A DNA stretch of 43,220 nucleotides from Akkermansiaceae bacterium (GTDB lineage: Bacteria > Verrucomicrobiota > Verrucomicrobiia > Verrucomicrobiales > Akkermansiaceae): the NCBI GenBank assembly GCA_903888515.1, contig CAISTY010000183.1:1-43220 (forward strand). The letters are read 5' to 3'. Below are positions 1-43,220 of this stretch, piece after piece. The position numbers and the translations under genes were made by a program. Every line of letters starts with the position of its first letter. The first letter of the stretch is position 1. Below the pieces are notes generated by a model. That model saw nothing but the letters and a program-made list of their open reading frames with translations. It was not told the origin of the DNA and did not search any database.

Positions 1-105
1 GATCTCGACCCGAAGCGATACGTTTGGAAGGCCGAAGGGCAGGAAATCCTCAGAAAAATCCAACGGGCTAAGGACGCCCTCGCCAAGACCAGCGGCAAGA
101 ATTAA
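1..105 (+). CDS. IS630-type transposase, C-terminal fragment
   Basis: Frame 1 is open from the window edge to TAA at 103-105 and encodes the 34-residue tail of a protein. The tail contains YVWKAEGQEILRKIQRAK, which resembles the C-terminus of IS630/Tc1-mariner family transposases (an aromatic-W segment, then a basic amphipathic helix). The catalytic DDE domain is not in the window, so the assignment rests only on the tail and on the TA-type boundary. The same fragment occurs inverted at 43116-43220. Confidence 0.6.
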   Translation, partial: DLDPKRYVWKAEGQEILRKIQRAKDALAKTSGKN

Positions 106-138
106 TTATGAATAGCTATTTAACGTCCGGCACACTAG
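1..138 (+). mobile_element. IS630-type element, right (3') end, left copy
   Basis: The first 138 bases are an exact inverted copy of 43083-43220. The segment holds the last 34 codons of a transposase and about 30 bases of IS end, and stops at CTAG (135-138). IS630 elements duplicate a TA target, and the TA inside CTAG fits that. The element interrupts the lipoprotein gene that runs leftward from 810. The rest of the IS lies outside the window, so the window edge is probably an assembly break at a repeated IS. Confidence 0.8.
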
Positions 139-810
139 CGACGCAATCCATGCGAACGCCGCCCTCGAGTCCGCGTCCAGCCATTGGGAAACGACCGCTT
201 GGAATCCAGCCCTTCGGGTCTCGCCGGGAGGAAGACTCAAACCCCACGCCACCGCGTCCTTGGGAGCCGTGGCAACCCAAATCCGGATGACTTGCTTCGC
301 GGTCGCATCGAACTCGCGGTTGGCACTTCCGGATTCCAACAAAATCTTGGTGGCCCGCTCCGGATCTGACCGGACAAGAACCACTGCGATCTCTTCCTTC
401 GCAATCAGGATCTCCTGTGCCGAACCCAAAGAATCCGCCCATACAAGCGCCTCATCCGGATTTTTTCCGGCGAGTTGACCGGCAAGATAGCGGATCGTTT
501 TCATTCTTTTCTCACTATCAACGGCCAATTGTGCGAACGCCTCGGCGGCAATCTCCGGGACGAGCACATGAGTGTTGCGCACGACCGCCGCGAGCGCTTG
601 GTCCCGGGCTACGGGTGATTCGAGCGCAAGCGCGGCGCTGAGGGAATCCCGGAACTCCTGATAGCGGTTCGGAACCTCCTCGCGCGGCGGTCGCTTGGCA
701 CGCGTGATTCCGGGATTGAATGCACCAGCGGATTCGGCCTTGCCGGTATCTCCCGGCTTGTCACAGGAAACTAATAACCCGATAAGTAAAAATGATAAGT
801 GAAGTTTCAT
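106..810 (-). pseudogene. Lipoprotein with helical repeats, truncated by the IS
   Basis: The likely start is the ATG at 808-810, because it is followed directly by a lipoprotein signal peptide: MKLHLSFLLIGLLVSC, lipobox LVSC, Cys16. The mature part is Ala/Glu-rich and predicted helical, with repeated segments of the type A-W-A-x-S-L (VWADSLG, AWGLSLP, AWIASL). Such repeats are common in secreted proteins of Verrucomicrobia and Planctomycetes. The gene enters the IS at 138. The last nine residues (VCRTLNSYS) and the stop at 106-108 are encoded by the IS. The original C-terminus is missing. Its function is unknown; it was probably an outer-membrane or periplasmic lipoprotein. Confidence 0.7.
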
Positions 811-923
811 CGTCACTGGTTCTTCTGATCGCATGGAATCCGTTGCATGCCAACACATTTTTTTCGAGTTCCGGGCAGGTTTCCGGAAGGCCCGGGATCA
901 GGCGGCTTACCAAGGGGCTTCAA

Positions 924-1208
924 ATGTGGCATTTGATTCCCATGAACGCCACGCTCAGTCTCGATGAAGCCGGCAGGCTTGTCCTGCCAATCAATGCCCT
1001 GCGCTTGTTTGGAATGAAGCCGGGCGACCAGGTTCGTGCCGATGTCAGCCCGAACCGCATCGACATTTGCCCGGAGCCTCCCGTCGTTTCCGAGGGTGTG
1101 ATCGAAAGTGGAGTTCTCGTGATGGCGCGGCAGGGAATCCCGATGGACGCCGCCGCCGCCGTGCGCGCCGACCGTGACGCCTTGGCCGAACGCTCACTCC
1201 CGCGATGA
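924..1208 (+). CDS. AbrB/MazE-type antitoxin
   Basis: The 94-residue product has a SpoVT/AbrB swapped-hairpin domain near its N-terminus: MNATLSLDEAGRLVLPINAL, then F-G-M-K-P-G-D-Q-V. This fits a DNA-binding antitoxin that represses its own operon and neutralises a PIN toxin. The start at 924 is chosen because AGGGG lies about 8 bases upstream; the in-frame ATG at 942 is an alternative. The stop overlaps the start of the next gene (ATGA at 1205-1208), the usual coupling of vapBC-like pairs. The partner toxin is broken, so this antitoxin may be an orphan. Confidence 0.75.
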   Translation: MWHLIPMNATLSLDEAGRLVLPINALRLFGMKPGDQVRADVSPNRIDICPEPPVVSEGVIESGVLVMARQGIPMDAAAAVRADRDALAERSLPR

Positions 1209-1369
1209 GTGCTCTTCTTGACAGCTCGGTGCTTGCCGCGGCGCTTGCCGCCGATGAACTCAAGCACGCCGAGTGCCTCGCCCGTCTGCTAAAAGGCGGC
1301 AACTGCATCTACTCCCACGCGTTGTTGGAAACTTTCTCAACTTGGTCACCCGCATCAAGATCGACCTGA
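1205..1369 (+). pseudogene. VapC-like PIN-domain toxin, truncated
   Basis: The reading frame from the overlapping ATG at 1205 begins as a PIN ribonuclease (LLDSSVLAAAL, including the first catalytic Asp at residue 6, then HAECLARLL and YSHALLETFST). After about 45 residues it runs into unrelated sequence and stops at 1369. Shifting the frame near 1335 gives another open stretch to TAA at 1441-1443, but it does not look like the rest of a PIN domain (the TGG block and later acidic residues are absent). The toxin is therefore very likely inactive through deletion or frameshift. Confidence 0.65.
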
Positions 1370-1499
1370 AGCACCTTTTCGTCACCGTCATGGACCATAC
1401 GACGGGCTCTGAGAACCAGATCCTGTTTTTCAACGAACGTTAATAAATTCAGCGCAATCCCGGTCTGGACATAACGCGATTACGGGCTATGATCTTCAC

Positions 1500-1736
1500 G
1501 TGACAGTCACCCTTCCGCCCGCACTGAACCAGCTTGTGGATCGTCTCGTCCACACCGGTCGTTATGCCGACGTAAGCGATGTCCTCAGCGAGGCCCTGCG
1601 CGTGCTCGAACGGCAGGAGTTCGATGAATCTCCCGCCCTCGAAGCGGCCATTCTGGAAGGCGTCGCATCCCCGCATCTACCGTATGATGCCTCTGTCATG
1701 GATCGCGTCCGCCACAACGCCCGCTCCTTGGCATGA
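1500..1736 (+). CDS. ParD-type ribbon-helix-helix antitoxin
   Basis: A 78-residue protein beginning with GTG at 1500. The N-terminus, TVTLPPALNQLVDRLVHTGR, followed by YADVSDVLSEALRVLE, matches the ParD/CopG-type ribbon-helix-helix fold (CC2985 group): a beta strand, then two helices with the G-R-Y-x-x-x-S-D/E-V turn. The C-terminal half is acidic and probably wraps around the toxin. It overlaps the downstream toxin gene by four bases (ATGA, 1733-1736). The pair should form a self-repressing complex on its own promoter. Confidence 0.82.
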   Translation: MTVTLPPALNQLVDRLVHTGRYADVSDVLSEALRVLERQEFDESPALEAAILEGVASPHLPYDASVMDRVRHNARSLA

Positions 1737-2062
1737 GCTTGGAAGTCTCCATCGCCCTGAGGGCTGAGCAGGACATGACTCTGCAATACCGCTGGTATCT
1801 CGAAAATGCCGACCTTGATGTCGCCGAACGCTACTTGTTCGCCGTGCATGAGACCATTCTCCGGGTCGTCGAGCGACCCGATTTGGGCTGCCGCCGCCAC
1901 TTTCAGGCTCCCGAACTCAGTCACATCCGCAGTATTCAGGTGAAGAAGCCTTTCGATCGTCATTTGCTCTTCTACATGGAGGGAAATGCTCTGCGCATCG
2001 AACGCATCATGCACGGAGCCCGGGATCTGCCAAAACGCTTGCTGGAAGATCCTGAGCAATAG
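1733..2062 (+). CDS. ParE/RelE-type toxin
   Basis: The 109-residue product has the ParE/RelE-fold pattern: A-E-Q-D-M near the N-terminus, a central R-Y-L-F-A-V-H-E-T-I-L helix, P-D-L-G-C-R-R, then FDRHLLFYMEGNALRIERIMHGARD, the two C-terminal strands with the conserved I-x-R-I-x-H-G-A-R-D motif. ParE toxins poison DNA gyrase, and other family members cleave mRNA on ribosomes; which applies cannot be read here. It overlaps the ParD-type gene, is full length, and looks intact. Confidence 0.83.
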   Translation: MSLEVSIALRAEQDMTLQYRWYLENADLDVAERYLFAVHETILRVVERPDLGCRRHFQAPELSHIRSIQVKKPFDRHLLFYMEGNALRIERIMHGARDLPKRLLEDPEQ

Positions 2063-2109
2063 GCAACAAAGTGGCTTAGTCCCGGCGCAGGCAAGCCGCT
2101 TCCATCGTC

Positions 2110-2232
2110 CAAGCCGCCGATCAAGTCAGCGACCAAGTCGCCGCCCTGCTGCGGGTGGTGCCCAAGCACAACCGGTCGGCCATGGAATGCATGAGGCATC
2201 TCAAGCCCGCGTCCTTTCTCCGACAACCTGAT
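2110..2232 (+). pseudogene. Remnant of an ATP-binding (AlbA_2/RecG-like) protein C-terminus
   Basis: One frame reads QAADQVSDQVAALLRVV followed by P-K-H-N-R-S-A-M-E-C-M and L-K-P-A-S-F-L-R. The Q-V-S-D-Q-V-x-x-L-L repeat followed by a short winged-helix segment is typical of the C-terminus of predicted transcriptional regulators and helicases with an N-terminal AlbA_2 domain. There is no start codon and no upstream body, and the 3' part overlaps the opposing small gene. The matching N-terminal half of such a protein occurs as a separate fragment at 11957-12169; whether the two were once one gene cannot be told. Confidence 0.35.
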
Positions 2233-2578
2233 ACGTCACCGCGCCTTTGTCATCCACCGTGATGAGCTTAGCCTTCTTCAACTCTTGCAATACCTTTGCC
2301 ACCGCTGCCTCGGACACGTCCTTGCCGCATAAGGGCTTGGCATGGGCAATCAAGCTCTTCTCTTTCTTCGGTCGCTTTGTTTTTGGCAGCTTCCTCAGAT
2401 TCTCAATCAACTTCGTCGCTCCGCTGGACAACGCGGGCGTGGCAGCAACTTTCGGAGTTGCCGGAGGTTTGGGTGCAGCCTGTACGTGTGACACAGCCGC
2501 AGCCGGGGAAACCACCGCCGCCGCAGGTTTGTGCGTGGATTGCGAAGTGTCTTGAGTACAGGATTTTTGGGGACTCAT
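2201..2578 (-). CDS. Small protein with Ala/Pro linker and winged-helix-like C-terminus
   Basis: A 125-residue protein. Residues 18-50 are a low-complexity Ala/Pro/Val linker. Residues 55-125 (LIENLRKLPKTKRPKKEK, then S-L-I-A-H-A-K-P-L-C-G-K-D-V-S-E and VLQELKKAKLITVDDKGAV) look like a small winged-helix domain of the kind found at the C-terminus of some NYN/LabA-type proteins. There is no catalytic domain. Its ATG overlaps the stop of the upstream DUF4143 ATPase remnant (ATGA, 2575-2578), so it was probably translationally coupled to that gene. No specific function is assigned; nucleic-acid binding is plausible from the basic linker. Confidence 0.5.
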   Translation of the reverse strand: MSPQKSCTQDTSQSTHKPAAAVVSPAAAVSHVQAAPKPPATPKVAATPALSSGATKLIENLRKLPKTKRPKKEKSLIAHAKPLCGKDVSEAAVAKVLQELKKAKLITVDDKGAVTYQVVGERTRA

Positions 2579-3071
2579 GGATATCGGGCAAGGAAATCTG
2601 CTAGGCTGATGGCGGTCACGGTTTTGGAGAGCGGAAAGGACTCCCCCTGAGGAATGATGTAATAGCCCTTGGTGGCTTGCAGGGTCTTCATGCTTTCCAC
2701 AAAACCAGGGCTCAGTTTGGGAGATAGCGTGCGCTTGATTTCGATGGCGAGTGTTGCGGCGGATGGGTTTTGCAAGGCGAGATCGACTTCGGCCCCGGCG
2801 TGGGTGCGGTAGTGGCTGAATGTGGTGCCCTTGGGGAGGCGGGTCACGATCTGCTCGATGCAATAGCCTTCCCATGAATGACCGCAGAGCGGATGACCCA
2901 GGACCTGCTCCAAATCGTGAAGGCCGGCGAGGGCGTGGAGTAGGCCCGAATCCCGCCAATAGACTTTGGGGGATTTCACCAGACGTTTTCCAGCGTTGCG
3001 ACTCCAGGCCGGGATGCTGCGCACGAGGTAGAGTCCTTCGAGCAGATCCAGATAGTGGCGGGCAATGTGGC
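2575..3071 (-). pseudogene. AAA ATPase with DUF4143 domain, N-terminus lost
   Basis: The frame encodes about 165 residues of a DUF4143 C-terminal domain: ARHYLDLLEGLYLVRSIPAW, then K-V-Y-W-R-D-S-G-L-L-H-A-L, L-G-H-P-L-C-G-H-S-W-E-G, a PD-(D/E)xK-like H-A-G-A-E-V-D-L-A-L and A-I-E-I-K-R. The N-terminal P-loop domain (about 200 residues in this family) is missing. Upstream of residue A-R-H-Y the frame passes directly into the 174-bp repeat at 3072. The ATPase was therefore cut by insertion or recombination at the repeat and is presumably non-functional. Confidence 0.75.
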
Positions 3072-3245
3072 ATACACGGCAGTGGTATGACGACGTGGTC
3101 ATCGCCACCTTGTATGTCGGACCGATGGTCGAGGCGAAATGAACCGGCAAGCGACTTTCCAGCAGATCAAATTTCTTCTTTTGTGATCGTGAGTGAACAT
3201 CTACGATGTCCGTAGGGGAAGTCCCATGACGGGACGGCCCGGATA
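3072..3245 (+). repeat. 174-bp imperfect direct repeat, copy 1
   Basis: This stretch matches 4403-4576 over its full length in the same orientation with a small number of substitutions and no length difference. It starts at ATACACGGCAGTGGTATGAC and ends at GGGACGGCCCGGATA. It contains a short stem GTCCC-ATGAC-GGGAC near its right end and an open minus-strand frame (KKKFDLLESRLPVHFA and onward) in both copies. Copy 1 abuts the truncation point of the DUF4143 gene. It could be a small non-autonomous mobile element or the conserved edge of a larger one. No target duplication is visible. Confidence 0.8.
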
Positions 3246-3344
3246 CCGGTGTTCACCTGGCTAATGGCCTTGACGAGCTTCGCGTAGCCCGCGCCGCGTT
3301 TTCGCGACTGGACGGGTGGACTGGTTGGAAATCTTTTTCGCCAT
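3246..3344 (-). pseudogene. Fragment of a DUF1016/YhcG-type nuclease N-terminus
   Basis: From the ATG at 3342-3344 on the minus strand the sequence reads MAKKISNQSTRPVAKT, and after a frame change G-Y-A-K-L-V-K-A-I-S-Q-V-N-T. This resembles the first 30-40 residues of DUF1016 nucleases; compare the A-L-V-E-A-I-R-R-V of the intact copy at 15063-16256. It ends exactly where the 174-bp repeat begins. It is frameshifted and short, so this is only a plausible relic. Confidence 0.3.
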
Positions 3345-3448
3345 GGTGGGGCTCTAGAGTCCTTGAAACCGAGAATGTGTTGTCGTTAGCTCAAATTCTT
3401 CGTCTTGCGTCTTGGGTCTTGTTGTCTTGGGTCTGAGGCGAAGCCTCG

Positions 3449-3469
3449 CTCGTTAGACAATTGTCACAA
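3449..3469 (+). repeat. 21-bp exact direct repeat, left copy (possible att-like site)
   Basis: The 21 bases include TTAGACAATTGTCACAA and contain the palindrome GACAATTGTC. An identical 21-mer occurs in the same orientation at 19282-19302, 15.8 kb away on the other side of the restriction-modification block. Immediately upstream is a mini-palindrome GAGGC-GAA-GCCTC (3435-3447). A 21-bp chance match in 43 kb is very unlikely. Confidence 0.7.
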
Positions 3470-3539
3470 GGGAATCTTCGCCGCCCTGACGGCTGATATG
3501 AATCCTGCACCGCCACTCCATCTCCACTTGAATAATTGC

Positions 3540-3569
3540 TTGACCAAGCACGGAATAATGTGCTAAGCT
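3540..3569 (+). promoter_or_regulatory. Predicted promoter and operator of the Phd/RelE-type pair
   Basis: TTGACC at 3540-3545 and TAAGCT at 3564-3569 are separated by 18 bases, with TG one base before the -10 (extended -10 form). The start codon follows seven bases after the -10, leaving a very short or absent leader. GCTTG-AC-CAAGC overlaps the -35 and is a candidate half of the site bound by the antitoxin-toxin complex. Confidence 0.45.
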
Positions 3570-3575
3570 CCCGCC

Positions 3576-3881
3576 ATGAGAATTGATCTCAAGGAAGATG
3601 TGGTGAGTCTGACGGACTTTGCACGCAACACGAAGCAGCACGCCAAAGAGCTGACCCTCGGCGGACGGGCTCGAATTCTGACTCAGAATGGCAAGGCCTC
3701 GGTGGTGGTACTCTCGCTGGATGCCTTCGAAACATTGGCACAGGACGCGGAGGATTACCGCATGGATCTGAGGCTGCGCGCGGCGATGGAAAGCTACGCC
3801 AAGGGAGATCGTGGGGTAACGGAGAAAACAGTGATGGGCAGGCTCCGCAAGCGTGCCAAAAAACGACGGATCGCACGATGA
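3576..3881 (+). CDS. Phd/YefM-type antitoxin
   Basis: The 101-residue product starts MRIDLKEDVVSLTDFARNTK, the N-terminal fold of Phd/YefM antitoxins (a strand, then a helix with T/S-D-F-x-R/A). Next come L-T-L-G-G-R-A-R-I-L-T-Q-N-G-K-A and VVVLSLDAFETLAQDAED, a dimerising strand and helix. The basic C-terminus is unusually long (KRAKKRRIAR). It should bind the operator at about 3540-3570 and block the downstream toxin. The end overlaps that gene by four bases. Confidence 0.8.
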   Translation: MRIDLKEDVVSLTDFARNTKQHAKELTLGGRARILTQNGKASVVVLSLDAFETLAQDAEDYRMDLRLRAAMESYAKGDRGVTEKTVMGRLRKRAKKRRIAR

Positions 3882-4228
3882 TGAAATACGAGTTGCGGCT
3901 TTCATCCGAAGCGGAGCGCTGTATTGATGATCAGCTTCAGTGGTATGAGGCGGATGAAACTCATGGCGGAGTGGAACTTGCCGACCAATGGATGGATCTG
4001 CTGGAGGCGGCTTTCAATACGCTGAACCAGCATCCCGAAAGACACGGCTTCGCGCCGGAAAATGGACGCTGGATGCCTCGAATTTCCATCCGGCAGATGC
4101 GCTTCAAACCGTGGAAGACCCCATCGGCCTGGAGGGTTCTCTATGTGATCGATGAAAAAGCCAGGCTGGTTACCGTGTTGCAGGTTCGACATGAGAAACG
4201 TCCTCTGCTGGATGATGGCGGGCGGTAG
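3878..4228 (+). CDS. RelE/ParE-family toxin
   Basis: The 116-residue product begins YELRLSSEAERCIDDQLQWY, then has H-G-G-V-E-L-A-D-Q-W-M-D-L-L-E-A-A and N-Q-H-P-E-R-H-G-F, a long N-terminal helical hairpin. It ends with W-R-V-L-Y-V-I-D-E-K-A-R-L-V-T-V-L-Q-V-R-H-E, the terminal beta sheet with the V-x-H motif of the family. Two ATGs in a row (3878 and 3881) could serve as the start; the first gives the ATGATG overlap with the antitoxin. It looks intact. The target (gyrase or translation) is not evident. Confidence 0.78.
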   Translation: MMKYELRLSSEAERCIDDQLQWYEADETHGGVELADQWMDLLEAAFNTLNQHPERHGFAPENGRWMPRISIRQMRFKPWKTPSAWRVLYVIDEKARLVTVLQVRHEKRPLLDDGGR

Positions 4229-4402
4229 AACTACGTCGCGCGGTCGTGCCCCGCACAAGCCGCTGATGCTTCTATTCGAAGACCACAAAATTTCCACGGT
4301 GGAGAGTCGGCTCCACCGAATCGCCCGCGACCCGTACCACAAAGCGGCGGGGCTTTGCGAGCCATATGCTGGAACTTCAATCCAAGCCGTGATCACGGTG
4401 AT
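4229..4402 (+). other. Non-coding or decayed stretch before repeat copy 2
   Basis: No intact gene is visible. One frame contains R-A-P-H-K-P-L-M-L-L, a motif that often opens the conserved part of HNH restriction-endonuclease-like proteins, but the following residues do not continue such a domain. It may be a very short relic or chance. Confidence 0.3.
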
Positions 4403-4576
4403 ATACACGGCAGTGGTATGACGACGTGGTCATCGCCACCTTGCATGTCGGACCGATGGTCGAGGCGAAATGAACCGGCAAGCGACTTTCCAGCAGATCA
4501 AATTTCTTCTTTTGTAATCGTGAGGGAAAATCTACGATGCCCGCAAGGGAAGTCCCATGACGGGACGGCCCGGATA
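4403..4576 (+). repeat. 174-bp imperfect direct repeat, copy 2
   Basis: The second copy of the repeat at 3072-3245, in the same orientation and of the same length. It ends ten bases before the exonuclease start codon at 4587, so promoter or leader signals of that operon may be supplied by the repeat or just beyond it. The flanks differ completely from those of copy 1, which fixes both repeat boundaries to within one or two bases. Confidence 0.8.
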
Positions 4577-4586
4577 ACCGCCCTGC

Positions 4587-5291
4587 ATGAAGATTTCCTG
4601 CCCCAATCCATCCTGCTGTCAGCATTTGAGCGGTCCCAAGGCGCTGATGGGTCACCGGTTCTCATGCCCGACATGCGGGCACTCGTTCATCTGGACCGAT
4701 TGCTTCCACTCAGGGGATTCTTTCGTGATCTACGACCTCGAAACCACCGGCCTCTATCCGGATTCCGACGAATTCATCCAGATCGCGGCAGTCAGGTTGC
4801 GGGCCGGTTGCCTGTGCCCGGCGGAAAACTTCTTCAGCTTTGCCCGCCCACGCCAACGCATCTCGTCATTCATTACCAGCTATACGGGCATCAGCAACGA
4901 CGATGTTAGGGATGCGCCGCGACCAGAAGAAGTCTTGTGCGGCTTCGCCCGTTGGGCTGGAGACTCCACCCTGATCGCGCACAACGGTTTGCGTTTCGAT
5001 GGCAAATTTCTGGCAGCAACCTGCCGTCGGCACAGTTTGCCGACGCGAGAGGCGCAGTGCATCGACTCGATCCACATCTCTAAAATGCTCTTCGGTAACA
5101 CCCGCGGCACCGGGCATTCCCTGGACCATGTGAAGTCACGCCTCGGCTTGCGCGACACGTCCCTGCGCCGCCACGATGCCCGGGGGGATGTGGATCTGCT
5201 AGGCCGCGCGGTTGAGGAAATGTCGCGTCGGCTGTGCCTTGATCCCTCATTCAATGGCGTGCCCCGACACGCCACCCTGCTGCCAAGGTGA
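4587..5291 (+). CDS. Zinc-ribbon DEDDh 3'-5' exonuclease (DnaQ-like)
   Basis: A 234-residue protein. The N-terminus has a zinc-ribbon pattern (Cys5, Cys10, Cys27, Cys30), followed by an RNase T/DnaQ fold. Exo I is FVIYDLETTG (Asp50, Glu52), Exo II is LIAHNGLRFDGKFL (Asp138) and Exo III is RRHDARGDVDLL (His196, Asp201), so all four catalytic acids and the general-base His are present. It should remove nucleotides from 3' ends of DNA or RNA using two metal ions. It lacks polymerase or helicase domains and is probably not the replicative proofreader. Its stop overlaps the GTG start of the SEC-C/TPR gene. The pair could be a DNA-repair or defence module; no precise partner is known to me. Confidence 0.82.
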   Translation: MKISCPNPSCCQHLSGPKALMGHRFSCPTCGHSFIWTDCFHSGDSFVIYDLETTGLYPDSDEFIQIAAVRLRAGCLCPAENFFSFARPRQRISSFITSYTGISNDDVRDAPRPEEVLCGFARWAGDSTLIAHNGLRFDGKFLAATCRRHSLPTREAQCIDSIHISKMLFGNTRGTGHSLDHVKSRLGLRDTSLRRHDARGDVDLLGRAVEEMSRRLCLDPSFNGVPRHATLLPR

Positions 5292-6124
5292 TAGAACGAA
5301 AGGATCCCTGCTCCTGCGGGAGTGGTAGAAAATACAAGAAGTGTTCCAAATTCCAGGTCTTTCTGCATGTAACCAAGCACGCCATGATCAAACCGCCGAA
5401 CATCAAGGATGCGCCGTTTTCGGTGCTGATCGAGTCCTGCCCCGACCTTAAGGAATTGCGGCGAAAACATGCCGCCAGAACAGCACCGGAGCGCCGCCGG
5501 GCTGCGGACTTCACCTATTCCCAAGCGATCGCCTCGCGGTTGTTTAGCGGATTCGCTCCGGACGTGGGCGACGGGGACGGGATTTTTGGAACCATGGCTG
5601 CCCTGGCGATTGATGCCGATTTCGCGCCGGCCTTGCTCGCTGTAGGAAGCATCGAGCACCAACTCGGCCGACATGAGGAGGCTATGAAGCATTTCCTCCA
5701 TCTAACTGAATTGACTCGCGAGACCGCGGACTTGGCCGAAATTATCGACAAAGCCGCACAGTTTCTAATAGATGCTGGTGACCTGGCGCAGGCGGAATGC
5801 CTGTTTGGTGCGGCGGTCGGGGCGTTTCCGGGTGTCGCTTTGTATTACAGCGGCCTTGGCTACTGTGCCGGCAAACAAGGGCGAAAAGCCGAGGCGCTTG
5901 CGCATGCCAAGAAAGCGCTAGAACTGGAGCCGGACAACGCCGTGCATCTGTGCGACCTTGGCTGGGCATTGATCGATGCAGGACGCCCACACGAAGCCGA
6001 GGCACCTCTGCGCATGGCCATCGCCCTGGCACCCGGGAAAACCATGGCCGAGGGAAACCTGGCGTATCTGGAAAGGCTGATCGTAAAACGGCTGGGCGAC
6101 AGCCCTGAATTCCCAACAAGCTGA
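5288..6124 (+). CDS. SEC-C-like zinc motif plus TPR protein
   Basis: A 278-residue protein starting with GTG at 5288 in a GTGA overlap with the exonuclease stop. Residues 6-20 (DPCSCGSGRKYKKCS) are a SEC-C motif with Cys8, Cys10 and Cys19. The fourth ligand normally following Cys19 (Cys or His) is Ser, so zinc binding may be altered. From about residue 100 to the end there are TPR-like helical hairpins, clearest in the last two: ALAHAKKALELEPDNAVHLC and EAEAPLRMAIALAPGKTMAE. SEC-C modules sit on SecA and on many nuclease-associated proteins; TPRs bind protein partners. The overlap suggests the two products act together. Function is unknown. Confidence 0.7.
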   Translation: MIERKDPCSCGSGRKYKKCSKFQVFLHVTKHAMIKPPNIKDAPFSVLIESCPDLKELRRKHAARTAPERRRAADFTYSQAIASRLFSGFAPDVGDGDGIFGTMAALAIDADFAPALLAVGSIEHQLGRHEEAMKHFLHLTELTRETADLAEIIDKAAQFLIDAGDLAQAECLFGAAVGAFPGVALYYSGLGYCAGKQGRKAEALAHAKKALELEPDNAVHLCDLGWALIDAGRPHEAEAPLRMAIALAPGKTMAEGNLAYLERLIVKRLGDSPEFPTS

Positions 6125-6156
6125 GCCCATGCATTGATCGAGCGGCTCTCACCGTC

Positions 6157-6243
6157 ATGCTCTTGGCCGAGCCGTTGCGCAAACACCTGCGCACCTCCAA
6201 CCTGATAGAACACAAGCGATTCCGGTGTCGCACAGATGAAGCT
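6157..6243 (+). pseudogene. Possible IS256-type transposase remnant
   Basis: One frame reads M-L-L-A-E-P-L-R-K-H-L-R-T-S-N-L-I-E and a few residues later R-C-R-T-D-E-A. The L-R-T-[ST]-N-x-I-E core followed by R-x-R-T resembles the conserved C-terminal block of IS256-family (Mutator-like) transposases. There is no catalytic domain, inverted repeat or start context. It lies in the gap between the TPR gene and the convergent DUF45 gene. Low confidence. Confidence 0.25.
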
Positions 6244-6267
6244 TGGATTCGGTCGAATGCCGTCCTC

Positions 6268-6951
6268 TCAGACCTCCTCTTCAAGAATCTGACCATGCTC
6301 CTTCAGCCATGTCTTGGCCCTTTCAGTGGATGGAGCCTTGGCTCGCACGATGTTCCAGAAGCGCGGGGTGTGGTTGGCCTCCATCAGGTGCGCCAGTTCG
6401 TGTACGATCACGTAATCGATCACGAACATCGGCGCCTTGATCAGTCGCCAGTTGAAATTCACGTTGTCCTTCACCGTGCAGGAGCCCCAGCGGTAGCGGT
6501 TGTCCACGATTTTAGCATCGCCGAAATTCACACCCAATTCGCTGGCGTGACGCCTCACGCGGGGCAGGATGGTTTCCGTAGCACGATTGATATACCACTC
6601 CTTCAAGACCTTCCGTCGCTTCGCCTGTTGTGCCACCGGAATCAGGAACCGGCGTGAGAACTCGACCCCACCACTCGTGGTCTCCGTGATCTCGATGCGG
6701 TATTCCCGGCCAAGATAGGGAACGGACTCGCCGTTGACTACCTCCTTGCCGGGTGCATGGGGGCGGTCCTGATATTTTTGAGAATGATGCACCTTTTCGA
6801 ACAACCACTGCCGCTTGGAATCCACCACGCGGCGTATTGCCTCTTCCGGAGTGGCTTCCGGCGCATGAACGACAATCGTGCGGTCCCGCTCCACGGAGAT
6901 CGAGAGTTTCTTGCGCTTGGGCGATCGCAAAATCCGGTAGTGCAGGTCCAT
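6268..6951 (-). CDS. YgjP-like (DUF45/M48-type) metallopeptidase
   Basis: A 227-residue protein with the DUF45 signature: R-R-K-L-S-I-S-V-type N-terminal strands, R-Y-R-W-G-S-C at about 153-158, and the zinc-binding HELAH (184-188) with the third ligand His194 in N-H-T-P-R-F-W. Members are predicted zinc peptidases. They are often encoded directly downstream of hsdR in type I restriction operons, as here, but their role there is not settled. The start codon overlaps the hsdR stop by one base (TGATG), so it is translationally coupled to it. Full length for the family. Confidence 0.85.
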   Translation of the reverse strand: MDLHYRILRSPKRKKLSISVERDRTIVVHAPEATPEEAIRRVVDSKRQWLFEKVHHSQKYQDRPHAPGKEVVNGESVPYLGREYRIEITETTSGGVEFSRRFLIPVAQQAKRRKVLKEWYINRATETILPRVRRHASELGVNFGDAKIVDNRYRWGSCTVKDNVNFNWRLIKAPMFVIDYVIVHELAHLMEANHTPRFWNIVRAKAPSTERAKTWLKEHGQILEEEV

Positions 6952-9900
6952 CAGGCGGCGTAAAGAATGATGTCTTGATTGTTCTGGGCGATTTCCATCA
7001 AACGGCTGATGATGTGTTTGCGGTTCTTCACGAGTCCCGGAAGTTTCGCAAACTCCGGTTGGAGCAGGGTCTTTTGAAGGTCAGCGATCAGCTTGTTTCG
7101 CGCCGGGATGCTCTCCCAGAATCCGGTGAGTTTCAGCTCCCGCTCGATCTCGCCGTAGAGGTCCTGTGTCAATGCCACGAGATGGCTGATTCTCTCTTCC
7201 TCGTTCATCCCGTAGGGAGCAATGTCACGAGCCATCTTGGTTGGATTTCCATCGTTATCCAGGACCTCCGCAATCACGGGTGATTCCGCTGTCGCCGGCG
7301 CCTCGCCAAAAATCTCACGCCGCAACATCCGGAACAACGGCATCTGTTTCTTACGGTGCAAGCCGTAGGTCGGCTCCTTACCCGCATTCACAATGCGTTG
7401 GCGCAGCTTCTCCAACTCCTCGTAGATCTTTTTCCAGTTGTTGGCGAAGTCCTGGAAGATCTTCCTTAAGGCCTCGGCAAATGAAGCTTTAAGCTCTGGA
7501 TCATCATTCGGGTCCACGTCGAGATGGTGCCGGACCGCGTGTTCGATTTCGGCTGCTTTGGTTTTTGTTCGATCATGCTTTTTGACATCCTTTTGGAAAT
7601 CCTCATCGAGGATCGAGATCGGTTCCACCTTCACGTTGATGCCGCGCGACTCCAGAAAGGCATCGGTGATTTTGCGTAGCTTGGGCGGGATGCCTTTCAT
7701 GCTCAGCCTCCCATCGCGGAAATGTTTTTCCGCCAGCACATTGATTTCCACCAGCGATTGGTATTCCCCCATGTAGTCCAGCGCCTCTTTGGCGGGAAAG
7801 ACAAGGTTCAAGTTCTTGGTGAATTTCTTGAAGATTCCCATGAACTCGAAGCGCAGGTCCTCGTCATAGAACACGTCGAAGAACGCATCGTGATCGGTCA
7901 GGTCCGTGAGCTTGTGCTTTTTAAGCAACGAGATGATCGCGTCATGGCTGGCTTTCAGTTCCCGCAGTTCCTCCTCGGGGAAACTCAGCACATCCACCAC
8001 TTCTTTCTGCTCGCGCTCGTCATAGTTATCGAGCGCTTTTTTCAAGTGTTGGCCGATTCCGACATAGTCCACGACAAAGCCCTTGTCCTTCGCCTCGCCA
8101 CCGATCCGGTTCACCCGCGCAATGGCCTGGAGTAGACCGTGGGCGACGATGATCTTGTCCAGATACATGACCTGCTCCACGGGTGCGTCAAAGCCGGTCA
8201 GCAGCATGTTGTTCACGATCACAATGCCCACGTCGCCGCTCACTCCTTCGTCTTCTTTGTCAAATGGCAGCTTGAAGCTCTTGATCGTGGTCTCGTGCTT
8301 CGATCCGTTGGTGTAGGGCGTAAGATGCAACTCGTCGTTGTGATTGCCGGAAATCACCACGTCGCTCATGAGCTGTTTGAGGCTCGCAATATCCAACTTG
8401 AGCGGGTTTGCCTGTTCGAGCGCGGTGATGGCATTGGCGAGGGCGACATCGACATGTTTCTTGTAGCGCACGGCCGCCTCGCGGGATGTGGCCACGATCT
8501 GCGCCTTGTAACCGTTGGGGAATACATGGGTCAGGTAATGCGTCACCATGTCCTTGGCCTTGGCCTCAATCGTCGTCTCGGCTTCCAGATAGGCGGCCCG
8601 CGAGCCGTAGCCGAGAATCTCCATGCGCTTCTGGAGATTGTATTCGCTGAAAACATCCGCGAACCTCGCGTCCATCCCGGGCTTGTCCGGCACCTCGGCG
8701 TTGTGGGTGCGGCCTTCGTAAATAATTTCAAGCGTTACACCGTCGGCGATCGACTGACGCATTGTGTATTTGTCGATGTAGTCGCCGAAGACACGCTCCG
8801 TTTTGTCGATGGGAGTGCCGGTGTAACCAATGCGGGTGGCGAATGGGATACCCTTGTCCAGATTGGCCGCCAACCGCGAATACTGCGACCTATGCGCTTC
8901 GTCGGTCATCACCAGGATGTGCGGGCTGATGTTCAGCTCGGGAAATGTCTCCGACAGGTCCGTCTCGCGGAACTTGTGGATCATGGCCATCACCAAATCC
9001 GAGGCGTCGCTGACCAGCAATTCCTTGAGCCGCTTGATGCTGTCGGCGGGTTTGACGGTGAAGCCGATGCTCTGGCTGGTTTCCGCAAGCTGTTGTTCCA
9101 ATTGTGTGCGGTCGGTGACAAAGACCACCTTCCACTTTGAGAGCGACGGGTGGCGATACATCTCCCGCACCATGAACATCATGGTCAACGACTTGCCGGA
9201 CCCCTGGGTGTGCCAGATGATGCCGCTGCGTTCGCGCGGGTTCTTGCCTGCCAGCAGGCGCTTTACGGCCAACTTCACGGCGCGGAATTGCTGATAGCGC
9301 GCCACCACCTTGATCATCTCGCCCTTGCTGTTGGCGCTGAAGATGGTGAACGTGCGGATGAGATCCAACAGGTTGTCGCGGTCCAACATCCCGGCGACGA
9401 GACGCTGCTGGTCATTGGGGCTGCTGCTGCCGTGTTTCAGGTCATTGAGGGACCTCGGATAGGGATCCGCCCATCGGTAAAAGAGTTTTTCGGTGTGGGT
9501 CGTGATCGTGCCGAACTTCGCCTCCTGCCTGCACGTCGTGATCACGAACTGATTGTAGAAAAACAGCGGCGCACTGCCTTCGCCTTTGGCACCGCGCTGC
9601 TCGCTGTAGCGCAGCAGTTGATATATGGCTTCAGGAATGGGTTCCTTCACCTTGGGTGACTTGCACTCGATCACCACCACCGGCAAGCCATTGAGGAACA
9701 GCACGATGTCCGGGATGATGTGGTGCTCGGTTCCGAGAATGCGCACCTTGAACTGGCAAACGGCGACGAAGCGGTTGTTGTCCCGGTTCTTGAAATCAAT
9801 GAACTTAACTGACGGACTTTTCTCACCCGTCTGGCGGTTCTCGCTGACACTGGTGTTTTCCAACAACTGGTTGAACACATGCCGGTTGTTTTGCAGCAGG

Positions 9901-10169
9901 TTGGTGCTGGGAAAGTTGGCCGTGAGTTGCTTCACCACCTCATCCACCTGATCGTCTTCCAGCCACGGGTTGATCACCCTCAATTGCTCCCGCAGCACCG
10001 ACAGCATCACCACCTCGGTGAAATTGGTGCGGTGGCTGTCGCCGGGATGCTGCTTGGCGTCCAGGTCGAGAATCTCCCAGCCCAGGCCGGCGAGTTGATC
10101 GAGCAGCGGCTTCTCGACATGCTGCCGCTCGTCGAGGCGGATTTGCGCAGGAGTGTCCTTGGTGCTCAT
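6951..10169 (-). CDS. hsdR: Type I restriction enzyme, motor/nuclease subunit R
   Basis: A 1072-residue HsdR. The N-terminal PD-(D/E)xK nuclease has Asp154 (P-D-I-V-L) and Glu168-x-Lys170 (V-V-I-E-C-K-S). The translocase has Walker A HTQGSGKSLTM (about 320-330), DEAHRSQ (about 423), G-Y-T-G-T-P, and a second RecA domain with VNNMLLTGFDAP and Q-A-I-A-R-V-N-R-I. The C-terminus is helical and should contact the HsdM2S core. It cuts unmodified DNA after ATP-driven translocation. Its ATG overlaps the abiEii stop by four bases, and the nearest clear upstream operator is that of abiEi, so hsdR may be expressed with the AbiE pair, not with hsdM/hsdS. It appears intact. Confidence 0.95.
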   Translation of the reverse strand: MSTKDTPAQIRLDERQHVEKPLLDQLAGLGWEILDLDAKQHPGDSHRTNFTEVVMLSVLREQLRVINPWLEDDQVDEVVKQLTANFPSTNLLQNNRHVFNQLLENTSVSENRQTGEKSPSVKFIDFKNRDNNRFVAVCQFKVRILGTEHHIIPDIVLFLNGLPVVVIECKSPKVKEPIPEAIYQLLRYSEQRGAKGEGSAPLFFYNQFVITTCRQEAKFGTITTHTEKLFYRWADPYPRSLNDLKHGSSSPNDQQRLVAGMLDRDNLLDLIRTFTIFSANSKGEMIKVVARYQQFRAVKLAVKRLLAGKNPRERSGIIWHTQGSGKSLTMMFMVREMYRHPSLSKWKVVFVTDRTQLEQQLAETSQSIGFTVKPADSIKRLKELLVSDASDLVMAMIHKFRETDLSETFPELNISPHILVMTDEAHRSQYSRLAANLDKGIPFATRIGYTGTPIDKTERVFGDYIDKYTMRQSIADGVTLEIIYEGRTHNAEVPDKPGMDARFADVFSEYNLQKRMEILGYGSRAAYLEAETTIEAKAKDMVTHYLTHVFPNGYKAQIVATSREAAVRYKKHVDVALANAITALEQANPLKLDIASLKQLMSDVVISGNHNDELHLTPYTNGSKHETTIKSFKLPFDKEDEGVSGDVGIVIVNNMLLTGFDAPVEQVMYLDKIIVAHGLLQAIARVNRIGGEAKDKGFVVDYVGIGQHLKKALDNYDEREQKEVVDVLSFPEEELRELKASHDAIISLLKKHKLTDLTDHDAFFDVFYDEDLRFEFMGIFKKFTKNLNLVFPAKEALDYMGEYQSLVEINVLAEKHFRDGRLSMKGIPPKLRKITDAFLESRGINVKVEPISILDEDFQKDVKKHDRTKTKAAEIEHAVRHHLDVDPNDDPELKASFAEALRKIFQDFANNWKKIYEELEKLRQRIVNAGKEPTYGLHRKKQMPLFRMLRREIFGEAPATAESPVIAEVLDNDGNPTKMARDIAPYGMNEEERISHLVALTQDLYGEIERELKLTGFWESIPARNKLIADLQKTLLQPEFAKLPGLVKNRKHIISRLMEIAQNNQDIILYAA

Positions 10170-10945
10170 GAGGGTATGTCAGGGCTCGTTGATAGATTGT
10201 AAAAACCGCGCAACTCGTCGAACACTTCGGACAAAGTGATACGGGAAATACCCAGGGATTTCAGATCCGGCGGGTCTTGGGCGATGAGCGAAAAAGCAAC
10301 GGTCAGATCTTGTTGCAGGCTGGCGGGCAACGTGATCTTGGCATCCCGGTCCAGCACGGTGAACAGCCGGAATATATCGTTCTTGTGCTTGCGGATGCTC
10401 TTGGAGTCCACCGCTTCCCCTGCTGCCTTTCGGTTGGATAGATCGACGTAGGCCCGCGCCTTCAGCGGAATAAGGCCGTCCGCCTTGACCAGGGATAGCC
10501 CGTCAATCGTGGTCCGCCCCGCCATCACAAAGTTGTAGTAGTCGTCATTCATCAGAATGGCGGAGAGACTGGATATTTCTTCGTCCACCGGGATGGGGGT
10601 GATGTAGGCATCCGCCTTGAGATCGAGGGCGTCCGGCACCCGGGCGAACAACTCAAGCATCTCCGGGAATCCTTCATTCTGGGGACCATGGAACCGGTAA
10701 AACAGCCGCTTGCCAGTGCTTTTCTGGCGGTTTTCATAGGCCCCCAACCGGATGAACTCCCAGAAAGCTTCCGCAAATTCCCGATCAAGGGATTCGACAC
10801 AAAGCACCAAGTCCAAATCCTTGGTGGCCCTGAACTCGCCCCCCAGTTCCTCCATGCTGAGGCTGGAGGCGGTGCCACCGATCAGGACATAGCGGTCCGA
10901 GTAACCCGCAAAGTGCTCTTTGAAGCGGTCGAGTCCCTTTACCAT
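10166..10945 (-). CDS. abiEii: AbiEii-type nucleotidyltransferase toxin
   Basis: A 259-residue DNA polymerase beta-like nucleotidyltransferase. Near the N-terminus it has YVLIGGTASSLSM, then F-R-A-T-K-D-L-D-L-V-L, that is the G-G-T and R-x-T-x-D-[IL]-D motifs with the two metal-binding Asp residues. Later K-A-D-G-L-I-P-L-K-A-R-A-Y supplies the Lys/Arg pattern expected for NTP binding. AbiEii/MenT toxins transfer nucleotides to tRNA or related targets and cause abortive infection or dormancy. It overlaps abiEi upstream by seven bases and hsdR downstream by four. It is shorter than many AbiEii proteins, but the catalytic core is present. Confidence 0.8.
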   Translation of the reverse strand: MVKGLDRFKEHFAGYSDRYVLIGGTASSLSMEELGGEFRATKDLDLVLCVESLDREFAEAFWEFIRLGAYENRQKSTGKRLFYRFHGPQNEGFPEMLELFARVPDALDLKADAYITPIPVDEEISSLSAILMNDDYYNFVMAGRTTIDGLSLVKADGLIPLKARAYVDLSNRKAAGEAVDSKSIRKHKNDIFRLFTVLDRDAKITLPASLQQDLTVAFSLIAQDPPDLKSLGISRITLSEVFDELRGFYNLSTSPDIPS

Positions 10946-11931
10946 GGCACACCTCCCAGCAAGTTATCGATGGAGATCTCCACGCGCTCGTCCTTGATGT
11001 CTGACAAACTCAGCGCCAGAGAAAGCCGGTCCACCAGCGGTTTCTCTGCCAGGAGGCGCGGGTCATAGTGCCAGATTTCGAATTCCGCATGAGCCATGTC
11101 CTTGGAGACGCTGGGGATGAGGTGTAGGCCTGGTTCTTTTTGGATTTTTTTCCATTCCTCGCTGGTGATGGCCCATATGGCGTGTGGCGGGACAGCAAGC
11201 ATCGTCAGTTCCTCCAGCGCGGATTCCCCGGCTTTGAAATCACAGCCTAGAAACCATTCGTCCACGTAAATGCGCTTCTTCACCGGGGAACGCAAAACGG
11301 GGCGGACTTTTTCCCAAAGTTCACGACCGGTCACGAGGAAGTGGTGCTTGGCAAAGCGCCGCTCACCCTGGCACTCCACCAGCTCCAGCTGGCGCAGTTC
11401 GTCCAGTGCCCGGGTCATCGTCATTTTGGTGTAGCCGAATTGCTCGGCCAGCCCGGCCCCGGTGAACTCGGACTGCGGGTCCATCCGCCGAAGCAGGCAT
11501 GCCAGCACCACGACTTGCCCGGCCGGTGAGATTTTGAAACTCGCCCTACGCGGTGTCCTGAACTGCTCGCGCAGGTCCAGTCCGAGGTCCGGCAGGTAGA
11601 GTTGCTGGCCCGGCGCGAGAAACGGGATTTTACTCTCAATCAGCCGCTTGCGCTCATAGGCACCGACCGTTTCGAGCACGAAGAGGCTGCGCAGTCCGGT
11701 TTTCTGGTGCAGCCAGTCCGAATGTTTCGCCATCGCCGCCGGAGTCGGGCCAGCATCGCGTGCCAGCAAGGCCAGGAATTCCTTGCCCGACAGCGCGCAT
11801 TGGCCGATTTCGTAGGCTTCCGTGATATGGAGCGGTAGCCGGCGCAGGTCAGGAAATGGTGAAAACACGGCCTCAATTCCGAGAATTTCCCGGAGGTAGG
11901 AGGTGGCTTTGGCCTGTAAATTCGCGTTCAT
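10939..11931 (-). CDS. abiEi: AbiEi-type antitoxin and repressor
   Basis: The start is placed at the ATG at 11929-11931 (MNANLQAKATSYLREILG), giving 330 residues; the frame stays open 12 codons further upstream, into the operator. The central region AGLAEQFGYTKMTMTRALDEL (about residues 155-180) is a winged-helix recognition element. The C-terminal half has the AbiEi-like L-V-x-G-R-E-L-W and A-I-W-A-I-T-S-E-E-W blocks. AbiEi proteins counter the AbiEii toxin and repress their own promoter by binding paired inverted repeats. Four such half-sites lie directly upstream (11939-12000). It heads a chain abiEi-abiEii-hsdR-DUF45 with only overlapping junctions. Confidence 0.72.
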   Translation of the reverse strand: MNANLQAKATSYLREILGIEAVFSPFPDLRRLPLHITEAYEIGQCALSGKEFLALLARDAGPTPAAMAKHSDWLHQKTGLRSLFVLETVGAYERKRLIESKIPFLAPGQQLYLPDLGLDLREQFRTPRRASFKISPAGQVVVLACLLRRMDPQSEFTGAGLAEQFGYTKMTMTRALDELRQLELVECQGERRFAKHHFLVTGRELWEKVRPVLRSPVKKRIYVDEWFLGCDFKAGESALEELTMLAVPPHAIWAITSEEWKKIQKEPGLHLIPSVSKDMAHAEFEIWHYDPRLLAEKPLVDRLSLALSLSDIKDERVEISIDNLLGGVPW

Positions 11932-11938
11932 GACGGGA

Positions 11939-12000
11939 AAGTAACACGGAATCCGGCTAAGTAACAAGGACAGAGTTACTTGAAAGAATCAGGGTTACTA
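11939..12000 (-). promoter_or_regulatory. AbiEi operator: four AAGTAAC-type half-sites
   Basis: The central part is a perfect inverted repeat AAGTAAC (11959-11965) / GTTACTT (11975-11981) spanning 23 bp. Each half has an outer partner in the same orientation: AAGTAAC at 11939-11945 (20 bp away) and GTTACTA at 11994-12000 (19 bp away). The half-sites are thus arranged head-head/tail-tail, each about two helical turns from the next. AbiEi is known to repress its operon through two inverted repeats upstream. The array ends eight bases before the abiEi ATG. Confidence 0.7.
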
Positions 12001-12169
12001 TGAGGCATTTTATTCCGATTTTCAGACTGCCGCCCGCGGAATTGGCAAAGGCGGCCAACGTCCGCAAATTCGCATCCAGGCTCCAGCCCTCCTTGTATTC
12101 GATGCGCTCGCCTTCCACCTGCCGCTGGCGGAGGAGGTTTTCGAGGTTGATGGGGAGCTTGGTGGTCAT
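11957..12169 (-). pseudogene. AlbA_2-domain ATP-binding protein, N-terminal stub
   Basis: From the ATG at 12167-12169 the frame reads MTTKLPINLENLLRQRQVEG, then E-R-I-E-Y-K-E-G-W and L-A-A-F-A-N-S-A-G-G-S-L-K-I-G-I. This is the start of an AlbA_2 (Schlafen-like) domain: E-x-I-E-[FY]-K, A-F-A-N, G-G. After the glycine motif the sequence diverges and stops at 11957, inside the abiE operator. The remaining 350 or more residues are absent, so the abiE unit seems to have replaced the body of this gene. Confidence 0.65.
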
Positions 12170-12174
12170 GGATG

Positions 12175-12654
12175 TCAGTCCCAAAGGTATTTCTCATCCC
12201 ACGTCTCGCCATGCTTTTTCAGCATGGTGCGGAGTTCGTCTTGAAACGTCATTTTGCGATGATGTTCGATCTGATGGTCGATGTAAGCGCTAACAACATC
12301 CAGATTGGAAACGCTGACGGAAAAGCAGCCGTAGCCACTTTGCCAGGAGAACTCCGACAATGGCGCGGCGGGTCCGCCAGGCGGTGGCGCGGGTTGTTCT
12401 TTTACCCAGAGATTGGAAGCGCGTTTCATCTCCTTAATCCAATCTGCCTGAGTGATGGTGCGCCCGAGTCGCGCGAGAATGTGAACATGATCCTCCACAC
12501 CGCCGATGCGCAGCGGGGCACATTCCAGTTTCTTGGAAATGCCGCCCATGTAGGCATGCAGCGAGGTGCGCAAATCGAGATCGCGCAAAAACGGGCGGCG
12601 TTCCTTGGTTGAGAAAACGGCATGCAAATAAACGGCTGAGAGGGATTGTGGCAT
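12175..12654 (-). CDS. REP-associated tyrosine transposase (RAYT, IS200-like Y1 family)
   Basis: A 159-residue HUH single-strand transposase: SAVYLHAVFSTKERRPFL at the N-terminus, VEDHVHILARL with the HxH metal site, I-K-E-M-K-R-A-S-N-L-W, then Y-G-C-F-S-V-S and SAYIDHQIEHHRKMTFQDEL with the catalytic Tyr. RAYTs are domesticated IS200/IS605 relatives that nick REP hairpins and help spread them. Two REP-like arrays begin about 40 bp upstream and continue on the far side of hsdS, so the gene and its presumed substrates are adjacent. It looks complete and intact. It lies between hsdS and the AlbA_2 stub, on the same strand. Confidence 0.88.
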   Translation of the reverse strand: MPQSLSAVYLHAVFSTKERRPFLRDLDLRTSLHAYMGGISKKLECAPLRIGGVEDHVHILARLGRTITQADWIKEMKRASNLWVKEQPAPPPGGPAAPLSEFSWQSGYGCFSVSVSNLDVVSAYIDHQIEHHRKMTFQDELRTMLKKHGETWDEKYLWD

Positions 12655-12694
12655 CGTGTTAGTTTTTTAATGGCGAACCGACCATGAATCCAAT

Positions 12695-13185
12695 AGCCCA
12701 ACGGGCTTACGTCCTCCAGCCCAGGGTTGGCCGAATGCAATGAGGCCTACCCTGGGATTGGGGGGTGCCGACGTATCGAACCGCAACGCGGTTCCGTCCG
12801 GTGGGGTGGATCGGGCGACGTTCGGGACGCAACTCCGTTGGGGTTGGGATGCGTGGCGGGACGGTGCCCCAGGGTAGCGCGTGCCGCGCAACCCTGGGCT
12901 GAAGGGCGGAACGCCGTTGGCGTTGAAGAGATGCAAATCTAACGCGCCATGATTCATATCCCACCGGGATATCGCCCTCCAGCCCAGGGTTGGCCGAATG
13001 CAATGAGGCCTACCCTGGGGGGCGTGGCGGGAAAAATCGAACCGCAATGCGGTTCCGTCCGGTGGGGTGGATCGGGCAACATTCGGGGCGCAACCGCGTT
13101 GCGGTTGGGTGGTTTGGTGGGACCCTGCCCCAGGGTAGCGCGTGCCGCGCAACCCCGGGCTCAAGGATGGAACGCCGTTGGCGTT
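12695..13185 (+). repeat. REP/BIME-like palindrome array 1
   Basis: Two tandem modules. Hairpin type I (12720-12756; 12983-13019) has arms CCCAGGGT/ACCCTGGG, a T-T mismatch, GGCC/GGCC and an 11-nt loop. Hairpin type II (12868-12898; 13129-13159) has the same outer arms, an A-A mismatch, GCGCG/CGCGC and loop TGC. The feet are inverted: CTCCAG before type I; CTGAAG or CTCAAG after type II, where array 2 has CTGGAG. Between them are mini-palindromes with 3-nt loops: AGCCC-AAC-GGGCT (12695-12707), AACGCC-GTT-GGCGTT (12910-12924; 13171-13185), ATATCCC-ACC-GGGATAT (12956-12972), AACCGC-AAT-GCGGTT (13040-13054) and CAACCGC-GTT-GCGGTTG (13091-13107). The last palindrome touches the hsdS stop codon. 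Confidence 0.9.
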
Positions 13186-14465
13186 CATGCGGGCACCTCC
13201 GTATTGTCGAGCAAGTCCGTGACTCGCTTCCGACCGGTCAGCAAATCTTGCATCATGGCGGTCTTGAGGGCTCGGAGTTTTGGCAACGAGTGTCGGGTGC
13301 TGCTCAATGTTGCGTTCATTTTTGCTACTTCCGAGGCGATGGCGTCCATTTCCGTCTGTTCTCTTGGAACCGGGACCGATGGTGTCAGAATTTCCGACTT
13401 CGAAAGATGCGGTATGTCCATGCCCTTCTGCTGGATAAGAAGCTCCCGTTGATATGCGGGAGATTGGATCAACAGTTGCATGAATTTTTTCGGAACCGTC
13501 ATCGGCACAAATCGCCCTACTCGCTGAACCAAAAGACAAGGGACGTCATCATCAGTGAGTAGAGTCACCTTAAAGCCCTGTTTTGTAAATGTTCGGTCCA
13601 TTCCTATAATCATGTCGCCTGGCGCTAGCGCATAATCCTTGTGTGATTCGGACGCCTCATGCGACAAGCATCGAGTATCCTTCCAATCTGCCTTGCCAGT
13701 TCCTACATTTTCACCGCGCAGTAGTTTGACACCTTCCTCGACAAACCAAGAACTTTTGAACGCATAGCCAACCTGAAGATCGACGACGGATGAAAGTGGT
13801 TTCACCTCCCACTCCACCGGGATCCTGCCCAGCGGGGAGTCCTTGAATTCGTGGGTTTCTTCGGAGCGGAGGTTGCCGTGTGGGTCGATGCCGCGGGTGA
13901 GGAGGTCCTGCATCAGGCCGGTCTTGAGGTGCTGCTGCTTGTCGATCAGGGTCTCTGTCTGTTCAATCGCCCGGTCCACCGTCGAGAGAATCTCGGCGAT
14001 TTTGGTTTGTTCGGGTTTGGAGGGCGATTCGATTTCAAAGCTCAACAATTGTTCAATGCTTATACCCTTTACCGTTGACCCAATAGAAAGATTTTCAATT
14101 CGATGCCGAATCGCGTCCAGGGCCCATACCACATAGTCTGTGTCAAACTCCTCACGAATATAGAGCGCCCGTAAATCCTGATTGATCGCAACCGGAACAT
14201 TTGCTCGCGCAATCCGACCCACAGCCATGCGGGTACAAATGATGGGGGTCCCAGAAGGAATGAGATGCGAGGCACTTCGTTTGAGGCCTTTTTCGCTGAT
14301 CTGTTCTTTGGTTTTTGTCAGGCGATAAATTCCATCTTTGAAATCCTTGACCGACGCCCACGGTATGCCGCCATTCCAAAGATCTGGATTATCCCTCTCG
14401 GGAGTTCCACCACCCGTCGTTTTGAGAACGACGCTGGATAAAGGCACCCTGATAACCGCACTCAT
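13185..14465 (-). CDS. hsdS: Type I restriction-modification specificity subunit S
   Basis: Starting at the ATG at 14463-14465 (MSAVIRVPLSSVV), the protein has 426 residues. It has the normal HsdS layout. TRD1 is residues 1-165 (TTGGGTPERDNPDLWNGGIP and W-A-S-V-K-D-F). A central conserved helix follows (PEQTKIAEILSTVDRAIEQT, then L-I-D-K-Q-Q-H-L-K-T-G-L-M-Q-D-L-L-T-R-G-I). TRD2 runs from about 215 (G-R-I-P-V-E-W-E-V-K), then a C-terminal helix repeats the central one (L-P-K-L-R-A-L-K-T-A-M-M-Q-D-L-L-T-G). It defines the DNA sequence methylated by HsdM and cut by HsdR. It is separated from hsdM by a DUF1016 gene, a KilA-N fragment and a palindrome array, and both its ends border such arrays. 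Confidence 0.93.
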   Translation of the reverse strand: MSAVIRVPLSSVVLKTTGGGTPERDNPDLWNGGIPWASVKDFKDGIYRLTKTKEQISEKGLKRSASHLIPSGTPIICTRMAVGRIARANVPVAINQDLRALYIREEFDTDYVVWALDAIRHRIENLSIGSTVKGISIEQLLSFEIESPSKPEQTKIAEILSTVDRAIEQTETLIDKQQHLKTGLMQDLLTRGIDPHGNLRSEETHEFKDSPLGRIPVEWEVKPLSSVVDLQVGYAFKSSWFVEEGVKLLRGENVGTGKADWKDTRCLSHEASESHKDYALAPGDMIIGMDRTFTKQGFKVTLLTDDDVPCLLVQRVGRFVPMTVPKKFMQLLIQSPAYQRELLIQQKGMDIPHLSKSEILTPSVPVPREQTEMDAIASEVAKMNATLSSTRHSLPKLRALKTAMMQDLLTGRKRVTDLLDNTEVPA

Positions 14466-14565
14466 CTCAAACACTCCAATCCGGTTAGAATTCCATAGAG
14501 CGTGTGTGTGGTTAGGTTGCGTTCGGTTATCACCGATGCAGCCATCATATATTGCCGTGAATTTG

Positions 14566-14941
14566 CAGAACGCCAATGGCGTTCTGCCCTCCAGCCCAGG
14601 GTTGGCCGAATGCAATGAGGCCTACCCTGGGGGGCGTGGCGGGAAAATGCGAACCGCAATGCGGTTCCGCCCGTGGGGACGGATCGCATATCGTTAGGGG
14701 CGCAACCCCGGTGGGGTTGGATGGCGTTGGGGGACGTTCTCCCAGGGTAGCGCGTGCCGCGCAACCCTGGGCTGGAGGGCACAACGCCGTTGGCGTTGAA
14801 GAGATGCAAATCTAACGCGTCATCATTCATATCCCAACGGGATATTGCCCTCCAGCCCAGGGTTGGCCGAATGGAATGAGGCCTACCCTGGGGGCCTGAC
14901 GACCGCAACCCTGGGCTGGAGGACGGAACGCCGTTGGCGTT
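14566..14941 (+). repeat. REP/BIME-like palindrome array 2
   Basis: Same architecture and orientation as array 1. It opens with a strong palindrome with arms CAGAACGCC and loop AAT (14566-14586), then type I hairpin (14595-14631), AACCGC-AAT-GCGGTT (within 14651-14667), CAACCCC-GGT-GGGGTTG (14703-14719), type II hairpin (14741-14771, followed by CTGGAG), AACGCC-GTT-GGCGTT (14783-14797), ATATCCC-AAC-GGGATAT (14829-14845), type I (14856-14892, loop with one change) and a truncated type II right arm. It closes with AACGCC-GTT-GGCGTT (14927-14941). It separates hsdS from the truncated KilA-N frame. Confidence 0.9.
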
Positions 14942-14953
14942 GAAAGGATGCGC

Positions 14954-15073
14954 ATTCAACCCGGCCTGACTTTTAATTGTGGCGAATCCGCCATAATTAA
15001 AATCAGGGTTGTGCACGGATTCCCAAATGCCAAGAAACTCCGCGGTGTTCTTGATGGAGTGATCAGATTTCAC
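14954..15073 (-). pseudogene. KilA-N-type domain fragment
   Basis: GTG at 15071-15073 is preceded by GGAGGTGACCG, an excellent ribosome-binding site, and overlaps the end of the DUF1016 gene by 11 bases. The frame gives about 40 residues: I-K-N-T-A-E-F-L-G-I-W-E-S-V, H-N-P-D-F-N-Y-G-G-F and A-T-I-K-S-Q-A-G-L-N. The N-P-D-F-N-x-x-x-F-x-x-I-x-x-x-A-G pattern matches the middle of KilA-N domains, which occur next to type I restriction genes. After the AGLN the frame runs into palindrome array 2 and loses similarity. The array evidently replaced the C-terminal part. Confidence 0.6.
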
Positions 15074-16256
15074 CGGTCACCTCCTTGCGTTTTTGGTCGA
15101 GGAATTGTTGGAGAGTGTCCTTGCTCGGGAGTTCCAACTGGTATTTGGAGACGAAGAGGCGCTGGTTCATGGCGGAGAGCGCGTATTCGACGAGGGCGTG
15201 GTCCTTGCCGGTGCAGAGCAGGAGGCCGACGGGCGGGTTGTCGCCCTCGCGCATCATGTTCTTCTTAAACCAGGCGACGTAGGTGTTGAGCTGGCCGATG
15301 TGTTCGTGGCGGAATTCATCCACTTTAAGCTCGACGAGGACATGGCAGCGAAGGATGCGGTGATAGAAGACAAGGTCCACGAAGCCGCGGGTGTCGCCGA
15401 TGACGATGCATTTCTGGCGGGCTTCGAGGCAGAAGCCGTGGCCGAGTTCGAGCAGGAAGTCCTGGAGGTTTTCTAGCAGGGCTTGTTCGAGATCGGACTC
15501 CGCCACGGCCTCGCGTGGTTTCAGGCCGAGGAACTCGAAGATGTAGGGATCGCGGATGCTCAACCTCGGCTCGGCGTGTTCCACCCCTTGGTTTGCCATC
15601 GCGGAGAGCTTGTCCTTGTCCAGCGACAGGCCTGAGCGCTCGAAGTAGAGCGAGGCGATCTGGCGCTTGAGCGCGCGGACCGACCAGTTGCCGCGGATGC
15701 ATTCGATTTCGTAGAAAGCACGCTTGAGCGGGTCGTCGAGGGCGAGGAGTTGTTCGAAGTGGGTGTAGGAGAGGCAGGAGATGAGCTTTTCGCCAGGCAA
15801 TTCGAATTGTGCGGTCACTGTCCGCACTATTGGATTCGCAGCGGAGGCATCACTTGATTTTCCGGCCGCCACGTTGGGAGATTCGGCGGCTTCCCACGAG
15901 GCGGGAAGCAGTTGCACGAATGGTGCGGGCAGTGAACGCACAATCTGAGGGTATGCTCGATAGAAGGCCAAATACTGGTAGAGTTGGCGCCGGCCGGCGT
16001 TGCTCACGTTCAAATCCCGCAAGCGGTTGGAGAGCACCGCAAAAAGGCGGTCGCCATAGTCGGCCCTGTCAGCTCCATGCAGTTCGTATTCCGCAATGTA
16101 GGCTCCAATGACCCAATTGCGCAGCGTGAGGCTGGTGTTTACCGCACGCTTTGCGATTGCCGCGCTATGGTCGTGGACCCGGCGGATGGCCTCGACCAGG
16201 GCGGCGAAGTCCAGCGAGGCGGCGGGCGTTCTTGGTATGGCGGGTTTACGCGGCAT
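15063..16256 (-). CDS. DUF1016 (YhcG-like) PD-(D/E)xK nuclease
   Basis: A 397-residue protein. The N-terminal DUF1016_N domain contains NTSLTLRNWVIGAYIAEYEL, then Y-G-D-R-L-F-A-V-L-S and the R-R-Q-L-Y-Q-Y-L-A-F-Y block. The C-terminal nuclease has F-L-G-L-K-P-R-E-A-V-A-E-S-D-L-E, G-F-C-L-E-A-R-Q-K, D-L-V-F-Y-H-R and V-L-V-E-L-K-V-D-E-F-R-H-E, with Asp and Glu-x-Lys of the PD-(D/E)xK site visible. Family members occur in type I restriction loci and other mobile or defence contexts; the biochemical role is uncertain. It starts 12 bases after the hsdM stop with AAAGGA in front of the ATG, so it is co-transcribed with hsdM. Confidence 0.88.
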   Translation of the reverse strand: MPRKPAIPRTPAASLDFAALVEAIRRVHDHSAAIAKRAVNTSLTLRNWVIGAYIAEYELHGADRADYGDRLFAVLSNRLRDLNVSNAGRRQLYQYLAFYRAYPQIVRSLPAPFVQLLPASWEAAESPNVAAGKSSDASAANPIVRTVTAQFELPGEKLISCLSYTHFEQLLALDDPLKRAFYEIECIRGNWSVRALKRQIASLYFERSGLSLDKDKLSAMANQGVEHAEPRLSIRDPYIFEFLGLKPREAVAESDLEQALLENLQDFLLELGHGFCLEARQKCIVIGDTRGFVDLVFYHRILRCHVLVELKVDEFRHEHIGQLNTYVAWFKKNMMREGDNPPVGLLLCTGKDHALVEYALSAMNQRLFVSKYQLELPSKDTLQQFLDQKRKEVTGEI

Positions 16257-16268
16257 GGGAAAATCCTT

Positions 16269-19043
16269 TCATTTCAAATACCCCAATCCGGTGAGGAACC
16301 CATCGAGCACCTGGAGGGTTGCTGTGCGTTCGGTTTCCAGAGCGCGGCTGGAGACGGCGTATTTGTCCCAGAGGTTTTCGAGCAACTGGATCAATTGGCG
16401 TTTGGCGGCATTGAGGTAGCGGTTGAGTTCGTGGCTGGCGAGGTCGTGGAGTTTGGTTAGGATGAGGGTTTTGGCTTCCTCGTCCGTGAGTTTGCCACCG
16501 GTTTGGGCGAACAGGTGATCTGTTTTTGTTAGGCGGGCGGTGAGGGCGGCGTGGTCCTTTTGCAGGGCGGCGAGGTGTTTTTTGGCGGACTTTGGCAGAT
16601 TTTGTGCCGCCCCTTCAGGGCTCGATGCGATTGATTCGTTAGACCCAGGGCGTTGCCCTGGGCTATCGTATTTCAGGCCGTTGGCCTGGAAGATGTCGGA
16701 GCCGGCGATTTCGGCGATGCGGGCGTTGACCTGCTGGAGAAGCTGCTGGTTTTCGGCCTTGAAGTCGGCGTCACCGAGGCGCTTGAGTTGGAGCTTGAGT
16801 TGGAGTTCATCGCTGAGAGTCTTCAACTCGGCCTTGCTCTCTTTGATGCGTTTTTCCAGATAGGTGATGGTCTTCTCTTGAGCGATCAGGGCTTTGAGTT
16901 CCTTCTTGGCGGACGCGGCACTGTTGTCCTTGAGATCGTCGATGAGTTCCTTGAGGGCGGCCTTGATGATGGTGGCGGTGATGGATTCGTCTTCCTCCGG
17001 TTCGTAGGCGGCGAGTTCCTGCCCGGCTTCCACGGCTTCGGCGAGTTCGCTCTGGGCCTCGCTGATGGAGGCTTCCAGCGCCTCGATGGCATCGGCCTCC
17101 GCCTGGAAGAACGCGGCTATCAGATAGTTATCCGGGATGAGCGTGTGATGCCAACCGGTGGAGATGATGGTTTTCAGGTCATAGCGGATCTGTTGCCACC
17201 AGTTTACGAACACGCCGGCACTCTGGAACTCGTCTAACACGCCGAGCGGGATGAATCGCGTCTTGAGGGTGGTGAGCAATTCCTGCCGGACTTCCGGCAT
17301 TTTCCGGCCCTCACGGAGTTGTGAGAAATCGTGGCGTGCAATCTCCCACCACGCTTGCAGGGCGTCGCGGTGGCGGGTGAGGGTGCGTTGGACGGAGGTT
17401 TCGGCCTCGATCAGCGGCTTGATGGCCGACTTGCGGTCGATGGCATCGACAAAGGCCAGATACCCCGCCCGCTCCGATCGGAACAGGGTGGCGATGTCCA
17501 AGCCGAATCTGCCACTGATCACCGATAACTGATCACTGATCACTTCCCTTTCCGGCACGCCGCCGATGAGGTGGGCCTGCACGTCCTCGGGCTCCGGGTC
17601 GGGCGTGTTGTCCACGTAGCGGCGGATGTTCAGGTTGAAGTCGTGTTTTTCCACGATCTCCTTTTTGGTCACGAGGCGGCTGTATTTCGGCAGCTCGCGC
17701 TTGTGGGTGAAGACGAAGTCGATTTTCTCGATGTCCTCGGGGCGGAGTTTGTTCTGGTTCTTGCCCTCGGCGAATTCGCGGTCGGCATTGATGAAGAGAA
17801 CATGGTCGCGCAAGGCGTCCGGTTTGTTCTTGTTGAGGACGATGACGCAGGCGGGAATGCCGGTGCCGTAGAATAGGCCGGGCGGCAGGCTGATGATGGC
17901 CTCGATCACGTCGTCATTGATGAACAACTCGCGGATGAGCTTTTCCTTGCCGCCACGGAACAACACGCCGTGTGGCATGATCGTGGCGGCCAGGCCATCG
18001 GCTTTCAGGCTGGCCAGCATGTGCTGGACGAACATGAGGTCGGCCTTTTTCCCGGTCTCCGGGCACCACTCACGGAAGCGGGAGGGAAACTTGAGGGTGG
18101 CGCGGCTGTAGTTCTGGGAGAACGGCGGATTGGCCAGCAGGCGGTCGAACTTGCGCGGGGCGCCGTTGTCCAAAATCAGCGGATCCTCCAGCGTGTCGCC
18201 ATTCTCGATGGTGAAGCGCGTGATGTTGTGGAGAATCATGTTCATCACGCAGATCGACCAGACGGTGCCGTTGGAGTCCTGGCCGAAGAGCGCGAGGTCG
18301 TTCGGATTCTGGCCCTGCTCCTCGACGTATTGGTGGCTCTGGATGAGGAACCCGCCGGAACCCATGGTGGGATCGTCCACCTCGTGGCCGGCCTGCGGTT
18401 TGACGATCTGGACTAACAAGCGGACCACCTCGCCGGGGGTGTAGAATTCGCCGCCCTTCTTGCCCGCGCTGTCGGCGAAGAACTTGATCAGGTATTCGTA
18501 TGCCGCGCCGAGCAGATCAGGGAACTCGAAGTTGTCATTCACCAGCACGAAGCCGGGCTGATTGAAGTGGTCCAGCAGGTCCTTCCATTTTTCATTAGGG
18601 ATCTTGGTCTTCCCTTTGACCGCGTTGAAGTCGATGTTGTTTTTCAGCACTCCGGCCAGCGCGTCGTTTTCATCCTCCACGGCGGCGATGGCCTTGTTGA
18701 GCATGCTGCCGATGTCGTGCTTGAGGTCCTTGAGGGCCGGGACCTGCTCGCCATTCTCATCCGTCCACGATTCATGCCAGCGGGCGCGGACCGGGACAAA
18801 GAATGTTTCGCCATAGGTGGCCTTGTCTTCGAGGAGTTCGGCCAGCAGTTCGGGGCTCAGGTGAGCGAAGTCTTTTTTGATGGCAGTCCGTTTCAGCTCG
18901 AACTCGTCGGACAGGCGCTTCAGGAAGAGCATTCCGAAGATGAATTCCTTGAACTCCGAAGCATCCATCTTACCGCGCAGGATGTCGGCGGACTTGAAGA
19001 GGAAGGATTCGAGCTGGGAAAGGGTGATTTTTTCGCGGGTCAT
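16269..19043 (-). CDS. hsdM: Type I DNA methyltransferase subunit M with long coiled-coil C-terminus
   Basis: The start is placed at the ATG at 19041-19043 ([20 protein letters not shown]), giving 924 residues against 480-550 for a plain HsdM. The N-terminal helical domain is followed by the N6-adenine methyltransferase core: [25 protein letters not shown] (AdoMet site) and N-P-P-F-S-Q-N-Y (catalytic motif IV). From about residue 505 on there are Glu/Lys/Leu-rich helices with coiled-coil character ([33 protein letters not shown]) up to the C-terminus. Two insert-like segments occur: a GATCAC-type repeat near residue 505 and palindromes near 785-800. It is first gene of the RM operon, behind a good promoter (19100-19128). 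Confidence 0.94.
16644..16688 (+). repeat. Two GTT-loop palindromes inside hsdM coding sequence
   Basis: CCCAGGGC-GTT-GCCCTGGG (16644-16662) and CAGGCC-GTT-GGCCTG (16674-16688) lie 12 bases apart within the hsdM reading frame. They have the same arm-GTT-arm design as the mini-palindromes of the two arrays, and the first shares the CCCAGGG arm of the large REP hairpins. They encode a Gly/Pro/Ser-rich insert ([13 protein letters not shown]) in an otherwise helical region and preserve the frame. Confidence 0.85.
17512..17543 (+). repeat. Short GATCAC tandem-like repeat inside hsdM
   Basis: CACTGATCAC, a spacer, then ACTGATCACTGATCAC gives three near copies of CTGATCAC in 32 bases. On the coding strand they produce [11 protein letters not shown] between the methyltransferase core and the coiled-coil part. 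A related sequence (ATCACAGACAACCGATCACC) lies at 19129-19148 in the leader region upstream of hsdM. This looks like a small inserted repeat. Confidence 0.55.
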
Positions 19044-19099
19044 GAGAATTGGAAAGTCGCAGGGGATAGGCACGCAACCTGTTATCCTGTCGCGTGGCA

Positions 19100-19128
19100 A
19101 TTAGATAGACGGCGTCTGGTTTTGGCAA
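19100..19128 (-). promoter_or_regulatory. Predicted sigma70-type promoter of hsdM
   Basis: On the minus strand TTGCCA (complement of 19123-19128) and TCTAAT (complement of 19100-19105) are 17 bases apart. The -10 lies 57 bases before the hsdM ATG at 19043. Both boxes differ from consensus at only one or two positions, which is the best match noticed near an operon start in this window. Confidence 0.6.
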
Positions 19129-19179
19129 TCACAGACAACCGATCACCAAGCGGGCAGGAAGGCTGGGCACCGTCGGAGG

Positions 19180-19308
19180 TCGCCAGTGGCGTTCCGCGCC
19201 TATGACCCGTGCTTCGGCTGCGCCGCCCACGCCAACGGCCCGCTGCCACTCCTGATCAACATTTACGGACCCGACCGCAGCCTCGTTAGACAATTGTCAC
19301 AATCCTGA
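19180..19308 (+). pseudogene. NiFe-hydrogenase large subunit, C-terminal fragment
   Basis: The frame ending at TGA 19306-19308 encodes V-A-F-R-A-Y-D-P-C-F-G-C-A-A-H, the R-A-[YF]-D-P-C-x-x-C-x-x-H motif that carries two cysteine ligands of the NiFe site, followed by a 26-residue tail that an endopeptidase would remove. R-A-Y-D-P-C suggests a group 3 or 4 type rather than group 1. Everything before about 19180 is unrelated, so the upstream 400 or more codons are missing. The stop is one base from the convergent hypE stop. The right copy of the 21-bp repeat forms codons of this tail. Confidence 0.7.
19282..19302 (+). repeat. 21-bp exact direct repeat, right copy
   Basis: Identical to 3449-3469 and in the same orientation. 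It overlaps the last codons of the hydrogenase fragment. The two copies frame the segment that holds the second toxin-antitoxin pair, the exonuclease pair and the whole restriction/AbiE block. Confidence 0.7.
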
Positions 19309-19309
19309 C

Positions 19310-20365
19310 TCAACAGATGCGCGGCATCTGCTCGCCCGCCGGTGAATCAAGGGCACGCAATACGCCAAGGGTGGTTTCCAATTCCACCGAGCCCGGGGTT
19401 TCCGCAGAGATCACTGTGCCGATGCACACCGCCGCTGCCGCGGCCGGATCGGCCCGCAGCAGTGTGAGGGCCAGCTCGGCCTGCTCCGCCGGGACAAAGG
19501 CGATGAAACGCCCCTCACACGCCAATTGCATCGGATCCAACCCTAACAACTCGCAGGCCGCCGCCACTCCCGGCGACACCGGAATCGCCGCCTCGCGAAC
19601 CCGCAGGCGCACCCCGCCGTCCCGCGCGATTTCCGTTAGGGCGGCGGTCAGGCCGCCGCGGGTGCAGTCGCGCAGGCAATGGACCGTCACTCCGGCCTCT
19701 AACAGTGCGAGCACCGGAAGGTGGAGCGCCTGGCAGTCGCTCAGCGGTGCCGGATCAAACTCCAGGCCCTCACGCACGGACAGCACCGCCGCCCCGTGTC
19801 GGCCGAGGTCGCCGCTGAGCAGGATCACGTCGCCCGGCTTGACCTCCTGTGGTCGCACCGGGCTGGGTGCCCGCACCAACCCGACGCCTGCGGTGACCAC
19901 GTAGAGTCCATCGGCTTTGCCACGCTCGACCACTTTGGTATCGCCGGTGACGATACTCACCCCGGCCTCATCCGCCGCCGCACGCATGTCGGCGAGCACC
20001 CGCCGCAGGGTTTCCAACTGGAGGCCCTCTTCGAGCACAAAGGCCGTGGACAGCCAGCGCGGTTGTGCGCCGCACATGGCCAGATCGTTGACCGTGCCAC
20101 ACACCGCCAGATGACCGATGCTGCCACCGGGGAAAAACAACGGACTCACCACATGCGCGTCGGTGGAAAACGCCACCCGCGCCCCGGCAGGGTCAAGCAC
20201 CGCTCCGTCATGGCGTTCATGTTTGGCCGGATCGCCCAAAGCGGGGAGGAAAACCTTTTCCAGAAGTTCCCATGCCAGTCTGCCGCCACCGCCATGCGCC
20301 AGTGTTACGCATTCGTCGGCGGCGTAGGGGAGCGGGCATTGCATGGACATGCAACAGTCATGCAC
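19310..20365 (-). CDS. hypE: Hydrogenase maturation protein HypE
   Basis: A 351-residue AIR-synthase-like protein. Key blocks are TLAHGGGGRLAWELLEKVFL, then S-T-D-A-H-V-V-S-P-L-F-F-P-G-G-S-I-G, CGTVNDLAMCGAQP, VTGDTKVVERGKADGLYVVT and the C-terminal P-R-I-C. The terminal Cys accepts a carbamoyl group from HypF, and HypE dehydrates it to a thiocyanate that supplies CN to the NiFe cofactor. The P-R-I-C end distinguishes it from SelD and ThiL. Several Met codons near the start (20365, 20350, 20344) are possible, and no strong ribosome-binding site decides. It lies beside a hydrogenase large-subunit remnant, so a hydrogenase locus was probably here. Confidence 0.92.
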   Translation of the reverse strand: MHDCCMSMQCPLPYAADECVTLAHGGGGRLAWELLEKVFLPALGDPAKHERHDGAVLDPAGARVAFSTDAHVVSPLFFPGGSIGHLAVCGTVNDLAMCGAQPRWLSTAFVLEEGLQLETLRRVLADMRAAADEAGVSIVTGDTKVVERGKADGLYVVTAGVGLVRAPSPVRPQEVKPGDVILLSGDLGRHGAAVLSVREGLEFDPAPLSDCQALHLPVLALLEAGVTVHCLRDCTRGGLTAALTEIARDGGVRLRVREAAIPVSPGVAAACELLGLDPMQLACEGRFIAFVPAEQAELALTLLRADPAAAAAVCIGTVISAETPGSVELETTLGVLRALDSPAGEQMPRIC

Positions 20366-20407
20366 CGCGCCCGCACTTGCGTCAACATAAGGCTTCCCTG
20401 CCTGCCG

Positions 20408-21637
20408 TCACGCCACGCGGAATGATGCGGCGGCGGCCGGCGTCAACTCGACACAGCGCCACGGCAGGCCGTGGGCGTTGAGGTCGGCCATGAAAGCATC
20501 GGGGTCGTGCTGTTCCATGTTCCAGACGCCGGGTGCATTCCATTTTCCCGCGAGCATCTGCTTGGCACCGATCATCGCCGGTACGCCGGTGGTGTAGGAA
20601 ATCGCCTGCGATCCGACTTCCGCGTAACAGGCTGCGTGGTCGCATATGTTGAAAATAAAGATCGCCTTGAAATGCCCGTCCTTGAGGCCGGTGATGATGT
20701 TGCCGATGCAGGTGCGGCCGGTGGTGGATTTGCCGAGATCCCCGGGATCGGGCAGGAGCGCCTTGAGAAATTGCAAGGGGACGATTTCCACTCCCTTGAA
20801 AAGAACCGGATCGATCCGGGTCATGCCGACGTTGCCTAACACTTCAAGGTGTTTCAGGTAGGCGGGCGAAAACGACATCCAGAACTGGGCGCGACGGAGT
20901 GTCGGGATGTGTTTGACCAGGGATTCGAGTTCCTCGTGATACATCCGATAGATTTCATAGGTGCCCACACCCTCCGGGCAGGTGAATGGCTGGTGCAGCG
21001 ACATCGGCGGCGTGCTGACAAAGCGGCCGTTTTCGTAGTGGCGACATTCGGCGGTGACTTCGCGAATGTTGATTTCCGGGTTGAAATTCGTCGCAAAGGC
21101 CAGGCCGTGGTTGCCGCCATTGACGTCGATGATATCGAGGGTGTGGAGTTCATCGAAATGGTGCTTGAGCGCCCACGCGGTGAACACGTTGGTCACGCCG
21201 GGGTCGAAACCCGAACCTAACAACGCGCACAGCCCGGCTTGCCCGAAACGCTCCTGATAGGCCCATTGCCAGGAATACTCGTATTTCGCGACGTCCTGCG
21301 GTTCGTAATTCGCCGTGTCCAGATAGTGGCAACCTGCTGCCAGACAAGCCTCCATGATCTGCAGGTCCTGATAGGGAAGCGCCACGTTGAGCAACAATCG
21401 CGCACCGCTTTGGCGGATGAGCGCGGCGGTTTGCGCCGGGTCATCGGCGTCCACTTGGGCGGTGGCGATGCTGCGTCCTGTCCGTTGTCGCACGGCGGCG
21501 GCGATGGCCTCGCACTTCGCGAGGGTTCGCGAGGCCAGGGTGATTTTCCCGAAAACTTCCGGGACCATGGCACACTTGTGGGCGACCACATTACCGACTC
21601 CGCCTGCTCCGATGATAAGCACTGAGTTCACAGGCAT
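20408..21637 (-). CDS. Carboxynorspermidine/carboxyspermidine dehydrogenase-type enzyme (saccharopine dehydrogenase family)
   Basis: A 409-residue protein opening with VLIIGAGGVGNVVAHKCA, a Rossmann NAD(P) site. Further blocks typical of carboxynorspermidine synthase are I-T-L-A-S-R-T-L-A-K-C, I-M-E-A-C-L-A-A-G-C-H-Y-L-D-T-A, W-Q-W-A-Y-Q-E-R-F, L-L-G-S-G-F-D-P-G-V-T-N-V-F-T-A, D-V-N-G-G-N-H-G, F-A-T-N-F-N-P-E-I-N and FLKALLPDPGDLGKSTTGRT. It should reductively condense aspartate semialdehyde with putrescine or diaminopropane in the alternative polyamine pathway. The decarboxylase partner is not in the window. It is on the same strand as hypE, 42 bp upstream, without an obvious functional link. 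Confidence 0.85.
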   Translation of the reverse strand: MPVNSVLIIGAGGVGNVVAHKCAMVPEVFGKITLASRTLAKCEAIAAAVRQRTGRSIATAQVDADDPAQTAALIRQSGARLLLNVALPYQDLQIMEACLAAGCHYLDTANYEPQDVAKYEYSWQWAYQERFGQAGLCALLGSGFDPGVTNVFTAWALKHHFDELHTLDIIDVNGGNHGLAFATNFNPEINIREVTAECRHYENGRFVSTPPMSLHQPFTCPEGVGTYEIYRMYHEELESLVKHIPTLRRAQFWMSFSPAYLKHLEVLGNVGMTRIDPVLFKGVEIVPLQFLKALLPDPGDLGKSTTGRTCIGNIITGLKDGHFKAIFIFNICDHAACYAEVGSQAISYTTGVPAMIGAKQMLAGKWNAPGVWNMEQHDPDAFMADLNAHGLPWRCVELTPAAAASFRVA

Positions 21638-22056
21638 CCCGTAGGAAATTCTTTTGTTTTGATTGGCTGGCAGGTCGATCCCACTCAGGATCGGCCCGGA
21701 TGAAAAGAAAACAACCAGCCAGGAGCGACACCATAGTAATGGGCCGGATTTACAAGCAAATTCAAGAGCTTTGTCGGGTTTTGGGTGGCACGAGGGAAAT
21801 CAGGTGAAACTATTGGTTCTTCGTCATCATTTCAACCGTCTCGGGTTTTAGCAACCGGGTTCCGCAGAGTTTCCCTTTGTTGAGCATCATTTGGCAGAAC
21901 CTCATGTAGCAACCCAAAGATTTGCAACCTTTCAGGGCGTGTTCGATCACCCGCCTTTCGCAAAAAACGCCTTGTCAAATGTCTGCACATGGTGGATACG
22001 TCCCTGTGCAAGGCAACTGATCGGAGTATGACCCCGACCCAAATCCACAGGCCACC
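21638..22056 (+). other. Divergent intergenic region with weak promoter
   Basis: No convincing gene. In front of the Verru_Chthon-type gene, TTGTCA (21972-21977) and GATACG (21995-22000) are 17 bases apart, a weak promoter candidate 57 bases before the ATG at 22057. The rest is AT-richer than the genes and shows no strong hairpin. Confidence 0.35.
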
Positions 22057-25000
22057 ATGAAACCCTCGGGAAAATACCAGGTGCCAAGCACGGCATTCAG
22101 GTTTGCCGTGCGGCGTCTCCGTGGACGAGAGGCGCGGGTTTCGTGGTTGTTGGACCGTTCCGTCCGCGTTCGCGGCGGCTTTGCGCTGGTCATTACCATC
22201 ATGCTCATGGTGCTGATCGCCGTACTCGCCGTGGCGATGTTGAGTTTGTCGGTGATTTCCCTGCGGACCTCCGGCCAAGCCCAAGCCCTGTCGGTGGCGC
22301 AAAACAACGCCCGCCTCGGCTTGATGCTCGCCATCGGTGATTTGCAATCTTCGCTCGGCCCCGACAAAGCCATCTCCGCCAAAGCCAGCGTGGTGCATGA
22401 CACGCCCGGCCAGCCACACATGCTCGGTGCCTGGCAGGGTTATGGATGGAAAGCCCCCGATGGTGCGCCACCCGTTTCCACCACCAAGCAAACGAAGTTT
22501 CTCCGGTGGCTGACATCCTCCCGTGACCTCCAGGCTCGCGAGCAACTGGCATATGCGGCCTCGGACATCGGCAGTGATACCGTCTTTCTGGTCAACAGCA
22601 AGCACACCGGCGTGTTGCCCGACATCAATCCGGAAATCAAGGCGCAGCGGGTGCCGCTGGCCGTGGGATCGATGAAAGGCGGACTGGCCTACGCCGTGGC
22701 CGATGAGTCGATGAAAGCCCCGGTGTCCATGGAGGACAGCAAGTCGCTCGATCTAACAGGCAACTATGCCGAGCGCGTGGCCGCCCCGGCGGCCTGTCCC
22801 AAGGTGCTGCATAAAAGCCTGGCCTTGAAAACCCCCGCACGGGTGATCACCCTGGGCACCGCCGAGATTGATTTGGAGGCGGAGAAAAAAGAAGTCCGCG
22901 CGCGCTATCAGGATCTCACTACTGGTTCCTACGGATTGCTGACCGACCCTGTCAACGGTGGCTTGAAAACCGACCTGACCCCGTTGATGGAGCTCGGCAC
23001 TGCGGTGAAATCCGCGGATGTGTGGGTTTCGGAGGGCCCTTATTTCACCACCAACGATGGCGCGCCTTCCTGGGATTTTCTGCGCAGCTATCACCAGCTC
23101 TACCGGCGGGTCACCTCCGTAGGCACTCCGACCATCCTGCTCGCATCCAACACCGCAGAGCTCCAACCGATCACCGGCAGCGTGGGCCAAATCATCAAGC
23201 CCACCACGGCGTCCGTCTTGCCGGTGATCGCCAAGCTGCAAATCCTGTTTTCGATGGTGTCGCATTACCATCACATTGGCGACCGGGTGAATTATCATGA
23301 CTCGCAGGCCGTCCCGGTGGGCAACACCAACCATGCCGTACCCCATCTCGTCTATGAGGCCTTCGTCACCCTGTATAATCCTTATGACGTGCAAATCGAA
23401 TTGCCTTCCCTACGAGTCCGCATCTCCGACCCGCCGGTAGGCTTCCAGTTCATGAAGCACGACCTCCAGGCAGCAAGGGATTCATGGTATCGTCAGGAAT
23501 ACGCCAGTGGCGAGTTTCAGGGACTGGCCCGCCAACATATCCAAACCGAACATAACCCCGACGCCCGCAAGTACTTCACCCTGCACTTGAAAGGCAAAAC
23601 CACCGGCGGAACTCCCGGCGGCAACATCAAACTCCTGCCCGGTGAAGTGAAGGTCTTCTCCCCGTACGTCGAAAACAACTGGACCTGGGGGGTGGAAACG
23701 GCTGGCGGCTATAATCCCAGGGTGTTTTTCGACTGGAATGCCAACACAAGCCTCGGCAATTGGGACAAACGATCTGACAATCAGTTTGGCGTGGATGCCA
23801 TTTCAGGCCTTGATTTCCGTGCCGGTCTGCAAACCGACCACATGAGTTATGGCGGCGGGCGTGATTCCAGCAGCCGCTACGATTTTGAAAACGCCACCGG
23901 CTGGGGTTGGGGGTTTCTTTCGATGCGCCTGACCGATGACGTGACCGTGAAGTGCAAAGCACAGCGCTGCGTTACCGATGTGAGCCTGCCCGACTTCCGC
24001 GTGGACCTGCTCGCCGGGGTCAATACCGATGTGGCCAGCGATCTGCTCCGCACCTATGAATTCAAATTCAAGGACGTCGCGGTCGAACTGGGCTCCACTT
24101 CAGTTATTACCCGCCGGTATAAGAACAAGGATATTCTCCAGACTCCCGATGACCCCAGTCCGGGTGGCAAGAGCCCCTTTGCCATTCTCACCATGTCCGC
24201 CAAAACCACGCGGGACAAACGGGACGACAGCAAATCCTGGCTGCACAACAACTTCAACATCGAGGGCGCCCGGCAGGATACCACCAAAATCGGCAACGCG
24301 GCCCAGAGTTATGATGTGCGTCTGGAGGAAGTCCAAAGCTACAACACCTACCCGGGCGTGGAATTCGACCCCGCTACCGGCCGCGGCTTCTTCGGCGCGA
24401 AAGCCACCTCGGCCGATGGCGTGTCCGTGGTGCCCATGTACCGGGTGCCCTTGCAACCCGCCGCATCACTCGGTGCCTGGATCGCCGGAAACCTCATCAC
24501 CACCTCCCAATTCCCGCGCGTGAATTACCCGCTGGGCAATTCCCACGCCCACCCGATGGTGCCATCTAACGGATTTTCCGCGCCCTCGCCGATGGCCGCC
24601 GGCCAGAAGGTTCTGGATCACAGTTATCTGATGAATGCCGCGCTGTGGGACCGGTTTTTCTTCTCAGCCGCCGCCGACAACAACAGCACGATTTTCAGCA
24701 CCAAACGCTCGCGGTCACAGGTGTTGACGGACTTTTTCACACTCGACAAACCGCTGCTCAACAACCGCCTCACGCCGGTTAGAACGGCGGAATCCGCCAC
24801 CCAGCTTGCCACCAAGGTGAACGGCTTGCCCCCCCAGGAGCAGGCCCAGCAGTTCGCACGTTATGCGATGATCAAGAACCCGTTCAATGTGAACTCGGAC
24901 TCCGTCAGCGCATGGCGTGCCATCCTTGCGTCCCTGCGCGATCACAGCGTCAAAGGCTGGAACAACAGCACCTTCACCAATGCGGATAAAACCGCCTTCA

Positions 25001-25710
25001 CCCGCCACGGAACTCCGGTCGTCGGCTCGTCGGACGATGCCAACCCGAACAATACCGTCAACGCGCTCGGCCAAATCCGTTGGGCGGGCTACCGCTCGCT
25101 CACCGATGCGCAGATCGAATCACTCGCCAACAAGATCGTCGCGGAAATCCGCCTCAATGCCAAAACCGACAAGGCACCCAGCCTGTCACTGGGCGAGTTC
25201 ATCAACCGCCGCCTCGGCGCGGCCAGCGAGGTGCACGCCCTCAAGGGCATCCTGCAGACCGCCATCGATCAATCCGGAGTCAACACCGCCAACCACGCCA
25301 AAGACTCGCAAATCAACGCCGTGCCCGCCGCCATCCGCACCACCGGAGTGCCCAATACCGATGCCTTGCTCGGCAACACCGCGGATGGCGCACCGTCGAT
25401 CCTGACCCAGGGCGACCTGCTCACCGGCCTTGCGCCGATCATCACGGTGCGCGGTGATACCTTTACCATCCGCTCCTACGGTGAGTCCCGTACCCCCGAT
25501 GGCAAGTCGGTCATGGCCCGCGTCTGGTGCGAAGCCACCGTGCAGCGCCTGGTCGATTATGTGGATTCCACCAACGTCCCGCAGGACCGGGACCTCAGCG
25601 GCGTGACCAACGACAAAAGCGGAGTGAAAGACCTGAGCCCGACTAACAAAAAATTCGGTCGTCGTTTCATCATCACCTCATTCCGCTGGTTGTCCCCCAC
25701 CGAGGTTTGA
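22057..25710 (+). CDS. Verru_Chthon cassette protein A-like giant pseudopilin
   Basis: A 1217-residue protein. After a basic leader (residues 1-40, with R-V-R-G-G) comes one N-terminal membrane helix, FALVITIMLMVLIAVLAVAM, followed by S-I/V-S-L-R-T-S and a helix of A-x-x-N-A-R-L-G-L-M-L-A-I-G-D-L-Q. This is the type IV pilin-like start, with G-G/F as probable prepilin cleavage site. The rest is a large extracytoplasmic domain rich in Thr, Asn, Gly and Pro. The pattern matches the protein A family of the cassettes described in Verrucomicrobium and Chthoniobacter. Those cassettes usually also carry proteins B, C and D, which are absent here. Its role is unknown; surface assembly or secretion is likely. 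Confidence 0.8.
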   Translation: MKPSGKYQVPSTAFRFAVRRLRGREARVSWLLDRSVRVRGGFALVITIMLMVLIAVLAVAMLSLSVISLRTSGQAQALSVAQNNARLGLMLAIGDLQSSLGPDKAISAKASVVHDTPGQPHMLGAWQGYGWKAPDGAPPVSTTKQTKFLRWLTSSRDLQAREQLAYAASDIGSDTVFLVNSKHTGVLPDINPEIKAQRVPLAVGSMKGGLAYAVADESMKAPVSMEDSKSLDLTGNYAERVAAPAACPKVLHKSLALKTPARVITLGTAEIDLEAEKKEVRARYQDLTTGSYGLLTDPVNGGLKTDLTPLMELGTAVKSADVWVSEGPYFTTNDGAPSWDFLRSYHQLYRRVTSVGTPTILLASNTAELQPITGSVGQIIKPTTASVLPVIAKLQILFSMVSHYHHIGDRVNYHDSQAVPVGNTNHAVPHLVYEAFVTLYNPYDVQIELPSLRVRISDPPVGFQFMKHDLQAARDSWYRQEYASGEFQGLARQHIQTEHNPDARKYFTLHLKGKTTGGTPGGNIKLLPGEVKVFSPYVENNWTWGVETAGGYNPRVFFDWNANTSLGNWDKRSDNQFGVDAISGLDFRAGLQTDHMSYGGGRDSSSRYDFENATGWGWGFLSMRLTDDVTVKCKAQRCVTDVSLPDFRVDLLAGVNTDVASDLLRTYEFKFKDVAVELGSTSVITRRYKNKDILQTPDDPSPGGKSPFAILTMSAKTTRDKRDDSKSWLHNNFNIEGARQDTTKIGNAAQSYDVRLEEVQSYNTYPGVEFDPATGRGFFGAKATSADGVSVVPMYRVPLQPAASLGAWIAGNLITTSQFPRVNYPLGNSHAHPMVPSNGFSAPSPMAAGQKVLDHSYLMNAALWDRFFFSAAADNNSTIFSTKRSRSQVLTDFFTLDKPLLNNRLTPVRTAESATQLATKVNGLPPQEQAQQFARYAMIKNPFNVNSDSVSAWRAILASLRDHSVKGWNNSTFTNADKTAFTRHGTPVVGSSDDANPNNTVNALGQIRWAGYRSLTDAQIESLANKIVAEIRLNAKTDKAPSLSLGEFINRRLGAASEVHALKGILQTAIDQSGVNTANHAKDSQINAVPAAIRTTGVPNTDALLGNTADGAPSILTQGDLLTGLAPIITVRGDTFTIRSYGESRTPDGKSVMARVWCEATVQRLVDYVDSTNVPQDRDLSGVTNDKSGVKDLSPTNKKFGRRFIITSFRWLSPTEV

Positions 25711-25746
25711 CCTATCAGGGATTTCACCTTACGATCACCAGCAATC

Positions 25747-26460
25747 ATGCGTCCCATCCTTTGGCTGCTTCTAACATCCGTAGTGGCGTGCGCCCAGCAA
25801 GCCAAACCGGCGACCCGTGAAGTGACCTTGCGCTTGTTGGCGTTTTACTCCGAGGGTGCCAATCCGGAACTCCACGCCCACGATGCCAAAAACCAGGATC
25901 AACAACCGGGTGCCAAAACCCCGTTGAAAAACTACCTCAACCACGAGACCTCGCAGCTTCGCCTGTTGGGCAATGAGGTCATTTTCACGACCGGCCCGCA
26001 GGCACCCGCCAAGTTAGAGGAACAAGCCGGACGCGTCACCCTGCCGGAAAAAGGCCATCTGTTCTTGTTGTTGTTTTTTCCCGCCGAAAAACCCGGCACC
26101 TATCACATCATGGCCCTCGATGACAGCACCCAGGCATTCCCGCTCGGCTCGTTCCGCGTCTTCAACCTCAGCCGCAACAACATCCGCCTGACACTGGAAA
26201 ATACCGATTACAATTTCAAACCCTCGCAGGTGATGATCATCGACAAGCCCCCGGTGCGGGCTAACAATCACAGCGGCATGAATGCCCATGCCTTCATCAA
26301 TGAAAAATGGCAGCGCATCTGCTCCGGCCTGTGGCCCCACCCCGGACAAAAACGCGACCTCGAAATCTTCTTCGAAAACCCGCAGAGCCAACAAATCGAA
26401 CTCCGCGGCTTCCGCGACATCTCGCCGCCCGTCCCCAATGCCAAAAAAGCGGCTCCATAG
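25747..26460 (+). CDS. Secreted protein of unknown function next to the pseudopilin
   Basis: A 237-residue protein starting MRPILWLLLTSVVACAQQAK, a typical signal peptide with likely cleavage after V-A-C-A. The mature part is predicted mostly beta: EVTLRLLAFYSEG, V-I-F-T-T-G-P-Q, H-L-F-L-L-L-F-F-P, then F-R-V-F-N-L-S-R-N-N-I-R-L and Q-V-M-I-I-D-K-P-P-V. It starts 36 bp after the giant pseudopilin on the same strand, so they are probably co-transcribed. I do not recognise the family. It may be a periplasmic partner of the pseudopilin. Confidence 0.6.
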   Translation: MRPILWLLLTSVVACAQQAKPATREVTLRLLAFYSEGANPELHAHDAKNQDQQPGAKTPLKNYLNHETSQLRLLGNEVIFTTGPQAPAKLEEQAGRVTLPEKGHLFLLLFFPAEKPGTYHIMALDDSTQAFPLGSFRVFNLSRNNIRLTLENTDYNFKPSQVMIIDKPPVRANNHSGMNAHAFINEKWQRICSGLWPHPGQKRDLEIFFENPQSQQIELRGFRDISPPVPNAKKAAP

Positions 26461-26523
26461 GGAGAGCTACAATCCGGCTTGATTGCTTAGGATTTCCTAA
26501 TTAATCTGCGGGCTCGGATCTGG

Positions 26524-27456
26524 GTGATGGCAAAGCGACGCGGCAAGACATCGGCAAGGCGGACGTTGGACAACCAACGGCGGCCGCGGCTATCATTCAT
26601 GGAGATGCTTGGTTTCGTCAACCGGCGGGCACATGAACAGGCAAACCGCCGGACTGACAGGCGGGATCAGAAGTCGATGCCAGCGGTAATCGCGGCAACG
26701 GATGCGGGCGAAGACAGCGGCGGGGTGGAGTGGACGCGGCGCCTGATCCGTTGGTTGACGGCTTTGGTGTTGTTGCCGCTGTGCTGGGTGACGACGTGGA
26801 CTTTCCTCTCGCGGTTTTCACTGGCCACCGAACAGGGGTTCTGGCAAACCGCCAAGTTCTGGTATTTCGCAACCGGCGTACTGGTCATGGCCGGCTGGTT
26901 CTGGTCGGGCCTGTTGCAGCCGTTTTTCCTCTATCTCTATGTGTTGGGCCACGAGTTGACCCACGCGGTGTTCGTGGTGTTTTTCCGTGGCAAGGTGACG
27001 GATTTCCACGTCAGCACCGAAGGCGGATATATCATGACGAACAAGACCAACCTGGTCATCGCCCTGTCTCCGTATTTCGTGCCGATCTGGGCGGTGATCG
27101 GCGCGGTTTTGTATGCGGCGCTGCGGTTTTGCGTGGTGCTCACGCCCGCCTGGGATCTGGCGTTTTACGCGGTGATGGGCGTGACCTGGACTTTTCACAT
27201 GGTGTGGACCGTGTGGATGCTGCCGCGCGACCAACCGGATCTCAAGGAACAAGGGACCTTTCTCTCACTGGTCGTGATCTATCAGGCTAATCTGTTGGTG
27301 CTGGTGGCGTTGTTGTGTCTGGCGGAGAAAGCGCCGCTGGAAAGCGCGCGGGAGTTCGCGCGGGAATGGCTGCGGCATGCCATGACTTGGGGCGACGTGC
27401 TCTGGCGCACGGCGTGGCAGGCAATCTCGGAACTGCGCACCACCGGGAAGTTCTGA
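26524..27456 (+). CDS. Membrane zinc metalloprotease, M50-like
   Basis: The frame gives 310 residues; the start may instead be the ATG at 26677 (MPAVIAATDAGEDSG), because residues 1-51 are very basic and low in complexity. About five or six hydrophobic segments follow. The motif VLGHELTHAVFVVFFRG (HExxH) lies at the end of a membrane helix, and N-K-T-N-L-V-I-A-L-S-P-Y-F-V-P further on resembles the second conserved block (N-x-x-x-A-x-x-P) of site-2 type proteases. It probably cleaves within or at the membrane surface. The substrate is unknown. It is 63 bp behind the secreted-protein gene and may belong to the same transcription unit. Confidence 0.65.
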   Translation: MMAKRRGKTSARRTLDNQRRPRLSFMEMLGFVNRRAHEQANRRTDRRDQKSMPAVIAATDAGEDSGGVEWTRRLIRWLTALVLLPLCWVTTWTFLSRFSLATEQGFWQTAKFWYFATGVLVMAGWFWSGLLQPFFLYLYVLGHELTHAVFVVFFRGKVTDFHVSTEGGYIMTNKTNLVIALSPYFVPIWAVIGAVLYAALRFCVVLTPAWDLAFYAVMGVTWTFHMVWTVWMLPRDQPDLKEQGTFLSLVVIYQANLLVLVALLCLAEKAPLESAREFAREWLRHAMTWGDVLWRTAWQAISELRTTGKF

Positions 27457-27514
27457 TGCCGGGTTGGCGTGTTATTTGATGGTTTCCAGCCCGGAATTCA
27501 GGTTTGCTTCCGAC

Positions 27515-28675
27515 ATGATTGATCTGGATGCCAACGCAACAACGCCACTGCTGCCCGATGTGCTGGATGCAATGCTGCCATGGTTGCGCGAGGGATATGC
27601 AAACCCCTCGGGTACCTATGCGGCGGCCAAACTCGCCCGACAAGCAATCGAGCAGGCCCGCGCCCGGATGGCCGCGTGGATCGGCGCGGAACCGGACGAA
27701 ATCGTCTTTACCGGCGGCGGCACCGAAAGCGTGAACACCGCGCTGCACTCGCTCGACGCACTGACCGGGCCGGGGACCGCCGTGGTCTCGGCCATCGAGC
27801 ACAGCGCCGTGCTGCGATGCGTGGAAAACCTGACTCGTGAGACCCGCTTGGTGCCTGTCGATGCCGGTGGCCGGCTCGACCTAACAGCCTTTGCCAGTGC
27901 GTTGGACGGCGCGGCGTTGGTATCTATCATGGCGGCAAACAATGAAACGGGAGTGATCCAACCGCTGCGCGAAGCGGTGGAGTTGGCACGCGGACGCGGC
28001 TTGCCGGTCCACTCGGATGCCATTCAGGTCGCAGGCAAAATCCCCCTCGCGGTGAAGGACCTCGGGGTGGATCTGCTTTCTCTATCAGCCCACAAATTCC
28101 ACGGTCCCAAGGGCGTCGGCTTGCTTTACGTGCGGCGCGGCCTGCGCTTCGAACCATGGTTGCGCGGCGGCGGACAGGAGGCAGGACGGCGTGCCGGTAC
28201 CGAAAACACCGCCGGCATCGTGGGCATGGCGGCGGCGGCGGCGGCGGTGCAGCGGCATCTGGCGGCAGCGGCGGAGCATCCGTTGGTTTTGCCGCGCGAT
28301 GCTTTCGAGGCCAAGGTTCTAGCGGAAATCCACGGGGTTACCGTGAACGGTGATCGGCAGCACCGCTTGCCCAATACCAGCCACCTGTCCTTCGATTCCT
28401 GCGACGCCGCAGGTCTCCTGATACTGTTAGACGAGGCGGGGGTGGCATGCTCCAGCGGCTCCGCCTGCCTCACGGGTCAAACCCGACCGTCCCACGTCCA
28501 GCTGGCCATGGGCATTCCGGAAACACGGGCGAGAACCAGCCTGCGCATCAGCTTTTCCCTGCTCAACACGCTGGATGATGCGCTGGCCGCTGCCACTGCC
28601 GTGAAGTTGGCGGTCGAAAAACTCAGGCGCGTGCAAGGCCCTGGCGTGGGACCGGTGTGGTTGTATTCTCCCTGA
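27515..28675 (+). CDS. Cysteine desulfurase (NifS/IscS type)
   Basis: The start is placed at the ATG at 27515 (MIDLDANATTPLLPDVLDAM), giving 386 residues. The PLP-fold markers are present: F-T-G-G-G-T-E-S, EHSAVL (His96), A-N-N-E-T-G, V-H-S-D-A-I-Q (Asp168), SAHKFHGPKG (Lys194, Schiff-base Lys), G-G-G-Q-E-x-G-R-R-A-G-T-E-N and ACSSGSACLTG with the catalytic Cys of the S-S-G-S-A-C loop. It removes sulfur from cysteine for FeS clusters or thio-modification. No scaffold or other suf/isc gene is adjacent. The upstream frame is open to a TTG at 27464, but that extension has no conserved features. Confidence 0.93.
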   Translation: MIDLDANATTPLLPDVLDAMLPWLREGYANPSGTYAAAKLARQAIEQARARMAAWIGAEPDEIVFTGGGTESVNTALHSLDALTGPGTAVVSAIEHSAVLRCVENLTRETRLVPVDAGGRLDLTAFASALDGAALVSIMAANNETGVIQPLREAVELARGRGLPVHSDAIQVAGKIPLAVKDLGVDLLSLSAHKFHGPKGVGLLYVRRGLRFEPWLRGGGQEAGRRAGTENTAGIVGMAAAAAAVQRHLAAAAEHPLVLPRDAFEAKVLAEIHGVTVNGDRQHRLPNTSHLSFDSCDAAGLLILLDEAGVACSSGSACLTGQTRPSHVQLAMGIPETRARTSLRISFSLLNTLDDALAAATAVKLAVEKLRRVQGPGVGPVWLYSP

Positions 28676-28687
28676 TAGAACGGAGGC

Positions 28688-30973
28688 TCAGCGTGCCTGG
28701 GGCTTGATGGTTTGGCTCAAATGGAGCAAACGTTTCAGGGGTTTTTGGATCTCCGGTTTGATGGTGCTTTCCTGCGCGGATTTGAGCTGTTTGGTCAGTC
28801 CATCGAGGTTGCGTGATTTCTTGAGGATTTCCTCCATATTGATCTCCACGGTGGTCCGGATATCCGGGTTGCTGGTGGTCGTGATTAAATTGAGAAAGGT
28901 TTCGAATTGTGCGTCATCCGCCATCTGACGCACCGCCAGCAGGGCGCAAACCACCAGCGTCGGCTTGTCGGACGCAACGGTGAATTCCATCATCCGTGGC
29001 AGAATCACCGCTTGGTTGCGCGTGCGCAGCACCTTGCCGATGAGCATTTCCCTGGCACCGAGCGAGAGATCGGTACGCCTGGTGGCGAACTCCGCAATGT
29101 TCAAATCCACATCCGTTCCGTCCGTGGCTTGCGCGAGAATCAAGGCTTTGCCGACGCTTTGGAGTTTCACGTCGGTGCCTTTTGCCAGCAGGGATTCGAG
29201 CAGCAAGCGGAGCTTCGACGCGTCCAATTTCACTACGGTGGTGTCAGGACTTTCCGCTAACACCAACATGTCAGCGAGCCCCTGGATTTCGCGTTTGTGA
29301 CTGATCAATTTCCATAGAAACACACTGGAAATCAGCACCATGATCCCGGAAATCACCGTGATGACGAGCTTGGCCTTGTGGGAGATATGGTGCGGTATGG
29401 GCTTCGGCTTGGCCGCTTTGGTCCTCTGCTGTGTTCCGGTGGCACTGGATGGATCAGGAACCGCGCCAGCCGTGGCGAGGGCTTGGGTTGGTGAATTTGC
29501 CGTAAGTTCCTGTAGCGAATCGTGGACGCTCGGCTTGAATCCTTCGGGGGGGGCAAGAGGTTGCGGAATACTCTGTGTGATGGGGCCCCCATCATTGCCA
29601 GGCCTGCTGGCTTGCGCGGTCTGAACTAATCCTTGCGCATTGGCTTGCGTGCCCGGTGCGACGGCACCGGGGGTACCTCCCGGGATGCGCAAGCGCGGAC
29701 GCGGCGGCCCCAGAACCGGCTTGGGGATGCCGGTGCTCATGACGGGATTGGAACCCCGGTCATTCTGCAGGAAAACCGACAGCGCATCCCGCGCGGATTC
29801 CGGGCGATCCTGCGGCAAGCGGTTGAGATGCCACATGATCCATTCGCACGCCCAAACAGGAATGCCCGCACGCGTTTCCTGCAGCGGTTTGACCGTGTGG
29901 TCCAAATGCGCCTGCATCACCTCGTTGCCCGTCTTGCCATCAAACGGATAAACCCCGGTGAGCGCTTGGTAATACACGCATCCCATCGAATACATGTCCG
30001 ATCGCGCATCCAGTGGCGCCCGCTCGAATTGCTCGGGCGGCATGAAAAAAATCGAACCGAAAACCGATTCAAGAGAATCCAAATTCTGTTGGGTTTGCGA
30101 CTGCGCCAAGGTGGCCAGTCCGAAGTCCACGATTTTCACTTGGAATTTCCCCGAGGGCAGCCAGTTGAGCATCAAATTCGACGGTTTGAGGTCGCTATGG
30201 ATCAGATTGAGTTCCTGTGCCGCGATCAGGGCCTCCTGGGTTTGCATGGCGAGTTCGCGGAAATCCGCCCACGTCAGCGGTGCCCGTTCGATCAATTCGT
30301 CAAGCGTCTTGCCGCTGATCAACTCCATCACCACGAATGGGCCATCCTGGTCCGAACCAACGTCATAAACGGTCACAATGTGCGGGTGCTGGAGCGCCGC
30401 CAAGGCCCCGGCTTCCTTGATCAGTTGCCGCATGGATTCCTGCTGCAATTCAACATCATCACCGGCGGGCGAGATGCGCTTGATAGCCACTTCGCGGCCC
30501 ATCCGCTTGTCAAAGCCGCGATACACCGCACCCAGTCCCCCTTGGCCGATTTTCCCCCGGATTTCGTAACGATCTTCCATCCGTTCTTCCGTGGTCTTGC
30601 GTTCGATCGCGTACCGGATCGCGCGCGACAGCAACCGGCCGTCGAACTGCCCCTTGACCAGGAAGTCCTGCGCACCGCCATGCACGGCCTTTGCGGCCAG
30701 TTGCTCGTCGTCGAGACCGGTGAGCAGGATGACGGGGATGTGCGGGGCATGTTCCCGTACACGTACGAAGGTCTCCCATCCCTGCGAATCCGGCAGTGAC
30801 AGGTCCAGCAGCACCACTTCGGTCTCCGGCCCGATGGCGGACAGCCCCTCCCGCAGGCAGTCCCGCCGTTCCAACTGAAAAGAATTCGGAGCGGCCGAGT
30901 CGAGCAGGCGGCTCGCAATCAGGAAATCATCCTCGTCGTCTTCAATCATCAGAACATGTATAAGCTTCTCCAT
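28688..30973 (-). CDS. Response regulator fused to Ser/Thr kinase with a membrane helix
   Basis: A 761-residue protein. Residues 1-125 are a receiver domain: VLMIEDDEDD, V-V-L-L-D-L-S-L-P-D-S (phospho-Asp), L-L-T-G and Lys in F-L-V-K-G-Q. Residues 133-405 are a Hanks-type kinase: Y-E-I-R-G-K-I-G-Q-G-G-L-G-A-V-Y, V-A-I-K, HSDLKPSNLMLN (HRD has become HSD), V-D-F-G-L-A and M-P-P-E-Q. A Pro/Gln-rich linker is followed by one membrane segment (LVITVISGIMVLISSVFLWK) and a helical C-terminus with HEAT-like turns. It should couple a His-Asp phosphorelay to Ser/Thr phosphorylation. It is the last gene of the operon after the histidine kinase and the single receiver. Confidence 0.88.
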   Translation of the reverse strand: MEKLIHVLMIEDDEDDFLIASRLLDSAAPNSFQLERRDCLREGLSAIGPETEVVLLDLSLPDSQGWETFVRVREHAPHIPVILLTGLDDEQLAAKAVHGGAQDFLVKGQFDGRLLSRAIRYAIERKTTEERMEDRYEIRGKIGQGGLGAVYRGFDKRMGREVAIKRISPAGDDVELQQESMRQLIKEAGALAALQHPHIVTVYDVGSDQDGPFVVMELISGKTLDELIERAPLTWADFRELAMQTQEALIAAQELNLIHSDLKPSNLMLNWLPSGKFQVKIVDFGLATLAQSQTQQNLDSLESVFGSIFFMPPEQFERAPLDARSDMYSMGCVYYQALTGVYPFDGKTGNEVMQAHLDHTVKPLQETRAGIPVWACEWIMWHLNRLPQDRPESARDALSVFLQNDRGSNPVMSTGIPKPVLGPPRPRLRIPGGTPGAVAPGTQANAQGLVQTAQASRPGNDGGPITQSIPQPLAPPEGFKPSVHDSLQELTANSPTQALATAGAVPDPSSATGTQQRTKAAKPKPIPHHISHKAKLVITVISGIMVLISSVFLWKLISHKREIQGLADMLVLAESPDTTVVKLDASKLRLLLESLLAKGTDVKLQSVGKALILAQATDGTDVDLNIAEFATRRTDLSLGAREMLIGKVLRTRNQAVILPRMMEFTVASDKPTLVVCALLAVRQMADDAQFETFLNLITTTSNPDIRTTVEINMEEILKKSRNLDGLTKQLKSAQESTIKPEIQKPLKRLLHLSQTIKPQAR

Positions 30974-30994
30974 GGCGGCTATTCTATTAGGGTT

Positions 30995-31441
30995 TCATTC
31001 GCCATGCGGCGGAAGTTTGACGATCTTGAACCAGTAGTTTCCCAGCTCCGTAACCAGTTCCACCAGCTTGGGAAACGTCACGGGCTTCTGGACGTACGAG
31101 TTGACCCCCAGATCGTAGGATCGCAGGATGTCCTCGTCGGCCGCAGAGGTCGTGAGCACGACCACGGGGATGGCGCGCAAGAGCGGGTCAGCCTTGATCT
31201 CGCGCAGCGCTTCGCGGCCGTCCTTGCGGGGCATGTTGAGGTCGAGCAGGATCAGGTCAGGCCGGTGCGCCTGTTCATATGGCGGCCGGCGCTGTAGGTA
31301 ATCCATCAACTCCTCGCCGTTGTTCACGATCGTCAATTCGTTGGCCAGATGCGCTTGCGCAAAGGCCTTCCGAACCAGCATCTGGTCCTCGGGATCGTCT
31401 TCCGCCATCAGCAACTGGATCATGGGGCAGTTTAGGTTCAT
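30995..31441 (-). CDS. Single-domain response regulator (Rcp1-like)
   Basis: The start is placed at the ATG at 31439-31441 (MNLNCPMIQLLMAEDDPED), with GGAG 11 bases upstream. The 148-residue product is only a receiver: E-D-D-P-E-D-Q, I-L-L-D-L-N-M-P-R-K-D-G (phospho-Asp), V-L-T-T-S and Lys in Y-V-Q-K-P-V-T-F, with no output domain. The N-G-E-E-L-M-D-Y-L-Q and P-K-L-V-E-L blocks are typical of Rcp1-like regulators paired with PAS or phytochrome kinases. It lies 8 bp after the kinase stop and 21 bp before the fused regulator/kinase, so it probably relays phosphate between them. Confidence 0.9.
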   Translation of the reverse strand: MNLNCPMIQLLMAEDDPEDQMLVRKAFAQAHLANELTIVNNGEELMDYLQRRPPYEQAHRPDLILLDLNMPRKDGREALREIKADPLLRAIPVVVLTTSAADEDILRSYDLGVNSYVQKPVTFPKLVELVTELGNYWFKIVKLPPHGE

Positions 31442-31449
31442 ATCGCGTT

Positions 31450-33075
31450 TCACTCCTTCATGTTGTCATGTCTCATGGGCAATTCCAGTCGGAAAGTCGC
31501 GCCGTCGCCCAGCCGGCCTTCGGCCGTGATTCGGCCGCCGTGCCGCTCCACGATGCGGCGGCAAACCGCGAGGCCGATCCCGGTGCCCTCGTACTGCTGG
31601 CGCCCATGCAGACGCTGGAACAAGCCGAAAATGCGCTCGGCAAACCGCGGCTCGAAGCCGATGCCGTGATCTTCGACGCAGAGCACCGCGCGGTTGGCGT
31701 TTTTATCGACCTCCAGCGCCTTGACCTGGACGACCGGCGCTTCGCCGGGCTTCCGGAACTTGAGCGCGTTGGCGATCAGGTTCTGAAAGATTTGGCGCAT
31801 CTGGGTCGCGTCGGCGTTCAGCGCGGGCAGTGGCTCGACGGTCACCGTGCCGCCCGATTCCTTCAGCCGCGCGTCGAGATCCTCCAGAACCTCCCGCAGC
31901 GTCTCGTTCAGATCCACGGGCGCGAAGGGCTTGGCACGCGTCGCGATGCGCGACAGTTGCAAAAGATCGTTGATGAGCGTCTGCATGCGCTTGACGGCCG
32001 CCATGATGTGGTCCAGATAATCGTGCCCGTCCGCGCTGACAGCCGCACCGCACTCCTGCACGAGCAGGCCGCCGAAGGCCGAGATCTTGCGCAACGGTTC
32101 CTGCAAATCGTGTGACGCCACATACGCGAACTCCTCGAGTTCGCGCTTGGAACTCTGCAGATCCTGCAACGCCGTCTTGAGCCGGGCTTCCGTCAACTTG
32201 CGCCCCGTGATGTCAACGTGGCATCCGACCATGCGGACGGCGGATCCATCCGGAGCCCACTCGATCACGCGGCCAGCGCAAATCACCCACACGGCGGATC
32301 CGTTTCTGTGACGATAGCGGACCTCGTTGTAGAACGGCTCGCTGCCGCGACTCCTGACGTGTCGTTCGAAATTCTCCAACACGCCCGGCAGATCTTCCGC
32401 GAAGATGAGCTTCTGCCACGTCTCCGGGGCATTGGGCAGCTCGTGGTCCTCGTAGCCGAACATCTTCTTGAAGGTCGGGCTCAAATACTCGGTGCCCGCC
32501 GCGAGGTTCCAATCCCAGTAGCCGGACAGTGTCGATTCGAGAATGTCCCCGAGGATCCGTTCGTTGTCGCGCAACGGCTTGATGCCGATCCGTTCCGCCG
32601 AAACGTCGCGGAAGATCAGGACGACGCCCGCCATGGTACCTGTGCCGTCGCGCACCGGCACCGCGCTGTCCGCGATGGCTCGTTCGGTGCCATCTCGTGC
32701 AATCAAGAGCGTGTGTTGGTCGGCAAGCCCGGCGACGGCACCTTCCCGAACGACCTTGTCGATCGGATTCTCGACCTCCCGGCGGTCTTGCTCGTTGATG
32801 ACCTTGAACACCTCGTGTACCATCCGGCCCGCCGCCTCGGCTTCGGTCCATCCCGTCAGGCTTTCGGCCATCCGGTTCATCTGCTGGACGCGGCCCTGCA
32901 GGTCCGTCACGATAACCCCGTCTCCGATTCCACACAGGATCGTGCGGAACCTTTGCTCCACCGCGGTCAGAACAGCCACCCGCAACTTGAGGTGGTCGTT
33001 CTCTGCGGCCAATGGCCCCACTACAGCCGGATGGTCCGGCCGGGCTCTCGGCCCGCTCGGGTCAGAAGCGCTCAT
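31450..33075 (-). CDS. PAS-PAS soluble sensor histidine kinase
   Basis: The start is placed at the ATG at 33073-33075 (MSASDPSGPRARPD), giving 541 residues. Two PAS domains (about 50-170: G-D-G-V-I-V-T-D-L-Q-G-R-V; about 185-310, with a C-terminal P-A-C segment ending G-C-H-V-D-I-T-G-R-K) precede HisKA with YVASHDLQEPLRKISAF (phospho-His) and HATPase_c with N-L-I-A-N-A-L-K-F, VEDHGIGFE, F-G-L-F-Q-R-L-H and G-T-G-I-G-L-A-V. There is no membrane helix, so it senses a cytoplasmic signal, possibly redox or light through PAS cofactors. It heads the operon with the two response-regulator genes. The open frame extends 38 codons upstream without conservation. Confidence 0.92.
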   Translation of the reverse strand: MSASDPSGPRARPDHPAVVGPLAAENDHLKLRVAVLTAVEQRFRTILCGIGDGVIVTDLQGRVQQMNRMAESLTGWTEAEAAGRMVHEVFKVINEQDRREVENPIDKVVREGAVAGLADQHTLLIARDGTERAIADSAVPVRDGTGTMAGVVLIFRDVSAERIGIKPLRDNERILGDILESTLSGYWDWNLAAGTEYLSPTFKKMFGYEDHELPNAPETWQKLIFAEDLPGVLENFERHVRSRGSEPFYNEVRYRHRNGSAVWVICAGRVIEWAPDGSAVRMVGCHVDITGRKLTEARLKTALQDLQSSKRELEEFAYVASHDLQEPLRKISAFGGLLVQECGAAVSADGHDYLDHIMAAVKRMQTLINDLLQLSRIATRAKPFAPVDLNETLREVLEDLDARLKESGGTVTVEPLPALNADATQMRQIFQNLIANALKFRKPGEAPVVQVKALEVDKNANRAVLCVEDHGIGFEPRFAERIFGLFQRLHGRQQYEGTGIGLAVCRRIVERHGGRITAEGRLGDGATFRLELPMRHDNMKE

Positions 33076-33358
33076 GATGCACGATCTCCGCAAGGGGCAG
33101 CCGCGGCCGCGAAGCCGGGCGCTCGTCCGGCCACCCGATGGCCAGCAAGCCCCGAAGGTGAAAACCTCATCAATACCGCAACCGACCAAGGGGTTGGTCC
33201 GGCGGAATCATGCGCGAAAATTTGGGATTTCGTCAGAATCATTCGGAAATTCCTCAAGCGCGAAAATAGCTTTCTGCCCCACTTTGCCAAGGATTCTTTT
33301 GGAAAATGTTAGCCTCGAAAGGAAAACAGGAAACCGCGAAACGCACGCAAACCCTCCA

Positions 33359-34282
33359 TCACGAGGCCACCCGCGCGAGCTGCTCCCGCCGATACAGCGT
33401 GGGGGACAGCCCCACAATGCGGGCGAAACTCCGGTTGAATTGCGATAGCGACTGATAGCCTATCATAAATGCGATTTCGGAAATGCGTACTTCGTGTTTC
33501 AGCAACTCGCGTTTCGCACTTTCGATGCGGCAGCGGTTGACATAATCGGTGAGTGTCAGACCCACGGAATCCTTGAAAAGCCGGCAGAAATGCGACTCGC
33601 TCAGACCCGCCTGACTGGCGACAAGGCCCAGCGGCAACGGCTGTTCGAGGTTGGCATGAATGTATTTCCGGGCTTTGGTGATGGCGGACGGTTCTTTCCC
33701 TTCCTCGATAATGGCAAGTGTTTCAGCCTGTTCGCTGAGTTGTTCGGCGAAACTCCGCAGCAGCGTGACCATGCTCTGATAGCGCAGCGGCTTGACATGG
33801 CGGGTCTGCAAATAGGCCTTTTTCAGTTGCTCGCGCAAGGTCTTGTTCAAGGATTTGCGACCGAGTGCCCCGAGGAGTTGTTTGAACTGTTCCTCGGTAG
33901 GGGGTTTGCTGAAGACCTGGCCGGTTTTCAGGTAGCCGATGACGGTGGCACCCATCCGGATCGGCACCGCCGTCGCGCACAACCCGGCGAAACATTGGCA
34001 AGTCGTGGCACCGTTGACCTCGGCCTCATTCATGAGGCGGCGATTGGTTTCAACGCAGGCATCGCAGGTGCTTTCGATGAGATTGAGCGTTTCGCAGAAG
34101 GGGCTGCGGTTGGTGCTTTGATCGCACAGGCTCCAAGCGTCGGGATCCGCAGACACGAGGCGCAACGGCAGCCCGGTCGCAATGCGGAACGCTTCCTGGT
34201 GCATTTTATAACGATCCGAATGCGCAATGCGCCGAAGCCGTGAGTTTTCCAATTCCTGATGGGGTTGAATGGCGGTTGTCAT
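33359..34282 (-). CDS. PocR-domain AraC-family regulator
   Basis: The start is placed at the ATG at 34280-34282 (MTTAIQPHQELENSRLRRIA), giving 307 residues. The N-terminal half has Cys-rich PocR features: F-C-E-T-L, STCDACVETNRRL, C-Q-C-F-A-G-L-C, A-V-P-I-R-M and I-G-Y-L-K-T-G-Q-V, the pattern of a small-ligand or metal-sensing PocR domain. The C-terminal 100 residues hold the two AraC helix-turn-helices: L-G-L-V-A-S-Q-A-G-L-S-E-S-H-F-C-R-L-F-K and EIAFMIGYQSLSQFNRSFAR. Its end is 51 bp from the metal ATPase gene on the same strand, so it could regulate that gene, but no operator is visible. Confidence 0.88.
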   Translation of the reverse strand: MTTAIQPHQELENSRLRRIAHSDRYKMHQEAFRIATGLPLRLVSADPDAWSLCDQSTNRSPFCETLNLIESTCDACVETNRRLMNEAEVNGATTCQCFAGLCATAVPIRMGATVIGYLKTGQVFSKPPTEEQFKQLLGALGRKSLNKTLREQLKKAYLQTRHVKPLRYQSMVTLLRSFAEQLSEQAETLAIIEEGKEPSAITKARKYIHANLEQPLPLGLVASQAGLSESHFCRLFKDSVGLTLTDYVNRCRIESAKRELLKHEVRISEIAFMIGYQSLSQFNRSFARIVGLSPTLYRREQLARVAS

Positions 34283-34332
34283 TATCAAAGGTGCGGAAGA
34301 CGGGGCTAGGATAACGGGCATTCCCGAGGAAT

Positions 34333-36699
34333 TCAACTATTGTTCGGTGATTTTCTGCGGGAAATCGTCGCCACGATCAGAATCGATGCGATGGAACTCA
34401 GCGGCATCAGGATGGCAGCCAACAACGGACTCATTTTCCCGGCCATGGACACCGCCACCGTCGTGAAATTGTACAACAGGGCGAAACCGAATGCCGCCCG
34501 CACCGCCGCCGCCCGCGCCGCCGCCGTGCCCAGCAAACCGGGAAGAAACGTCATGCCCGATCCCATCAGGTAAAAGTCCGCTTTGGATTCCAACAGACTG
34601 CGATCCACCACCGGCGTGCCGGTCACCAGCGCGGCGTCGAAGGCCAGCGAATCATTCGCGCCATCCCCCAGATAAAGCGTGTCCTGACAGTCGAGCGCTT
34701 TCACATGGGCGGCTTTTTCCTCCGGGCTCAGTCCCCCGAGCGCCTGATCTAACGGGATTCCCAGGGTCCGGGCCAGTTGTTGCACTTTGGCCGGGTGGTC
34801 GCCCGAGAGGATGTGCAGCGAGAGCCCGTTGCGCTCCAAACGCCGCAGCATGGCAACCGCACCCGGACGCAGCGACTCGCGGAAACAGAACGACGCCCGC
34901 AGTTCTCCATTCATCCGGAGTTCACTAACGGGCGGTCCATCGGCAGCGGCGTCCGATTCGTCGCCCGCCCATCCGGCCTTGCCCAGCGACCACTTGTCCT
35001 CCCCGGTCATCACGCATACGCCCCGTCCCGGAAACTCGCGGGGTTCGCCGGAACCCATTTCCGCTAACAATTTTTGGCCGCGGTTGCCGAGGGTTTCCAG
35101 CAACGACCGCGCCGCCGGATGCAGCGAGCCCCGGGTCAGGCGCGCCAGTGCCAGTGCCTCCGCATCGTCGAGTCCGCATACCGCATCCGGGTTTTCCAAT
35201 ACCGGCCGCTCCAGCGTCAAGGTCCCGGTTTTGTCGAAAATCACCCGGCGAACCCGCTGCAAGCGCGGCCACAGCGTCGCCGTTCTAACAAGCACGCCCA
35301 ACCGCTCCATCGCCGAAGCCGCCATGTCGTCCGCCAGCGGAATCGCCACCCCCAGCGCACACGGACAGGATACCACGAACACCGAAATCATCGCCTGCAC
35401 CCCGGTGAGCCAGACACCCCGCCACCCCCAGAATGCCAGGGCCAGGACTCCCGCCAGCAATACACCAATCAGATAGATACGCAGCAGTTGGTCCAACCCG
35501 GGAGCCCGCCGTTCGCCGCTCGCGGGAGCCGTTAGTTTTTCTAACAATGAACCCTCCCAGCGATCATCCGCTTCCACCACCGCCCGTGTCCGGCTCAGCA
35601 GAATCGCCCCGGCGGGCAATCTGCATCCGGCCGCAAACCGCACCGCCTCGGCCTCGCCGTATATCCATTCCAAGGAAAAATCCGCCTCGTCCGCAGCCAA
35701 TACACCGCTCACCGGCAGCGCCTGACCCTTGCCTAACAAGAACCGCAGTCCCGGCGCGATGTCCTCCCGGCCGACGGTGATCTCCGGATCATCCGCGCGT
35801 GGCACGGCTTCCGGCACCGGATGTTGGCGGACCAGGCGCCGCCGGTTCCGCTCGACCGCCATGGTTTGCAAATAGCGCCCGGCCAGCATCAGAAACACGA
35901 AGATCGAGACGAAATCGAAATACAACAAGTGCTCGCGGCCCATCACCCATCCGGCGACCGATCCGAGGTAGCCCGCAATCAATCCCAGCGCAATCGGCAA
36001 GTCGATGTGCAGCAGGCCCGCCCGCACCGCCCACCACGCGCGGTCCATGAAATACCCGCCGCCCACCAGCAGCGACAACGTGGCTGATAGAAATGCGATC
36101 AGTTGGAACAATCCGGCGAATTCAAAATCCGCGGACATCCCCAGATAGACCGGCAGCGAGAATGCCATCGTGTTGAGTGCGAAGGCCCCGCATAGCCCCA
36201 ACCTTGCTGTTAGATGCCGTGCTTCGTGGTCGCCTCCCGTCGCGCCGGCGGGGGCCGCCACATAACCGAATTGGCAGAGTTCCCGCAGAAACGGCTCGAG
36301 CGCGCATTTTCCCGGCACCCATTCGAGATGCACCCGCCCGCTTGCGGGATTCGAAGCCGCTCGCAAACTCCCCGGATGCCGCGCGAACAACTTCTCCACC
36401 AGCCACACGCAACCCACACACGAAACCCCCTCCAAGCGCAGTTCCAACCTCGCCGCACCGCCGTGATCGTCCGCCTTGCGCTCCGCTTCCAACACCTTTG
36501 GCCCGAGCCAGGAAAAATCGTGGTCCTCGAACGGCCGACTGCGCACCGGAGCTACCGACAACCCGTCTTTCAAAGCGTAAAATTGCTCGAATCCCTGCTC
36601 GGCGATCAACTCCGCCACATACTCGCAACCCCGACAGCAAAACCGATCGTCCGCCGCTCCCGCGGAAAACTCCGTCCCGCAATGTGCGCAGATCGCCAT
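34333..36699 (-). CDS. Copper P-type ATPase of CcoI/FixI type
   Basis: The start is placed at the ATG at 36697-36699 (MAICAHCGTEF), giving 788 residues. The N-terminal Cys-rich domain (C-A-H-C-G, then DDRFCCRGCEYVAELI) and HMA-like G-V-S-C-V-G-C-V-W-L bind metal. The core has SVFVVSCPCALGVAIPLADD (CPC ion site), DKTGTLT (phospho-Asp), S-L-H-P-A-A and L-G-D-G-A-N-D-S. CcoI/FixI proteins move Cu+ outward for cbb3 oxidase assembly. The actuator loop reads I-Y-G-E where most family members have T-G-E. Neither cbb3 genes nor ccoS/ccoH are in the window. It seems intact. Confidence 0.88.
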   Translation of the reverse strand: MAICAHCGTEFSAGAADDRFCCRGCEYVAELIAEQGFEQFYALKDGLSVAPVRSRPFEDHDFSWLGPKVLEAERKADDHGGAARLELRLEGVSCVGCVWLVEKLFARHPGSLRAASNPASGRVHLEWVPGKCALEPFLRELCQFGYVAAPAGATGGDHEARHLTARLGLCGAFALNTMAFSLPVYLGMSADFEFAGLFQLIAFLSATLSLLVGGGYFMDRAWWAVRAGLLHIDLPIALGLIAGYLGSVAGWVMGREHLLYFDFVSIFVFLMLAGRYLQTMAVERNRRRLVRQHPVPEAVPRADDPEITVGREDIAPGLRFLLGKGQALPVSGVLAADEADFSLEWIYGEAEAVRFAAGCRLPAGAILLSRTRAVVEADDRWEGSLLEKLTAPASGERRAPGLDQLLRIYLIGVLLAGVLALAFWGWRGVWLTGVQAMISVFVVSCPCALGVAIPLADDMAASAMERLGVLVRTATLWPRLQRVRRVIFDKTGTLTLERPVLENPDAVCGLDDAEALALARLTRGSLHPAARSLLETLGNRGQKLLAEMGSGEPREFPGRGVCVMTGEDKWSLGKAGWAGDESDAAADGPPVSELRMNGELRASFCFRESLRPGAVAMLRRLERNGLSLHILSGDHPAKVQQLARTLGIPLDQALGGLSPEEKAAHVKALDCQDTLYLGDGANDSLAFDAALVTGTPVVDRSLLESKADFYLMGSGMTFLPGLLGTAAARAAAVRAAFGFALLYNFTTVAVSMAGKMSPLLAAILMPLSSIASILIVATISRRKSPNNS

Positions 36700-36932
36700 G
36701 CGCCGCAGCTTGCCCAGCCAAGAACAAAGTGCAAGGAGTTCCCTCTCAAAATGACCTGTCTGTGATCTACTGAAATCAAACAATTCAGTAATGCTGCGGA
36801 TGCTGGAAGTGCGTGTCAACCGCCGGATCGAATGCGTCAACGATCTGGAAACGAAATCGATTTTATTCTCGGAACAAAACTCTCAACAAACACTGCAATC
36901 TATTGACTTTTAATTATCTGTAGATTTTCAAC

Positions 36933-38165
36933 GTGAATATTGACTTGGAAACGAATCTGGTTTTTACTTCAAACATGATTCGCTACGAAATACCTCGAGG
37001 TTGGATTGTCTACGACCGGTTGGCCATCATGGAGGAATTGATCGGCGCAAAATCGGCGATGATGGCGCTGACTGGGATTCCCTATCAACGGAGTTGGGCT
37101 GACGAATTGCAGAGGATTCAGCTCAAGCGGGAAGTTGCGGGCACTTCGCGCATCGAAGGCGCGGAGTTTACCGAGAGGGAGCTTGATGCCGCGATGCGCG
37201 AAACAGCCCAGCAGCTCGAAACTCGTTCGCAGCGACAGGCTGCTGCTGCGGTTGCGACTTACCGGTGGCTGGCGGGACTCCCGGCGGACCTTCCGGTAGA
37301 CATGGCGCTGGTATTGGAAGTCCATCGCCGGATAGTGATGGGTTGTGATGATGACCATTGCCCGCCAGGCCGGATGCGCGAACGAGATCAGAATGTCACC
37401 TTTGGAGCTCCAAGGCATCGTGGCTGCGAGGGCGGGCAAGGTTGCAAGGACGCCATGCAAAAACTGACAGAAGCGGTCGGGTCGGTTTTCCTAGGACACG
37501 ATCCGCTGATCCAGGCGCTGGCATTGCACTACCATTTTGCCGCAATCCACCCGTTTCTTGATGGCAACGGTCGTACCGCGCGGGCGCTGGAAGCGCTGAT
37601 GCTGCAACGCACCGGGCTGCGGGACACGATGTTCATCGCCATGTCGAACTACTACTACGAGCACAAGGTCGGCTATTTGAATGCACTCCACGAAGCGGGA
37701 GACACGGGGCATGACCTGACGGCGTTTCTGAAATTCGCGTTGCGCGGCATCGAAAGCCAATGCCGGCGCTTGTTCGCGGAGATCAAGCTACAGGTCAGCA
37801 AGGCGCTATTCCGGAACACCGTAACGGATCTTTTCGGCCGACTTCAGACTCAAAGGAAACGGGCGATATCCGAGCGTCAGGCGCGCCTGCTCAACCTCCT
37901 GCTGGATGTGGATGACATCACGCTGGCAGAATTAGCCAAGCGCACCGGCCATTTTTACACCGTCAAGCAGCCTTGGAAGGCGCTGATCCGTGATTTAAAC
38001 TATCTGATCGAGTTGAAGGCGATTGCTGCGGAAGCACTGCCTGAAGGTTCTGGTTATCGGATCTTCATCCGACTCGAATGGCCGACGAAAATCACTGAAA
38101 CGGAGTTCTTCCGCCAAGTGAAAGCGATGCCGAAGGCAAAGGTTCACGGATTCCTTTCAACATAA
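36933..38165 (+). CDS. Fic-domain AMP-transferase-like protein
   Basis: A 410-residue protein starting with GTG at 36933 (alternative ATG at 36975, MIRYEIPRGW). The inhibitory helix motif [ST]-x-x-x-E-[GN] is present before the Fic core as TSRIEGAEFTERELDA. The Fic core HPFLDGNGRTARALEALML carries the catalytic His and the phosphate-binding Gly-Asn-Gly-Arg. The C-terminal 90 residues form a winged-helix domain (RQARLLNLLLDVDDITLAEL). Fic enzymes with an N-terminal inhibitory helix transfer AMP to target proteins when released. TTGACT at 36903-36908 lies in front, but no good -10 was found. It stands alone between the copper ATPase gene and the integrative element. Confidence 0.9.
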   Translation: MNIDLETNLVFTSNMIRYEIPRGWIVYDRLAIMEELIGAKSAMMALTGIPYQRSWADELQRIQLKREVAGTSRIEGAEFTERELDAAMRETAQQLETRSQRQAAAAVATYRWLAGLPADLPVDMALVLEVHRRIVMGCDDDHCPPGRMRERDQNVTFGAPRHRGCEGGQGCKDAMQKLTEAVGSVFLGHDPLIQALALHYHFAAIHPFLDGNGRTARALEALMLQRTGLRDTMFIAMSNYYYEHKVGYLNALHEAGDTGHDLTAFLKFALRGIESQCRRLFAEIKLQVSKALFRNTVTDLFGRLQTQRKRAISERQARLLNLLLDVDDITLAELAKRTGHFYTVKQPWKALIRDLNYLIELKAIAAEALPEGSGYRIFIRLEWPTKITETEFFRQVKAMPKAKVHGFLST

Positions 38166-38271
38166 TAGCACACGCCTGTTTCCAACACCGCAGTTTCTAC
38201 CACAAACGCGCTTCTGAGTCCATCGCGCAGGCCCGAGCACGGGGGGCGGGTTAAGCAGGTGAAAAAATCCA

Positions 38272-38324
38272 CCATCCACTTACCATCCACTTTACGGTGC
38301 GTTTTTGGGCGTTTATTTGCGTTT
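38272..38324 (+). promoter_or_regulatory. Candidate integrase arm sites: tandem CCATCCACTT and three phased GCGTTT
   Basis: CCATCCACTT occurs at 38272-38281 and again at 38283-38292. GCGTTT occurs at 38299-38304, 38309-38314 and 38319-38324, that is exactly 10 bp apart, one helical turn each. Short tandem, phased motifs 60-110 bp from a crossover site are the usual form of arm-type binding sites for tyrosine recombinases. Which protein binds is not known. Confidence 0.4.
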
Positions 38325-38384
38325 CCTGCCCCTTTCTCTAACTGCCTCGATTCGCTGCAATCCTTTGATTTCAATGGTTTGCGC

Positions 38385-38434
38385 TGGAGGCGGAGGCGAG
38401 AATCGAACTCGCTAATGATGGTTTTGCAAACCAT
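38385..38434 (-). tRNA. tRNA-Cys (GCA) 3' half, left attachment site (attL)
   Basis: Reading the minus strand from 38434: anticodon stem-loop ATGGT-TTGCAAA-ACCAT (anticodon GCA), a 5-nt variable loop, T arm GCGAG-TTCGATT-CTCGC, then CTCCGCC, the discriminator T and CCA. The 5' half (acceptor strand GGCGGAG and D arm) is absent. This is the displaced 3' half left when an element enters a tRNA gene. The complete tRNA should lie at the element's other end, outside the window. Not a functional tRNA. Confidence 0.85.
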
Positions 38435-38529
38435 CGGGCACCCTACATTTGCTTGGATTATTTTTCACTTTCCGATTACTTTCCGAATTGCACCTTGACG
38501 CAAGGCCGCGCAAATGCGAGAAATGCGGC

Positions 38530-39759
38530 ATGAAAAAGCCAACCCCGAGAGAGTGGATTGATAACAAAACCGGGAAAACCTATTGGCGTGTCCGGTGGAA
38601 TGACGTGAACGGAAAGGAATCGGTCAAGGTGTTCGGCACCCCCGAGGAAGCAGAGAGTCACGCCGCGATGATTCTCAAAGAGCGTGCCCGTCACGGCCGG
38701 GCTGCGGCAGTGAACTCCGATGAGATAGCCGCACTGGCATTCTGGCGCGAGTTCGCGTCAGGCGAGATGACCGCCAGTAGGGACGCGCCATCCCTTCGCG
38801 ATGTTCTCAAAGGCGCTGTCGAGCGGTTGCGCGATGGGCAATCCACTCCCGCACTGGATGACCTTCGCAAGAAGTTCATGGACGCCAAGGAGCGGGAAAA
38901 GGTTTCGGCAAGCCACTTGGCGTCGCTCAAGAATCGGGTGAAACGCTTCGTGTCATACTTCGACAAGGACGAGCCAGCCGGTTCGGTGACGACGGAAGCC
39001 GTCGAGAGGGCCATTGCTTCAATGCGGGCGGGCGGGCTTTCCCCGCAGTCAGTGAAAGGCGTCCGCACGGCGGCCCATGGATTGTTCCAGTGGGGCATGG
39101 ACCGCAACCTGGTCACGCAGAATCCCGTAACCCGCGCCAAAGCTCCTAAGGTCACCCAAGGTGAGGTGGGCACCATCACACCGTCGCAGTTCAAGGGATT
39201 GCTCCGCACGGCTTTGAAGATTCGACCACGGGCGGTTCCCTCTCTGGCCGTTTGGGGATTCTGCGGCGTGCGGCGTGCGGAAATCACCCGGCTTCGTTTT
39301 GATGACCTCGACATTGAACGGGAGGAACTTCGGATTTCGGCCCGGACCGCCAAAACGGGAGTCGCCCGATTTGTGCCGATGCCACCGGCCCTGCTGGAGT
39401 GGCTGAAAGCGGCTCAGTCGGCGGGCGTGGCACCGTTGGGCAAAATTGTTCCCGGTGACGATGAAGCGAAATCGGAAGGCCAGTTGAATCGCTGGCTGAA
39501 TGAGATCCGCGCCGGGGCCGGGATTACCGCTTGGCCGAGCAATGCGCTCCGGCATTCATTCGCCAGCCACGCCGCCGCGATGCATGACGACTTCGCCAAG
39601 GTGAGCGCGTGGTTAGGCCACAGCGGCGACACCCGCCTGCTCGTCACCCGTTACCGACACGCCGTCCCGAAAGATTCCGGTGAGGAATGGTTCAACGTCC
39701 TCCCCACCGATTCCCCAAAATCCAAGACCCGCAAAACCCGCGCCAAGAAATCCGCATGA
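38530..39759 (+). CDS. int: Tyrosine recombinase / phage-type integrase
   Basis: The start is placed at the ATG at 38530 (MKKPTPREWIDNKTGKTYWR), giving 409 residues. The arm-type N-terminal domain (V-R-W-N-D-V-N-G-K) precedes a core-binding domain (D-L-R-K-K-F-M-D-A, then V-S-A-S-H-L-A-S-L-K-N-R-V) and the catalytic domain. Catalytic residues are visible: Arg in FCGVRRAEITRL, H-x-x-R in A-L-R-H-S-F-A-S-H-A-A, L-G-H-S-G-D and the nucleophile Tyr in L-L-V-T-R-Y-R-H. The gene begins 95 bp from the tRNA-Cys half, as expected for an integrase next to its att site. It overlaps the next gene by four bases. Confidence 0.92.
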   Translation: MKKPTPREWIDNKTGKTYWRVRWNDVNGKESVKVFGTPEEAESHAAMILKERARHGRAAAVNSDEIAALAFWREFASGEMTASRDAPSLRDVLKGAVERLRDGQSTPALDDLRKKFMDAKEREKVSASHLASLKNRVKRFVSYFDKDEPAGSVTTEAVERAIASMRAGGLSPQSVKGVRTAAHGLFQWGMDRNLVTQNPVTRAKAPKVTQGEVGTITPSQFKGLLRTALKIRPRAVPSLAVWGFCGVRRAEITRLRFDDLDIEREELRISARTAKTGVARFVPMPPALLEWLKAAQSAGVAPLGKIVPGDDEAKSEGQLNRWLNEIRAGAGITAWPSNALRHSFASHAAAMHDDFAKVSAWLGHSGDTRLLVTRYRHAVPKDSGEEWFNVLPTDSPKSKTRKTRAKKSA

Positions 39760-40532
39760 AAAAGCCAACGGAGACAAAACCAAGAACCAGGACAAAGCGG
39801 AGCTATAGACAATACGTCTTTTATGCTGGAAAGGATGGTTGGTTTGCCCACGGCTTAGACAACAATTCAGGATCTCTGGTCTATGACGAGAAAACTCAGG
39901 AATATACTGCGTCGGGAAATGAAGATTCGATACTCTTTCCCAAGCTTGCCTCCGGCAAATATTCCTCCCAAGCTGATTGTCCTATCGACCAGAATCACAG
40001 ACCAAAGGCTGATTTTCTCTTGCTCCTCGCCTTAAGAGAAAGCTTCCCCACACATTCGCCGGGCAGAGTATGGAATGCCTTGAAATGGAGCGAAAAGGCC
40101 ATACAAGAAAGGATTGCCGAACGTGAGAAAATTAGGGGGAATCCTCTCCCGGAAAAGAATCTAGTATTCGCCAGGGAGATCGCCGCATCGTGGAGCAAAT
40201 TTGAATCTTACGTCGGAAAATGGTTGGCCGATATTTCTCAAAAACAGGGTGCGGGACAAATCTTTCGACGATTGGCCGGGTGGCTTGATGCCATTGAAAA
40301 AATCGAGAAGGAGGGAGTTCCACCGTCTTATCAAAAATTCTTTCGCGCCGTTGAGGAGGCAGCAAAAAACGCACAAGGGATTCCAACTCAAAAGGCAGTG
40401 CGGACGATTTACGAAAAGGGAATGAGCATTTCCCAGTTAGGGGCTGGGACTGGATTTGATACACTCAAAGACCGACTGGGATTTGAGTGGCTTCCAGCAG
40501 GAAGACGCGGACCAGCAGCACGGGGAAAATAG
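39756..40532 (+). CDS. Hypothetical protein of the integrative element
   Basis: The start at ATG 39756 overlaps the integrase stop by four bases, and the 258-residue product begins MKKPTETKPRTRTKRSYRQY. The body is AT-richer than the neighbours, with Lys/Glu-rich helices (WNALKWSEKAIQERIAEREK) and no catalytic motif that I recognise. The N-terminal repeat M-K-K-P-T of integrase and this protein suggests reused translation initiation sequence. The C-terminal segment FDTLKDRLGFEWLPAGRRGP is polar and basic. It may be a DNA-binding accessory protein; function unknown. Confidence 0.55.
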   Translation: MKKPTETKPRTRTKRSYRQYVFYAGKDGWFAHGLDNNSGSLVYDEKTQEYTASGNEDSILFPKLASGKYSSQADCPIDQNHRPKADFLLLLALRESFPTHSPGRVWNALKWSEKAIQERIAEREKIRGNPLPEKNLVFAREIAASWSKFESYVGKWLADISQKQGAGQIFRRLAGWLDAIEKIEKEGVPPSYQKFFRAVEEAAKNAQGIPTQKAVRTIYEKGMSISQLGAGTGFDTLKDRLGFEWLPAGRRGPAARGK

Positions 40533-40597
40533 GTCAGGCTTAGATCACCGATCAAAGACCCACGCAGAGGTTTTCGACTTTCTGCAGGTTTTTTCCT

Positions 40598-40801
40598 GTG
40601 AATGCTAACTCCATGCCCCAACCGGGCCAGCCCGACGAGATCCTAACCCGCCGGGAACTGGCATGTCGTCTGAAATGTTCCCTCAGACATTTTGACAAAA
40701 TCCAACAAGCCGGATGCCCGCACCTGATGTTAGGCAGGACGCGGCGTTTCATCCTCAGTGAAGTTGTCGCATGGCTCCGCCGCAAAGGGGGTGCGCTATG
40801 A
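40598..40801 (+). CDS. AlpA/excisionase-like winged-helix protein
   Basis: The 67-residue product carries the MerR-like helix-turn-helix of excisionases and AlpA regulators: I-L-T-R-R-E-L-A-C-R-L-K-C-S-L-R-H-F-D-K, then P-H-L-M-L-G-R-T-R-R-F-I-L-S-E-V-V-A-W-L. It could start at GTG 40598 or ATG 40613. It overlaps the next gene by four bases (ATGA). In integrative elements such proteins control excision or early transcription. Confidence 0.75.
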   Translation: MNANSMPQPGQPDEILTRRELACRLKCSLRHFDKIQQAGCPHLMLGRTRRFILSEVVAWLRRKGGAL

Positions 40802-41472
40802 GCGCGATCACCACCACCCGCGTTCACCGCATCCGCGAACTCGCGGCAGAGCTCGACCAGCTAGGCAAGACAGCGCTGGACAAGGCCGCCGAGGCCGGAC
40901 GCCTACTAACGGAATGCAAGGCCGGACTCGATCACGGCGCATGGCTGCCGTGGCTGGAATCGAATTTCACATTCACCGACCGCACCGCCCGCCGGTGGAT
41001 GAAACTCGCGGATGATCTGGCAACCGGGAAACTCAAATCGGACACGGTGTCCAATTTGACCGAGGCATATCGGATCACCACCGAGCCGAAGCCGGTTGAC
41101 GAATCCGCGCCGTTTGCAATGCCGCTTCCCCATCAGAAACTCGTCATGCTGGCACCTACGGGAGAATATGCCGCGATAGAGCCGATGGATGAAACCTATG
41201 TTCAAGTGACATGGACGGTGTTTGGAATCGAACCTGGTTTTTCGGATCACTGTTTGAGCACTATTGAAGGAACAAAGCGCGGCATTCACCGGGATCACGC
41301 GTGGGGATTTCTCGTGCAATGTTCATCCGTTGGATCGCGGTGGAAGAATGCCGTTCACGGTTACGCTCCGTGGACTATCAAGAAAACCGACACCACGAAA
41401 AATCCGAATCTTTATGGAAATCCGGGCTCGTGGATTGAACCCTTCATGGAGCTCGAATTTCTATCACAATGA
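40798..41472 (+). CDS. DUF3102-like phage/satellite protein
   Basis: The ATG at 40798 overlaps the preceding stop. The 224-residue product has a DUF3102-type N-terminus: E-L-A-A-E-L-D-Q-L-G-K-T-A-L-D-K-A-A-E-A-G-R-L-L, C-K-A-G-L-D-H-G-A-W-L-P-W-L, then R-T-A-R-R-W-M-K-L-A, as seen in many phage and plasmid proteins. The second half (V-Q-V-T-W-T-V-F-G onward) is not recognised. Role unknown, possibly replication or regulation. It overlaps the next small gene at 41469. Confidence 0.65.
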   Translation: MSAITTTRVHRIRELAAELDQLGKTALDKAAEAGRLLTECKAGLDHGAWLPWLESNFTFTDRTARRWMKLADDLATGKLKSDTVSNLTEAYRITTEPKPVDESAPFAMPLPHQKLVMLAPTGEYAAIEPMDETYVQVTWTVFGIEPGFSDHCLSTIEGTKRGIHRDHAWGFLVQCSSVGSRWKNAVHGYAPWTIKKTDTTKNPNLYGNPGSWIEPFMELEFLSQ

Positions 41473-41702
41473 CCGCCACCGACAAGGCCCAACTCGAAAC
41501 GGACACCTGGATAATAGAGCGGGAATCGGACTTTGCGGAGCATGACCGCCTGTGTGCGAAATATGGCGGTGGTCCTGACGCCGTCTGGCCTCCGCAGTCC
41601 GCCGACCTGCCGCCGACCGCACGCCGCAAGGAGCACGAAGTCAACCGCCTGCTTTCGATTCTCGACAACCTGCAATCCGTCACGGTTGGAGCCAGCCCAT
41701 GA
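41469..41702 (+). CDS. Small hypothetical protein of the element
   Basis: A 77-residue acidic protein (MTATDKAQLETDTWIIERES and on) between overlapping neighbours on both sides (ATGA at 41469 and at 41699). The close overlaps support that it is translated. No domain is recognised; the middle A-D-L-P-P-T-A-R-R-K-E-H-E is polar. Function unknown. Confidence 0.5.
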   Translation: MTATDKAQLETDTWIIERESDFAEHDRLCAKYGGGPDAVWPPQSADLPPTARRKEHEVNRLLSILDNLQSVTVGASP

Positions 41703-42703
41703 ACACGCAGCACACAGAAAAAGCGCGGGGAGGCACTGGTGGCAAAGTGATAGCCCGTTTCGATGACTCAATCATTGCCGGCTTGCGCCAACGATTGCCT
41801 GATTACCTTGCCGCCCGAGGTGTTGAACTCCGCAGGAACGGCACCCGCCTTGTCGGGCGATGCCCGGTGCATGATGATTCAAACCCGAGCTTTGCCGTTT
41901 ACGGTGCCAATCATGAGAACTGCGGCTGTTACCCGTGCGGATTCGATGGCGACGTGTTCGCCTTGTCGCAATGGCTGGGCCGTTCATCGAACTTTCCCGA
42001 GGCCGTGCAAGACGTTTCCACCGTGCTTGGCTACTATCTGCCGGAATCGACCGCAGGAACCGCCACAAGGCACGCCACGCCACCGCAGAGGCCCGCCAAG
42101 CAACCCGAGCCGCCGCCGCTTGTCCTATCGGATGCCGACCGTGAGAAAATCCGCCTTGCCCGCCTGCGGTTTTCGGATGCCTTTCACGCCGGGGATGAAA
42201 TAATCGACCGCATCGCCGCAAGCCTTGGACTCGACCGCGAAACCCTGCGGCATGCGTCATGGGGTGAAAGCGGACTTGGCCTAGCATGTCCGGTAAATTC
42301 CCGCGAACCTTGGCTTTGCTATGCCTATCCGAACGGCTTGAAATGGCGCAACCCGCACCCGCGAACCACCCCGCGCTTTCTGTGGATTGTGCCCAAGGCA
42401 ACCGCACCCTGGCGCATGGAGTGGGTGAAGCCCGGCACCGCCACCGTCTATCTGACAGAGGGGGAATCTGATTGCTTGGCTTTGATTGCCGCAGGGTTAG
42501 AGGCCGATGGCACCGCCGCTTGTGTCGCCAGTCCCGGCACGTCGTTTCTCCCATCGTGGGCACCACTATTCGCCGGGAAGAGAATTGTGATTTGTTTCGA
42601 CCTCGACACCGCAGGCCAAGCCGCCGCCGCCAAGGTTGCCGGGATGTTGCAAGGGCATGCCTCAGAAATTCTAATATGGAAAGGAACATCAAGCCATGCG
42701 TGA
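41699..42703 (+). CDS. CHC2-zinc/Toprim primase
   Basis: A 334-residue protein. The N-terminal zinc finger has RCPVHDDSNPSF and C-G-C-Y-P-C-G-F-D-G-D, the CHC2 pattern (C-x-x-H ... C-x-x-C) of DnaG-like primases. The Toprim domain follows: VYLTEGESDCLALIAAG with the catalytic Glu, and V-I-C-F-D-L-D-T-A-G with the D-x-D motif. It lacks a long primase core and helicase and is typical of primases in satellites or integrative elements, where it starts replication after excision. It overlaps the next gene by eight bases; the next protein would normally be the helicase or its loader. Confidence 0.83.
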   Translation: MNTQHTEKARGGTGGKVIARFDDSIIAGLRQRLPDYLAARGVELRRNGTRLVGRCPVHDDSNPSFAVYGANHENCGCYPCGFDGDVFALSQWLGRSSNFPEAVQDVSTVLGYYLPESTAGTATRHATPPQRPAKQPEPPPLVLSDADREKIRLARLRFSDAFHAGDEIIDRIAASLGLDRETLRHASWGESGLGLACPVNSREPWLCYAYPNGLKWRNPHPRTTPRFLWIVPKATAPWRMEWVKPGTATVYLTEGESDCLALIAAGLEADGTAACVASPGTSFLPSWAPLFAGKRIVICFDLDTAGQAAAAKVAGMLQGHASEILIWKGTSSHA

Positions 42704-43115
42704 ATCCGCCAAAGTCAAAGACCTCCGCGACTTTCGCAACCGTCACGGCAACGAACATACTCAGCAATCCGTGGAAAACGCGGAGCCGTTCACGCCCGAA
42801 GCCCCGCCACAACCACAGGCACAGCCGGAAACGTGCAACGGGAATACTTTGGACGGTGCGGACGCAGGAACAAGCGGCCCCGAAGATCAACCACCGGGAC
42901 AAAACGACGGGCCGGATACCGATCCCGAAATCCCCGGCAATGTGTTTCCCATCCCGGCAGGCGGGATCAGTTACACACACGCCGCAAAAACCATTTTTCC
43001 CGTCATCGCGAAAAGTCGCCGCCTCTTCATGCGCGACGGCACCCCGCATGAAGTTGTGTCGGGGGCGGGCAAGCCCGATCACCTAGTGTGCCGGACGTTA
43101 AATAGCTATTCATAA
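42696..43115 (+). pseudogene. Element gene truncated by the right-hand IS
   Basis: The frame starts at ATG 42696 inside the primase gene end and runs to 43115, where the last residues (VCRTLNSYS) and the stop come from the IS. Residues 30-75 are Pro/Gln/Glu-rich linker; the end (GISYTHAAKTIFPVIAKSRR, L-F-M-R-D-G-T-P-H-E-V-V) looks like the beginning of a larger enzyme, probably a DUF927/helicase-type protein, but the body is missing. It was probably the helicase-like partner of the primase. Confidence 0.6.
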
Positions 43116-43220
43116 TTAATTCTTGCCGCTGGTCTTGGCGAGGGCGTCCTTAGCCCGTTGGATTTTTCTGAGGATTTCCTGCCCTTCGGCCTTCCAAACG
43201 TATCGCTTCGGGTCGAGATC
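43083..43220 (-). mobile_element. IS630-type element, right (3') end, right copy
   Basis: An exact inverted copy of 1-138, bounded by CTAG at 43083-43086. It interrupts the element gene that begins at 42696. Both IS copies face with their transposase 3' ends toward the window interior. Confidence 0.8.
43116..43220 (-). CDS. IS630-type transposase, C-terminal fragment (right copy)
   Basis: Identical in sequence to the left fragment at 1-105 but on the minus strand. TTA at 43116-43118 is the complement of the TAA stop. Only the last 34 codons are present before the window edge. Confidence 0.6.
   Translation of the reverse strand, partial: DLDPKRYVWKAEGQEILRKIQRAKDALAKTSGKN

Follow-up and report, generated by a model that had tools for sequence, protein, structure and literature searches.

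Palindrome arrays around hsdS as probable gene-less copies of RAYT element ends, in a RAYT family recurrent in type I restriction operons

The window (the whole 43,220-nt stretch of Akkermansiaceae DNA analysed here) carries a type I restriction operon encoded on the minus strand. hsdM (16269–19100; N6_Mtase, 1.8e-98; HsdM_N, 4.6e-26) and the specificity subunit gene hsdS (13185–14465; about 426 aa; Methylase_S, 3.2e-22; start inferred from sequence as the likely ATG at 14465) are separated by a DUF1016/YhcG PDDEXK nuclease gene (15063–16256; PF06250, 1.7e-53), and hsdR lies at 6951–10169 (TIGR00348, 5.5e-144). A RAYT-like Y1/HUH transposase gene occupies 12175–12654 on the same strand. Directly downstream of it, at 11968–12172, is the remnant of an SLFN_AlbA_2 gene, and two adjoining operon genes (10166–11967; 259 and 342 aa) gave no Pfam or NCBIfam match; judged by eye, they may encode an AbiE-like pair of nucleotidyltransferase and regulator. 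A DUF1016 gene is also present 3′ of hsdM and RAYT in another locus (L233, 7727–8758). The original prediction had placed hsdS exactly between two arrays of palindromes, and this holds: the first array spans 12695–13186 and the second 14565–14941, within a few bases of the predicted limits, and the outermost mini-palindrome of the first (13170–13186) overlaps the hsdS stop.

Two other loci were compared with the window operon. In L275, from another family of the order, HsdM and HsdR are 81% and 82% identical to those of the window and HsdS is 39% identical; hsdM and hsdS are adjacent there, and neither RAYT nor hairpins are present. In L104, RAYT (86–87% identical), an intact SLFN_AlbA_2 gene (515-aa ORF, 654–2198) and HsdR (86%) follow the order of the window. 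The RAYT insertion is therefore common to the window and L104 and absent from L275.

The RAYT protein has 159 aa, matches PF01797 (1.1e-18) and contains the HUH motif DHVHIL and a catalytic tyrosine in AYIDHQ. H56, H58, Y124 and Q128 are invariant in an alignment of 25 relatives, so that the HUH motif and single catalytic tyrosine expected of Y1_Tnp are both present. An AlphaFold2 model (mean pLDDT 87) matched the TnpA proteins of IS608 and ISDra2 in Foldseek (best E 5.8e-8, with IS608), as well as the Escherichia coli RAYT 4er8 (E 3.1e-4, rmsd 3.0), and the predicted Y1/HUH RAYT is thus borne out by domain and by fold. The residue four positions after the tyrosine is Gln in this family (YxxxQ); it is described as Gln in IS200 TnpA and Asn in the E. 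coli RAYT (PMC6006769). The NCBIfam IS200 score of 47.4 lies below the cut-off of 55. Relatives are about 150–159 aa long and end in YVWD, with PF01797 as the sole domain matched. dN/dS is approximately 0.05–0.07 in two pairs of restriction-linked RAYT genes, including 0.05 for the window and L104, a pair with saturated dS. The window gene has an intact reading frame, and purifying selection acts on its relatives. Four further PF01797 matches in the same genome (L014, L018, L022 and L025) cover the HUH half of the profile only, in frames of 365–387 aa, and appear to be a different Y1-like family.

Both arrays are made of two kinds of unit, each with a large hairpin and mini-palindromes, and every complete unit is compared here with the corresponding end of a relative described below (L075). 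Array 1 begins with unit I copy 1 on the plus strand (12695–12794; pal1 12695–12707, type I hairpin 12720–12756, pal2 12778–12794; 91/103 positions identical to the RAYT 3′-side end), followed by unit II copy 1 on the minus strand (12815–12924; a degenerate pal2′, type II hairpin 12868–12898, pal1′ 12910–12924; 99/118 identical to the 5′-side end). Unit I copy 2 (12956–13055, plus; pal1 12956–12972, hairpin 12983–13019, pal2 13039–13055; 95/113) and unit II copy 2 (13091–13186, minus; pal2′ 13091–13107, hairpin 13129–13159 with one C-for-T change, then the pal1′ at the hsdS stop; 87/106) complete it. Array 2 contains unit I copy 3 (14565–14667, plus; pal1 14565–14587, hairpin 14595–14631, pal2 14651–14667; 93/113), unit II copy 3 (14703–14798, minus; pal2′ 14703–14719, hairpin 14741–14771, pal1′ 14782–14798; 95/112) and a collapsed pair (14829–14941, plus), in which pal1 (14829–14845) and a type I hairpin (14856–14892) are followed by a deletion and then by the 3′ half of a type II unit with its pal1′ (14927–14941). 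The module is thus a forward unit I plus a reversed unit II, recurring at a spacing of about 261 bp in the manner of REPINs and BIMEs, as the predicted head-to-head arrangement implied. Array 1 holds two complete pairs and array 2 one complete and one collapsed pair. The claim that both arrays contain the same pieces in the same order therefore stands for the shared parts and for array 1, but not for the second unit of array 2, where the order is incomplete because an internal deletion took the inner mini-palindromes and half of the type II hairpin.

Seven large hairpins are intact, four of type I (starting at 12720, 12983, 14595 and 14856) and three of type II (12868, 13129 and 14741). Each consists of an 8-bp CCCAGGGT outer stem, a fixed mismatch (T-T in type I, A-A in type II) and an inner stem, and alternates with mini-palindromes that have stems of 5–10 bp and 3-nt loops; the mismatches and loops are as first described. 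Single-strand DNA folds of the units gave z of −3.8 to −4.8 relative to shuffles. Of the 17 perfect palindromes (stem ≥7, loop 3) in the 43-kb window, 10 fall within the 0.9 kb of the arrays, a density beyond chance. The longest exact direct match between the arrays is 62 bp, and a stretch of 245 bp is 87% identical. No Rfam match was found within the window, and a plasmid collection gave no match to the array. A 203-aa ORF running across array 2 (14462–15073) has no family match and was taken as spurious.

The nature of the units becomes clear from L075, whose RAYT protein is 81% identical to that of the window. A type I unit adjoins the transposase stop in L075 and a type II unit adjoins its start, and the closest window copies agree with these ends at 84–88% of positions (at most 91/103 for type I and 99/118 for type II). 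Type I thus represents the RAYT 3′-side end and type II the 5′-side end of a single element. The hairpins had been proposed as cognate to the RAYT, and the flanks of relatives and the distribution of hairpins with RAYT presence agree with this; the ends of L075, however, show that they are not two independent dispersed REP types.

The same architecture recurs across many genomes of the genus and order as an ordered unit of mini-palindrome (loop AAC), about 10 nt, large hairpin, about 20–30 nt and mini-palindrome (loop AAC), in which stem sequences vary while order and polarity remain constant. Inverted composite ends scoring above the shuffled maximum were found on both sides of 113 out of 136 distinct RAYT genes, mostly from Verrucomicrobiota and Planctomycetota (77/99 in an earlier scoring). 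Mini-palindromes occur beside RAYT genes at 0.98 and 1.07 per 150 bp compared with 0.023 in controls, a roughly 45-fold enrichment after subtraction of 2,475 N-run artefacts (NNN loops) from the control count, and their loops read AAC upstream and the complement GTT downstream. Inner-stem pairs were changed on both sides in 19 cells against a shuffled mean of 10.0, and the covariation score was reached by no shuffle; the outer arms of the large hairpins are fixed by the search pattern and were hence excluded from this evidence. Other members of the family have perfect CCCAGGGTTC-loop hairpins. In the subfamily of L042/L235, the RAYT is next to hsdS and hsdR and has different palindromes (GCCCAGGGCATCGCCCTGGGT, CGCCGTTGGCGCT and CCTAGGGCGTTGCCCTAGG) densely arrayed on its flanks.

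Dispersed units in two genomes (G022 and G033) retain the last RAYT codons (HGQSWDEEYVWD-stop), which makes the gene-less copies internal-deletion derivatives. The window pairs likewise have the appearance of a RAYT element minus its gene, REPIN- or MITE-like and tandemly repeated. The window RAYT gene has no proper pair of ends of its own, with an end-pair score of 21 against a shuffled maximum of 23, and units adjoin it at its 5′ side only. Lacking recognisable ends, it is therefore probably immobile, and its tie to the arrays accordingly rests on its relatives.

Copies are few in this genome. A strict hairpin pattern matched seven times, six of them at the locus and one at C231:82987, and blastn of the genome returned the same two places, so a dispersed REP family was rejected here; other genomes contain up to 23 such units. 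Among 59 relatives, the strict pattern was present in 19/41 genomes with this RAYT and 1/18 without it (Fisher p = 0.0017), the sole RAYT-less match being a non-palindromic chance match. A similar density in genomes devoid of any RAYT, which would have spoken against the original prediction, was thus not seen. Restriction-embedded RAYTs retained ends in 14/19 cases and others in 66/76, and the idea that the former lose their ends more often was dropped because the difference is not significant (p = 0.17).

Beyond what had been predicted, this RAYT family resides repeatedly within type I restriction operons. Counting identical proteins once, we found 20 RAYT loci with hsdM, hsdS or hsdR within 3 kb. 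Gene orders include hsdM-RAYT-hsdS (L232, L279, L283), hsdS-RAYT-hsdM (L172, L181), an hsdM-hsdS fusion followed by RAYT (L138, L222, L280) and hsdM-hsdS-RAYT-hsdR (L281, L282), and these differing positions argue for separate insertions. The fused frames (L138:7695–9980, L222:4964–6973, L280:4820–7081) have a co-directional RAYT almost immediately 3′. L184 has hsdM- and hsdR-like genes with a GmrSD_C protein instead of a recognised hsdS. By inspection, the RAYT lies on the hsd strand in all 20 loci. RAYTs showed no overall co-orientation with their neighbours (31 same and 27 opposite upstream, 24 same and 36 opposite downstream).

On the RAYT tree, the hsd label changes about 10 times, compared with 18.4 when shuffled, and at least five changes are forced by well-supported branches. 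hsd genes occurred within 3 kb in 7 of 60 order-level RAYT neighbourhoods, picked by protein similarity and contig position only, and in 0 of 20 random regions of the same genomes; L279–L282, fetched for their already known hsd proximity, are outside the 60. In an order-wide scan, at least eight RAYTs besides that of the window lay no more than about 2.2 kb from an hsdS, among the matches listed, against a chance expectation of 0.2–0.5 estimated from those matches (Poisson p ~1e-7 at the higher figure); the genomes are drafts and the fold-change is approximate. A gene-level control for type I proteins agrees weakly with this enrichment (about 7/100 near neighbours, about 1/82 far ones). Type I restriction operons have been colonised by this RAYT family several times independently, and our literature search found no paper linking RAYTs with such operons.

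We consider it very probable that the arrays are tandem, gene-less, REPIN- or MITE-like copies of a RAYT element, reduced to its two ends in a head-to-head arrangement and processed by its HUH protein, and that the family is a recurrent resident of type I operons. Anatomy, identity of the ends, linkage to RAYT and recurrence are shown here. RAYTs of E. coli and other bacteria cut and rejoin single-stranded REP hairpins (PMC8266576). By analogy with the biochemistry of RAYTs and IS200/IS605, the HUH protein would most likely recognise the folded end (mini-palindrome, about 10 nt, large CCCAGGG hairpin, about 20–30 nt, mini-palindrome) on single-stranded DNA and cut and rejoin there, and from the same analogy we infer cleavage and mobilisation in trans, by which the ends may have spread and multiplied. 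The operon preference, whose cause we also infer, would most likely reflect the value of a type I restriction operon as a favourable, horizontally moving carrier for the RAYT.

The simplest account of this residence is hitch-hiking on mobile operons; a contribution to hsdS turnover or to regulation would be of greater interest. That family RAYTs have been recruited repeatedly as working members of type I operons, nicking at hairpins by hsdS to promote its turnover or to regulate the operon, seems improbable to us. The association might instead merely reflect mobile, defence-rich accessory regions that collect any transposase, which is possible if somewhat doubtful: RAYTs, like hsd genes, are part of the accessory genome, and the operon moves between families, with HsdM proteins elsewhere in the order about 81–87% identical along the aligned portion. 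Nevertheless, the RAYTs are not simply close to hsdM, hsdS and hsdR but sit between these genes, always on the same strand, and PADLOC on RAYT neighbours matched methyltransferase and specificity models of restriction systems most commonly. Quite improbable, in our estimate, is that the arrays are a recombination device in which RAYT nicking, or RecA acting on direct repeats, deletes or exchanges hsdS and changes restriction specificity. hsdS does sit exactly between direct repeats with a 62-bp exact identity, RAYTs adjoin hsdS or hsdM in many operons, and HsdS differs from its L275 counterpart far more than HsdM and HsdR do. HsdS diverges rapidly across type I systems, however, so its divergence is not diagnostic and by itself is no demonstration of exchange through the arrays.

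The inversion of hsdS that had been envisaged is not supported by the arrays, which are direct repeats with exact inverted matches of at most 20 bp; this orientation predicts deletion or exchange but not inversion. Moreover, a single Methylase_S gene was present among the window proteins scanned, with no second or silent hsdS, and in most RAYT-bearing operons examined the ends occur singly about the RAYT, and hsdS is not bracketed by paired arrays. Switching of hsdS through the arrays is thus possible but unsupported. It is also unlikely that the palindromes act mainly in RNA, processing, stabilising or attenuating the hsd transcript, with the RAYT incidental. In favour of this, the units form stable hairpins between the genes of a single operon whose members all run in one direction, and for canonical REPs a function in transcription termination and mRNA stabilisation has been hypothesised (PMC3733652). 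However, RAYT genes of different phyla are bounded by inverted copies of these units whatever the operon context, and some units carry transposase coding remnants (G022, G033), so that a mobile-DNA origin is required even if a function in RNA was gained afterwards.

As probable gene-less RAYT element ends, the arrays bring a clear anatomy of ordered three-palindrome ends to a widespread, little-described RAYT group of PVC bacteria. How the gene-less copies arise can be read from their joined ends, which in some cases still include the final codons of the transposase. Type I restriction operons are associated repeatedly, and in a fixed orientation, with an enzyme predicted to nick single-stranded DNA. 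This association offers a testable route to the old question of how RAYTs serve their hosts and what maintains them, as well as a possible contributor to turnover of restriction specificity.

IS200/IS605 elements have no terminal inverted repeats and carry different subterminal hairpins at their two ends, whereas in most relatives of this family one end is an inverted copy of the other. Phase-variable or shuffling hsdS loci (PMC7394358) share with the window the repeats around a type I specificity gene beside a DNA-processing enzyme, but they have duplicated, recombining hsdS genes. The window operon was rejected as such a locus, having neither several hsdS genes nor inverted repeats within hsdS: one hsdS is present, and the direct-repeat arrays lie outside it.

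The closest parallels are among RAYT systems. REPtrons, in which TnpA_REP/RAYT is found with REPs, REPINs and BIMEs (PMC3733652, PMC3116915, PMC8266576), share the Y1/HUH protein, cognate imperfect palindromes, head-to-head pairs, gene-less copies and, in the window's large hairpin, a GTAG/CTAC step beside the fixed mismatch. Here, however, each end is a composite of three palindromes of about 100 bp that forms the inverted ends of the gene, copy number is very low and the Y-motif is YxxxQ rather than carrying Asn. An assignment to canonical GTAG REPs was rejected, as GTAG/CTAC lies inside the outer stem with its T-T or A-A mismatch, not in an unpaired foot, and is absent from other members, and as many dispersed intergenic copies are lacking.

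TIRYT/TIRtron elements share RAYT-like genes within long TIRs, some of them self-complementary or double palindromic, and moderately abundant solo copies (PMC3733652); TIR-bounded RAYT-like genes and double-palindromic TIRs were thus already known from that description. Relatives of the window gene are bounded by long TIRs in this way, and the window copy is not intact in this respect. As far as the TIRYT description goes (PMC3733652), it does not include three ordered palindromes per end with cross-phylum order and loop polarity, nor residence in type I operons. Most published TIRYTs belong to subclass 2.1 with a C-terminal HTH extension, which this family, ending in YVWD, does not have. Class 3 TnpA_Y1 is described by a profile of about 155 aa with N-terminal conservation and a class-1-like Y-motif with Gln, and is reported with a CnGA foot (PMC6006769). 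A constant CnGA foot was not recognised by eye in the flanks of relatives, and the family alignment shows the length, N-terminal conservation and Gln Y-motif of that profile. Compared by its published description, class 3 TnpA_Y1 is probably this RAYT family.
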